Source of the DNA: Okeania sp. SIO2B3
GTDB lineage: Bacteria > Cyanobacteriota > Cyanobacteriia > Cyanobacteriales > Microcoleaceae
Reading direction: 5' to 3'
Assembly: GCF_010672525.1 (NCBI RefSeq)
Contig: NZ_JAAHGH010000001.1
Coordinates: 90,399-134,996, forward strand
DNA: 44,598 nucleotides
Under the pieces are notes generated by a model. It was not told where the DNA came from. It worked only from the letters and a program-made list of their open reading frames with translations, and ran no database searches. Made by a program: the position numbers and the translations under genes. Numbering within the stretch: the first letter of the stretch is position 1; every line of letters starts with the position of its first letter. Of the stretch, positions 1 to 44,598 are shown in pieces.

Positions 1-1220
1 TATTAACTGGTCTTGGTGAAATCAGGTATGAAATTTCTATCAGAATCAGATGAATAGTCAGGAAAAAACTGTTTTAACTACTGACAACTAAAAATATTTT
101 CCAGTAAATGATTATTTTGCCAATCAATTTCTGTATTAACTGGTCTTGGTGAAATCAGGTATGAAATTTCTATCAGAATCAGATGAATAGTCAGGAAAAA
201 AACTGTTTTAACCACTGACTACTGATTACTGACAACTAAAAATATTTTCCAGTAAATGATTATTTTGCCAATCAATTTCTGTATTAACTGGTCTTGGTGA
301 AATCAGGTATGAAATTTCTATCAGAATCAGATGAATAGTCAGGAAAAAACTGTTTTAACTACTGACAACTAAAAATATTTTCCAGTAAATGATTATTTTG
401 CCAATCAATTTCTGTATTAACTGGTCTTGGTGAAATCAGGTATGAAATTTCTATCAGAATCAGATGAATAGTCAGGAAAAAAACTGTTTTAACTACTGAC
501 AACTAAAAATATTTTCCAGTTAATGACTATTTTGCCAATCTATTTCTGTATTAACTTGTATTAGTGACATAAAGTATGAAATTTCTATCAGAATCAGATG
601 AATAGTCAGGAAAAAAACTGTTTTAACTGCTGACAACTAAAAATATTTTCCAGTTAATGATTATTTTGCCAATCTATTTCTGTATTAACTTGTATTAGTG
701 ACATAAAGTATGAAATTTCTATCAGAATCAGATGAATAGTCAGGAAAAAACTGTTTTAACCACTGACTACTGACAACTAAAAATATTTTCCAGTTAATGA
801 TTATTTTGCCAATCTATTTCTGTATTAACTTGTATTAGTGACATAAAGTATGAAATTTCTATCAGAATCAGATGAATAGTCAGAAAAAACTGTTTTAACC
901 ACTGACTACTGACTACTAACAACTAAAAATATTTTCCAGTTAATGATGATTTTGCCAATCTATTTCTGTATTAACTTGTATTAGTGACATAAAGTATGAA
1001 ATTTCTATCAGAATCAGATGAATAGTCAGGAAAAAAAAACTGTTTTAACCACTGACTACTGACTACTGACCACTAAAAATATTTTCCAGTTAATGATGAT
1101 TTTGGCAATCTATTTCTGTATTAACTGGTATTAGTGACATAAAGTATGAAATTTCTATCAGAATCAGATGAATAGTCAGGAAAAAACTGTTTTAACCACT
1201 GACTATTAACTACTAACTAC
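1..1220. repeat. Tandem array, nine units of 133-150 bp
   Basis: Units begin with TATTAACT at 1, 134, 282, 415, 549, 683, 823, 969 and 1119. Units 1-4 carry the left-half variant CTTGGTGAAATCAGG and units 5-9 carry ATTAGTGACATAAAG. Unit 4 has a type-A left half and a type-B right half, so it looks like a recombinant. Unit length varies almost only in an A-tract and in 1-3 copies of an ACTGACT-like heptamer. All frames have stops, so the array is non-coding. It may continue to the left of the window. Confidence 0.95.
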
Positions 1221-1225
1221 TGTAC

Positions 1226-1266
1226 GGGAAATTCGCGTTTGCGGAGCATTCCGTAGGAAATTTCCC
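1226..1266. repeat. Small dispersed palindromic element
   Basis: GGGAAATT and AATTTCCC form an 8 bp inverted repeat around a GTTTGCGGAGCATTCCG core. Related cores occur near 8865, 26630, 34428, 35784, 36165 and 40667. The form (two arms around an almost constant core) fits a small non-autonomous repeat. Confidence 0.6.
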
Positions 1267-1549
1267 CTACTAAAAATAATACAATCATTCACCAACACCA
1301 ATTAACTAATAGTTAACCAATGGATAATTGATAATTAATCAATTCAGCTTTATTGCCTCTTTTTAGCAATAGCGAACTTGATAATTTACAATTGATAATT
1401 AGAAATAGCTTTTATTAATCAATAATTGAGATTTTCGTGATATTTTTCATTATCAATTTGAAAAAAAATCCCTATATTCAATTCCGTTACGGTTTTAATC
1501 AGAGGTAATTATCAATTATCCATTATCAATTAATGAAACGAGGTACATA
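1267..1549. other. AT-rich gene-free stretch upstream of the first gene
   Basis: The segment 1473-1534 (containing CAATTCCGTTACGG) is repeated in inverted orientation near 14686-14745, so it is a dispersed repeat. AATTATCAATTATC-type direct repeats fill the last 100 bases. No clear promoter was picked out. The sequence AACGAGG at 1538-1544 is a plausible ribosome binding site for the ATG at 1550. Confidence 0.5.
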
Positions 1550-2362
1550 ATGACTCAAATTAACACCGATAATCTACCATTATGGGTTCAAGATAGAGAG
1601 AAAGTATTACAATCCAGTCAGGATGTAAAATGGCGTAATGGAGCAGCACCAAATTACACTACTTCTACTAAAAATCTAGCCAAAGAAAGTAAATATAACC
1701 ACCCAGAAAACTCTCTTGAATCAATTGTACAAAACTTAGTAAGAACATTCGATATTGAAGCAAATTTCAAAACAAATCCTCAAGACTGGTTAACTGTAGT
1801 TCAAGATAAATTCCGCATGAGTACAAACGGTGGAACTAATTATCAATTACAAGATTTAATCAACTCAGGTACTTACAAATTATTGATAGGTAATACTCAA
1901 CATTACAAAGCTTCAGAAGAAAGTTTTGAGACTTCCACAAATCTCTTTCATACAGCATTTCCCGAAGGTTTTTTATGGGAAGTCGTAGAAGTTTACTCTC
2001 CACCACCAACAATTGTTGTTAAATGGAGACATTGGGGACATTTTCTAGGAAGTTATAAAGATTATGTTTCCACAGGAGAGACAATTGAAGTTATTGGAAT
2101 AAGTATTGTCAAAGTTAGTGATGATTTAAAGATTTTGTCATTGGAACACTATTATGACAATACAAAATTTTTAGACAGTCTAACATCCGGTGGGAAAGCT
2201 ATTGCTCAAAAGCAACAACAATCATCTGGAGGAACACAAACTTCTAATCCCTTACAACAGAAATTTATGGGTTTTATCAAAAACTTTTTGCCGTTGAAAA
2301 AAAATCCAAAAGTCTCTAATTCACCAGTAAGTCGCTGTCCTTTTGCAGCTTTTATGCAGTAA
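1550..2362 (+). CDS. NTF2/SnoaL-like protein resembling plant 'pathogen-related protein'
   Basis: This is a 270-residue soluble protein with no signal peptide or membrane segment. Residues about 25-215 follow the order of motifs remembered from the barley/Arabidopsis pathogen-related protein: WRNGAAPNY near 28, SLESIVQNLVRTFDIE near 56, FHTAFPEGF near 132 and KWRHWGHFLGSYK near 157. That family has a SnoaL/NTF2-like fold and no proven biochemical role. The tail (about 216-270) is Gln/Ser-rich, then basic, and ends in CPFAAFMQ, a cysteine-containing end I cannot interpret. The gene stands alone, with a repeat array upstream and a tandem duplication downstream. An AACGAGG ribosome binding site supports the ATG used. 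The function is unknown, and family membership is judged from memory of the motif order. Confidence 0.7.
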   Translation: MTQINTDNLPLWVQDREKVLQSSQDVKWRNGAAPNYTTSTKNLAKESKYNHPENSLESIVQNLVRTFDIEANFKTNPQDWLTVVQDKFRMSTNGGTNYQLQDLINSGTYKLLIGNTQHYKASEESFETSTNLFHTAFPEGFLWEVVEVYSPPPTIVVKWRHWGHFLGSYKDYVSTGETIEVIGISIVKVSDDLKILSLEHYYDNTKFLDSLTSGGKAIAQKQQQSSGGTQTSNPLQQKFMGFIKNFLPLKKNPKVSNSPVSRCPFAAFMQ

Positions 2363-3228
2363 TACTAAATGCGGTTTATAAGACTTATTCCATAAGTCAA
2401 GGAATAGGGTAGAAATTGTTGATTCTATATCTTGAATTGGTTTAATTAAAAATTTTGCAAGAGGTTTATAGAACCAATTTGCTATTCTTGTCCGCGATTA
2501 AATTTTTGAGTTATAGTCGGGAGTCGAATAGAGGCAATACACCGAAAAGATTGAAAAATACTCCCCTATTTCCTCTCCCCTACTTCCTTACTCACCTTTT
2601 AAGATTAGAATCAAATTTTTCCCCTTTTTCCCCTCATCAAATCTTTTCATCCATCGCTCCTCAGTAGGGAAACCACCAATATTCTCATTCTATGAAGCTC
2701 CTAGAGAATCGGCGGCTCAAAGAATTTTTGTGAGGATGCAACCAAAAATTCTGATATCATAAATACTATAAGGGGTCCTTCGCCCATACACATGACTATT
2801 TATTCAACTAAATTTCCTTGTTAAGACGCGATCGCCCTATTGAGGACTTCTGCCTCAGAACAATGCCAGAATTTTTTTCATCTTGTGAAGCTTCCAGGAA
2901 CTATATACTTGTTTTCCCCTCATCAAATATTTTCATCCATCGCCCCTGAGTGGGGAAGCCACCAATATTTTCATTGTATTAAGCTCCTAGAGGATCGGCG
3001 GTTCAAAGGATTTTTGGTTGCATCCTCACAAAAATTCTGATATCATAAATACTATAAGGGGTTGCTCGCCCCTACGCATGACTATTTATTCAACTAAATT
3101 TCCTGGTTAAAAAGCCCTCACCCTATGGAGGAATTCTGCCTCAGAGCAATATCAGAAATATTTTCATCCTGTGAAGCTTCAAGAAACTATATAGGACTTA
3201 CTGATTAAATCTCAAACTACTTCTTGAA
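2363..3228. other. Gene-free stretch holding a tandem duplication
   Basis: Apart from the ~285 bp tandem duplication at 2626-3193, I see only AT-rich sequence. Open frames here (for example 2455-2667) fall in repeat DNA and have no recognisable protein features. The sequence at 3192-3215 (AGGACTTACTGATTAAATCT) resembles the left end of the MITE at 6449, so it may be a solo end. Confidence 0.6.
2626..3193 (+). repeat. Two-copy direct duplication, ~285 bp units
   Basis: Copy 1 runs from 2626 to 2911 and copy 2 from 2912 to about 3193, head to tail. Both begin TTTTCCCCTCATCAAAT and pass through matching CATGACTATTTATTCAACT and GCTTC...AACTATATA segments. The copies differ by scattered substitutions and by one precise inversion: a 24 bp stretch bounded by TTTTT and AAAAA (2725-2748 in copy 1, 3011-3034 in copy 2) is reverse-complemented. 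Confidence 0.9.
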
Positions 3229-4083
3229 TTAAATTGGTGGTAACTCCAAAGGAATTTGCCCTAATAAACCCTTACGAAAATCATCCAAAATTCGTCTAGC
3301 AGTACGCTCAACATCTCCTTGATAAAGTTGATTTGCCACCTCATGTAAATAACCTTCACCTGTATAATTACTCGCTTCTAACTCATAGCGAGACTCTAAA
3401 CAAGAAGCAGAAACAAAACCATTACTATCAACCTCTAGAGACATCAACAAATCAATCAAACTCGCAACAATTCGCTGATTATCATAAGCAGCATCCCCAA
3501 TATCCTCACAAATAGCCAACTTAATCGCATCCTCTGGATTTTTAATCCTACTAGGAATTACCCCAGGAGCATCCAACAATTCAATCTCATCAGATATCCG
3601 TACCCATCTTAACTGCTTAGTCACACCAGCACGTCTAGCACTCTCAACAACCTTCCTCTTCAACAACCTATTAATCAAAGCAGACTTTCCCACATTAGGA
3701 AAACCAATAACCACAGCACGAACAGGACGAGGTAACATCCCGCGATCGCGCCTTCTCTGATTAACAGCACGACCAGCTTCCCGCGCCGCCTTAGCCACAC
3801 CCTTCACCCCATCACCCAACTTAGCATTAGTAAAATAAGGCACTTGTCCCTCAGCTTCAAACCATTCCTGCCACATCTTCATCACATCCGAAGAAATCAT
3901 ATCCATGCGGTTCAAAACCAATACCCGGGCCTTATTTCCTACCCACTCAGACACCTGGGGATGATTAGTAGTCAGCGGGATACGAGCATCTCTAACTTCC
4001 AGAACCACATCAACCCGTTTCAGTTGTTCCTTAAGATTTCGTTCGGCCTTCGCAATATGGCCAGGATACCATTGTATAGTCAT
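3229..4083 (-). CDS. rbgA: Ribosome biogenesis GTPase RbgA/YlqF
   Basis: This 284-residue cytoplasmic GTPase belongs to the YlqF/RbgA family, which acts in late assembly of the 50S subunit. The G motifs are circularly permuted as the family requires: DAR at 32-34, NRMD (G4) at 58-61, GFPNVGKS (G1/P-loop) at 127-134 and DAPG (G3) at 171-174. The N-terminus IQWYPGHIAKAERNL matches the family's conserved WFPGHM-like start. The length is normal, and the C-terminal domain (about 190-284) is present. The gene is monocistronic on the minus strand. A run of five TATCAGT heptamers starts directly upstream of its start codon, so no classical ribosome binding site is visible. Confidence 0.95.
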   Translation of the reverse strand: MTIQWYPGHIAKAERNLKEQLKRVDVVLEVRDARIPLTTNHPQVSEWVGNKARVLVLNRMDMISSDVMKMWQEWFEAEGQVPYFTNAKLGDGVKGVAKAAREAGRAVNQRRRDRGMLPRPVRAVVIGFPNVGKSALINRLLKRKVVESARRAGVTKQLRWVRISDEIELLDAPGVIPSRIKNPEDAIKLAICEDIGDAAYDNQRIVASLIDLLMSLEVDSNGFVSASCLESRYELEASNYTGEGYLHEVANQLYQGDVERTARRILDDFRKGLLGQIPLELPPI

Positions 4084-4131
4084 TTCAGTTATCAGTTATC
4101 AGTTATCAGTTATCAGTTATCAGTTATCAGT
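4084..4131. repeat. Heptanucleotide repeat (TCAGTTA)n
   Basis: About six consecutive copies of a 7 bp unit lie immediately upstream of rbgA. They are followed by TACCTCTGCC. Shorter copies with the same CAGTTATCAGTACCTCTG right flank occur near 24815 and 33012. Confidence 0.9.
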
Positions 4132-4238
4132 ACCTCTGCCTAAAGTCAGAGACTTGAAATATTGAACTTGATTATTAAGGGGAGGCTTGAGACCTGATTT
4201 TTTGGCCAAATAAATTTAGGATCGTATTTGGATTATTG

Positions 4239-4504
4239 AAGCTTTGCTAATTAACTATCAAAGCATTGAAATATAAAGATTTCAGCCTTTAATGGGAGAA
4301 AAAAAGTGCCAGCTTTTCGGTCAAGAAAGCTCAAAAAAACTAGCATTTTGTGCAAGAGTTGAGCAGAAAAATTAAGGGACAAATATATCCGACTACCTTC
4401 TTTATTATTCCTCCTGTCTCCTGTCTTTTCCCTCCTGGGAGGGGTTAGGGGTGGGTTGTCTCCTGTCTCCCACCCCTACTAAAAGACTTTTGAGCGCAAA
4501 CCCT
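4239..4504 (+). mobile_element. MITE-like element, degenerate copy
   Basis: The left end GAAGCTTTGCTAATTA and right end GCGCAAACCC resemble the ends AGGGCTTGCTGATTA and TCAGCAAACCC of the better copy at 6449-6684. Internal features in the same order are an AAAGATTTCAGCCTTTAAT-like block, AAAAAGTGCC, CTAGCATTTTG, GAGCAGAAAAAT, a TCCTGTC heptamer run and AAAGACTTT. No coding capacity is present. Confidence 0.65.
4431..4457 (+). repeat. G-rich dispersed element with quadruplex pattern
   Basis: CCTCCTGGGAGG is followed by GGTTAGGGGTGGG, giving four G-runs of at least three with 1-3 base loops. It is one of six related copies (also 15951, 18026, 22428, 33219 and 41003), all G-rich on the + strand. 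Confidence 0.7.
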
Positions 4505-4546
4505 ATTTAGATGTAGCATCTTAATTGTGATTCAGGGAAATCTTTC

Positions 4547-6253
4547 ATGCAAATTACCAATACGATTCATTTCCGAAACCTAAAAGGAGATATTTTTGGC
4601 GGGTTGACTGCTGCAGTGGTGGCCCTGCCAATGGCACTAGCTTTCGGAATTGCTTCTGGAGCAGGTGCTGCTGCAGGTTTGTGGGGAGCAATCTTAGTCG
4701 GATTTTTTGCCGCTTTATTTGGTGGCACCCCTAGTCTAATCTCTGAACCAACTGGGCCGATGACTGTCATTGTCACCGCTGTTATCGCCGAATTAATGGC
4801 CGTAAATCCTGAAAGTGGTCTAGCAATGGCCTTTACCGTGGTGATGATGGCGGGTATCTTTCAAATCCTATTTGGAGTCCTGCGGTTGGGGAAGTATATT
4901 ACCATGCTCCCCTATAACGTCATTTCTGGCTTTATGACAGGAATTGGCGTGATTTTGATTTTTTTGCAAATTGCGCCGTTTATCGGTCAAGAAACCCCCT
5001 CTGGTGGAGTAATTGGCGTGATTAAGGCTTTCCCTAATTTGATTACCAATATTAATCCATGGGAAACGTTGTTAGGATTAATTACTCTAGGAATTTTATT
5101 CTTTTGTCCCGCCAAACTAAAAAAGTTAGTCCCTCCCCAACTAATAGCTTTGGTAATTGGTACAGCGATTTCTTTGATTTTCTTTGGAAACATTGAAATT
5201 CGGACGATCGCTACAATTGGAGAAATTACCCCCGGTTTGCCACAACTGCAAATGCCTACATTTACCGCTGAAAATTTACGGTTAATGTTTGTGAATGCTA
5301 TGGTTTTGGGTATGGTGGGTTCTATTGATTGTCTATTAACTTGTTTGGTGTCAGATAGTTTGACCAGAACTGAACATAAATCTAATAAAGAATTAATCAG
5401 TCAAGGGGTGGCTAATTTAATTACAGGTTTATGCGGTGGAATTGCTGGATCTGGAGCCACAACAGCAACTGTAGTTAGTATTCAAGCGGGAGGACGCACC
5501 GCTTTATCTGGCATTAGTCGCGCTTTAGCCCTGTTGATTGTTGTGTTATGGGCGGCACCTTTAACTTCCGGAATTCCTCTAGCTGTCTTAGCAGGAATTG
5601 TCTTAAAGGTGGGAATTGATATTATTGATTGGGGTTTCCTCAAACGGGTTCACAAAATTTCTTGGAAGGCTGCCGGAATTGTTTATAGCGTGGTCCTCCT
5701 CACGGTATTTGTGGATTTAATGGTAGCGGTTGCGGTGGGAGTTTTTGTCGCAAATATTTTAACCATTGAACGTCTTGAAGAAATGCAATCTCAGTCTGTA
5801 AAAGCGATTACTGATGCGGACGATCAAATCGTCATGACTGATGAAGAAAAGCAAATTTTGGATTGGGCAAATGACCGAGTTTTACTGTTTCATTTAAGTG
5901 GGCCAATGATTTTTGGAGTAGCCAAAGCGATTTCCAGAGAACATAGTGCCATTAGTAATTATGATGTGTTGATTGTCGATTTGAGTGAAGTGCCAATTCT
6001 AGGGGTAACTTCTTCTTTGGCAATTGAAAATGCTATTCAAGAAGCGATCGATGCTGGAAGAAATATAATTATGGTTGGAGCAACTGGAAAGGTAAAACGT
6101 CGGTTAGAAAAACTGGGAATTGCTGGCTTAATTCCAGAGAATTACTGGATGGGCGATCGCCTAACTGCACTTAAGGAAGGTTTACAAATAGTGAAGCAAA
6201 AACAAAGTTCTAACTATGAAGATATCCAAAAACCTGCTGTTCCCAGCACTTAA
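4547..6253 (+). CDS. bicA: SulP-family sodium/bicarbonate symporter BicA
   Basis: This 568-residue inner-membrane protein imports bicarbonate with Na+ for the carbon-concentrating mechanism. The N-terminus (ITNTIHFRNLKGDIFGGLTA) and SEPTGPMTV at 66-74 match the motif order I recall for BicA of Synechococcus PCC 7002. A long run of hydrophobic helices covers about 15-415. A cytoplasmic STAS domain covers about 430-548 and includes LSGPMIFGVAKAI. The DSLTRTEHKSNKELI stretch near 270 is also typical of BicA. The length is normal. The gene is preceded by a MITE copy and stands close to pgk. Other SulP members transport sulfate, but the match to BicA is close along the whole length. Confidence 0.93.
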   Translation: MQITNTIHFRNLKGDIFGGLTAAVVALPMALAFGIASGAGAAAGLWGAILVGFFAALFGGTPSLISEPTGPMTVIVTAVIAELMAVNPESGLAMAFTVVMMAGIFQILFGVLRLGKYITMLPYNVISGFMTGIGVILIFLQIAPFIGQETPSGGVIGVIKAFPNLITNINPWETLLGLITLGILFFCPAKLKKLVPPQLIALVIGTAISLIFFGNIEIRTIATIGEITPGLPQLQMPTFTAENLRLMFVNAMVLGMVGSIDCLLTCLVSDSLTRTEHKSNKELISQGVANLITGLCGGIAGSGATTATVVSIQAGGRTALSGISRALALLIVVLWAAPLTSGIPLAVLAGIVLKVGIDIIDWGFLKRVHKISWKAAGIVYSVVLLTVFVDLMVAVAVGVFVANILTIERLEEMQSQSVKAITDADDQIVMTDEEKQILDWANDRVLLFHLSGPMIFGVAKAISREHSAISNYDVLIVDLSEVPILGVTSSLAIENAIQEAIDAGRNIIMVGATGKVKRRLEKLGIAGLIPENYWMGDRLTALKEGLQIVKQKQSSNYEDIQKPAVPST

Positions 6254-6306
6254 TCCTATTTTTATTATAGAAACCGGATTTTTCCCAACTTGACTCAGCA
6301 AGGGTT

Positions 6307-6336
6307 CTCCCGTTATAATCCGCGATTTAACGGGAG
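6307..6336. terminator. Hairpin downstream of bicA
   Basis: CTCCCGTT (6307-6314) and AACGGGAG (6329-6336) form a perfect 8 bp stem with a 14 base loop, 54 bases after the bicA stop. No T-run follows, so termination by it is uncertain. Confidence 0.4.
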
Positions 6337-6448
6337 GGAAATTGCCAATAGCAAATTAAACAGCTATCAATTATAATGAATAATTAACAATTAACAATTA
6401 ACAATTAATAATTATCAGAATTTAATTTAACTAGATAAACATCTAAAT

Positions 6449-6684
6449 AGGGCTTGCTGATTAAATCTAAAAGTATTTACAGATAAAGGTTTTAGCCTTT
6501 TTAGGGTCTTTAAAAAGTGCCTGGTTTTCAGCCTAAAACCTTCAAAAATTTAGTATTTTAGGCGCATAGTTGGGCAGAAAAATCATTCTTATAATTCTTA
6601 CTCCTACCTCCTCTAAGTACCCATTTATCCTGTCTCCTGTCTCCTGTCTGCTACCCTCACGCATAAGACTTTTTCAGCAAACCC
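6449..6684 (+). mobile_element. MITE-like element, best preserved copy (236 bp)
   Basis: The terminal inverted repeats are AGGGCTTGCTGA (6449-6460) and its near complement TCAGCAAACCC(T) (6674-6685). TAAAT flanks both sides (6444-6448 and 6685-6689), a possible target duplication. The element contains a run of TCCTGTC heptamers and has no coding capacity. Related copies lie at 4239-4504 and 15770-16052. Confidence 0.75.
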
Positions 6685-6789
6685 TAAATAATTAACAATT
6701 AATAGTTAATAATCATTATCTTTAATTAATTATTCATTATTTATTGTTCTTATTTCATTATTAATTATTCATTATTAATTATTCATTAT

Positions 6790-7200
6790 TCAAGGTACTA
6801 CCAAAATTGGACAAGGAGAAAGATTAATAATCCGGTTACTGACACTATCAGTAGCTCCTTCCTCACTTAAACCAGTACCTCGACAGCCAATCACAATTAA
6901 GTCAGCATTAATCTCATCTGCCACATCACAGATAGTAAAAGCCGGATGGCCTTCCCTTTGGACAGTTTCAGCTTCAATACCCTGCTCGGCAAATAGAGCC
7001 TTAGCTTCCTCTAAAAGTTGGGTAACTGTTTGCTCAGAAGTCATTTCTGGGTGGAAAGCTTCCTGGCCTTCTGAAACTACTTCTCGCACTGAAATTACTA
7101 CCAGGCGAGCTTGATATGTCTTGACAATGTTAATCACTTTTTCCGCAGCTTCGCGAGCTTCTCGGCTACGGTCTACAGGAAATAGAACTGTTTTAAACAT
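6790..7200 (-). CDS. Universal stress protein (UspA family)
   Basis: This 136-residue single-domain cytoplasmic Usp has the standard start MFKTVLFPVDRS, an alternating alpha/beta pattern, DLIVIGCRG near 100-108 and the end SPCPILVVP. The usual ATP-binding pattern G-x2-G-x9-G-S/T reads G105-C-R-G108-x9-D118-S119, so the third glycine is aspartate. ATP binding is therefore doubtful. The gene is divergent from pgk, with 131 bp between the starts that contain a strong palindrome. The role in stress is inferred from the family only. Confidence 0.9.
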   Translation of the reverse strand: MFKTVLFPVDRSREAREAAEKVINIVKTYQARLVVISVREVVSEGQEAFHPEMTSEQTVTQLLEEAKALFAEQGIEAETVQREGHPAFTICDVADEINADLIVIGCRGTGLSEEGATDSVSNRIINLSPCPILVVP

Positions 7201-7268
7201 AGAAGTATATTTGAGGCACGGACTCCGATAATATGTTTATCGTGAACGAATTGGGTAATCTAATTTAT

Positions 7269-7296
7269 CCATTAATGGGCCATACCCCATTAATGG
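7269..7296. promoter_or_regulatory. 11 bp perfect inverted repeat between usp and pgk
   Basis: CCATTAATGGG (7269-7279) and CCCATTAATGG (7286-7296) are separated by 6 bases. Each arm itself holds the 10 bp palindrome CCATTAATGG, so the site could bind two dimers. It lies in the divergent promoter region, 35 bp before the pgk start, so an operator is more likely than a terminator. Confidence 0.55.
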
Positions 7297-7331
7297 ACAT
7301 TGATAAAACAAATACTTAGGAGATTAATCCT

Positions 7332-8528
7332 GTGACAAAAAAAACTGTAGCAAATTTATCGGCATCTGACTTATCTGGCAAAAAGGTACTCATGCGAGCA
7401 GACTTTAATGTGCCTGTTGATAATGGTAGTATTACAGATGATACTAGGATTCGGGCAGCTCTTCCCACAATTCAAGATTTAATTGGCAAAGGTGCAAAAG
7501 TTATCTTGACTAGCCATTTTGGACGTCCGAAGGGAAAAGTAAATGAGGATATGCGTCTGACTCTTGTGGGAGAAAGACTCTCTGAAGTATTGGGTAAGGA
7601 AGTTAAAAAGTGTGACGACTGTATTGGTGAGGATGTAACTTCTACTGTGGCAGCGATGCAAGATGGTGATGTAGTTTTGCTGGAGAATGTTCGCTTCTAC
7701 CCTGGAGAGGAGAAAAATGACCCAGAGTTTGCCAAGCAACTTGCTTCTGTGGCGGATGTATATGTGAATGATGCTTTTGGAACTGCTCACCGTGCTCATG
7801 CTTCTACTGAGGGTGTGACGAAATATTTGAGTCCTTCTGTAGGTGGTTATTTAATTGAAAAGGAATTAAAATTCCTCCAAGGTGCAGTTGATAATCCTCA
7901 AAAACCTTTAGCTGCTATTATTGGTGGTTCTAAGGTTTCTAGTAAAATTGGTGTGATTGATGCTTTGTTGGATAAGTGCGATAAGCTGCTATTAGGTGGT
8001 GGCATGATTTTCACTTTCTACAAAGCTCGTGGTTTAAGTGTGGGTAACTCTTTGGTTGAAGACGATAAGTTGGAATTGGCTAAGTCTCTGGAAGCTAAGG
8101 CAAAAGAGAAAGGTGTGGAGATGTTATTACCTACTGATGTAGTTGTAGCTGACAAGTTTGACAAAGAAGCTAATACTCAAACTGTTAGTGTCGAAGCTAT
8201 TCCTGATGGTTGGATGGGTTTGGATATCGGTCCTGACTCTGCAAAGGTTTTCCAAGATGCTTTGGGTGATTGCAAAACTGTGATTTGGAATGGTCCGATG
8301 GGTGTGTTTGAGATGGAAAAATTTGCGAAGGGAACTGAGGCGATCGCACGCACTCTTGCAGATAAGCAGGATGCTATTACTATTATTGGTGGTGGAGACT
8401 CTGTTGCTGCTGTAGAACAGTTGACATTGGGTGAAAAAATGAGTCACATTTCTACTGGTGGTGGTGCTAGTTTGGAATTGTTAGAAGGTAAGGAATTACC
8501 TGGTATCGTTGCTTTAGACGAAGCATAA
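7332..8528 (+). CDS. pgk: Phosphoglycerate kinase
   Basis: This 398-residue cytoplasmic enzyme interconverts 1,3-bisphosphoglycerate + ADP and 3-phosphoglycerate + ATP in glycolysis and the Calvin cycle. Visible motifs are RADFNVP at 22-28, SHFGRPKG at 61-68, the [11 protein letters not shown] segment near 197, the WNGPMGVFE nucleotide-site loop near 320, GGGDS at 353-357 and HISTGGGAS near 372-380. The length is typical. The start is GTG at 7332. TAGGAG at 7317-7322 gives a well-spaced ribosome binding site, which fixes the start. A terminator-like hairpin follows at 8553. Confidence 0.97.
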
Positions 8529-8552
8529 ATTGTTTTAAGCAAACTTGGTAGG

Positions 8553-8591
8553 TGCTTCTCTGTTTTACAATCTAAAATAGGGAAGCATTTT
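8553..8591 (+). terminator. Probable intrinsic terminator of pgk
   Basis: TGCTTC (8553-8558) pairs with GAAGCA (8582-8587). The inner sequence CTGTTTT/AAAATAG extends the stem, and TTTT follows directly. It lies 25 bases after the pgk stop. Confidence 0.65.
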
Positions 8592-8628
8592 GCATTGTCG
8601 AAGAAGTTAAATAGTAAGTCTTCAGCCG

Positions 8629-8700
8629 TCAGCTAGCCTCCTATGCTCGTAACTGCGGACTTCAGCCAGCCTCCGGAGGAGGAACTGCGGACTTCAGCTA
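8629..8700 (+). repeat. Dispersed repeat, CAGCTAGCCTCC type
   Basis: The sequence CAGCTAGCCTCCTATG...GAACTGCGGACTTCAGC is internally duplicated here. It recurs near 35598-35664 with small changes (TTAGCTAGCCTCCTATGG). Both copies are followed within a few hundred bases by an AGCTGTTTGCGCAGCA palindromic element, so the two travel together. Confidence 0.6.
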
Positions 8701-8864
8701 TTCCTTTTTTTAGTTCTAGATAAAAGCTTTACTAATTTAGTGAGAATTAAATTTTACGCTCTCTAGCTGGCTAAAACAGTCTATATATTAAAATCCCCTC
8801 ATAACAGCTGAGAGCTGACAGTCTATTTTCATTTAAACCCCCTCATGAGAGCTGACAGCTAATA

Positions 8865-8895
8865 GCTGTTTGCGCAGCATTCCGCAGGAAATACT
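8865..8895. repeat. Small palindromic element
   Basis: The core AGCTGTTTGCGCAGCATTCC followed by GCAGGAAAT is nearly identical to the copy at 35782-35812. It is present in reverse orientation near 26623-26648. Confidence 0.6.
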
Positions 8896-8967
8896 TACAT
8901 TTAGTAGGAAGGAACGCAGAAGGGAAATAAACTTTCTATTTCTTCTTCTTTCTTCCCTCCGGACTCC

Positions 8968-9135
8968 TGATATCAAATCCGTTTAATTCGGCACGTAAAA
9001 AATGTTTCATCTTCAACCATTACCAAATATTTCTCGATATCCCCATCTCCGTATCTCCCTAACTCCCCTACTGCCCTACTCTCCTACTCCCCTACTCACC
9101 ATCTAATTAAACCGATGCTACCGGATTTGATATGA
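8968..9135. mobile_element. MITE-like element with 14 bp terminal inverted repeats
   Basis: TGATATCAAATCCG (8968-8981) is matched by CGGATTTGATATGA (9122-9135), with 13 of 14 bases paired. The interior holds TCTCC/ACTCCCCT repeats and no reading frame. The right end CCGATGCTACCGGA...TGATAT also occurs alone near 32057-32079. A related pair of ends brackets 25709-25800. Confidence 0.65.
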
Positions 9136-9442
9136 CTCCTCACACAATTTATTTATAAGTATTCAACCGAATGTAATATTACTTCTTACTTCTTAACTTC
9201 TGCTATAAATTCGGATTTCATCAAGATTTAAGTAAACTTTTATTAATCAGAAGATATGTTTTGAACTTTATAATTTTCAACAATAGCAATATAAAGAAAT
9301 ATTAAATAAAGAAAGATTAAAAAACTCAGTATGTATTGAGTATGTATCAATTTTGTAGCTATACGGTTTGATACTAAATGTTTTTTTGACCTAATACAAA
9401 AGTACTATATAGTTATAAATATGGGTTTCTACTGAGACTTTT

Positions 9443-9502
9443 ATGAAGAAGTGATGAAGCTGTAAGTGATTTCCATGAAGATTCAATGAAGATTTCGTGA
9501 AA
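9443..9502 (+). promoter_or_regulatory. 11 bp-phased ATGAAG direct repeats upstream of the PEP-CTERM gene
   Basis: ATGAAG starts at 9443, 9454, 9475 and 9486, with GTGAAA at 9497 and a weaker AGTGAT at 9465. Spacing is 11, (11), 10, 11 and 11 bp. Direct repeats on one helical face are the pattern used by OmpR/PhoB-type regulators. The hexamer does not match the Pho box or the RpaB HLR1 sites I know. Confidence 0.45.
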
Positions 9503-9584
9503 ACGTGTTTTTCCTCTTGTAGTTTCCAAGAAAAGTAAAATAAGATGATGACATCAAGCAAATTTTATGGAGTTGTATCTAGCC

Positions 9585-9782
9585 ATGTTGAAAAAGACTT
9601 TATTCGCTGCTGCTACCACTATCACTGTTGTTGGTTCTTCTATGCCTGCTTTGGCCAATATTACGCTGCCCCCTGGCCCTCAAGAAGTACCTGAACCCAT
9701 GAGTGTTATTAGTCTGATTGCATTCACTGGAGGTAGTTTGCTAGCTGTAAAACGTGGAGAGTCACACAAAGAAGGCAAGTAA
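9585..9782 (+). CDS. Very small PEP-CTERM-like exported protein
   Basis: This 65-residue protein has a signal peptide (MLKKTLFAAATTITVVGSSM, cleavage likely after PALA near 24). A spacer of about ten residues follows, then VPEP at 35-38, one hydrophobic segment (about 40-55) and a basic end (KRGESHKEGK). This is the layout of a PEP-CTERM sorting signal, recognised by an exosortase, with almost no mature domain. An in-frame ATG lies at 9567, but GGAG at 9569-9572 is placed 12 bases before the ATG at 9585, so the latter is chosen. Upstream lie 11 bp-phased repeats. The next gene encodes a large surface-type protein, but no exosortase lies in the window. The function is unknown. Confidence 0.7.
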   Translation: MLKKTLFAAATTITVVGSSMPALANITLPPGPQEVPEPMSVISLIAFTGGSLLAVKRGESHKEGK

Positions 9783-10390
9783 CAAAGCCTAAATCCTATT
9801 TGGGGTTGGCAGCTATATAGCTGTCACCTTTGATTATCTGTTTTCTTCACATCCTTTTTTATACCAATCTCCTTAAAGATAGCTACACATCATATCTCAA
9901 GTAATGAAATCATATAACCTACATTCCGCACGTTAACGGATGTTATTGGGGTATTTTGTTAAAGGCTTTTTGTTCATGTAAAATCCGGTGACTAGAAACC
10001 ACATATCTTATTGAGAAAAGCCTGATATTTTATAGATTGTAGTTTACTTGTTTGTGGTCTAGCTAAACAGGATTTAATATCACTCTTTCATTGAATAGTC
10101 TAGGGATATCAATGGTGAGTGAATAATCAATTAAATGTGATTGCACTTGATAGTACGATCGCTACACATCCTCATCAAAAATTGAATGAATGCGATCGGT
10201 TGAAAGACAAGGATTTTTCAGCTCAATCTATAATGGCAAAAATCTTGAAATACTTACCCTGTCTTACTTGAAAAATATTCAAAATTTCTACTATAACCTG
10301 CCTAATGTGGGAGCTAAATAATATTAACTAAGATAAGCAGTGTAGCCTAAGTTTATGAAATTGGTATTACTTTTTACTTAGATAAAAACT
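9783..10390. other. Gene-free stretch between the PEP-CTERM gene and the large protein
   Basis: A near-palindrome (GGCAGCTATATAGCTGTC, 9808-9825) follows the small gene and may be a weak terminator, although no T-run is attached. The rest shows no gene, no repeat copy and no clear promoter. Confidence 0.4.
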
Positions 10391-13300
10391 ATGAGCAATA
10401 TTGACAATTTGAAAAATATCCTGCCTGAGCAGGTTACAGTCACCGCTATCCAAAGAAATATTTCAGAAGGCGGACCGCAAGGTCAAAACTTGGATATTGC
10501 CTTGGGCGATCCCAGCTATTTTGATCTGAAAATCAATGATTCTACTAACCTGCTCGATGGTTCTTTTGATAGTTATTGTCTAGATTTTGACGCAGCATTA
10601 ACATTTGTTGGATATGATTATAATGGTGATGGTGACACTGACGATCAAGATGTTAACCTGCCAACTTTCGGTGTTGATGCAGATGAGGTAGACCCGACAG
10701 ATTTCTCAGCTTCAGTCTACTCCAGCTATGACACAAGTATCTATGATGAATTAACAGCTCGTGGGGTACAAAATCCTGAGAATTTAGGTATGGTCAATTG
10801 GTTAATTAATAACCAGGACACATTTATCAATCAAGGATTTAGTGCAGCTGATATCCAAACAGCAGTTTGGGAATTAGTAGATGGTACTCCCAACCTCAGT
10901 AACGATTTCAGAAATTATTTCACTGATATGTTTGGTGGAATTAGTGATGCCAATGTGGCTGCAATTGTGGCTGAAGCACAGAATAATGCTGATTTTGTCC
11001 CCCAGGAAGGAGAAAAAGTAGCTGTTATCCTCGTACCACCAGATAACAATCAAATCATCATTGCTGGTGTGGAATTATCATCTCAATTTTCGGCTTCTTT
11101 AGGAGACAAAGTATTCTTTGATGATGATGGGGACGGTATCCAAGATGATGGAGAAGATGGAGTACAAGGAGTAACAGTAACCTTAACTGGTGGTGGAGAA
11201 GATGGTATAATTGGCCAAGGGAACGACGACACCACAGTAACTACTACCACTGATGCAGATGGTATGTATAAGTTCGAGGATCTCAACCCTGGTGAAGAGT
11301 ATAAAGTCACATTCTCTGACCTACCGGAAGGATTTGAATTCACAGATCAAGACCAAGGTGGGGATGATGCAGCAGACTCTGATGCTGACCCAAGCAATGG
11401 CATGACAGATGTAGTCATCCTAGCACCTGGTGAAGAAAATCTAGATGTAGATGCAGGAATTGTCGCAACTCCCACAGGCAGCATCGGAGACACTGTCTTC
11501 CTAGATGAAAATGGTAATGGTACACCAGATGCAGGTGAAGGCATAGCAGGAGTAGAAGTCAAACTAGACATTGATAGTGATGGTACATTTGATGCCACCG
11601 AAACCACAGATGCTAATGGTCAATACTTATTCGATGGGTTAAACAGTGGTGACTACACAGTAATGGTAGATACCGATACCTTACCAGATGATGTAGTAAA
11701 TACTGTGGACCCAGATGGTGTTAATGACAGTATGTCTGATGTGACTCTGGGAACAGGGGAAGACAACCTCGACCAAGACTTCGGTTATGAGGAAGAACCT
11801 CAAAATCCTGGTATCGAAATTGAAAAGTCTACCAACACTGTAGATGCTGACACACCAGAAGAAGCACCAGAAATCGCTGCTGGTGAGGAAGTTACTTGGA
11901 CTTATGAAGTAACCAACACTGGTGATGTACCCTTTGATGAAAGTGAAGTTGTAGTCACTGACGACATAGAAGGCATAATTACTAACATCATTAACAAAGG
12001 GGATGGTGATAACATCTTAGCTCCTAATGAAACCTGGATTTATGAGCAGACAGGAATAGCTCAAGATTTATCTACCGTTACTAACAATGTTATTGATTTT
12101 GAAACCGATGGTGAGGGTAATGCTTTAGCTGCTGGCACAATTATTGATGACGAGTACCAGAACCTAGGGGTAACCATTTCCGCTACTGAATTCGGTGCCA
12201 TGATCTTTGACAGTGCTAACCCAACTGGTGGAGACCCAGATTTAGCAACAGACAGTGAAGGCAACATCTTAATCATTTCCGAAGATGGTGACAGTTCCGA
12301 TCCTGATGACAATGCTGGTGGTGGGGTCATTACCTTTGACTTGGATAACCCAATCGAACTCAACTCTATTAACTTTGTAGATATTGAGGAAACGGGTGGT
12401 GAAGTTCGCACTATTGATGTTGATGGAAATATAATAGATACTACCTCAATTCCTGCTCCTGGAAATGGTAGTCTCCAAACTTTAAATATCAATGACAGTG
12501 ATGTTGCCAAGATAGAAGTTGAACTTGCTGGTAGTGGTGCTATTTCAGGCTTAGATTTTGACAGCATAGGTGACGGTATCTATAAAAATATCGGTACAGT
12601 TGTTGCTGATGATGTCACCGACGAAGACCCCAGTCACTATGTTAACGGCGAACCAGATCCTCAAGACCCTGGTATCGACATTGAGAAGTTCACTAATGGA
12701 GTAGATGCTGACACCATAGAGGAAGCAGTAGAAATTGCTGCTGGTGAGACAGTTACTTGGACTTATGAAGTAACCAACACTGGTGATGTACCATTTGATA
12801 TATCTGAGATTGAGGTTACTGACGACCAAGAAGGCACAATTACCAACATCTCTAACCAAGGTGATGGAGATGACACATTAGATCCTAATGAAACCTGGAT
12901 TTATGAACTGACAGGAACTGCTCAAGACTTAAGCACTGCCACCGGTTCCCAAGACATTACCTTCAATCTAACAGGTAGCAGTTCCACAACGGGCAATTAC
13001 GGAAATGTCCGTACCTTTACTCAAGATGGTGTATCAGTAGATGTCAGCGCATTCAGCAGTAACAAGAGCGGTGGAGACTGGAGAACCGCTTACCTTGGAG
13101 CTTATGGTGGTGGTTTAGGTGTTACCAATCGTAATGAAAGTGGTTCCCATCACCGAGTAGATAATGGTGGTAGCAACGATTATATCCTCTTTGAGTTCGA
13201 CCAAAATGTCACCGTAGATCGAGCCTTACTTGATTATATCGTCGATGATAGCGATATCTCAGTTTGGATTGGCGATCGCGATGGAGACATTTCACTTTTG

Positions 13301-14524
13301 GACGGCAATATCTTAAGTGGCTTCACCAAGGAAAATAACGATGGCGGTAATGGTGGTAGTGACTACAAACGCTGGGCTAACTTTAATGCTGATGAGTTAA
13401 CAGGTGATACCATAGTTATTTCTGCCCGTGACGATCACAGTATGGATAACTTCAAGTTGAAAAAACTGGATATTTCTGTAGCGGGTGACACCAGCATCGG
13501 CAATTACGTCAATATCGGAACTGTAACTGCTGGTTCTGTAAGTGATGAAGACCAAAGTAGTTACACCAACCCTGACGAACCTCAAAATCCTGGTATTGAC
13601 ATTGAGAAGTTCACCAACGGCGTAAATGCTGACACTCTAGAGGAAGCAGCAGAAATTGCTGCTGGCGAGACAGTTACTTGGACTTATGAAGTAACCAATA
13701 CTGGTGATGTACCATTTGATAAATCTGATATTGACGTAACTGACGACCAGGAAGGCACAATTACCAACATCGTTAGCCAAGGTGATGGCGATAACACCTT
13801 AGATCCTGGTGAAACCTGGACTTACGAACAAACAGGAACAGCTCAAGACCTGACCACAGTTACAGAGGGTACAACTGAAACCTTCAATTTCACAGGCAAT
13901 AGTGGTTTAGATGGTCCTAATGGCAATATCCGTACCTTTGATGCTGGTGACCTTTCTGTCAACGCCAGTGCTTTCAGTCGCGATGAACACGGAAATTGGG
14001 ATGAAGGCTTTTTGGGTAGTTTCTCTGGTGGACTCGGAGTCACCGATAACTCAGAAGGTGATGGAAGCAATAACAAGCATAAAGTTGACAATGTATACCG
14101 AGACAACTATGTCTTATTTGAATTCTCTGAGGATGTTGTTGTCGATGAGGCATTATTAGCTTCCGTAACAAATGACAGTGATATTACCTATTGGGTAGGT
14201 AGCAAGGAAGATGCGTTCACTGACCACAATATCTTAAGTGATAATTTCTTAGACAGTCTTGAATTCACAGAAGACAATGATACCTTCAGTTCAAGTTCAC
14301 GCTGGGCAAATATCAATGATGGTGAAGTAAGTGGTAATATACTTGTTATTGCAGCTTCTACCTCCGACCCAACTCCTGAAGACCGATTCAAGATCAAAGA
14401 ATTAGAAGTGCAGCAGGTCGAAACTGTCGAAAGTGGTTTTTATCAGAATCTAGGTACTGTTGATATCAATGGTCTCATCGATGATGATTTGAGTTACTAT
14501 GTTAATCCTGACTTCTCTATCTAA
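10391..14524 (+). CDS. Large acidic multi-domain surface-type protein (SdrD-B-like and repeated DUF11-type domains)
   Basis: The protein has 1377 residues and is very rich in Asp, Asn, Gly and Thr. Domains in order: an N-terminal region of about 230 residues with YCLDFD (Cys63) and DIQTAVW (Gln156), reminiscent of Cys-Gln thioester domains; two SdrD-B/Cna-B-like domains (about 237-356 and 362-466) with DDDGDG-type Ca2+-like loops; and three copies of a NPGIDIEKFTNG...TWTYEVTNTGDVPFD domain starting near 471, 757 and 1063. Each copy is followed by a different insert. Inserts 2 and 3 are related to each other (GLGVT...HKVDN...YVLFEF). There is no Sec signal peptide, LPXTG or PEP-CTERM anchor. 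An in-frame TAG at 10379 rules out a longer N-terminus. It is probably extracellular, exported by an unidentified route, with an adhesion or matrix role inferred. A strong terminator follows. Confidence 0.75.
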   Translation: MSNIDNLKNILPEQVTVTAIQRNISEGGPQGQNLDIALGDPSYFDLKINDSTNLLDGSFDSYCLDFDAALTFVGYDYNGDGDTDDQDVNLPTFGVDADEVDPTDFSASVYSSYDTSIYDELTARGVQNPENLGMVNWLINNQDTFINQGFSAADIQTAVWELVDGTPNLSNDFRNYFTDMFGGISDANVAAIVAEAQNNADFVPQEGEKVAVILVPPDNNQIIIAGVELSSQFSASLGDKVFFDDDGDGIQDDGEDGVQGVTVTLTGGGEDGIIGQGNDDTTVTTTTDADGMYKFEDLNPGEEYKVTFSDLPEGFEFTDQDQGGDDAADSDADPSNGMTDVVILAPGEENLDVDAGIVATPTGSIGDTVFLDENGNGTPDAGEGIAGVEVKLDIDSDGTFDATETTDANGQYLFDGLNSGDYTVMVDTDTLPDDVVNTVDPDGVNDSMSDVTLGTGEDNLDQDFGYEEEPQNPGIEIEKSTNTVDADTPEEAPEIAAGEEVTWTYEVTNTGDVPFDESEVVVTDDIEGIITNIINKGDGDNILAPNETWIYEQTGIAQDLSTVTNNVIDFETDGEGNALAAGTIIDDEYQNLGVTISATEFGAMIFDSANPTGGDPDLATDSEGNILIISEDGDSSDPDDNAGGGVITFDLDNPIELNSINFVDIEETGGEVRTIDVDGNIIDTTSIPAPGNGSLQTLNINDSDVAKIEVELAGSGAISGLDFDSIGDGIYKNIGTVVADDVTDEDPSHYVNGEPDPQDPGIDIEKFTNGVDADTIEEAVEIAAGETVTWTYEVTNTGDVPFDISEIEVTDDQEGTITNISNQGDGDDTLDPNETWIYELTGTAQDLSTATGSQDITFNLTGSSSTTGNYGNVRTFTQDGVSVDVSAFSSNKSGGDWRTAYLGAYGGGLGVTNRNESGSHHRVDNGGSNDYILFEFDQNVTVDRALLDYIVDDSDISVWIGDRDGDISLLDGNILSGFTKENNDGGNGGSDYKRWANFNADELTGDTIVISARDDHSMDNFKLKKLDISVAGDTSIGNYVNIGTVTAGSVSDEDQSSYTNPDEPQNPGIDIEKFTNGVNADTLEEAAEIAAGETVTWTYEVTNTGDVPFDKSDIDVTDDQEGTITNIVSQGDGDNTLDPGETWTYEQTGTAQDLTTVTEGTTETFNFTGNSGLDGPNGNIRTFDAGDLSVNASAFSRDEHGNWDEGFLGSFSGGLGVTDNSEGDGSNNKHKVDNVYRDNYVLFEFSEDVVVDEALLASVTNDSDITYWVGSKEDAFTDHNILSDNFLDSLEFTEDNDTFSSSSRWANINDGEVSGNILVIAASTSDPTPEDRFKIKELEVQQVETVESGFYQNLGTVDINGLIDDDLSYYVNPDFSI

Positions 14525-14603
14525 TTTTCTTGGATAAGACTTTCTAGACATTGGCAATAGCAAATTTAGAAGTCTAAGTAAAGTTAATAGTTGAATTGAT
14601 ATA

Positions 14604-14643
14604 AGAGTTTCACAGAAATTACGTCTGTGAGGCTCTTTTTTTT
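14604..14643 (+). terminator. Rho-independent terminator of the large surface protein gene
   Basis: AGAG + TCACAGA pairs with TCTGTGA + CTCT around a 7 base loop, with two-base bulges. It is followed by a run of nine T. Confidence 0.9.
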
Positions 14644-14863
14644 AGATAAGAGTTTTTGATACCAAATCTACTTTTCATTAATGGATAATGCATAATTGAT
14701 AATTACCTCTGGTTAAAACCGTTACGGAATTGAATATAAGGAATATTGTCTTTGTTTTTCCCTGAAAAGGGGAGGCTTCAAAGCGCGAATTATTTAATTA
14801 TTAATTATTAATTATTAATTTTTCGGTAATACCAATTTGATAAATGTTTGTTACAAATGGTAG

Positions 14864-14893
14864 GGACGTTGCATAAGGGTGTCCGTACAAAAG
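14864..14893 (+). repeat. Small dispersed element, TAGGGACGTTGCATAAGGG type
   Basis: TAGGGACGTTGCATAAGGG + TGTCCGTACAA recurs at 22073-22102 inside the tnpB remnant, with one change. The ends GGGACG and CGTCC(G) are complementary. Confidence 0.7.
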
Positions 14894-15769
14894 AAGGAAG
14901 AGGGAAGAAGGAAGAAGGGGAAAATTTTGAAAAAAAGGGAAAAACGATAGAAATAACTATAGCAATGTGCCCTGGCATATTTACAAATTGCAGGAGGTGT
15001 CCAATAGCTAAAAGTCTTATATGATAAGCTTTTTATTCCCCCTGTTGCCTGTTGCCTGTTGCCTGCGCGCAGCGCTATATCTAAAATTAACTGGAGCAGC
15101 TATTTTTAAGCATATTCGATCAATATCTACCTTTTTGTAGCATTCTTTTTTTTAATTGGTATAAGCGAAAATAAAAAGTTCGTGTTACAAAGCTGCACTT
15201 GGTACAATTTTGTAAACTGGAAAATTTTTTTATTGGGATTGAGATGTAGATATTAATGCTGTATGTACACTAGATAAGTGATAGTCCTGTATATGTAGTG
15301 ATAAGTCAATATAAATGATTAGTTTTTAACATTAATCTTGAAAATATTACGTTTTTAGACAGTGTAAAGTTCTTGGAATAACTATTGCTAGCCAAGGCTT
15401 TCAGAGACTCAAGGTTAAAAACTATCCATTCAGAACAATAGGTGCTGTAAGCCTTTTCCAGTAAAACTTTCAGTCTGGATAGCACACCGTTTTTTAGAAG
15501 AACTTTGTACTCTCCAGTTAAGTTTTCTCCTGCTGAAAAATTTCAAAATTATTGTCTAGGGAATATAGCTGCCTCTAGCCTCTCTCTGCCTTTCATGTCG
15601 CGCAGCAAAACACTTCATATCATCAGCTATAAAATCATCAGGAATTAACCCCAAATATTCTAACCAAAAAGTATTCTATTATCTATTAACAGTAATCAGA
15701 AAAAATCTCTATCTCTATAATAAAATGTCAGATAATCAACTAATCTGCCCTAGTTGTGGTAGTAATTAT

Positions 15770-16052
15770 TGCTCTGCTGATTAATTATAAAAGTATTGAT
15801 ATATAAAGGTTTGAGCATTTTTAGGGTCGAATTGCAGTACACCTGTTTCAGTTGATTTTGCTCAAAAAGCTAGTATTTTGGGCTGACTATGGCAGAACAA
15901 TCTTGGGACAAAACGCCCGCTCCTACCTCCTCGCTCCCGAGCCATTTCTCCCCTCCTGGGAGGGGGAGGGGCGAGGGGTGGGTTGTCTCCTGTCTCCTGT
16001 CTCCTATCTCCTGTCTCCTACCCCAGCAAAAAGACTTTCCATAAGCAAACCC
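15770..16052 (+). mobile_element. MITE-like element inserted in the IS1 remnant
   Basis: The left end is TGCTCTGCTGATTAATTA and the right end TAAGCAAACCC. TAATTAT occurs on both sides (15763-15769 and 16053-16059) as the target duplication. Removing the element plus one TAATTAT joins TGTGGTAG to TAATTATATTGTTAAA, restoring CGSNYIVKNG in frame. The interior carries a G-rich block (15951-15983) and TCCTGTC heptamers. It is related to 4239-4504 and 6449-6684. Confidence 0.85.
15951..15983 (+). repeat. G-rich dispersed element with quadruplex pattern
   Basis: CCCTCCTGGG is followed by G-runs of 5, 4, 4 and 3 separated by 1-3 bases. It lies inside the MITE copy, as does the block in 4239-4504. 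Confidence 0.7.
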
Positions 16053-16403
16053 TAATTATATTGTTAAAAATGGGATGATTCACTTCGGAAAAACAAAAAT
16101 ATCAGTGTCAAAATTATCTGTGACAATTTGTGGAAAATAGTAAATAAATTATATTTAGTAATTAAGCCAAATAATTAATTGATAAGTTAGTTTGGCACTT
16201 TTTAATTCGTGTAACAGGTGTGTCGAAAAAATGGTTCCAGAATTACGTTAATAATAAGTATGCTGAAATTTCTCGGTCTATTAAATATACTAAGAAAAAA
16301 CTGGGTAAACTCACCATCCAATGTTATGAAATGTAGTCATTTTATTGACAATAAAAATCACAAACAATGGCTCTGATTAGCAATTGATATAGAAACTAAA
16401 AGA

Positions 16404-16604
16404 AGCGTTTCGCTGCGCTACATCAGAAGGGGAGACTAGCAGCAGCTATATCACCTGACCACAATTTTATCACTACATATACAGGACGACCGAAATATAT
16501 TAGATACTGTTTGTATTGATTTACCATAATGAATAGAGGAAATAATTACTCTAACATCTTAATTTTTAATTTTTGCTTCAATCGCAAATTAACAATACCT
16601 CGTT
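16404..16604. other. Short gene-free stretch with a small dispersed element
   Basis: GCGTTTCGCTGCGCTACATC (16406-16425) is a copy of the element found at 22354-22373 in the tnpB remnant. Nothing else is recognised. Confidence 0.5.
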
Positions 16605-17045
16605 TTATTGTTCTTGATAAGTAATTTCTTCTCTCTTCACGACCAGACCATTGATTGCTAGACTAAAAGAACCATCATTCACTCTGAAAGTTTTATTACC
16701 ATCAATTGCAGCATATCCTTGATTAAATTCTACAGGTAACTCTAAAACTTGATTCGGATTAGATTTTCTGCCTGCAACTAACATTAATTGACCATTTGGT
16801 TGACGACAAATATTAGCAAAATAGTTCTTGGATTCAAAATAATTTACTTCAGACCAGTTGTCTCCACGTTGAAGACAAATACGTCGGTCATTCCGGGGAA
16901 GTTCAGCTAATAATATAGTCCCTTGCTCTGTTTCTAGATTGTTGTGATATGCTAGAACTTTTGCTGAAAATGTATATAAAAAGAATGTAGTTATTGTCAA
17001 TAGTCCTAACTTTAAGAGCTGTTGATTAGTCTTAACAAAATTCAC
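16605..17045 (-). CDS. Secreted protein of unknown function, paralogue of the next gene
   Basis: This 146-residue protein begins with a hydrophobic signal segment (about 12-32, SAKVLA as possible cleavage site). The mature part carries ILLAELPRNDRRICLQ, YFANICRQPNGQLMLVAGRKSNPNQ and GYAAIDGNKTFRVN, which align with the neighbour at 17193-17678 over its whole length. Two cysteines, in RICLQ and NICRQ, are shared by both proteins and could form a disulfide. The two genes are in tandem on the minus strand, 147 bp apart. I do not recognise the family. Confidence 0.75.
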   Translation of the reverse strand: MNFVKTNQQLLKLGLLTITTFFLYTFSAKVLAYHNNLETEQGTILLAELPRNDRRICLQRGDNWSEVNYFESKNYFANICRQPNGQLMLVAGRKSNPNQVLELPVEFNQGYAAIDGNKTFRVNDGSFSLAINGLVVKREEITYQEQ

Positions 17046-17192
17046 AGTTTAGTCCTCTGATAAATGAATTAATGGGTTCCATGATACAACATAGAAGTAA
17101 AATTTAATAATTAAATTTCTATGATTTAATCAAAAGCATATCTGGCAAGGGAGGCAAATTAAATTTTCTTCAAATAAAAATTAATAGATATA

Positions 17193-17678
17193 CTATCTCT
17201 CTTGACATACTTTTTCAGAAAATTGACTACACATATAGGTTACTTGTTCTTCACTGATAGTCTTACCATTTTCTACAATACTTAAAGTAGCACCTGTTAC
17301 AATATAGGTAGTATTTCCGTCTTCAGCAACATATCCAGTTCCCTCTTCAGCTATTGCAGCTATCTTAATATAATTTTCAGGATTAGCTTTTTGACCACCA
17401 ATATAAATTAATTGACCATTTGGCTTTCGACAGATATTGGCAAAAAAATTAGCTGTTTCTACATAAAAAGATGTAACTAAAGGCAGATTTTGCTGAGAGC
17501 ATATCTGCAAATTATCTCGTGATGACTCAGTTAATAGTATAGAATTCTCATTTATTTCTCCAGGTTTAATTAAGGCTAAAACTTGAATTGAAGGGGTGAA
17601 AGTGAATAAGAAAAAAGCATTCACTACCAACAATATAAAAAATATAAAATTACTATAATCTAGATTAACTTTCATCAA
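17193..17678 (-). CDS. Secreted protein of unknown function, paralogue of the previous gene
   Basis: This 161-residue protein has an N-terminal hydrophobic segment (about 11-35) followed by LLTESSRDNLQICSQQ, FFANICRKPNGQLIYIGGQKANPEN, GYVAEDGNTTYIV and LSIVENGK. The order matches 16605-17045. It has an extra C-terminal tail with two more cysteines (YMCSQFSEKVCQER). It lies upstream of its paralogue on the same strand, which suggests a tandem duplication followed by divergence. The upstream AT-rich region has no recognised operator. Confidence 0.75.
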   Translation of the reverse strand: MMKVNLDYSNFIFFILLVVNAFFLFTFTPSIQVLALIKPGEINENSILLTESSRDNLQICSQQNLPLVTSFYVETANFFANICRKPNGQLIYIGGQKANPENYIKIAAIAEEGTGYVAEDGNTTYIVTGATLSIVENGKTISEEQVTYMCSQFSEKVCQER

Positions 17679-18025
17679 ATTTATAGTTGCTTATATAGAA
17701 TTGTAGATGTTTTTTTTCAAATATTCTGCCTTCTAGTTGTCCCTTGTGATTAAATATACTAGCGATCGCCATGAATTTAGACACTTATATCATGTATCTT
17801 TGAATACCTACAATCAAAATTTTAGGCAACAGGAAACAGGGATAAATTTATCAGATAAAACATTTTTATTATAGCTAATTAATAAGACTTGATATTACCA
17901 TTTGGAACAATAATTAAGTAGGTAAAATTATTCGTAATTTATACTTAGGTATATTTTCGGTTATCCTGCTCGCGTAATGCTTAAAGATCTATATTTTTTA
18001 ATTTATGCCCAAACTTCCCACATTC

Positions 18026-18060
18026 CTCTCCTGGGAGGGGGAGGGGCTAGGGGTGGGTTC
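18026..18060 (+). repeat. G-rich dispersed element with quadruplex pattern
   Basis: CTCTCCTGGGAGGG is followed by GGAGGGGCTAGGGGTGGG, on the same strand orientation as the other five copies. The short phrase CCCAAACTTCCCACA flanks it on both sides. Confidence 0.7.
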
Positions 18061-18440
18061 CCAAACTTCCCACACTATCTCTAGCATTACTATGCACCAC
18101 CGCCTATTCTCTTTATCTCTCCTCCTTCCTTCTATTCCCTCCTAACTATATGTCGCCATACCGACAGCAATTTTACAGGAGGACTCCCTAGTTATCTAGG
18201 AGAGAAGAAAGAAGGAAAAATCTAGCGTTGTCTGAGTTTTAAGCTTTTGATATGTCTTAACCTTTTCTTCGACTGCTATATAATATGAAGACCTATATTC
18301 CTAACTACTAACTACTAGGGGTCTGTCAAATTTGAAAATTTTTGTAACTGTGATTTTTGGGTAATGTTTTTTGGGTAATGCAACCCCTCAAAATTATCTT
18401 AACAGAGGACTATAAACACCCTAAGTACTTTTAAAAAAAA

Positions 18441-18559
18441 TTGATCAAAATAATATGGGTCGCGCAACCACGCCTTTTAAGGCGATCAGGTTTTTGGAGA
18501 GTTGCTCAAATCCCCGTTACAAAAATAACTTCTGACTTCTGACTTCTGACTTCTGACTT
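18441..18559 (+). repeat. Dispersed repeat ending in (ACTTCTG)n heptamers
   Basis: The order is TTGATCAAAATAA, GGGTCGCGCAACC, CGCCTTTTAAGGCG (6 bp stem), TTTTTGGAGAGTTGCTCAAA, then CTTCTGA heptamers. The same order recurs at 33140-33285, and in reverse orientation at 44114-44233. Confidence 0.75.
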
Positions 18560-18680
18560 CCTTAACACATCTGATATAAGCTGTTGAACATTTAAACTAT
18601 AGAACTTCTCAATCAAAGGAAACCCTTAAGCCTTAACAAAGAACATAAAACCTAAATGCATCCTAGCTTATATCAGCAAG

Positions 18681-19817
18681 CTAACCAAAAATAACTTTTA
18701 GTAAAGAAAAATCATCACTAAAAGCATTACCACAATTCAAATCTTGCACATAGTTTAATATCTTATCTAGATGAAAATAACCGTATTTATGGTACTCTAA
18801 AATTAGATTGATAAAGTTATCTATACCCCAGATTTTTCCTCCAGGTTGAGGAATTTCATAAACACCATCACTAAAGATATACAGAGAACTCAACTTCTCA
18901 ACTACACAAGAATTATCAACATAAGTCACATCTGGAAACATACCAATAGGCATTCCTGGAGTTTTCAACTTATTCACCTGACTAGGCTGACCATTACCTA
19001 AGATTAACACAGCCGGAGGATGACCTGCACTTGCATATACCAGTTGATTCTCAGAGCGATTATATACCCCATACCAAATTGTAAAGTATTTATCATTTTG
19101 ATATGTCATCTGGTAAGTATTATTTAAAGCCCTAAGTACATCACTAGGTTGATGGTAATCTATATTCGGTATTGCCTTCGATCTTAATAAATTCAAAACT
19201 GAAACAGAAGGAAGTGCCGCCCGTAAACCATGGCCAGCTACATCCAGTAAATACACAGCCAAGTAATTGTCGTCTAGCCAATAATAATCAAAGCAGTCTC
19301 CTCCTAACTGGTGAGAAGGAATGAACTGTGATTCAACTTTGACCGGTTCTATTAAGGGTTCTGGCAGAAGAGAGCGGACATAATCAGCAGCTTCAGCTAA
19401 TTCTGCTTCTAGTAGTCGCTTTTGGGTTTGTAAGTCTTGAGATAGCTGATGTAATCGCAATCCTGCTCTGACCCTGGCGATCAATTCACTCATTTCTATT
19501 GGTTTAGAAATAAAGTCATCAGCTCCTGCATCCAGACCTTTAACTCGATCTGGAACCGCTGCTAAAGAAGTTAATAAAATGAAGAAAGTAGTAGATAGCT
19601 CAGAACTTGATTTAACTCGGCGGCATACTTCTATTCCTGTGAGTCTTGGCATGATCCAGTCACAGATAATCAAAGCAGGTTGTAAATTTTGTGCCTGTTG
19701 AAAACCATCTTCACCATTACTTGCTACTGTCACTTCATAACCCTGTTTCTGGAGAGCCCTTTTGAGCAATTCCTGAATGGCAATATCATCATCAATAACC
19801 AAAATTTTATACATCAT
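18681..19817 (-). CDS. Response regulator with C-terminal SpoIIE/PP2C-type phosphatase domain
   Basis: Numbered from the MMYKILVIDDD start (19817) the protein has 378 residues. The receiver domain covers 1-125 with acidic pocket D9-D11, phospho-acceptor Asp53 (ICDWIMP) and Lys105 (SKP). A coiled linker covers about 125-150. The PP2C-like domain covers about 160-378 with GGD at 172-174, DVAGHG at 192-197 and SDDFSLL near the end. The frame is open 24 codons further upstream, but that part resembles no REC domain, so the inner start is preferred. It probably dephosphorylates an anti-anti-sigma type protein when its receiver is phosphorylated. The divergent RsbW-like gene at 20175 is the likely partner-switch kinase. 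Confidence 0.92.
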   Translation of the reverse strand: MMYKILVIDDDIAIQELLKRALQKQGYEVTVASNGEDGFQQAQNLQPALIICDWIMPRLTGIEVCRRVKSSSELSTTFFILLTSLAAVPDRVKGLDAGADDFISKPIEMSELIARVRAGLRLHQLSQDLQTQKRLLEAELAEAADYVRSLLPEPLIEPVKVESQFIPSHQLGGDCFDYYWLDDNYLAVYLLDVAGHGLRAALPSVSVLNLLRSKAIPNIDYHQPSDVLRALNNTYQMTYQNDKYFTIWYGVYNRSENQLVYASAGHPPAVLILGNGQPSQVNKLKTPGMPIGMFPDVTYVDNSCVVEKLSSLYIFSDGVYEIPQPGGKIWGIDNFINLILEYHKYGYFHLDKILNYVQDLNCGNAFSDDFSLLKVIFG

Positions 19818-20174
19818 GCACTCAGTTAAACAATTCACTATTTCGGCTAAAGCCAACATAAAAGTGAGTAGACCAACAGGGGTTTTCATTTCAACTCGCT
19901 TCGTTCAAAAGCAGCAGGAGGAAGGATAGAAGGATATAAGTAAAGTACTAATATTTTTTTCTTTTCTTACTTCCTTCATTTTGCAGATATAGAGTTTAAT
20001 TCTCCCACGCCTTTTAAAAATTGTTGGTCTTCAATCTTACATTGGGATAGAATCCCTTTTTTTATCAACTCTCTTCCTTATTTTTAAATTATTTACATAA
20101 ATTTTATACACATACTTTACAATATAGCTTAGGATATACCTAAAATTATTATGTAATAAATTAAGAAAGTAAGT
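19818..20174. other. Divergent intergenic region, phosphatase and RsbW-like gene
   Basis: This AT-rich region should hold promoters for both genes. TATAGCTTAGGATATACC-type sequence lies near 20124. No inverted repeat that stands out as an operator was found. Confidence 0.35.
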
Positions 20175-20669
20175 GTGAATAAAGTCAAAGAATCTGATAA
20201 ATTACCTACGAAACGTAGTGCTTTTTTACAAGTTAGTTCAGACCTTGGAGAAAACGATAAAGTTTTGTCATGGTTTGAGCAATTATATCAAGCACCTATT
20301 CCAAAAACAGTTTGGCTACAGTGTGAGCTGGCTTTGGCTGAAGGTTTTACTAATGCAGCACGCCATGCCCATAGAGATTTATCTAGAGAAACACTTATAG
20401 ACATTGAAGTTACAATGTTCAGTGACCACATAGAAATTAGAATTTGGGATTTTGGTGTGCCTTTTGACTTAGGAGAATGGTTAAAAGCACAACCAGCTCA
20501 AACAGATATATTTGCACCTGGTGGACGGGGTATAAAACTTATGTATGCCATAGCAGACCATATTAGTTATACCCGTAGTACATCCGAAAATCGGAATTGT
20601 TTGTTCATTAGTAAAAGTTATTGGCCATACCCCAAAGAACAAAATCAAACCTCTGATAGTGACAGCTAA
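20175..20669 (+). CDS. RsbW-like serine kinase/anti-sigma ATPase domain protein
   Basis: This 164-residue soluble protein is a single HATPase_c_2 (GHKL) domain. The N-box ELALAEGFTNAARHAH lies near 55-70, the G1-like IWDFGVPFD near 94-102 and the G2-like PGGRGIKLM near 115-123. There is no histidine phospho-acceptor domain, so it is not a classical sensor kinase. In the family, such proteins phosphorylate STAS anti-anti-sigma factors or hold sigma factors. It is divergent from the REC-SpoIIE gene, the usual phosphatase counterpart. The start is GTG at 20175, with no strong ribosome binding site. The STAS target is not in the window. Confidence 0.85.
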   Translation: MNKVKESDKLPTKRSAFLQVSSDLGENDKVLSWFEQLYQAPIPKTVWLQCELALAEGFTNAARHAHRDLSRETLIDIEVTMFSDHIEIRIWDFGVPFDLGEWLKAQPAQTDIFAPGGRGIKLMYAIADHISYTRSTSENRNCLFISKSYWPYPKEQNQTSDSDS

Positions 20670-20801
20670 ATCTAAAATTTATAAGTGTAAAGCTATTGCA
20701 GGGTGGCGGAAATAACTTACCAGTGACAAAATCCTAAAACAATTACAAATCAAAAATGATTGACTTTTAAATGCATGACTTTTGACTTCCGCGTAGCGGC
20801 A
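20670..20801. other. Short convergent intergenic region
   Basis: A TGACTTT-like heptamer pair and TTCCGCGTAGCGGCAC (a GCGTAGCG small-repeat fragment) are present. No clear terminator was found for either converging gene. Confidence 0.35.
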
Positions 20802-21572
20802 CTATGATATTTGTGCCAATGGGTTCAGCCAAAGTAAAATTTCACGTTTAAGTTGATTAAGGTCTCGATACACTTCTTGTTTTAGCCATTGAGCGATCGC
20901 GTCTATAGGAGTATATACTTTCCCTACAGGCCAATTTATATCTTGGCCCAAAGGTGTTAAATGGTTTCCATTTAATCTTTTAACTGTCACCATATCGGGA
21001 AAACGTAATCTCAACAAATCACTCAAACGAAGAGTTTGATCTATATCATCGTCTTTAAATTTAATCAATAAATTGCGCCGAATTTGATAACGCTTTTGAA
21101 TTAGACGGTTTGTGATCTTAGGAGATGGAGTAAATTCTACTTTCATCACAGGAGATATCTGCTCCACCAAGGGTATTGCATCACGAGCTGCGGAATTATT
21201 AAAGGATATCAAAATATTTCCAGCTCTTTCTAGAGAAAATAAACTACCTATCAGTAAATGTAGTTTACATCCCATGCTATGCCCAATACCGTATATAGGT
21301 AGACTTTTTTTTCGCAGTATCCTTTGAGCATAAATAAGATCGAGACAGCTATCAAAACTACTGAAAACATTTTTAGCCATTGCTAAATGATCTAAAGTAT
21401 TGACAAAAGGAGTCGCTATTACTGCATATCCTTGATTTGCTAGCATTTCCAATAACCACCGATAAGTTACATTGGGTGCAGTTGCAACAAACGCTCCTCC
21501 CAAAAAATGTACGACTGCTTTGGGATGAGAAGGTATTAGTACCCAATTACCAGAATTTTCTTGCCATTCCAT
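20802..21572 (-). CDS. DUF1350 alpha/beta-hydrolase-like protein
   Basis: This 256-residue protein begins WVLIPSHPKAVVHFLGGAFVATAPNVTYRWLLE in form, the hallmark of the DUF1350 family found in cyanobacteria and plastids. GHSMG at 97-101 is a serine-hydrolase nucleophile elbow (Ser99). HL in NGNHLTP near 203-209 could supply the catalytic His. There is no signal peptide. The substrate is unknown. The gene is on the minus strand, alone, with a long AT-rich leader upstream. Confidence 0.85.
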   Translation of the reverse strand: MEWQENSGNWVLIPSHPKAVVHFLGGAFVATAPNVTYRWLLEMLANQGYAVIATPFVNTLDHLAMAKNVFSSFDSCLDLIYAQRILRKKSLPIYGIGHSMGCKLHLLIGSLFSLERAGNILISFNNSAARDAIPLVEQISPVMKVEFTPSPKITNRLIQKRYQIRRNLLIKFKDDDIDQTLRLSDLLRLRFPDMVTVKRLNGNHLTPLGQDINWPVGKVYTPIDAIAQWLKQEVYRDLNQLKREILLWLNPLAQIS

Positions 21573-21900
21573 AATTCAAAACTATAAAAGTTTTTTTCTT
21601 GACAATTACAATATTTAGTGATAATAAAGTTGAAGAATTATTTTTTGTTTAAAAAAGAGAAATTAAAACACAAAAATCCCAAACAGTATTATTTTTTTAT
21701 AAAATTGTAATAGCCATTAATAAAATTTTAAGGGAAATTGGTAGAAATTTGACAGATTAAATTAGTTAATCCGTATATTTATTTTTAATTTTTATTTTAA
21801 AAGACTCTCAGATAATTGATTTCTGGGAAATTCCTATACAGCTATAAATAAAAACAGTTGTTATGATAGATAACGTAGATATAAAGGTCGATACTACATC
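21573..21900. other. AT-rich gene-free stretch
   Basis: It contains the leader of the DUF1350 gene. From about 21840 it probably contains the left end of the IS200/IS605-type element whose tnpB remnant starts at 21901. The exact left end cannot be fixed by eye. Confidence 0.4.
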
Positions 21901-22072
21901 ATGCTACTGAAATATAAGTACAAGCTCAAACCACAGAAAAGCCAAATGGTAATTATAGCTAATTGGTTGGAATTAGCCCGAAAGCAATATAACTACCGTT
22001 TAGCTGAAAGGCTGAATTGGTTTGAAGCCACACGCACACCAGTAAACGCTTGCCCACTTAACGTTTCAGTAG

Positions 22073-22102
22073 TAGGGACGTTGCATAAGGGCGTCCGTAC
22101 AA
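22073..22102 (+). repeat. Small dispersed element inside tnpB
   Basis: The sequence GTAGGGACGTTGCATAAGGG + CGTCCGTACA matches 14864-14893. It follows directly after the codons for PVNACPLNVSVV of tnpB and replaces the expected sequence. Confidence 0.75.
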
Positions 22103-22354
22103 CGGATTTATCATGCATATCCCAGAGTTTAGAATACAAGCAAGGGACGGTAGAAAAAAAAACGGCGGGTAATCCAGTAACAAAGAAAGGTGATAGGCAT
22201 CCAAATATAATAAATGGTTATGTTGTGTGGGAAACTGTTCAACTAGCAGATTTAGCACAAACCAAAAAGCTATTTCCTGAGTATAAGTCTATGCACTCTC
22301 AAGTGCTACAAATTGTTGGGAATGCTTGAGTAAAGTCCCTAAAAGCTTATCAGA

Positions 22355-22375
22355 GCGTTTCGCTCCGCGACATGA
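22355..22375 (+). repeat. Small dispersed element inside the tnpB zinc finger
   Basis: A 21 bp in-frame insert beginning TTTCGCTCCGCGACATG lies between KSLSER and HSCPKCG. GCGTTTCGCTGCGCTACATC at 16406 is its relative. Reverse forms (CATGTCGCGTAGCG) occur near 40685. Confidence 0.6.
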
Positions 22376-22427
22376 AAGGCATTCATGTCCTAAATGCGGA
22401 CAAGAACTAGATAGGGACTATAACTCA

Positions 22428-22475
22428 CCCACCCCTCTAGCTCCCCTCCCGGGAGGGGATGGGGGTGGGTTGGAT
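22428..22475 (+). repeat. Complete G-rich palindromic element
   Basis: This is the only two-armed copy of the G-rich family. ACCCACCCCTCTAGCTCCCC is the left arm, CCCGGG the centre and GGGGATGGGGGTGGGTT the right arm. It interrupts the tnpB zinc-finger region just after DRDYNS. Confidence 0.75.
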
Positions 22476-22499
22476 TGTGATCAACACAGGGGGAGGACA

Positions 22500-22590
22500 T
22501 CACCTCTGTTAAAACTGCGGTCAGGGCTTCTCTGGCTGAAGAATCCCACTTTGTCGCGAATATAGCAACGTCGGGAGTATGTCAATCAGA
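22500..22590 (+). other. IS200/IS605-type right end (possible omega-RNA scaffold region)
   Basis: The order GAATCCC...GTCGCG...AGCAACGTCGGGAGTATGTCAAT follows the 41095-41285 remnant read on its minus strand (GGAATCCCGCG...AGCAGCGTCGGGAGGATGTCAAT). In TnpB systems the 3' end of tnpB and the right end give rise to the guide RNA scaffold. The region overlaps the queC stop codon at 22582-22584. Confidence 0.6.
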
Positions 22591-23253
22591 CAATGGATCT
22601 TTTAATCCCAACTCCTGGAAAGCAGCTAACCGCAACCGACAAGAATCACATATACCACAAGGTTTTTCTTCACCTGCATAACATGACCAAGTTTTTTCCC
22701 AAGGTACTCCTAAATTATTCCCCAGTTGAATAATTTCGGTCTTTTTCATATCAATAAGTGGGGAAACAATAGCGATCGCTTCTCCCTCTCTCCCCTGTTT
22801 AGTTCCCAGGCGAAAAACTTCTTGCATGGCCTGAATATAGTCTGGGCGACAGTCAGGATAACCCGAATAGTCTAAAGCATTCACCCCAATATAAACCCGA
22901 CTTGCATTGACAACTTCAGCATAAGCGAGGGCAAAACTCAGAAAAATAGTATTACGCGCTGGAACATAAGTAATAGGGATATTTTGCGACATTTCCTCAA
23001 CAGAGCGATCGCTTGGTAAATCAATTTGATTATCAGTTAATGCCGACCCTCCCCATAGTCTGAGGTCAAAACTGACAACATGATGTTCCACTACACCCAC
23101 ACTTTCAGCAATTTTTTTAGCTGAGTCTAACTCTCGACGATGACGTTGTTGGTAGTCAAAGGAAATAGCATAACATTCACAACCATCTGCTTTTGCTTGG
23201 TACAAAACTGTTGAGGAATCTAATCCTCCTGACAATAAAATAACTGCTTTCAC
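22582..23253 (-). CDS. queC: 7-cyano-7-deazaguanine synthase QueC
   Basis: This 223-residue cytoplasmic enzyme makes preQ0 from 7-carboxy-7-deazaguanine, ammonia and ATP for queuosine tRNA modification. The ATP PP-loop SGGLDSS is at 8-14. The zinc ligands are Cys191, Cys199, Cys202 and Cys205 (C...CGICDSC). PARNTIFLSFALAYAE at 98-113 is typical. Length and both ends fit the family. The stop codon lies inside the right end of the neighbouring decayed tnpB element. No other queuosine gene is nearby. A DUF2808 gene lies 35 bp upstream on the same strand and could be cotranscribed. Confidence 0.96.
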   Translation of the reverse strand: MKAVILLSGGLDSSTVLYQAKADGCECYAISFDYQQRHRRELDSAKKIAESVGVVEHHVVSFDLRLWGGSALTDNQIDLPSDRSVEEMSQNIPITYVPARNTIFLSFALAYAEVVNASRVYIGVNALDYSGYPDCRPDYIQAMQEVFRLGTKQGREGEAIAIVSPLIDMKKTEIIQLGNNLGVPWEKTWSCYAGEEKPCGICDSCRLRLAAFQELGLKDPLSD

Positions 23254-23288
23254 TATTCTTCTATATTTTTTGGTAATGGTAATATCTT

Positions 23289-23846
23289 TTAATCATAACT
23301 ATTGGAGCTGTCGTAAAAATGAAGTCTACCATAGCCAAGAAAATGACCATATGATTTTTCTCCCACCGGAAAAGCAGTCACTCCAAATAAATAAATACCT
23401 CCATACTTAGGAGTCCGTACTGGACGCAAACCTATGGTAAAAGTTTTGCCTGGGGGTACTGGAGGGTCAAAGGTTACTGACACAGTATTAGTTTCCCGAT
23501 CGACTACGACTTCTTCAACTGCCAGTTGCGGACCTTTCTTGTGATGAGTTCCTTCAAAGGCAATAATTTTCTTTTGGTTATATCGGATATTGCCAGGTCC
23601 TTCAGTTTTGGTAATTGTTAATCGTTCTAGTGGCACTCCAGCATCAGGCAATAAACTCAGAGTAAAGTAATAAGTTGCGCTCCAAACATAGGTTTCACTG
23701 CGGGTAGTGACTGCCTTAACTAGGCGAGGTGGTTGAGCGAAATAAACTGTACCATCTTTTGTCTGAATTGCTAAAGTAGGAGTTACCAAGAAGTAACAAA
23801 CAACAAAGAAGAAGGAAAAAATTTTCAATTTAGAAACTAATATCAT
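23289..23846 (-). CDS. DUF2808 family exported protein
   Basis: This 185-residue protein has a signal peptide (hydrophobic 8-22, cleavage likely after TPTLA at 26). The mature part carries YYFTLSLLPDAGVPLERLTITKTEG, FDPPVPPGKTFTIGLRPVRTPKYGG and LFGVTAFPVGEKSYGHFLGYGRLHFYD. These are the conserved blocks of DUF2808, a family found mainly in cyanobacteria and of unknown function. It is periplasmic or secreted. It lies just upstream of queC (35 bp) on the same strand. Confidence 0.88.
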   Translation of the reverse strand: MILVSKLKIFSFFFVVCYFLVTPTLAIQTKDGTVYFAQPPRLVKAVTTRSETYVWSATYYFTLSLLPDAGVPLERLTITKTEGPGNIRYNQKKIIAFEGTHHKKGPQLAVEEVVVDRETNTVSVTFDPPVPPGKTFTIGLRPVRTPKYGGIYLFGVTAFPVGEKSYGHFLGYGRLHFYDSSNSYD

Positions 23847-24194
23847 GTCCGGTTGAATAGCGATAAATATATAGATACAGCGGATTTCACCTTAGTGAGG
23901 TACATCTATCGCGGGCAAGGTGTCCGCACTATAAATGTTTGATTGTTAATATCTGTACTTCAGATACCTGGAATATGCTGTATCTCCAGAAAATAAACTT
24001 GCCCTTTATTTAGCATAAGCTAGAGTTGTATAAGTTCCTCACAAAATTATTTTCCGTACCGTTTCCCTAGAAATATCTCCACTGTTTCCTGTTTCTTGTT
24101 CCCTATTCCCTGTTCCCTCTTTTCTGGAGATGCCTATTGCCTGTTATATATTATCTGTTTTACCAACAGCTTTAGTCGGAAGTACTGATAACTG
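23847..24194. other. Gene-free stretch
   Basis: It holds TCTATCGCGGGCAAGGTGTCC (23911-), a relative of GGGCAAGATGTCCATTCCAC near 24889, and a run of CCTGTTTC/CCCTATT heptamer-like repeats (24080-24120). No gene is seen. Confidence 0.45.
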
Positions 24195-24773
24195 TTAACT
24201 GATAACTGAAATGACACCATTTTCTGTACAAACGGCAGTTAGAGGTCTATCCCAAGGGTCTATTGGTAATTGTTGTAAGTAAGCAAATTCAAACACAATT
24301 CCTATAGTAGGTTTTGATGCCCATTCTTCAGAACTTAACATCCGGTCATAAAAACCACTACCATAGCCTAAACGATAACCATTTATATCGCAAGCAACAG
24401 CAGGAATTAAAATTAAATCTACTTCTGATGAATGTAATAATGGTGCGTTTGATTCTGGTTCTAAAATACCATAATAGCCTTTTTGTAAAGAATTTCCTGG
24501 TTGCCAAATATGCCAAAATAAACTTTTTTTTACACACCGTGGAAATCCCCAATTTTTAATAGAAACTGTTGGATTTTCTCTATTATTTATAAATAATAAA
24601 CTAAGGTCTACTTCTTGACGAAAACTAAAGTAAGCTAAAACAGTTTGAGATTTTTGAAATAGGGATAAATTTTGTAAGTGGTGGCAAAGGCGATCGCTCT
24701 TTTCCCTCCATTCTTTCTCTGACATAGACTGACGTTTTTTCAACAGTGAGCTTCTTAATTCTTTTTTGAGCAT
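24195..24773 (-). CDS. 5-formyltetrahydrofolate cyclo-ligase (MTHFS)
   Basis: This 192-residue cytoplasmic enzyme converts 5-formyl-THF to 5,10-methenyl-THF using ATP. The N-terminal KKELRSSLLKKRQSMS is the family start. GILEPE lies at 102-107. The signature LIPAVACDINGYRLGYGSG leads into FYDR, with GYRLGYGSGFYDR at 132-144. PWDRPLTAVCTENG lies near the end. The length is normal. It is monocistronic on the minus strand. A TTATCAGTTATCAGT heptamer element lies upstream. Confidence 0.93.
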   Translation of the reverse strand: MLKKELRSSLLKKRQSMSEKEWREKSDRLCHHLQNLSLFQKSQTVLAYFSFRQEVDLSLLFINNRENPTVSIKNWGFPRCVKKSLFWHIWQPGNSLQKGYYGILEPESNAPLLHSSEVDLILIPAVACDINGYRLGYGSGFYDRMLSSEEWASKPTIGIVFEFAYLQQLPIDPWDRPLTAVCTENGVISVIS

Positions 24774-25039
24774 TAATCTAGTAAAATTACATTTAAAATA
24801 TTCAGGTGGGTCATTTCAGTTATCAGTTATCAGTACCTCTGGAATAAGGAAGTTTGACATCTAGAATATTCTCTTTTCTCTTGGGAACGGGCAAGATGTC
24901 CATTCCACAAAACTATTAAAATCCCAAGCGCATTTATGTAACGCCTTGATTTCGGTTTCTTTCCTACTCCCAGTTTTTTCCACTCCTGCTCTCCCCTACT
25001 CCCTAACTCCCCTACTCCCCCACTCCCTTACCCCGAATT
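24774..25039. other. Intergenic region with repeats
   Basis: CAGTTATCAGTTATCAGTACCTCTGGAATAAGG (24815-24847) matches elements at 4085 and 33012. CTCCCCTACTCCC-type repeats lie at 24988-25032. Confidence 0.5.
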
Positions 25040-25552
25040 TCATTCCTCTTCATCATTAGATAAAGAATGAAGGTCAAGTGATAATTGTTGGGGAAGTCGA
25101 TCTAGTTGGAAATACTGATGAAATTTATCTGTGACTTGTAACCAATAAGAACGAGATTCCTTTTGACGACGTTTACGAACAAACCCCAAGGCAACAAGCT
25201 CTGGGACGTGCTGATAAACTCCCGAACCACGAATATCTACTAATTCTGATTGACTAATACCTCCCTTGAGAGCGATCGCTGCTAAAGTCCTCAAAGCACC
25301 TACTCCCAACTCTGGTTGAATCAAAGATTCTATCAACTCAGCAAAAGTTGCTTTGAGTTGAAGACTATAGCCTTTTTCTGTTTCTACAATTTCTAAAGCA
25401 GTATGTCGGTGGGCGTATTCAGACATTAATTCGATTAAAGCATCTTTTACTTGGCCACGATCGCATTTGGCAATTTCAGCAATTTCAGAAATAGAGAGGG
25501 GTTGTCCCTTGAGGTATAAAATTGCCTCAATTTTGCTAGGAAGACTAAACAT
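25040..25552 (-). CDS. scpB: Segregation and condensation protein B (ScpB)
   Basis: This 170-residue protein consists of two winged-helix domains: about 1-80 (SLPSKIEAILYLKGQPLSISEIAEI) and about 82-155 (LGVGALRTLAAIALKGGISQSEL...RGSGVYQHVPELVALGFVRKR). It follows the standard ScpB order. It partners ScpA and Smc in chromosome condensation. The acidic tail SLSNDEEE is common. No scpA lies in the window. The start ATG is at 25552. The gene is divergent from rpmI, with 334 bp between them. Confidence 0.92.
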   Translation of the reverse strand: MFSLPSKIEAILYLKGQPLSISEIAEIAKCDRGQVKDALIELMSEYAHRHTALEIVETEKGYSLQLKATFAELIESLIQPELGVGALRTLAAIALKGGISQSELVDIRGSGVYQHVPELVALGFVRKRRQKESRSYWLQVTDKFHQYFQLDRLPQQLSLDLHSLSNDEEE

Positions 25553-25708
25553 TTAGTATCATTACTCTGAGCGTGATTACCATGGGAAAACTTCGCAAAC
25601 TAAATAAAGTGCGAAGTACTCTAGCCCGATTTTTTTATCATAAGGTCACTGTTACGTCAAACTTAAAGTCCAAATTTCATATCATCCTTCTGCTCTGTGC
25701 CTTTTGTT

Positions 25709-25800
25709 ATATCAAATCCTATACCATTGGTATGATTCAATATTGTAGGGGTAAACGGCTGTTTACCCCTACTGACTCAGAAGCCAACTGATTTGATATC
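25709..25800. mobile_element. Inverted-repeat element, ATATCAAATC ends
   Basis: ATATCAAATCC near 25709 and GATTTGATAT ending at 25799 form the outer arms. GTAGGGGTAAACG and CTGTTTACCCCTAC (about 25745-25770) form a strong inner hairpin. The end sequence is shared with 8968-9135. Confidence 0.6.
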
Positions 25801-25846
25801 ATCATATCAAAAATCAAAGTAAGTCCTTTATTTTAACAAACTTTTG

Positions 25847-25855
25847 TGTTATAAT
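25847..25855 (+). promoter_or_regulatory. Extended -10 promoter for rpmI-rplT
   Basis: TGTTATAAT is a perfect TATAAT with the TGn extension, 32 bases before the rpmI start. The -35 region (CTTTAT near 25826) is weak, as expected for an extended -10 promoter. Confidence 0.6.
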
Positions 25856-25886
25856 AAAATATTGTGTGTAAAATTACTGCAAATTC

Positions 25887-26084
25887 ATGCCAAAACTAAA
25901 AACTCGCAAGGCAGCAGCTAGACGCTTTAAAGTCACAGGCAGTGGAAAAATCATGCGTCGTAAAGCTTTTAAGAGTCATCTGTTGCAACATAAAAGCTCC
26001 ACTCGTAAGAGTCGTCTGTCTAAAATGGCTCTTGTCCATGAGACTAATGACGAAAATGTACGTTTAATGCTTCCATATTTGTAA
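25887..26084 (+). CDS. rpmI: 50S ribosomal protein L35
   Basis: This 65-residue, strongly basic protein begins [20 protein letters not shown] and contains [17 protein letters not shown], the L35 signature. The length is exact for the family. It is the first gene of a two-gene operon with rplT (18 bp gap). infC, its usual upstream neighbour in many bacteria, is absent here. Confidence 0.97.
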
Positions 26085-26102
26085 AACTTTAGGGGAAAAA
26101 TT

Positions 26103-26459
26103 ATGACCAGGGTCAAAAGAGGTAATGTTGCTCGTAAACGCCGTAACAAAGTTCTTAAACTAGCTAAAGGATTTAGAGGTAGACAGTCTAAACTATTTAA
26201 AGTTGCTAATCAGCGAGTTATGCAGGCGTTACGCAATGCTTATCGCGATCGCCGTAAACGTAAACGGGACTTCCGTCGTTTATGGATTACTCGGATAAAT
26301 GCTGCAGCTCGTCAACAGGGCATGAGTTATAGTCAACTGATAGGTAATATGAAAAAAGCTAATATTGGCATTAACCGTAAGATGTTAGCCCAATTAGCAG
26401 TTTTAGAGCCTGAAACTTTTGCTAAAGTAGTTGAACTAGCAAGTCAAGCTAAAGGATAA
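26103..26459 (+). CDS. rplT: 50S ribosomal protein L20
   Basis: This 118-residue basic protein contains [20 protein letters not shown] at the start, [20 protein letters not shown] near 49-68 and [20 protein letters not shown] near the end. It binds 23S rRNA early in 50S assembly and in many bacteria represses its own operon. AGGGGAAAAATT before the ATG is a good ribosome binding site. No leader structure resembling the E. coli-type L20 operator was identified. Confidence 0.98.
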
Positions 26460-26513
26460 TATCAACTAGAAAATTTAGGGAGTTGGAAACCGGGAATTTT
26501 TATTTTTTCTTTT

Positions 26514-26611
26514 GCGGGTTTAATACCCCACCGTCAACGGGAGGGCTTAAAATTGTTTGGGGTTATAAGACACGAAGTGGCTTGTTGAAGACTATCCCCA
26601 TGCAATTTTAC
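26514..26611 (+). repeat. Dispersed element, short copy, inverted to 27333-27532
   Basis: GCGGGTTTAATACCCCACCG, TTAAAATTGTTTGGGGTTAT, AAGACACG and AAGACTATCCCCATGCAATT occur in this order. The reverse complement of 27333-27532 shows the same blocks with about 100 bp more in the middle. The GGGTATTAAACC/GGGGTTAT blocks can pair as a hairpin. Confidence 0.75.
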
Positions 26612-26742
26612 TTTCTGCCTTTCGGTGCGGAATGCTGCGCAAACAGCAGAAGAGCCTTCTTCAAGACAGTTATTTCCTACTTCCTACTCCACTCCTAAGA
26701 TTTTGAATCTAGCCTTATTACCGATCAAAATTAATATTAATT

Positions 26743-27273
26743 ATGGATAGCACTCTACCAGTTTTATACCTATTAATACTACTAATATTATTGTCTGTAG
26801 CAGGTATATTTGTCATTCGCCAGATTACTAAGACAAGGAAAACTGAAATTCAGCTTTCTAATTTGAAAAGTAAACTGACAAAAGAACAGGGAACAATAGA
26901 TGAATATTATCAGCTTGGCAGTATATTGTTAGAAAAAAAATTGTATTCTCAAGCAACTGAATTGTTACAAAAAGCTCTGAAATTAAAAGACTCAGAAAAT
27001 TCAGAAAGTTTTGCTAAAATTTATAATGCTCTTGGTTTTTCCTACTTTGCTAAAGAGCAATACGATATTGCTATTAGGCAATATAAAGAAGCATTAAAAA
27101 TAGACCCTAATTATGTAACTGTTTACAATAATTTAGGCCATGCTTATGAGAAGAAAAAATTAACTGCTCAAGCTTTAGAAGCTTATGAGTCAGCATTAAA
27201 ATGTGACCCAAAAAATGATACTGCAAAAAGACGTGCAGAATCTATGAGAAAACGTTTAATACCATCTTCTTGA
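26743..27273 (+). CDS. ycf37: Ycf37-like TPR protein (photosystem I assembly)
   Basis: This 176-residue protein has one N-terminal membrane helix (about 6-25, LPVLYLLILLILLSVAG), then a basic linker (RQITKTRKTEIQ), EYYQLGSILLEKKLYSQA and three TPR units (about 54-87, 90-123 and 124-157). The order and the membrane anchor match Ycf37, a thylakoid protein that helps photosystem I assembly or stability. A generic TPR protein is the alternative. The gene is flanked by inverted copies of a dispersed element (26514-26611 and 27333-27532). Confidence 0.8.
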   Translation: MDSTLPVLYLLILLILLSVAGIFVIRQITKTRKTEIQLSNLKSKLTKEQGTIDEYYQLGSILLEKKLYSQATELLQKALKLKDSENSESFAKIYNALGFSYFAKEQYDIAIRQYKEALKIDPNYVTVYNNLGHAYEKKKLTAQALEAYESALKCDPKNDTAKRRAESMRKRLIPSS

Positions 27274-27631
27274 AGAAGGCAGAGGCTCAACAATTAATAA
27301 TTAATAATTAATAATTAATAATTAATTATTCGGTAAAATTACATGGGGATAGTCTTTGACACGCTACTCCGTGTCTTACAGCGCTTTTCAAGTTTATGAA
27401 CCACATCTTCACACATCAAACCTTGTAGGAAGGTTCCATGGAACGTCCCTACTGTGGTCTACCCAAATGAAAACCGCTGTATAACCCCAAGCAATTTTAA
27501 GCACCGTATAGACGGTGGGGTATTAAACCCGCAGAGGTTTTCAGTACTTAAAAATATCACTTTTAACTTTTAACTTTTAACTTCTAACTTCTAACTTTTG
27601 ACTTCTAACTTTTGACTTTTGAATTTTGAAT
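27274..27631. other. Gene-free stretch after ycf37
   Basis: It contains (AATTAAT)n heptamers at 27290-27330, the long dispersed element at 27333-27532 and a mixed TAACTTT/TGACTTC heptamer run at 27556-27625, directly against the 3' end of the kinase gene. Confidence 0.6.
27333..27532 (-). repeat. Dispersed element, long copy
   Basis: This is the inverted partner of 26514-26611. It carries an extra central block with GTTCCATGGAAC (12 bp palindrome, 27433-27444) and ACGTCCCTACTG, reminiscent of the TAGGGACG small element. Confidence 0.75.
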
Positions 27632-30600
27632 TTATTGAAACGGTATAAGCTTCATCGGAATTTTCATCACAAACTCTGTACCTTTACCAGGATTAGAGTT
27701 ACATTTTAGGCTACCGCCATGTTTCTCAACTACAATTTCATAGCAAATAGACAATCCTAGTCCAGTACCTTTACCAACATCCTTAGTAGTAAAGAAAGGG
27801 TCGAAAAGACGTTCTTTAACTTCTGGTGGAATACCAGTTCCATTATCCCGAATACAAATTTGTACAAATTTACCAACAATTTTAGTAGAAATTTCAATTA
27901 AGCTTGGCTCTAATTTAATTTGTTCGGTAGTCCGCTTTGGATCTTTTTCTTCAATAGCATCAATGGCATTACTAATAATATTAATAAATACCTGATTAAG
28001 CTCTCCTGGATAACATTCCACTGGTGGAAGATTACCATAATTTTTAACTATTTCAATGGCAGGAAAATTATGTCGCCTATTAATACGATTGTCTAAAATA
28101 GTAAGAGTACTATTAATTCCCTCATGGAGGTTAGTTTTTTTATGTCCAGATTCATCAAGGCGTGAAAAATTTCTCAAAGATTTGACGATATTTTCAATAC
28201 GATTAGCTCCTACCTTCATTGAGTTAAGAAGTTTCGGTAAATCTTCCTGCAAGAATTCTAACTCCATCGCTTCTATTTCTTCCTGAATTTCAGGATGTGG
28301 GTTAGGATAATGGGTTTGATATAGCTCAATCAAATTGAATAAATCTTGAGTATATTTCTTAGCATGAGAAAGATTGCCATAAATAAAACTGACAGGATTA
28401 TTAATTTCGTGAGCTACTCCTGCTACAAGTTGACCCAAACTAGACATCTTTTCATTTTGAATCATCTGAGCTTGAGTCCGCTTCAGTTTCTTGAGAGTAG
28501 TTTCTAATTCTCTTGTCTTGCTGCGACTTTGATTATAAAATTCTGCTTGAGTCAAGGCAATATCTAACTGTTCCACTACAGCTTGTAGTAAACTAATTTC
28601 TGTATCACTCCAGTGACGTGCCTGAGTGTGATTATTACATATTAATGCTCCAATTTGACCTGATGTTTTTTGAAAGGGAACAGACAGAAAAGATTGAATT
28701 TTTAATGATTTGAGCAATTGTTGAAAAGTTCGATCTGGTTCTAAGTCAGTATCAACTACTTTGATAACTTCTAAATGTAAAGCCTTCCGATAGATCGAAC
28801 CTAATATCGAAGTTGGGTATTTCTTTGGTATATCGGACAAACCTGGAAGTTGAGATACATTACTAATATACCAATAAGGTTCTTCTGCATCAGTGCAATA
28901 CCAGGAAAAAAGACATCGATCTGTTTGCATCAACTCCCGAATTCTATTGAGAGTAGTATTTAGAATAGTTTCAATATCCAAGGACTGGCGTATCTGACTG
29001 ATAATTTGGTTAAAAAGTTGTTCTCGTTGAACCTTTTCTCGTAACAGTTGTTCGGTAAGCTTGAGTTCAGTAATATCTCTTGTCATACCTACAATACCAA
29101 TAATATTGCCTTCAGCATCTTGAAAAGGTGTTTTTGTCGCGAGCAAGGTTCTGAGTTGGCCTTGTATAGGCACAACTTCCTCATAATCTTTTGAAGTGCC
29201 ACTATTAATAGTTTGGCGATCGGTATTTCTGATTTCTCGTACAACTTCTAGAGGCAATATAACTGTATCATCCTTGCCAAGAAGATCGTCAACTGATTGA
29301 TCAAAACTCTCAGCAAAAGCAGAGTTAACTAGCAGAAATTGTCCTTGTAAATTTTTGGCAAAAATTAAATCTGTCGTACTATTAATTACTCCATTTAATA
29401 GGTTGTAACTCTCTTTTATTTTTGCTTCTGCTTGCTTGCGATCGCTAATATCCCTACAAATATAAATAAGTCCCACATCTGTCATCGTCAAAGCAATTTC
29501 CTGCTCAAACCTTGTACCATCTTTCCGTTTAGCAACATACTCTCCACGCCAAAAACCTTGTCGATCAATTACAGGAAAAGCCTCTTTCTTGATACGTTCT
29601 AATTCTTCCTGTTCATATAAAATATGCCAACTTTTCCCTAGTAACTCTTCTGCGTTATCGTACCCAAGAATCTGTAGATGAGCATGATTTATGTATGAGT
29701 AATGTTCTCCATCAGCTAAAATTGCAATCCCATCAATTGCTGCTTCAATTGCCATCATTTGTTGTTTGAGTTGTTCTTCTACTCGCTTGCGTTCAGTGAT
29801 ATCTGCATAAGTACCAAGAATACCGAATATTCTACCATTTTCATCAACTAAAGGAACTTTGCAAGTATCTAGCCAAACTTGCTTGCCATTAGGAAGTTGT
29901 CTTTGCTCAACTAAGTGCATTTGTGGTTTGCCAGATAACATAATTTCTCGATCGCTCTGTTGTTCTAATTTTGCCTCCTCCTCACTCAAGGCTAAATTAT
30001 AGTCTGTATTACCAACAATTTCTGAGCAAGGTTGGTGATTTATTTCTCTAAGAAATGTACTATTACAACCTTTGTAAATACTATTGCAGTCTTTCCAGAA
30101 AATAGCTTGGGGCAAAGTATCTACAATAGTTCTGAGTAACTGTCGCTGTTCGACTAATTCAGATTGAATTTTTTGGCGTTCTGTGACATCATGCGCCATA
30201 GTGAAAATGCTAATTAGCTGACGATCATCATCATAAAACGCAAAATTGTGCCACTCACAAATAATAATTTTTCCTGTTTTAGTCATATTTTCATTGATAC
30301 TGAATGTTCCTCCTGTTCCTGCAAGTAACTTTTGAATTACTAGATCTACATCATCTTGCGCTGAGGGAGAAACAAGATTAAATTCTGAGTTCGACTTGCC
30401 AAAGACTTCTGCTTTGCTATAACCAAAGATTTTTTCTGCCGTATGATTCCAGTCAACAACGCGAAAGTCAGCATCCCATTCTATTGCAGCTAGAGGAGAC
30501 TTTTCAAAAAAATATCTTAATTTTTCTTTGCTCTGACGCAAGGCAACTTCAGTTTTCTTTAGTTCAGTAGTGTCAAGAATAATGCCATCCCAATAGACAT

Positions 30601-31714
30601 TTCCATCTTTTTGTTTGCATGGCATTGCAGTTGCTTGTAGCCACTTTAGTTTGCCAGAAGGGGTGGTAATTCTATATTCTGTTTGCCATACTGCTTCAAG
30701 TGTGAATGCCTGAGTTTTAGACTGCTGGACGATAGGGAGATCGTCGGGGTGAACTAATTCCCACAACATACTATTATTTTGAAGGGCAACTTCAGGATCG
30801 AGTTCGTAGATATCATAACAACCGTCACTCAGGAAGGTAAATTTTCCTGTGGGGTCTGTAGGACATTGACAATATTGATAAAAAAGTCCAGGGGTGCTAG
30901 CAGCAATACGTTGCCAACGAGCTGTAACTTCTTGTAGTTGTGCTTCTGTGTGCTTTTTCTCAGTGATATCTTCGATGGATACTACTATACCTGTCACATT
31001 TCCTTCTTGGTCATGGAGTGGTACTTTGTTGGTATTGAGCCAAGCTTGACTACCATCTTGACGATGTAGAGTTTCTATAATATTAAACTCTGGAGTATTA
31101 GTCTCCATAATTCTCAAATCGCACTCCCGATACCAATCAGATTCTTCTGTTGTCGAAGGCAGATCGTAGTCATTTTTACCAATAATTTCTGTAGGTGATG
31201 AAAAACCACAAATTTGAGCAGCGTGATGGTTGCACCCTAAAAAAACGCTGTTTCGGTCTTTCCAAAAAATCATTTGAGGTAAGCGATCAATAATTGATAA
31301 CAATAGCTGTTGTGAGTGTTGAAGCTGTTTCAACTCAGTGATATCTTGAGAAAATGTTACTAAATAACTAATTTTTTCTTGACTATTACGCAGAGGAATT
31401 TGATGGATGGCTAAATAGCGTTCTTCTGTATTGTCATTTAGTTTTATTTGAGTAGTTTTTTCTACTGGATGTTTATCGTTTGTTATTCTGCTGAGTTCTG
31501 AAATTTTAGTTTGATTTTCATGGCTTTGTTGCTGAAAAGCATGATTGCTATAAAATATTTCCTGGTTCGTCAAATCTTGACAAATCAAGCTTTCAGGTAA
31601 AATATCTAATATTTGTTCCAACTGATATAGACGTTCTTGAAGAATAGCATTTTCATTTTGTAAATCAACTAACTGTTTTTGGCAGGTGCGCAAACTGTTG
31701 ACATCAGATTTCAT
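27632..31714 (-). CDS. Multi-PAS, GAF sensor histidine kinase
   Basis: This 1360-residue soluble kinase has no transmembrane helix. A coiled coil (about 8-35) is followed by about seven PAS/PAC units (roughly 35-885). Each ends in an ITE(L/R)K-like PAC tail, and two paralogous pairs contain LPQ(M/A)IFWKDRNS-type starts. A GAF domain covers about 900-1065 and a coiled coil about 1070-1095. The HisKA-like box GVAHEINNPVSFIYGN has His1102. HATPase_c carries NQVFINIISNAIDAIEE (N), IRDNGTGIP (G1), FDPFFTTK (F) and GTGLGLSI (G2). There is no receiver domain, and no response regulator is adjacent. The signal is unknown. Such long PAS arrays are common in filamentous cyanobacteria. Confidence 0.93.
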   Translation of the reverse strand: MKSDVNSLRTCQKQLVDLQNENAILQERLYQLEQILDILPESLICQDLTNQEIFYSNHAFQQQSHENQTKISELSRITNDKHPVEKTTQIKLNDNTEERYLAIHQIPLRNSQEKISYLVTFSQDITELKQLQHSQQLLLSIIDRLPQMIFWKDRNSVFLGCNHHAAQICGFSSPTEIIGKNDYDLPSTTEESDWYRECDLRIMETNTPEFNIIETLHRQDGSQAWLNTNKVPLHDQEGNVTGIVVSIEDITEKKHTEAQLQEVTARWQRIAASTPGLFYQYCQCPTDPTGKFTFLSDGCYDIYELDPEVALQNNSMLWELVHPDDLPIVQQSKTQAFTLEAVWQTEYRITTPSGKLKWLQATAMPCKQKDGNVYWDGIILDTTELKKTEVALRQSKEKLRYFFEKSPLAAIEWDADFRVVDWNHTAEKIFGYSKAEVFGKSNSEFNLVSPSAQDDVDLVIQKLLAGTGGTFSINENMTKTGKIIICEWHNFAFYDDDRQLISIFTMAHDVTERQKIQSELVEQRQLLRTIVDTLPQAIFWKDCNSIYKGCNSTFLREINHQPCSEIVGNTDYNLALSEEEAKLEQQSDREIMLSGKPQMHLVEQRQLPNGKQVWLDTCKVPLVDENGRIFGILGTYADITERKRVEEQLKQQMMAIEAAIDGIAILADGEHYSYINHAHLQILGYDNAEELLGKSWHILYEQEELERIKKEAFPVIDRQGFWRGEYVAKRKDGTRFEQEIALTMTDVGLIYICRDISDRKQAEAKIKESYNLLNGVINSTTDLIFAKNLQGQFLLVNSAFAESFDQSVDDLLGKDDTVILPLEVVREIRNTDRQTINSGTSKDYEEVVPIQGQLRTLLATKTPFQDAEGNIIGIVGMTRDITELKLTEQLLREKVQREQLFNQIISQIRQSLDIETILNTTLNRIRELMQTDRCLFSWYCTDAEEPYWYISNVSQLPGLSDIPKKYPTSILGSIYRKALHLEVIKVVDTDLEPDRTFQQLLKSLKIQSFLSVPFQKTSGQIGALICNNHTQARHWSDTEISLLQAVVEQLDIALTQAEFYNQSRSKTRELETTLKKLKRTQAQMIQNEKMSSLGQLVAGVAHEINNPVSFIYGNLSHAKKYTQDLFNLIELYQTHYPNPHPEIQEEIEAMELEFLQEDLPKLLNSMKVGANRIENIVKSLRNFSRLDESGHKKTNLHEGINSTLTILDNRINRRHNFPAIEIVKNYGNLPPVECYPGELNQVFINIISNAIDAIEEKDPKRTTEQIKLEPSLIEISTKIVGKFVQICIRDNGTGIPPEVKERLFDPFFTTKDVGKGTGLGLSICYEIVVEKHGGSLKCNSNPGKGTEFVMKIPMKLIPFQ

Positions 31715-32404
31715 AACTATTTATTCGCTAATATTAGGAAATTATATGATTTTGATTAGTTAAACATTCACTAATATCATAACTAATATCATTGTTTTTG
31801 ACATCTGTATTTATATATAGTTAAAGCGTACAAATTTTGATGAGTTTCACAAACAAAAGAGTCAATAACTGCTTGATCAAACTGATACAATAAGTCACAT
31901 AGAATTACTTCTTGATATTTACTTCCTGATTCTACTGAGGCCGTCGGCGGTTACTCATCCACAGGCATTCATATCAAAGCAGAGGGCAGCTATGCTGTTT
32001 GCGTAGCATGACCTAGGAAAGGGTTTCTTCCAATTGTGACTTAATTCTATACACGCTCCGATGCTACCGGACATGATATAAGTTCTCAGATGATAAAGCA
32101 AGTTTATGGTTGGCTAACATTAATCAAATCAATTCTTATCCATAAATTATTAATTACTTCTCCCTATTGCCCATTGCCTATTCCCTATGCATGGAGGAGA
32201 TGTCTAATGACTATTAAATCTTAATCATAACTGATTATCTGATAGGGTAGCTCCCCCGGAGGGGACACATGATATAATTAACTTCTATTATAGCGCTACG
32301 CATTAAGGTTAGGACATAAATAGAAGCTGAAACCCTTTTGTATTCGCCTGTTGCCTTTCGCGTAGCGCTATACTTTTGACTTTTTGATTTTTTAAAGGTA
32401 AATT
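31715..32404. other. Gene-free stretch between the kinase and the DUF1517 gene
   Basis: It holds a TGTTTGCGTAGCATGACC small-element fragment (31990-), a solo CCGATGCTACCGGACATGATAT end (32057-) and CCTTTCGCGTAGCGCTATA (32350-). The kinase promoter must lie near 31720-31860, but no clear boxes stand out. Confidence 0.45.
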
Positions 32405-33007
32405 ATGAGTTCTTGGCAAGATAGTTTCAAGAAATTTACAGGTAAAACTCGATTTGTTGTCTCTCGTTTATTTATTCACTTAGCGGGTTCAGAGGTAACG
32501 CCTCTATTGGGTGTTTTGAATCGAGCTGTGAGGGAGATAGTTGCATCAGAAGGTAACTTGGAAGTAGCAGGGGAAGAACTGGTTGAAGTCTGTCAAAGTC
32601 TCCTACAATATGATACCTATTGGCAGTCTGCTGCTAATGAGGGAGATGTAATTTGGAATGAAGGAGAAGCAGGAGATTTCTTTGACGAACTGTTTACAGA
32701 CTCGGCTTCTCGTTACCTAAGCTCTGGGGACAATGAAGATTATGAAGTAGATGACCAACCTCTAACTTTATCACCTACTGGTAATTTAGTAGTAATGCTC
32801 ACAGTTGCTTTTGAGGGAGAAGTGCCAGATATTGAAGCCGATCTTGCTAGCATGGGTGCAATGACTTTAGCATTAAAAGCTTTAATTAATCTGCATTATC
32901 AAGAAAAACTGCGAGGTATTCAAATACATTTTTCTCCAGCACGTTTAGGGGATGAATTAGACAATGAACAACTATTACTCAATTTTTCAGAATTGATTCC
33001 CCTGTAG
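32405..33007 (+). CDS. DUF1517 family protein
   Basis: This 200-residue protein has no signal peptide or membrane helix. TGNLVVMLTVAFEGEVPDIE near 123-142 and the surrounding LKALINLHYQEKLRGIQIHFSPA block are the conserved core of the cyanobacterial/plastid DUF1517 family. Many family members carry an N-terminal membrane segment, and this one does not. AGGTAAATT before the ATG is a weak ribosome binding site. The function is unknown. Confidence 0.75.
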   Translation: MSSWQDSFKKFTGKTRFVVSRLFIHLAGSEVTPLLGVLNRAVREIVASEGNLEVAGEELVEVCQSLLQYDTYWQSAANEGDVIWNEGEAGDFFDELFTDSASRYLSSGDNEDYEVDDQPLTLSPTGNLVVMLTVAFEGEVPDIEADLASMGAMTLALKALINLHYQEKLRGIQIHFSPARLGDELDNEQLLLNFSELIPL

Positions 33008-33382
33008 GTTATTTCAGTTATCCGTTATCAGTACCTCTGCAATAAGGAGGCTACGAAAATACGGAATTCTCTTTTTTTTATCCCCTTAAAAGGGGAGGAT
33101 TTAGACCACAATTTCTCGGTAAAACTTAGGATAGTTCGGTTTATCAAGATAATTGGGTCGCGCAACCCCACCTTTTAAGGCGATCGGGTTTTTGGAGGGT
33201 TGCTCAAAATCACCTACTTCCCAGGAGGGGAAGGGTTAGGGGTGGGTTAACTTCTGACTTCTGACTTCTGACTTCTGACTTATGGCTTCTAAGTTCGTTA
33301 TTCCCCTCTCAAAAATAAAATCAAGGTAGAATAATAAGTAAAACTGACTCAAAATTAGATTATTTAGGAGCGATCATAAAAT
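33008..33382. other. Gene-free stretch with three repeat types
   Basis: It contains a CAGTTATCCGTTATCAGTACC element (33012-33050), the dispersed GGGTCGCGCAACC repeat (33140-33285) and, inside the latter, a G-rich element (33219-33247). Confidence 0.6.
33140..33285 (+). repeat. Dispersed repeat ending in (ACTTCTG)n, interrupted by a G-rich element
   Basis: It shares GGGTCGCGCAACC, CCTTTTAAGGCGATC, TTTTTGGAGGGTTGCTCAAA and terminal CTTCTGA heptamers with 18441-18559. Here the G-rich element CCCAGGAGGGGAAGGGTTAG + GGGTGGG sits between the core and the heptamers, where 18441-18559 has only about 20 bp. Confidence 0.75.
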
Positions 33383-34261
33383 ATGTTGCGTAAATTGACA
33401 GTATTGTTTATGTGTTTAACATTGTGTTGGACAACAGTTGCCTGTGGCAGTTCAAACACAACTTCATATCAAAACTCAAATCCCAATATTTCCTCCAACC
33501 CTAGTAGGCAAAACCAAAATCAAGTCACTCAGGGAGAATATCCCGTACAACAGGCAACCTATAATGATGCCAACGGCGAATATACTCTAATGTTGCTGAA
33601 TACTCCAGCAGGTAAACCACCGATGTATAGTACGACAGATTTGCAAATGGCAAGTTTGACTGAGGAAGAAATTCAGGAAGGTAAAACTAACTATGCTGAA
33701 ATTAATGGCAACCAAGCTAGTTTACACATCAAACCAGACTTTAAAATTGAATATGTACACAACGTAACTGAAGTTCAAACCGATCCCCAAACAGGTAGAC
33801 AAGAAACAATAATTGTGCGTCGGGAGTCTAACTTCTGGACACCTTTTGCTGGAGCAATAGCAGGTCAGGTAGTTGGTGGAGCAATTAGTAATATGTTGTT
33901 CAGACCTCAATATTATGTACCGCCAGTTTATCAACCTGGTGGAGTAATGACTGGTTATGGTGGGTATGGCAATAGCTACGACCAAGCTGTTAACCGATAT
34001 CAAGAACGTTATCAAGCTCCACCAGCAGCAGTGAAAAATCGTCAAACATTGCGTGCTACAGGTGTAACTAATTCAACTAGAAGTAACAACACTCGCAAAC
34101 AGCAGCAAAATCTCAATCGTTCTACAGGAAGCGGTGCTAGTGCAAGTGACTTGCGTCGCTCCGAGCAAGCAAAACCTCGCCAACAACGTCGTAGTTTTGG
34201 TAGTGGTGGGTTATCTCCCTCTCGTCGCGGTGGTGGTTTTGGTTCTAGACGACGCCGTTAA
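33383..34261 (+). CDS. Probable lipoprotein with Arg/Gly-rich C-terminus, unknown function
   Basis: This 292-residue protein has an N-terminal signal (MLRKLTVLFMCLTLCWTTVAC). Cys21 followed by GSS suggests a lipoprotein, although TTVAC is a weak lipobox. Residues 22-60 are low-complexity Asn/Ser/Gln. About 60-135 is an unidentified globular part (YPVQQATYNDANGEYTLMLL...). A glycine-zipper-like segment (FAGAIAGQVVGGAISNMLF) lies near 153-171. The tail is Gly/Tyr-, Gln- and finally Arg-rich (GGGFGSRRRR). The basic tail may bind polyanions such as nucleic acid or cell-surface polysaccharide, which is inference. It is not recognised as a named family. Confidence 0.75.
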   Translation: MLRKLTVLFMCLTLCWTTVACGSSNTTSYQNSNPNISSNPSRQNQNQVTQGEYPVQQATYNDANGEYTLMLLNTPAGKPPMYSTTDLQMASLTEEEIQEGKTNYAEINGNQASLHIKPDFKIEYVHNVTEVQTDPQTGRQETIIVRRESNFWTPFAGAIAGQVVGGAISNMLFRPQYYVPPVYQPGGVMTGYGGYGNSYDQAVNRYQERYQAPPAAVKNRQTLRATGVTNSTRSNNTRKQQQNLNRSTGSGASASDLRRSEQAKPRQQRRSFGSGGLSPSRRGGGFGSRRRR

Positions 34262-34632
34262 TGAAGTCAGAAGTCAGAAGTCAGAAGTTAGAAAGGGGGT
34301 GAGGCGTTAATGAAGTCAGAAGTCAGAAATCAGAAGTCAGAAGTTATAGTCATTCTGAATAAGACTGGAACACTTTTTTAGCTGAAACTCTTTCAAGGCA
34401 GGAAACCCTTGTCTCAATCTTAAAGGGTTTGCGGAGCAGTCCGGAACGGAAAGCAATCTCAAGTCCTAGTTTTTCGTACCTCATGCGTAATGCGTAAGTC
34501 CTGATTTATCTACAATTATAGCCACAACAATTAATTAATTGGAGAAGGGGTGAACAACTGTTTGCCCCTAAATTTTATGCTCATAAAAAAATGTAAAATA
34601 ACTCTATAGTCAACTTCTTCACCTAATATCAA
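34262..34632. other. Gene-free stretch with (GAAGTCA)n heptamers
   Basis: Two runs of GAAGTCA heptamers (34263-34290 and 34314-34345) are each preceded by GTTAATGAAGTCAGAAGTCA, so a ~52 bp segment including the end of the preceding gene is duplicated. GTTTGCGGAGCAGTCCGGAACGG (34428-) is a small palindromic element. Confidence 0.55.
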
Positions 34633-35448
34633 ATGTTAATTAATTGGCAAGACTTAATAACAGAAATTAATTTTAAACATAAACAATGCCAAGACGACCC
34701 GATGAATGCTATGGCATTTGCTTATTCTTTAGGGCAATTATTGCTAGAAACTCAAGCTTTATTTTCTCCCACTGAATGGCAATCTTGGCTCAAAAAGAAT
34801 TGCAATTTCTCAGAAAGTTGCGCTGAATCTTATCTGCAAATAGCTAAAAGTTGGCCTAGTTTCCGGACACAATTAGATGCTTATAGAAAAGTAGATTTAT
34901 CTGCCATGGAGAATATACCCCAGATGTCACTTATTTCCTCAGAGTCAAATTATAATGTTGAAGAAGATGTGAATACAGAAGCTAATCAAATTATTCCTTT
35001 ATTGAACAATACTGAAAATTTTTCGACTTCTATTCCCGAGTCTGAAAAATCTGAAAATGCCACAATTATTAACTTTTATCTTCCTGGGAAAGTAGTTCCA
35101 AAAGCACGCCCACGAGTTACTACTAAGGGTACTTATTTACCACCTCGATATCGTGCTTGGAGAAATCAGGCAGAAGTAGAAATTTACCGTCAAGTTTCTG
35201 AGCTTAATTTAGAAGTAAATTTACCAATTCAAAGAGCAGCTATTTCTATCAGTTTTTGTGGTAAACATCGTACTAATTCTGATTTAGATAATTTAGCAGG
35301 GGCTTGTCTTGATGCTTTAACTTTAAAGGGTGCTGGAGTACTACAGGACGACCGCTTGAGTTGTATTCCTAAGCTGACTATTGAATATATTCCTAATGTT
35401 AAGGAAACAGGAGTTCAGATTAAAATTGAAATACTTCCTGTGGAATAA
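34633..35448 (+). CDS. DUF3102-like/RusA fusion protein
   Basis: This 271-residue protein has two parts. Residues about 1-100 resemble DUF3102 (FSPTEWQSWLKKNCNFSESCAESYLQIAKSWP), a helical domain often found in phage or plasmid DNA-binding proteins. After an acidic linker (about 101-142), residues 145-271 form a RusA-type Holliday-junction endonuclease domain: FYLPGKVVPKARPRVT, then the metal-binding acidic motif SDLDN at 216-220, DAL at 227-229 and DDR at 239-241. All expected RusA acidic residues appear present. RusA usually occurs alone (about 120 residues) in phages, so the fusion is unusual. No phage genes surround it. Cyanobacterial members may be chromosomal, which I cannot check. Confidence 0.75.
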   Translation: MLINWQDLITEINFKHKQCQDDPMNAMAFAYSLGQLLLETQALFSPTEWQSWLKKNCNFSESCAESYLQIAKSWPSFRTQLDAYRKVDLSAMENIPQMSLISSESNYNVEEDVNTEANQIIPLLNNTENFSTSIPESEKSENATIINFYLPGKVVPKARPRVTTKGTYLPPRYRAWRNQAEVEIYRQVSELNLEVNLPIQRAAISISFCGKHRTNSDLDNLAGACLDALTLKGAGVLQDDRLSCIPKLTIEYIPNVKETGVQIKIEILPVE

Positions 35449-36446
35449 GTCTTTGAATAATAGGTTTTAAGTTAAGATATGATATATCAATAATCAACAT
35501 TTAATTTTGATAAGATTTGATATATTTATCGAAAAAAAATTATATCCATTAGAAGAAATGTACAGTTATATTATGTGCGAAAATTAGTTATAATTTGTAA
35601 GCATTCAGCCATCAGCTATTAGCTAGCCTCCTATGGTCGGAACTGCGCAATTCAGCTATTAATTTTGAGGAAGGTAAAAATAATTGAGAAATTGAGACAG
35701 AATAAAAGTTACTGTTAAAGTCCCCTTCCTAAACCTCAGAAGTAATGAATCATTAGGGTTTGCTGATAGCTGACTGCTAATAGCTGTTTGCGCAGCAGTC
35801 CGCAGGAAATGCTTACTATAATTTAGACTTAGTAGTCAAGAGTTGGTACTTAAATATAGTAATACCATTTCTCAAAAAGAATGCTATATCTGATTGGGTA
35901 GGTAAATGTGGTTCCTGTATGAGGTGTGGGGAGAGGAAAAGTAGGAAAAATAATTACTAACAGACTAATAATTGTCAAAAACAGACTTTGAATCTTGGTA
36001 AATATTTGACTGTTGAAGTATAGCTGAAGTATAGCATTACTTTTGGTAATTGGTATAATTGTATAAATTTACGGAATAATTAAGGTTTAAAGCCTCTACT
36101 TTAAAGGAGAAACAAGCGGTCGTTTTGCTGGCGCACAACTCTGACAACGCCCTGCGCGACATGTTTGCGTTTGCGCAGCATCCCGTAGGGAAGCATTCCG
36201 TAGGAAAAAGCGTAGCTTCCCCGTTGGGTGGGATAGCGAGGTCTCGGAGCTGGCCGACCATCGACTAAGAGAAGAAAAAATTTTCATGATTAGTCAATCC
36301 TATCCGTTTTAAAGGAGAGGTAATTGTTAATTATTAATTATTAATTATTGAAAGTAGCTTCTAGAATAAATTACCGTTTATTTATAGAGAATGTTGAAGT
36401 TATAATGAGTTTATGGATATAAATAAATTCACTCAAAGAATATAAA
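35449..36446. other. Gene-free stretch of 1 kb
   Basis: It contains a GATATATCAA...TTGATATAT inverted pair (35483-35522), a TTAGCTAGCCTCC repeat (35598-35664), a solo AGGGTTTGCTGA MITE-type end (35755-), the AGCTGTTTGCGCAGCAG element (35782-) and the left inverted repeat at 36078-36325. Open frames on the minus strand at 36037-36287 are inside the repeat. Confidence 0.55.
36078..36325 (+). repeat. Left inverted repeat bounding the CHAT segment
   Basis: It reads AATTAAGGTTTAAAGCCT, GGAGAAACAAGCGGTCGTTT, TGGCGCACAACTC, GTAGCTTCCC, CATGATTAGTCAATCCTATC and GGAGAGGTAATT. The reverse complement of 40546-40768 shows the same blocks in the same order. It contains several copies of the GCAGCATCCCGTAGGG-type small element. 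Confidence 0.85.
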
Positions 36447-39194
36447 ATGAGAAATTGGAAACATTTTAGATTAATTATCGGTACTGGATTTTTCCTTATT
36501 GTTTGTCCATTTCTAGTAACAGATAAAATACATATACATTCAAAGGCAATTGCACAAAAGACTACAAAATATAGCGATAAAACTACGTTTCGCTGGCACG
36601 ATCGCCTAACCCAAGAAAATTTAGAAATAGAAGCACAACAACTTGAGGATCGAGCTACACAACAATTTCAAAATGGCGAATTAGAAGCAGCTTTAGAAAC
36701 TTGGCAACAGGTATTAGAAATTTGTCATCAACAGGGCGATCGCGATAGCGGAACGGAGTTCTATCGCTTTAATATTAGTAGTACTCTCTATAGCATGGCA
36801 ACTATTTACAAGCAACAGCAGAAGTATCAGCAAGCTTTAGAGTATTATCAGCAAGCACTGGAAATTCGTCAACAGTTAGGAGACCAAGAGCTAATTGCTG
36901 CTACTCTACACAATATTGGTACAGTTTATCATCATCTTAGTCAATATCCTCAAGCATTAGAATCATTAAACCAAGCATTAGTAATTCGTGAACAACTTGG
37001 CGATCGTACTGCTATTAGTCGAACTTTAAATGAAATTGCTATTATTTACGATACTCAAGGTAGATATTCCCAGTCTTTGGAGTTTTATCAAGAGGCTTTA
37101 AAAATTGCTAAACAGGAAAAAGATAGTGCAAATATTAGTGCAATTTTAAGTAATATGGGGTTGGTTTATTCTCAGTTAGGTCAATATGAACAAGCTATCA
37201 ATTTTTATCAGGAAGTTTTAAAGACTAACCCCTCAACAAAAGCTACAATTTTAAATAATATTGGCGCTATTTATCGTCGCTTAAAAGAGTTTCCAAAAGC
37301 CTTAGAATTTTATCAACAAGCTTTGGCAATTCATCGGAAAAATCAAGACCGTGTTGGTATTGCTACAACTCTTGATAATATAGGTGTAATTTATCGAGAA
37401 CAGGGCAAAAATTCTCAGGCATTAGAATCTCATCAGGAAGCATTAATTATTCGAGAAGAATTAGGCGACAAGGAAGGTCAAGCAGCTACACTTCATCATA
37501 TTGGTATAGTACATCGTGAGTCAGATAGACATCCAGATGCTTTACAATTTCTGACTCATACTTTAATTATTGATAGACAACTTGGTAATCAGGATGGAGA
37601 AAGAATTACCCTGGCAAATATCGGTAAATTATTAGAAAGAAAAAATCACCCTCAATTAGCAATAATCTTTTATAAACAATCAGTTAATATTACTGAAACT
37701 ATTCGCAAAGATTTAAAAGTATTACCAGTAGAACAGCAGAAGTATTATATAGAAAGTGTTGCAGAAATATATCGTACTTTAGCTGACTTATTGCTCCAAG
37801 AAAAACGCGCCATAGAAGCACATCAAATTCTAGATTTATTGAAAGCACAAGAGATATTTGAATATATAGGAAGCTTAAAAACTGATGAGGATGAATATAC
37901 TGAAATTCCACTGCTAGAACTGGAAAAAAAATTCTGGAAAAGGTATACTCAACTAATGAATGAAGTCGGCACTAACCAGGTTGAGGAACGGAATGTTTCG
38001 TCAGAAAAATTGCTGAGTATTCATAATTTTATTGATAGTGAAGAAGTGGCAAAAATTGTCTCAGAATTAGATGAAAATGCTCATGGTCAAAAACTTACTT
38101 CGGATCTGTTGCTTTCCTTAAAGTATGAACTTCAAGAACATAAACAGCAAGATACAGTAATCTTATATCCATTACTTCTAGAAGACCGCTTAGAATTAAT
38201 ATTAGTCAGTGCTAATTCCGATCCAATTCATCGCACCGTTTCAGTAACCAAGGAAGAATTTAGCCAAGCTATCCTTGAATTAAGAGTCAGATTAATTAAT
38301 AGAAATAAAGCCCAATCATTATCTAGAGGAAATAATAATCAATCCGATCGAAAAGTTATGGAAGCTGGAGCAAAACTTTACGATTTGTTGATAAAACCTA
38401 TAGAACCTCACCTCAAAATCATTAATGCTAAAACTATTGTTTATGCACCCGATGGTCAACTACGTTATCTTCCTTTAGCAGCACTATATGATGGAGAAAA
38501 ATGGTTATTAGAGAAGTTTAAAATCAATAATATTACCACTGCTAGTTTAATGGATTTAACTCCAAAAACAGAGATTAATCCTCTAATTTTAGCAGGTGCT
38601 TTAACAGAGGGAATTTATAATTTCCAAGTAGGCAAAAAAAACTTTGATTTTGAAGGATTACCTTTTGCTGGAGTAGAGGTAGAAAAATTAGCAACGATGT
38701 TTCCTCAAACCAATAAATTATTAGGTAATGCTTTTACTAAAAAAGCTATGGAATCACAAATGGATAACTATAACATTGTACATTTTGCCACTCATTCTGC
38801 TTTTGTAAATGGTCATCCAGAAGAATCTTTTATACTATTTGGAGATGGCAGTCGAGCTAGCCTACGAGATGTGAAAGATTGGAATTTAAGTAATGTAGAA
38901 TTAGTAGTTTTGAGCGCTTGTCAAACTGGCGTGGGAAAACAGTTAGGAAATGGGGTAGAAATTCTCGGTTTTGGTTATCAAATACAAGAAGCTGGTGCAT
39001 TAGCAACTTTGGCAACTTTATGGCAAGTTGATGACCAGGGTACTCATGAATTTATGAATTATTTTTATGCAGCTTTGAAGAATGGTGCAACTAAAAGTGA
39101 AGCAGTGCAAAAAGCACAAATTAGTATGATTAATAGTGAGTTTAGTCATCCTTATTATTGGGCACCATTTATTTTGATTGGTAATGGATTTTGA
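36447..39194 (+). CDS. Exported TPR-CHAT protein (caspase-like fold)
   Basis: This 915-residue protein begins with a signal peptide or anchor (hydrophobic about 8-25, possible cleavage after AKAIAQ near 38). About nine tetratricopeptide units follow (about 70-420), many with the ALEYYQQALEIRQQLGD pattern, then a helical linker (420-600) and a C-terminal CHAT domain (about 630-915). The catalytic dyad is visible: His783 in VHFATHS and Cys825 in LSACQTG, followed by GFGYQIQEAGALATLATLWQ and the end PYYWAPFILIGNGF. CHAT proteins are caspase/separase-like proteases. Substrates here are unknown. The gene is enclosed by inverted repeats (36078-36325 and 40546-40768) together with transposase debris. 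Confidence 0.93.
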   Translation: MRNWKHFRLIIGTGFFLIVCPFLVTDKIHIHSKAIAQKTTKYSDKTTFRWHDRLTQENLEIEAQQLEDRATQQFQNGELEAALETWQQVLEICHQQGDRDSGTEFYRFNISSTLYSMATIYKQQQKYQQALEYYQQALEIRQQLGDQELIAATLHNIGTVYHHLSQYPQALESLNQALVIREQLGDRTAISRTLNEIAIIYDTQGRYSQSLEFYQEALKIAKQEKDSANISAILSNMGLVYSQLGQYEQAINFYQEVLKTNPSTKATILNNIGAIYRRLKEFPKALEFYQQALAIHRKNQDRVGIATTLDNIGVIYREQGKNSQALESHQEALIIREELGDKEGQAATLHHIGIVHRESDRHPDALQFLTHTLIIDRQLGNQDGERITLANIGKLLERKNHPQLAIIFYKQSVNITETIRKDLKVLPVEQQKYYIESVAEIYRTLADLLLQEKRAIEAHQILDLLKAQEIFEYIGSLKTDEDEYTEIPLLELEKKFWKRYTQLMNEVGTNQVEERNVSSEKLLSIHNFIDSEEVAKIVSELDENAHGQKLTSDLLLSLKYELQEHKQQDTVILYPLLLEDRLELILVSANSDPIHRTVSVTKEEFSQAILELRVRLINRNKAQSLSRGNNNQSDRKVMEAGAKLYDLLIKPIEPHLKIINAKTIVYAPDGQLRYLPLAALYDGEKWLLEKFKINNITTASLMDLTPKTEINPLILAGALTEGIYNFQVGKKNFDFEGLPFAGVEVEKLATMFPQTNKLLGNAFTKKAMESQMDNYNIVHFATHSAFVNGHPEESFILFGDGSRASLRDVKDWNLSNVELVVLSACQTGVGKQLGNGVEILGFGYQIQEAGALATLATLWQVDDQGTHEFMNYFYAALKNGATKSEAVQKAQISMINSEFSHPYYWAPFILIGNGF

Positions 39195-39263
39195 ATAGGC
39201 AAGGGAATTACATCAAAGTCAGAAAAATGGCTATAACCCTTGTTCAACAATTAATAATTAATA

Positions 39264-39590
39264 ATGGCTTTTGATGTAAATATATTAAGAAAACAACAGG
39301 ATAATTTTGAGAAAAAACAAAAATTTCAAGGAGATAAAGCTGATGAAGGAGTAGAGAGAACAAATACACCAAAAAAGAAGCCAAGAAAAAAAGAAATGCT
39401 GCCAGAAATCAAAGAATAAAATCAATAAAAAGCTAAAAAGAGAATATTTGTAGACCATGTAATAAGATTAATTAAAATATTTGGAGTTGCTAGAGAAAGG
39501 TTAAGATAAAAAGATAATAATTATGAAAAAGTAATCTTAACAATATGTGGTATAGTCCGATTAAGAATTGGTTCATTTATATTAGTATAA
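39264..39590 (+). pseudogene. C-terminal remnant of an IS5-type DDE transposase
   Basis: One continuous frame reads PKKKPRKKEMLPEIKE, stop, KRIFVDHVIRLIKIFGVARE, RLR, stop, YEKVILTICGIVRLRIGSFI. This matches the end of IS5-family (DDE_Tnp_4-like) transposases, typically KKPRKGEL...ERIFVEHLIRRVKIFRVA...RLRIG. Three in-frame TAA codons (39417, 39426 and 39507) show that it is inactive. The DDE catalytic region upstream is missing, or too decayed to see. Confidence 0.8.
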
Positions 39591-39763
39591 ATCATAAAAA
39601 GTAGAGATAAAAATAAGAAATAAAAGTGCAATAGATATTTAGAATAGTAACACAAAGTATTTCTGATACCCATAAAACCGTACAAGTTAACTATTTTAAT
39701 GAGTAGCGATCGCTCCACTAAAGATAGTTAGGATAGGCGTTTGAGTATTTTTGGAGATGTTTA

Positions 39764-39819
39764 TTGGACAATAGTTATTACTCTGGCGATCGGCGTACGC
39801 TTTGTTTGGCAATTATTAT
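39764..39819 (+). repeat. Detached copy of the 66 bp repeat
   Basis: ATTGGACAATAGTTATTACT + CTGGCGATCGGCGTACGCTTTGTTTGGCAATTATTA matches a unit of the array starting at 39961. It is separated from it by the MITE at 39822-39958. Confidence 0.85.
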
Positions 39820-39821
39820 TA

Positions 39822-39958
39822 GACTTGTCGCTAAATAGAGGGAAAAAATCGCTCCAACCTAGATAGAGCAATAATTCCAAGGCTTTTTAGCTGCCAATAG
39901 CTACAATCGTTATAGAACAAAGTTTTTGGGGATTTTTGAAGTTATAAAGCGACAAGTC
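39822..39958 (+). mobile_element. IS630/Tc1-type MITE, copy 1 (137 bp)
   Basis: GACTTGTCGCT at the left and AGCGACAAGTC at the right are perfect inverted repeats. TA dinucleotides flank both sides (39820-39821 and 39959-39960), as for IS630/Tc1-mariner insertions. It lies within the 66 bp repeat array. Confidence 0.88.
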
Positions 39959-39960
39959 TA

Positions 39961-40317
39961 CTATTTAACTATTGGACAATAGTGATTACTCTGGCGATCG
40001 GCGTAAGCTTTGTTTGGCAATGATTACTATTTAACTATTGGACAATAGTTATTACTCTGGCGATCAGCGCACGCTTTGTTTGGCAATAATTACTATTTAA
40101 CTATTGGACAATAGTTATTACTCTGGTGATCGGCGTACGCTTTGTTTGGCAATGATTACTATTTAACTATTGGACAATAGTTATTACTCTGGTGATCGGC
40201 GTACGCTTTGTTTGGCAATGATTACTATTTAACTATTGGACAATAGTGATTACTCTGGCGATCGGCGTACGCTTTGTTTGGCAATGATTACTATTTATCT
40301 ATTGGACAATAGTTACA
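39961..40317 (+). repeat. 66 bp tandem repeat array
   Basis: Units start with CTATTTAACTATTGG at 39961, 40027, 40093, 40159, 40225 and (partial) 40291, exactly 66 bp apart. Each unit contains CTATTGGACAATAG (6 bp stem) and GGCGATCGGCGTACGC, a HIP1-like palindromic core. Units differ by 1-4 substitutions. 66 is three times 22, so frames stay in register, but stops occur and no protein is apparent. Confidence 0.93.
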
Positions 40318-40404
40318 GCAGTTTCCGCACGTTATTGTTGTACATATGCGGAGCAAGTGCGGCAGCTATATACTTTCATGCAACAAAGCCATTAATAATT
40401 AATA

Positions 40405-40541
40405 GACTTGCCGCTTTATAACTTCAAAAATCCCCAAAAACCTTGTTCTATAAGGATTGTAGCTCTTGGTGGCTAAAAAGCCTTGGAATTATTGCTCTGT
40501 CTAGGTTGGAGCGATTTTTTCCTTCTATTTAGCGACAACTC
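40405..40541 (-). mobile_element. IS630/Tc1-type MITE, copy 2 (137 bp)
   Basis: The reverse complement is nearly identical to 39822-39958 and has exactly the same length. The ends are GACTTGCCGCT and AGCGACAACTC, and TA occurs on both flanks (40403-40404 and 40542-40543). Confidence 0.88.
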
Positions 40542-40545
40542 TAAT

Positions 40546-40768
40546 AATTACCTCTCCTTGAAAACGGATAGGATTGACTAATCATGAAAATTTTTTCTCT
40601 CTTGGTCGATTGGATATGGCAAGGAGACCTCGCCATCCCACCCTACGGGAAGCTACGCTTTTTCCTGACGGAATGCTCCGCAAACATGTCGCGTAGCGTT
40701 AACGGAGTTGTGCGCCAGCAAAACGACCGCTTGTTTCTCCTTTAAAGGAGAGGCTTTAAACCTTAATT
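40546..40768 (-). repeat. Right inverted repeat bounding the CHAT segment
   Basis: It is the reverse complement of the blocks of 36078-36325, with scattered substitutions and about 25 bp fewer in the middle. It includes CATGTCGCGTAGCG and GAATGCTCCGCAAACATG small-element sequences. Confidence 0.85.
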
Positions 40769-40879
40769 AAACCATTTTGGAAAAAGAATGTTACGAATAA
40801 TAATTGCAATATAAAGACTTTAGAGAAGATGTCCTTTTGACAAAGCGGTGCGACCCCGCGACGACGACAGCTCGCTTGC

Positions 40880-40936
40880 GGAACGCGCACCAAGAGAGGG
40901 AATGCTGACCAAGAGAGGGAACGCGCACCAAGAGAA
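40880..40936 (+). repeat. Short tandem repeat of ~20 bp units
   Basis: (GAACGCGCACCAAGAGAGGG), then (AATGCTGACCAAGAGAGGG), then (AACGCGCACCAAGAGA): three units that share ACCAAGAGA. Confidence 0.75.
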
Positions 40937-41002
40937 AAAGAGAATTTCCGACCTAAAAACTGGTATTGAAGTCATTTCCATACGAATCCTGACTCCTGAG
41001 TG

Positions 41003-41037
41003 CCCCTTCTGGGAGGGGGAGGGGCGAGGGGTGGGTT
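41003..41037 (+). repeat. G-rich dispersed element with quadruplex pattern
   Basis: CCCCTTCTGGGAGGGGG is followed by AGGGGCGAGGGGTGGGTT, nearly identical to 15951-15983. Confidence 0.7.
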
Positions 41038-41094
41038 GACTCCTAAGAAATAGCCTAACTATTTGTAGCAAACAGTTATCAAATTGGTATTATT

Positions 41095-41285
41095 CAGTAT
41101 TGACATCCTCCCGACGCTGCTCTACGAGACAGCGCGGGATTCCTAACCATCGCGCTCTTAGGCCTTTCTGCTGCCTCTTGCAGAGGAGCTGCGCTAACAA
41201 TGCACCAGCCTCCAAGGTCGAGCCTCTTTTCGGTCTTACAGTCGCTCCACAGACTGACACTGCTAGCCCAGCAGCCATATTTTAA
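41095..41285 (-). pseudogene. Orphan IS200/IS605-type right end with tnpB tail
   Basis: Read on the minus strand, a short open frame (AAGLAVSVCGATVRPKRGS...) resembles a TnpB C-terminal tail. It runs into GGTTAGGAATCCCGCGCTG, a loop and CAGCGTCGGGAGGATGTCAA. CCCGACGCTG/CAGCGCGGG (41110-41138) is the subterminal hairpin typical of TnpA/TnpB elements. The TnpB body is absent. The same end, in diverged form, lies at 22500-22590. Confidence 0.65.
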
Positions 41286-41344
41286 GTATAACACACTATT
41301 GAAAAAACCGCAAAATTGATTGGTTTTCCCATGCGACGCTCCCC

Positions 41345-41460
41345 TAATAGCTGCCGCACTTGCTCCGCCTTTTCCTGACGGAATGCTCCGCTTTCCATGT
41401 CGGCGACAGCCGTTAACGTGCGTTATGCGCCAGCAAAACGGGAGAGCGCGGGTCTTCAAC
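41345..41460 (-). repeat. Partial third copy of the inverted-repeat family
   Basis: CCTTTTCCTGACGGAATGCTCCG, CCATGTCGGCGACAG, GTTAACGTGCGTTATGCGCCAGCAAAACG follow the order of 40671-40735. The ends seen at 36078 and 40546 are missing. Confidence 0.6.
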
Positions 41461-41662
41461 CAACGTTGAGATAAAGGAATTATAACTTTTTGACATAAAA
41501 ACCTCTTGCTATCTATCTTTGAGCCTATTTTTTGCTGCTGTTTTGTGTAAGTCCCGCTAACTATTTGTAGCAAAAATTTATCACATTGGTATAACTTTAT
41601 CAATATTGCCCAAGTTACATTAACTGTGGCTGAATTTAGCATCTAACTAAGGAGACTGTTGC

Positions 41663-42679
41663 ATGACAGATACATTACGATTTGGTATTGTGGGAACGGG
41701 ATTAATTGCCAAGGTGATTGCCCAAGGATTAGTCGATGCCAAAAATTGTGCTTTAGTGGGAGTGGCTAGTCGTTCCATTTCTCGGGCACAGGAGTTTGGC
41801 CAGCAATTCGGAGATGTTAAAGGGTTTGACAGTTGGCAAGATTTAATTGCTTGGTCTGGGGTGGATGCAATTTATATTGGGACTCCTACTGCCTTAAAAG
41901 AAGAAATTGCTGTGGTAGCTGCGCAACAGAAAAAGCACGTTTTAGTGGATAAACCCTTTGCAACGTTAGAGTCTTTGCAAAAGATTACCGTAGCCTGTAG
42001 AGAAAATCAAGTCTTGTTTATGGATGCAACCCATTTTGTCCATCATCCCAGAATTGCAACCATTAAGCAAACTATGGAGGAAAACATTGGTAAGGTTCAA
42101 GCGATACGAAGTGCCTTCTATTTTCCCGTTAGCGATCGCAGTAATATTCGTTTCAATCCCGAATTGGAACCAACAGGAGCTTTAGGGGACTTAGGTTGGT
42201 ATAATATGCGGGCAACAGTTGAATTTTTAGCTCCTAACATTAATTTAAGCCAAACTTCAGTCAAAGTTAAACGAGACACCGAAACTGGGGCGATCGTTCG
42301 TTGTTGTGGTATGCTCGCTTTTGATGATGACAGTACCTCGACTTGGGATGCAGGATATACTTCAGGTGCGATAACAATGGATTTGGCTTTAATTGGTACA
42401 AAAGGCATTATTACCCTAGATGATTTTGTGTTAGATTGGGTGAATAGTTTTGCCTTTGAAAATCCTAATCTCAAGGCGGGTTTTTATCTCAAAAATGGTA
42501 TGGATACCCGTGGGGATGTCAAATTTATTGAGGTAAAAAGTGAGCAAAGTTCTCAGGTGAAAATGATTGAAAATTTTGCTGACGTGGTGTTCAATGGTGT
42601 GACTAATTCTACAATAAATTATTGTCAAGTGAGTGAAAAAACTCAAACTTTATTAGATGCAATTTATGGTTGTATTTAG
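41663..42679 (+). CDS. Gfo/Idh/MocA family NAD(P)-dependent oxidoreductase
   Basis: This 338-residue cytoplasmic protein begins with a Rossmann fold FGIVGTGLIAKVIAQGL (7-23), then YIGTPTALKEE near 71-81. The catalytic lysine motif DKP (usually EKP) is at 96-98. The substrate domain starts near 120 (HHPRIATIKQ, GALGDLGWYNMRATVEFL). The histidine commonly found after the GALxDxG motif is replaced by Tyr/Asn residues, so the substrate may differ from classical sugar dehydrogenases. AAGGAG at 41650-41655 fixes the start. An inverted repeat follows the stop codon. Confidence 0.9.
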   Translation: MTDTLRFGIVGTGLIAKVIAQGLVDAKNCALVGVASRSISRAQEFGQQFGDVKGFDSWQDLIAWSGVDAIYIGTPTALKEEIAVVAAQQKKHVLVDKPFATLESLQKITVACRENQVLFMDATHFVHHPRIATIKQTMEENIGKVQAIRSAFYFPVSDRSNIRFNPELEPTGALGDLGWYNMRATVEFLAPNINLSQTSVKVKRDTETGAIVRCCGMLAFDDDSTSTWDAGYTSGAITMDLALIGTKGIITLDDFVLDWVNSFAFENPNLKAGFYLKNGMDTRGDVKFIEVKSEQSSQVKMIENFADVVFNGVTNSTINYCQVSEKTQTLLDAIYGCI

Positions 42680-43001
42680 TTATTAACAGGACTTACGCAA
42701 GATGTGAAACTATACACCAATTGTAGAGGGTGAATGCCATTCGCCCCTAGAAGATATGGTGGTTATGCGTAAGTTCTTTTCCTGTTAATGCTAGGATGAA
42801 ATTAGACAATTTACTAAGAGGATATCTGAAAAGTTTTTTGATACTGAATTTTGCCCCCCGAGCAAGCCAACTTTGGGGGGGAACAAGAGTCAATTTGCTT
42901 CTAAAAGTCCCCCAAAATTGGGGGATGCGCGGGGGCTTTGATTTAGCAAATGGGACTTCTCAGACAACCTCTAAAAGACAAAACCTCTAAAAGACAAACC
43001 G
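42680..43001. other. Gene-free stretch with two hairpin elements
   Basis: It holds the inverted-repeat element at 42683-42790 and CCCCCAAAATTGGGGG with neighbouring CCCCCGAGC...GCGCGGGGGC blocks (42853-42935), a common cyanobacterial repeat type. CTCTAAAAGACAAAAC is duplicated just before the next gene (42970-42999). The 64-codon frame at 42796 runs through this repeat DNA. Confidence 0.55.
42683..42790. repeat. Inverted-repeat element (ACTTACGCA ends)
   Basis: ATTAACAGGACTTACGCAA (42682-42700) pairs with TTATGCGTAAGTTC...CCTGTTAAT (42763-42790), leaving a few bulged bases. A solo TGCGTAAGTCCT end occurs near 34490 and GGCGTAAGTCCT near 44446. It may also end transcription of the preceding gene. 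Confidence 0.7.
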
Positions 43002-44039
43002 ATGAAATATAACAAACTTGGTGATAGTAACCTAAATGTATCAGAAATTTGTTTAGGGACTATGACTTATGGGCAACAAAATACCATTGAAGAAGCTCAT
43101 CAACAACTTAATTATGCTGTTGCTGAAGGTATTAATTTTATTGATGCAGCAGAAATGTATCCAGTGCCAACTAAGGCTGAAACTCAAGGAAAAACAGAAG
43201 AATATATTGGTGAATGGTTAGTTAAACAACAGCGAGATAAATTAATTATTGCTACCAAAATTGCTGGACCTAATCCTAAAATTACTTGGATTCGTGGGAG
43301 AAATAATCAAGTTAACCGCCCCAATATTCAGCAAGCAATAGAAGACAGTTTGCGTCGTCTTCAAACTGACTATATTGACCTCTATCAAATACATTGGCCT
43401 GACCGTTATGTACCTCTATTTGGGGCACCAGATTATGACCCAAATAACGAACGAGATACAACACCTATTGCCGAACAATTAGAAGTATTTTCTGAGTTAG
43501 TTAAGGCTGGAAAAATTCGTTATTTAGGAGTAAGTAATGAGACAAGTTGGGGAGTCTGTGAATTTTGTCATTTAGCAGAAAAATTAGGTTTACCAAAAAT
43601 AGTTTCGATTCAAAATGCTTTTAGTTTAGTTAACCGTGTTTTTAATATAAACTTAGCCGAAGCTTGTCGATTTAATAATGTGGGATTAATGGCTTATAGT
43701 CCTCTAGCTTTTGGTATTTTAACTGGTAAATATTTACATGGAATTCCAGAAAATTCTCGTCTATCTTTATTTCCTGGATTTGAGCAACGTTATCGTAAAA
43801 CAAATTTGACTGAAGCAATAAAAAGTTATGTAGAAATTGCTCATAAAAATAATATGACTCCCGCACAGTTAGCATTAGCTTATGTCAGTTCCCGATGGTT
43901 TGTAGCTAGTACAATTATTGGGGCAACAACTATGGAACAATTGAAGGAAAATATTAGTAGTGTGGAGATAAATTTGACTGAGGAAATTATTGCTGAAATT
44001 GATGAGGTTCATGCTAAATATCCTAATCCTACACCTTAG
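43002..44039 (+). CDS. tas: Aldo/keto reductase of the Tas type
   Basis: This 345-residue cytoplasmic NADPH-dependent reductase of the AKR superfamily has catalytic residues in place: Asp48 and Tyr53 (INFIDAAEMYPVP), Lys86 (IIATKIAGP) and His131 (DLYQIHWP). GKIRYLGVSNET near 170 and IIGATTMEQLKENI near 305-318 are typical. The order and spacing closely follow E. coli Tas as I remember it, which can restore tyrosine prototrophy under starvation. The natural substrate is unclear. The gene is on the same strand as the Gfo/Idh gene but 320 bp away, with repeats between. Confidence 0.93.
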   Translation: MKYNKLGDSNLNVSEICLGTMTYGQQNTIEEAHQQLNYAVAEGINFIDAAEMYPVPTKAETQGKTEEYIGEWLVKQQRDKLIIATKIAGPNPKITWIRGRNNQVNRPNIQQAIEDSLRRLQTDYIDLYQIHWPDRYVPLFGAPDYDPNNERDTTPIAEQLEVFSELVKAGKIRYLGVSNETSWGVCEFCHLAEKLGLPKIVSIQNAFSLVNRVFNINLAEACRFNNVGLMAYSPLAFGILTGKYLHGIPENSRLSLFPGFEQRYRKTNLTEAIKSYVEIAHKNNMTPAQLALAYVSSRWFVASTIIGATTMEQLKENISSVEINLTEEIIAEIDEVHAKYPNPTP

Positions 44040-44113
44040 AATAAAAGAGTAAAGAGTAAAGTGAAAATTATTCAGTTTAAGTTTTAGCTAGTAGATATAG
44101 GGAGAGTTAACGA

Positions 44114-44233
44114 AGTCAGAAGTCAGAAGTCAGAAGTCAGAAGTTATTTTTGTAACAGAGATTTTGAGCAACTCTCCAAAAATATTGCGCCTTAAAAGGC
44201 GAGATTTTAGACCCATGTTGTTTTGATAAATTT
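44114..44233 (-). repeat. Dispersed repeat with (GAAGTCA)n, reverse copy
   Basis: Its reverse complement matches 18441-18559: TTTATCAAAACAACATGGGT, CGCCTTTTAAGGCG, TTTTTGGAGAGTTGCTCAAA, GTTACAAAAATAACTTCTGA and heptamers. Confidence 0.75.
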
Positions 44234-44275
44234 TGAGAAAATAATTCCTTATGAAATAGCTAATGGTAGTGTATC

Positions 44276-44379
44276 GTTTCATCTAAAAATGTGCATTAGC
44301 TTTTAACTTAAAAATTCTTACTTTTGACTTTTGACTTTTGACTTTTGAATTTAATCTAATGCACTATTTTAGGTGAAAC
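44276..44379. mobile_element. MITE-like inverted-repeat element
   Basis: GTTTCATCTAAAAATGTGCA (44276-44295) + TTAG pairs with CTAATGCACTATTTTAGGTG + AAAC (44356-44379), 21 of 24 bases. The interior is a run of CTTTTGA heptamers. Confidence 0.6.
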
Positions 44380-44397
44380 AGTCCAGTAGTCCAGTAG

Positions 44398-44424
44398 GGT
44401 GTGTTAGCGCTAGCGTAACGCACC
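44398..44424. repeat. Palindromic repeat
   Basis: GGTGTGTTAGCGCTAGCG + TAACGCACC is a near-perfect 27 bp palindrome of the GGTGCGTTACGC type common in cyanobacterial intergenic DNA. Confidence 0.7.
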
Positions 44425-44533
44425 AAAAACTATATATAGTGTCTTGGCGTAAGTCCTGTACTAATATCTTCATCAGTTGACTTTTGTTATCTTCTATCAA
44501 CTTCTCAAATAGACTAACTAACTTTAATTTATT

Positions 44534-44598
44534 ATGGAAAATATTACCATTCCAGTTGACTCTGAAATAGCCAAAGCGTACCGAGAAGCAGAACCGGA
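44534..44598 (+). CDS. Start of a small antitoxin-like gene (cut by the window end)
   Basis: Only 21 codons are visible: MENITIPVDSEIAKAYREAE and P, still open at the window edge. The T-I-P-V-D-S-E-I-A-K-A-Y pattern resembles short cyanobacterial antitoxin-like proteins that pair with a toxin gene directly downstream. This is inference from a very short stretch. No strong ribosome binding site is seen. Confidence 0.45.
   Translation, partial: MENITIPVDSEIAKAYREAEP

Follow-up and report, generated by a model that had tools for sequence, protein, structure and literature searches.

The window analysed here is the whole stretch of 44,598 nt from Okeania sp. SIO2B3 (assembly GCF_010672525.1, contig NZ_JAAHGH010000001.1, positions 90,399-134,996). 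We call this genome G000, four congeners G001 to G004, and a further relative G016. The window contains a remnant of an IS1-family element that is split by a short MITE, and a second copy of the same MITE family. Their features, all on the forward strand, are as follows:

15284-16487, + strand: IS1-family remnant, with inverted repeats GTCCTGTATATGTAGTGAT at 15284-15302 and 16469-16487 and with NCBIfam IS1 matches
15725-15768, + strand: start of the broken IS1 transposase gene, through the left TAATTA inclusive; continuous in G004
15763-15768, + strand: left target duplication TAATTA; single copy in G004 and G002
15769-16052, + strand: MITE, 284 bp, with the variant left end TTGCTCTGCTGA and the right end GCAAACCC
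15984-16019, + strand: heptamer array within the MITE, TGTCTCC, 5.1 copies
16053-16058, + strand: right target duplication TAATTA; single copy in G004 and G002
16059-16397, + strand: remainder of the broken IS1 transposase gene (16053-16397 matches locus L065; the G016 homologue is similar up to about 16397)
6450-6684, + strand: second family copy, 235 bp, with the canonical left end GGGCTTGCTGAT and TAAATA at 6444-6449 and 6685-6690

Insertion of the element

The sequence TAATTAT is present at 15763-15769 and 16053-16059, on either side of the inserted element, as a first-pass annotation of this DNA had stated. This heptamer is so frequent in the window (52 sites, against a shuffle mean of 21.7) that its presence at both flanks is, taken alone, weak evidence. 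What proves the insertion is the empty site at the orthologous position. A translated piece of the IS1 remnant matched 31 of 59 genomes (our own and relatives). In G002, G003 and G004, the remnant pieces are 90-91% identical in the translated search and broken to the same degree, and the sequence around them agrees with the window, which shows that the locus is the same; G001 gave only a weak match to the piece. Both G004 and G002 carry the exact empty site, GGTAG-TAATTA-TATTG, with a single TAATTA at the corresponding point of this IS1 remnant, and G004 reads MSDNQLICPSCGSNYIVKNG straight through, without a break. In G003, the same site is occupied by the element. The homologue in G016, which lies at a different locus, is uninterrupted and has TAATCA at the corresponding place.

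Positions 15769-16052 are thus a transposition insertion into a TAATTA site, of which 6 bp were duplicated. Since the element is absent from G004, G002 and G016, it is not part of the IS1 gene. The first-pass annotation had proposed that the MITE jumped after IS1 arrived, and had pointed to related genomes as the place to look for an empty site; the exact empty sites in the same IS1 remnant of two congeners, together with the dispersed nature of the family, bear this order of events out. That the TAATTAT flanks and the IS1-like join resemble a real insertion by chance, as the abundance of the heptamer and the sub-cut-off IS1 scores of the short remnant pieces might suggest, is refuted by the exact empty site in two congeners and by an IS1 homologue above its cut-off, and deserves practically no credence.

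The interrupted gene

When the flanks are joined after removal of the insert and one repeat, they read MSDNQLICPSCGSNYIVKNGMIHFGKTK, and then the frame is lost. The earlier proposal that this join restores the frame holds only for the first N-terminal stretch, and later lesions break the frame again. The remnant pieces are collinear, with a match to an IS1/IS1595 zinc domain (4.4e-5) followed by two matches to NF033558 (0.0021 and 0.0088), all below the curated cut-offs. Pfam gave weak, mixed zinc-ribbon matches for the first piece and no match for the two later ones. The first half of the G016 homologue reaches 124.2 bits against an NCBIfam IS1 cut-off of 100, and its second half, in a different frame, scores 58.3 bits to the IS1 model. 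The inverted repeats of the remnant are identical, and in the same places, in G002, G003 and G004 and around the G016 homologue.

By these similarities, the interrupted flanks probably belong to the IS1 family, and the 'IS1-type fossil' of the first-pass annotation is supported. The remnant resembles the family in its N-terminal zinc-ribbon motif, its collinear NF033558 matches and its inverted repeats, but differs from it in being broken and in having lost its 3′ part. None of the 11 IS1 loci in the own genome resembles the joined flanks at the DNA level. Target duplications of the IS1 family measure 8-9 bp; AACAATTA flanks the G016 homologue on both sides, and no such duplication was recognised around the remnant in the window. 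Positions 15361-15612, in the 5′ part of the remnant, include approximately 200 bp without a counterpart in the G016 homologue, and no duplication was seen there.

The genomes G000, G002, G003 and G004 share four departures from the G016 homologue: the reading frame shifts, a gap of 15 bp opens, a stop codon comes too early and the 3′ part is gone. Because all four congeners compared share these lesions, the IS1 gene was dead before the element landed; as the gene was already broken, the element did not kill it.

Occupancy and the relationships of the flanks

The element is common to G000 and G003 and absent from G004 and G002, and in the region 15190-20000 this occupancy disagrees with the tree of the flanks. 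The right flank at 16500-17515 groups G000 with G004 and G003 with G002 (21 versus 2 sites), and at 18562-20000 it again pairs G000 with G004 (23 versus 4 and 3 sites). To the left, near the element, two of the three informative sites group G000 with G003, and all four sites further left (12515-12841) pair these same two genomes. The closest congener alternates along the window, which suggests that exchange between lineages is the simplest account of the conflict.

In another reading, the common ancestor of the four congeners already carried the element, and G004 and G002 lost it precisely, which would make the empty site secondary. We consider this very unlikely: the right flank does pair G000 with G004 while the element pairs G000 with G003, but the left-side sites group G000 with G003, and the G016 homologue, which lies elsewhere, is uninterrupted as well. 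Since the left-side sites pair G000 with G003 and the closer relative alternates, exchange would explain the pattern without any precise loss. The occupancy of many such sites could mark relationship and exchange among these strains.

Two further segments differ among the congeners. Positions 14674-15161 are absent from G004, between two matching segments, and contain repeats such as TAATTAT and TTGCCTG. G004 has positions 17516-18561, most of which are absent from or altered in G003 and G002.

The element and its family

The window copy contains no open reading frame of at least 80 amino acids. The family ends GGGYTTGC and GCAAACCC form 8-bp inverted repeats, from which the left end of the window copy, TTGCTCTGC, departs. 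Among 30 aligned loci, the left end is GGGCTTGCTGATTAA, or the variant TTGCYCTGCTGAT in four of them, and the right end is GCAAACCC. As its left end is this minority variant, the window copy alone cannot give the consensus end of the family. The first-pass annotation had held that this copy fixes the ends and the target duplication of a non-autonomous family. The dispersed, non-autonomous family is confirmed and the ends have to be taken from other copies. Its placement of the MITE at 15770-16052 had the right end correct and the left end one base off, and its 7-bp duplication TAATTAT is replaced by the 6-bp TAATTA. The length of 6 bp follows from two loci with the same left end as the window copy (L020 and L028), which have TAATTA on both sides and no shared seventh base, and from an insertion sequence with the same ends that makes 6-bp duplications (see below). 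In a third locus with this left end (L026), the seventh base is shared too.

The heptamer run varies across 30 copies of the family, the longest run comprising 1 to 10 units. The G003 copy at the same site measures 244 bp, compared with 284 bp in the window, and differs around the heptamer array. Strong secondary structure is often named as typical of MITEs, and is not a defining requirement; the predicted RNA fold of this element is no better than that of many shuffles (z -1.07 and -0.62). Searches of Rfam, of tRNAs, of solved structures and of plasmid records gave no result.

The family is large. From 40 scored of 1177 first-look candidates, at least 52 pieces in the own genome were matched. 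Counting ends, which are not to be equated with copies, TAGGGYTTGCTGAWWAAW occurs 731 times in the own genome with one mismatch allowed (reversed control: 1), and exact matches number 386 there, 957 in G001, 203 in G002, 309 in G003 and 346 in G004. At least one exact canonical end is present in 58 of 98 genomes, with a reversed control of 0 throughout. In contig C1 (327.6 kb), a profile of the 30 aligned copies gave 34 hits, among them 16 with a span of 200 or more of its 271 positions; together they cover 5,343 bases, or 1.6% of the contig. Scaled to 10 Mb, an extrapolation from this one contig, this would correspond to about 490 long copies. The highest prokaryotic count given in the excerpted text of one review is 711 ERIC copies in Photorhabdus (PMC10969869). 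A strict search for ends found no copy in contig C179.

Identical 6-mers flank 10 of 12 end pairs in contig C1, where the search pattern required TA at each end, so that this agreement tests only the other four bases. The consensus end of the MITE family is GGGYTTGC and its duplications are of 6 bp, mostly TANNTA. One stretch of the same contig (C1:149166-149700; L194:9166-9700) has two family copies head to tail that share a single TACTTA, which looks as though a later copy had taken an earlier copy's duplication for its target. Another (C1:68343-70262), considered as one long element with a matching duplication, was rejected; it consists of two short copies flanking a regulator-like gene.

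The second copy in the window indicates recent movement of the family, because the element at 6450-6684 is absent from G003 and G004. The site in both genomes falls one base short of expectation, and the local length differs further in G004. For the copy at C1:172971, G004 is empty at the exact offset, though the flanks are short and match poorly. Of 14 C1 copies compared with G004 or G003, only 3 gave a verdict, and of 17 copies in contig C33 compared with C1, none did; flanks of the others failed to align.

A candidate partner insertion sequence

An insertion sequence with the same ends encodes a predicted IS5-family transposase: all three proteins examined score 460-482 bits with NF033578, for which the cut-off is 275, and the second match, to an ISNCY model, is below its cut-off. 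The domains found, in two pieces, are DUF772 and DDE_Tnp_1_2. At least 79 loci of this insertion sequence were found, all with cyanobacterial titles, including Kamptonema sp. UHCC 0994, Microcoleus vaginatus HSN003, Tolypothrix campylonemoides VB511288 and Calothrix parasitica NIES-267. Among the matches listed, both ends were found in 54 of the 79 loci; the flanks of these 54, compared with no flank motif demanded, comprise 32 with identical 6-mers, 2 with 7-bp repeats, 13 sharing 2 bp and 7 sharing none. As no flank was demanded, these loci settle the duplication length at 6 bp. Two of the 32 identical 6-mers fall outside TANNTA (TATTTG and GACATA), and their occurrence implies that the outer TA belongs to the duplicated target and not to the element. 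Also among the matches listed, 31 of the 34 loci with a 6- or 7-bp repeat measure 1.65-1.75 kb.

The MITE family shares its ends, GGGYTTGC(TGA) in the insertion sequences, and its 6-bp, mostly TANNTA duplications with these IS5-family elements, a feature of type I MITEs. The two differ in that the insertion sequences encode a transposase and are mostly 1.65-1.75 kb long, whereas the window MITE encodes none and has 284 bp. One canonical MITE copy (L010) aligns over its first 81 bases, at 69% across 84 columns, with an end of the decayed partner in G004 (E 1.7e-4). The window copy showed no convincing similarity to the partner beyond the family ends (best E 0.025).

In the own genome, only short pieces of the partner were found (three, plus one in a separate search), and none of the five genomes G000 to G004 has an IS5-type gene above the NF033578 cut-off. 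A decayed copy in G003 (L141) retains both ends and has TAATTA on either side. As the own assembly is a draft of 249 contigs, an intact IS5-type copy may have been lost from it. With the partner found only as decayed pieces in the five genomes, the family seems to have burst in the genus and then been left largely stranded.

Several other candidate partners were rejected. Transposases of the IS4/IS1634 type or with another DDE_Tnp_1 domain gave 12 matches in the genome, and only two loci have both kinds of ends. In one of these (L074, contig C210), the ends enclose 889 bp, and the 6-mer TATTTA stands on both sides. Each half of this locus (L074:1187-2075) matches the MITE profile, however, and an IS4/IS701-like transposase remnant lies in the middle, so that it is a MITE copy with a nested insertion and not a partner. 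In the other (L073), the flanking 6-mers of the two ends differ. In G003, an open frame of 555 aa matches NF033578 weakly; no such ends occur in the 3.5 kb of sequence covered there.

As the most likely mechanism, an IS5-family DDE transposase of the NF033578 type would mobilise the MITE in trans, encoded by a partner that measures about 1.65-1.75 kb and agrees with the MITE family in its ends and in its 6-bp, mostly TANNTA duplications. In the window, the MITE would have inserted in this way into TAATTA within an already broken IS1-family element, duplicating the 6-bp site. We consider it highly likely that the element is a MITE inserted in a dead IS1 element, belonging to a large GGGYTTGC family that is probably mobilised in trans by an IS5-family transposase. 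Because the family is tied to a named transposase type, a direct test of mobilisation is possible.

The variant left end

The variant left end TTGCTCTGC, which lacks the terminal GGG, occurs 48 times in this genome with one mismatch allowed. It is found at 15769-15784 and at loci L317-L346, mostly preceded by TAATTA. Variant ends have TAATTA at 26 of 30 loci (23 of 25 when apparent orthologues are merged by eye), compared with 15 of 30 canonical ends (p 0.001). In a second sample, taken from contigs C1 and C33, 24 of 40 canonical ends are also in TAATTA, which makes the preference of the variant for this site less marked than it seemed from the first sample. Among 29 variant-end loci, the flanking 6-mers match in 17 of the 21 with a right end, and shuffled pairs match in 16.3 on average; this 6-bp match is uninformative because nearly all of the sites are TAATTA. 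If the ends were strictly recognised, the spread of a variant that lacks the terminal GGG would be difficult to understand.

An unlikely extension of this point is an orphan burst, in which several hundred copies, some younger than the split of close congeners, were kept moving by a non-cognate enzyme in a genus that yielded no intact cognate transposase gene, with the variant end as a lineage adapted to that enzyme. The broader alternative, namely that the MITE is real and was mobilised by a transposase not of the IS5 type, such as a non-cognate enzyme still working in the genome, we regard as improbable. The 48 variant ends, mostly at TAATTA, would fit it, as would the lack of an IS5-type gene above cut-off in G000 to G004, combined with the absence of the 6450-6684 copy from G003 and G004. 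However, the ends, the 6-bp duplication and the target motif all agree with the IS5-type insertion sequence, decayed copies of which, with the same ends, are present in the genus. Furthermore, both two-ended loci among the 12 DDE_Tnp_1 matches fail as partners, one being a nested remnant and the other having unlike flanks, and the TAATTA bias is less sharp in the second sample of canonical ends. Mobilisation in trans by the IS5-family transposase is thus preferred. If recent copies arose without the cognate enzyme, the family would be a test case for cross-mobilisation.

Comparison with known elements

The MITE belongs to an unusually large family of an otherwise known type of element, and its clean natural insertion, with an empty site, establishes the ends, the target motif and the duplication for a MITE family that is very abundant in cyanobacteria. 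In one open-access library, none of the papers listed describes this element in its title or in the opening of its abstract, and none of those listed for the end sequences has a cyanobacterial title; we do not claim the family to be unpublished.

Compared by description only, Nezha (Zhou et al. 2008, cited in PMC10969869) is likewise a cyanobacterial MITE, and according to another paper (PMC3049150), it is proposed to be mobilised by a resident ISNpu3-like insertion sequence. The MITEs of Anabaena sp. 90, of which 147 complete or partial copies of 77-541 bp are reported (PMC3542288), are also cyanobacterial and also lie inside pseudogenes. The authors of that paper saw no similarity with the ends of insertion sequences of that genome (type II), whereas the ends here match a type of insertion sequence. 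BrickBuilt of Porphyromonas gingivalis is reported (PMC4596501) to be a MITE with an internal tandem-repeat array, as is the element described here; its unit is 23 bp in 19 copies, while the present element has a 7-bp unit and belongs to a far larger family.
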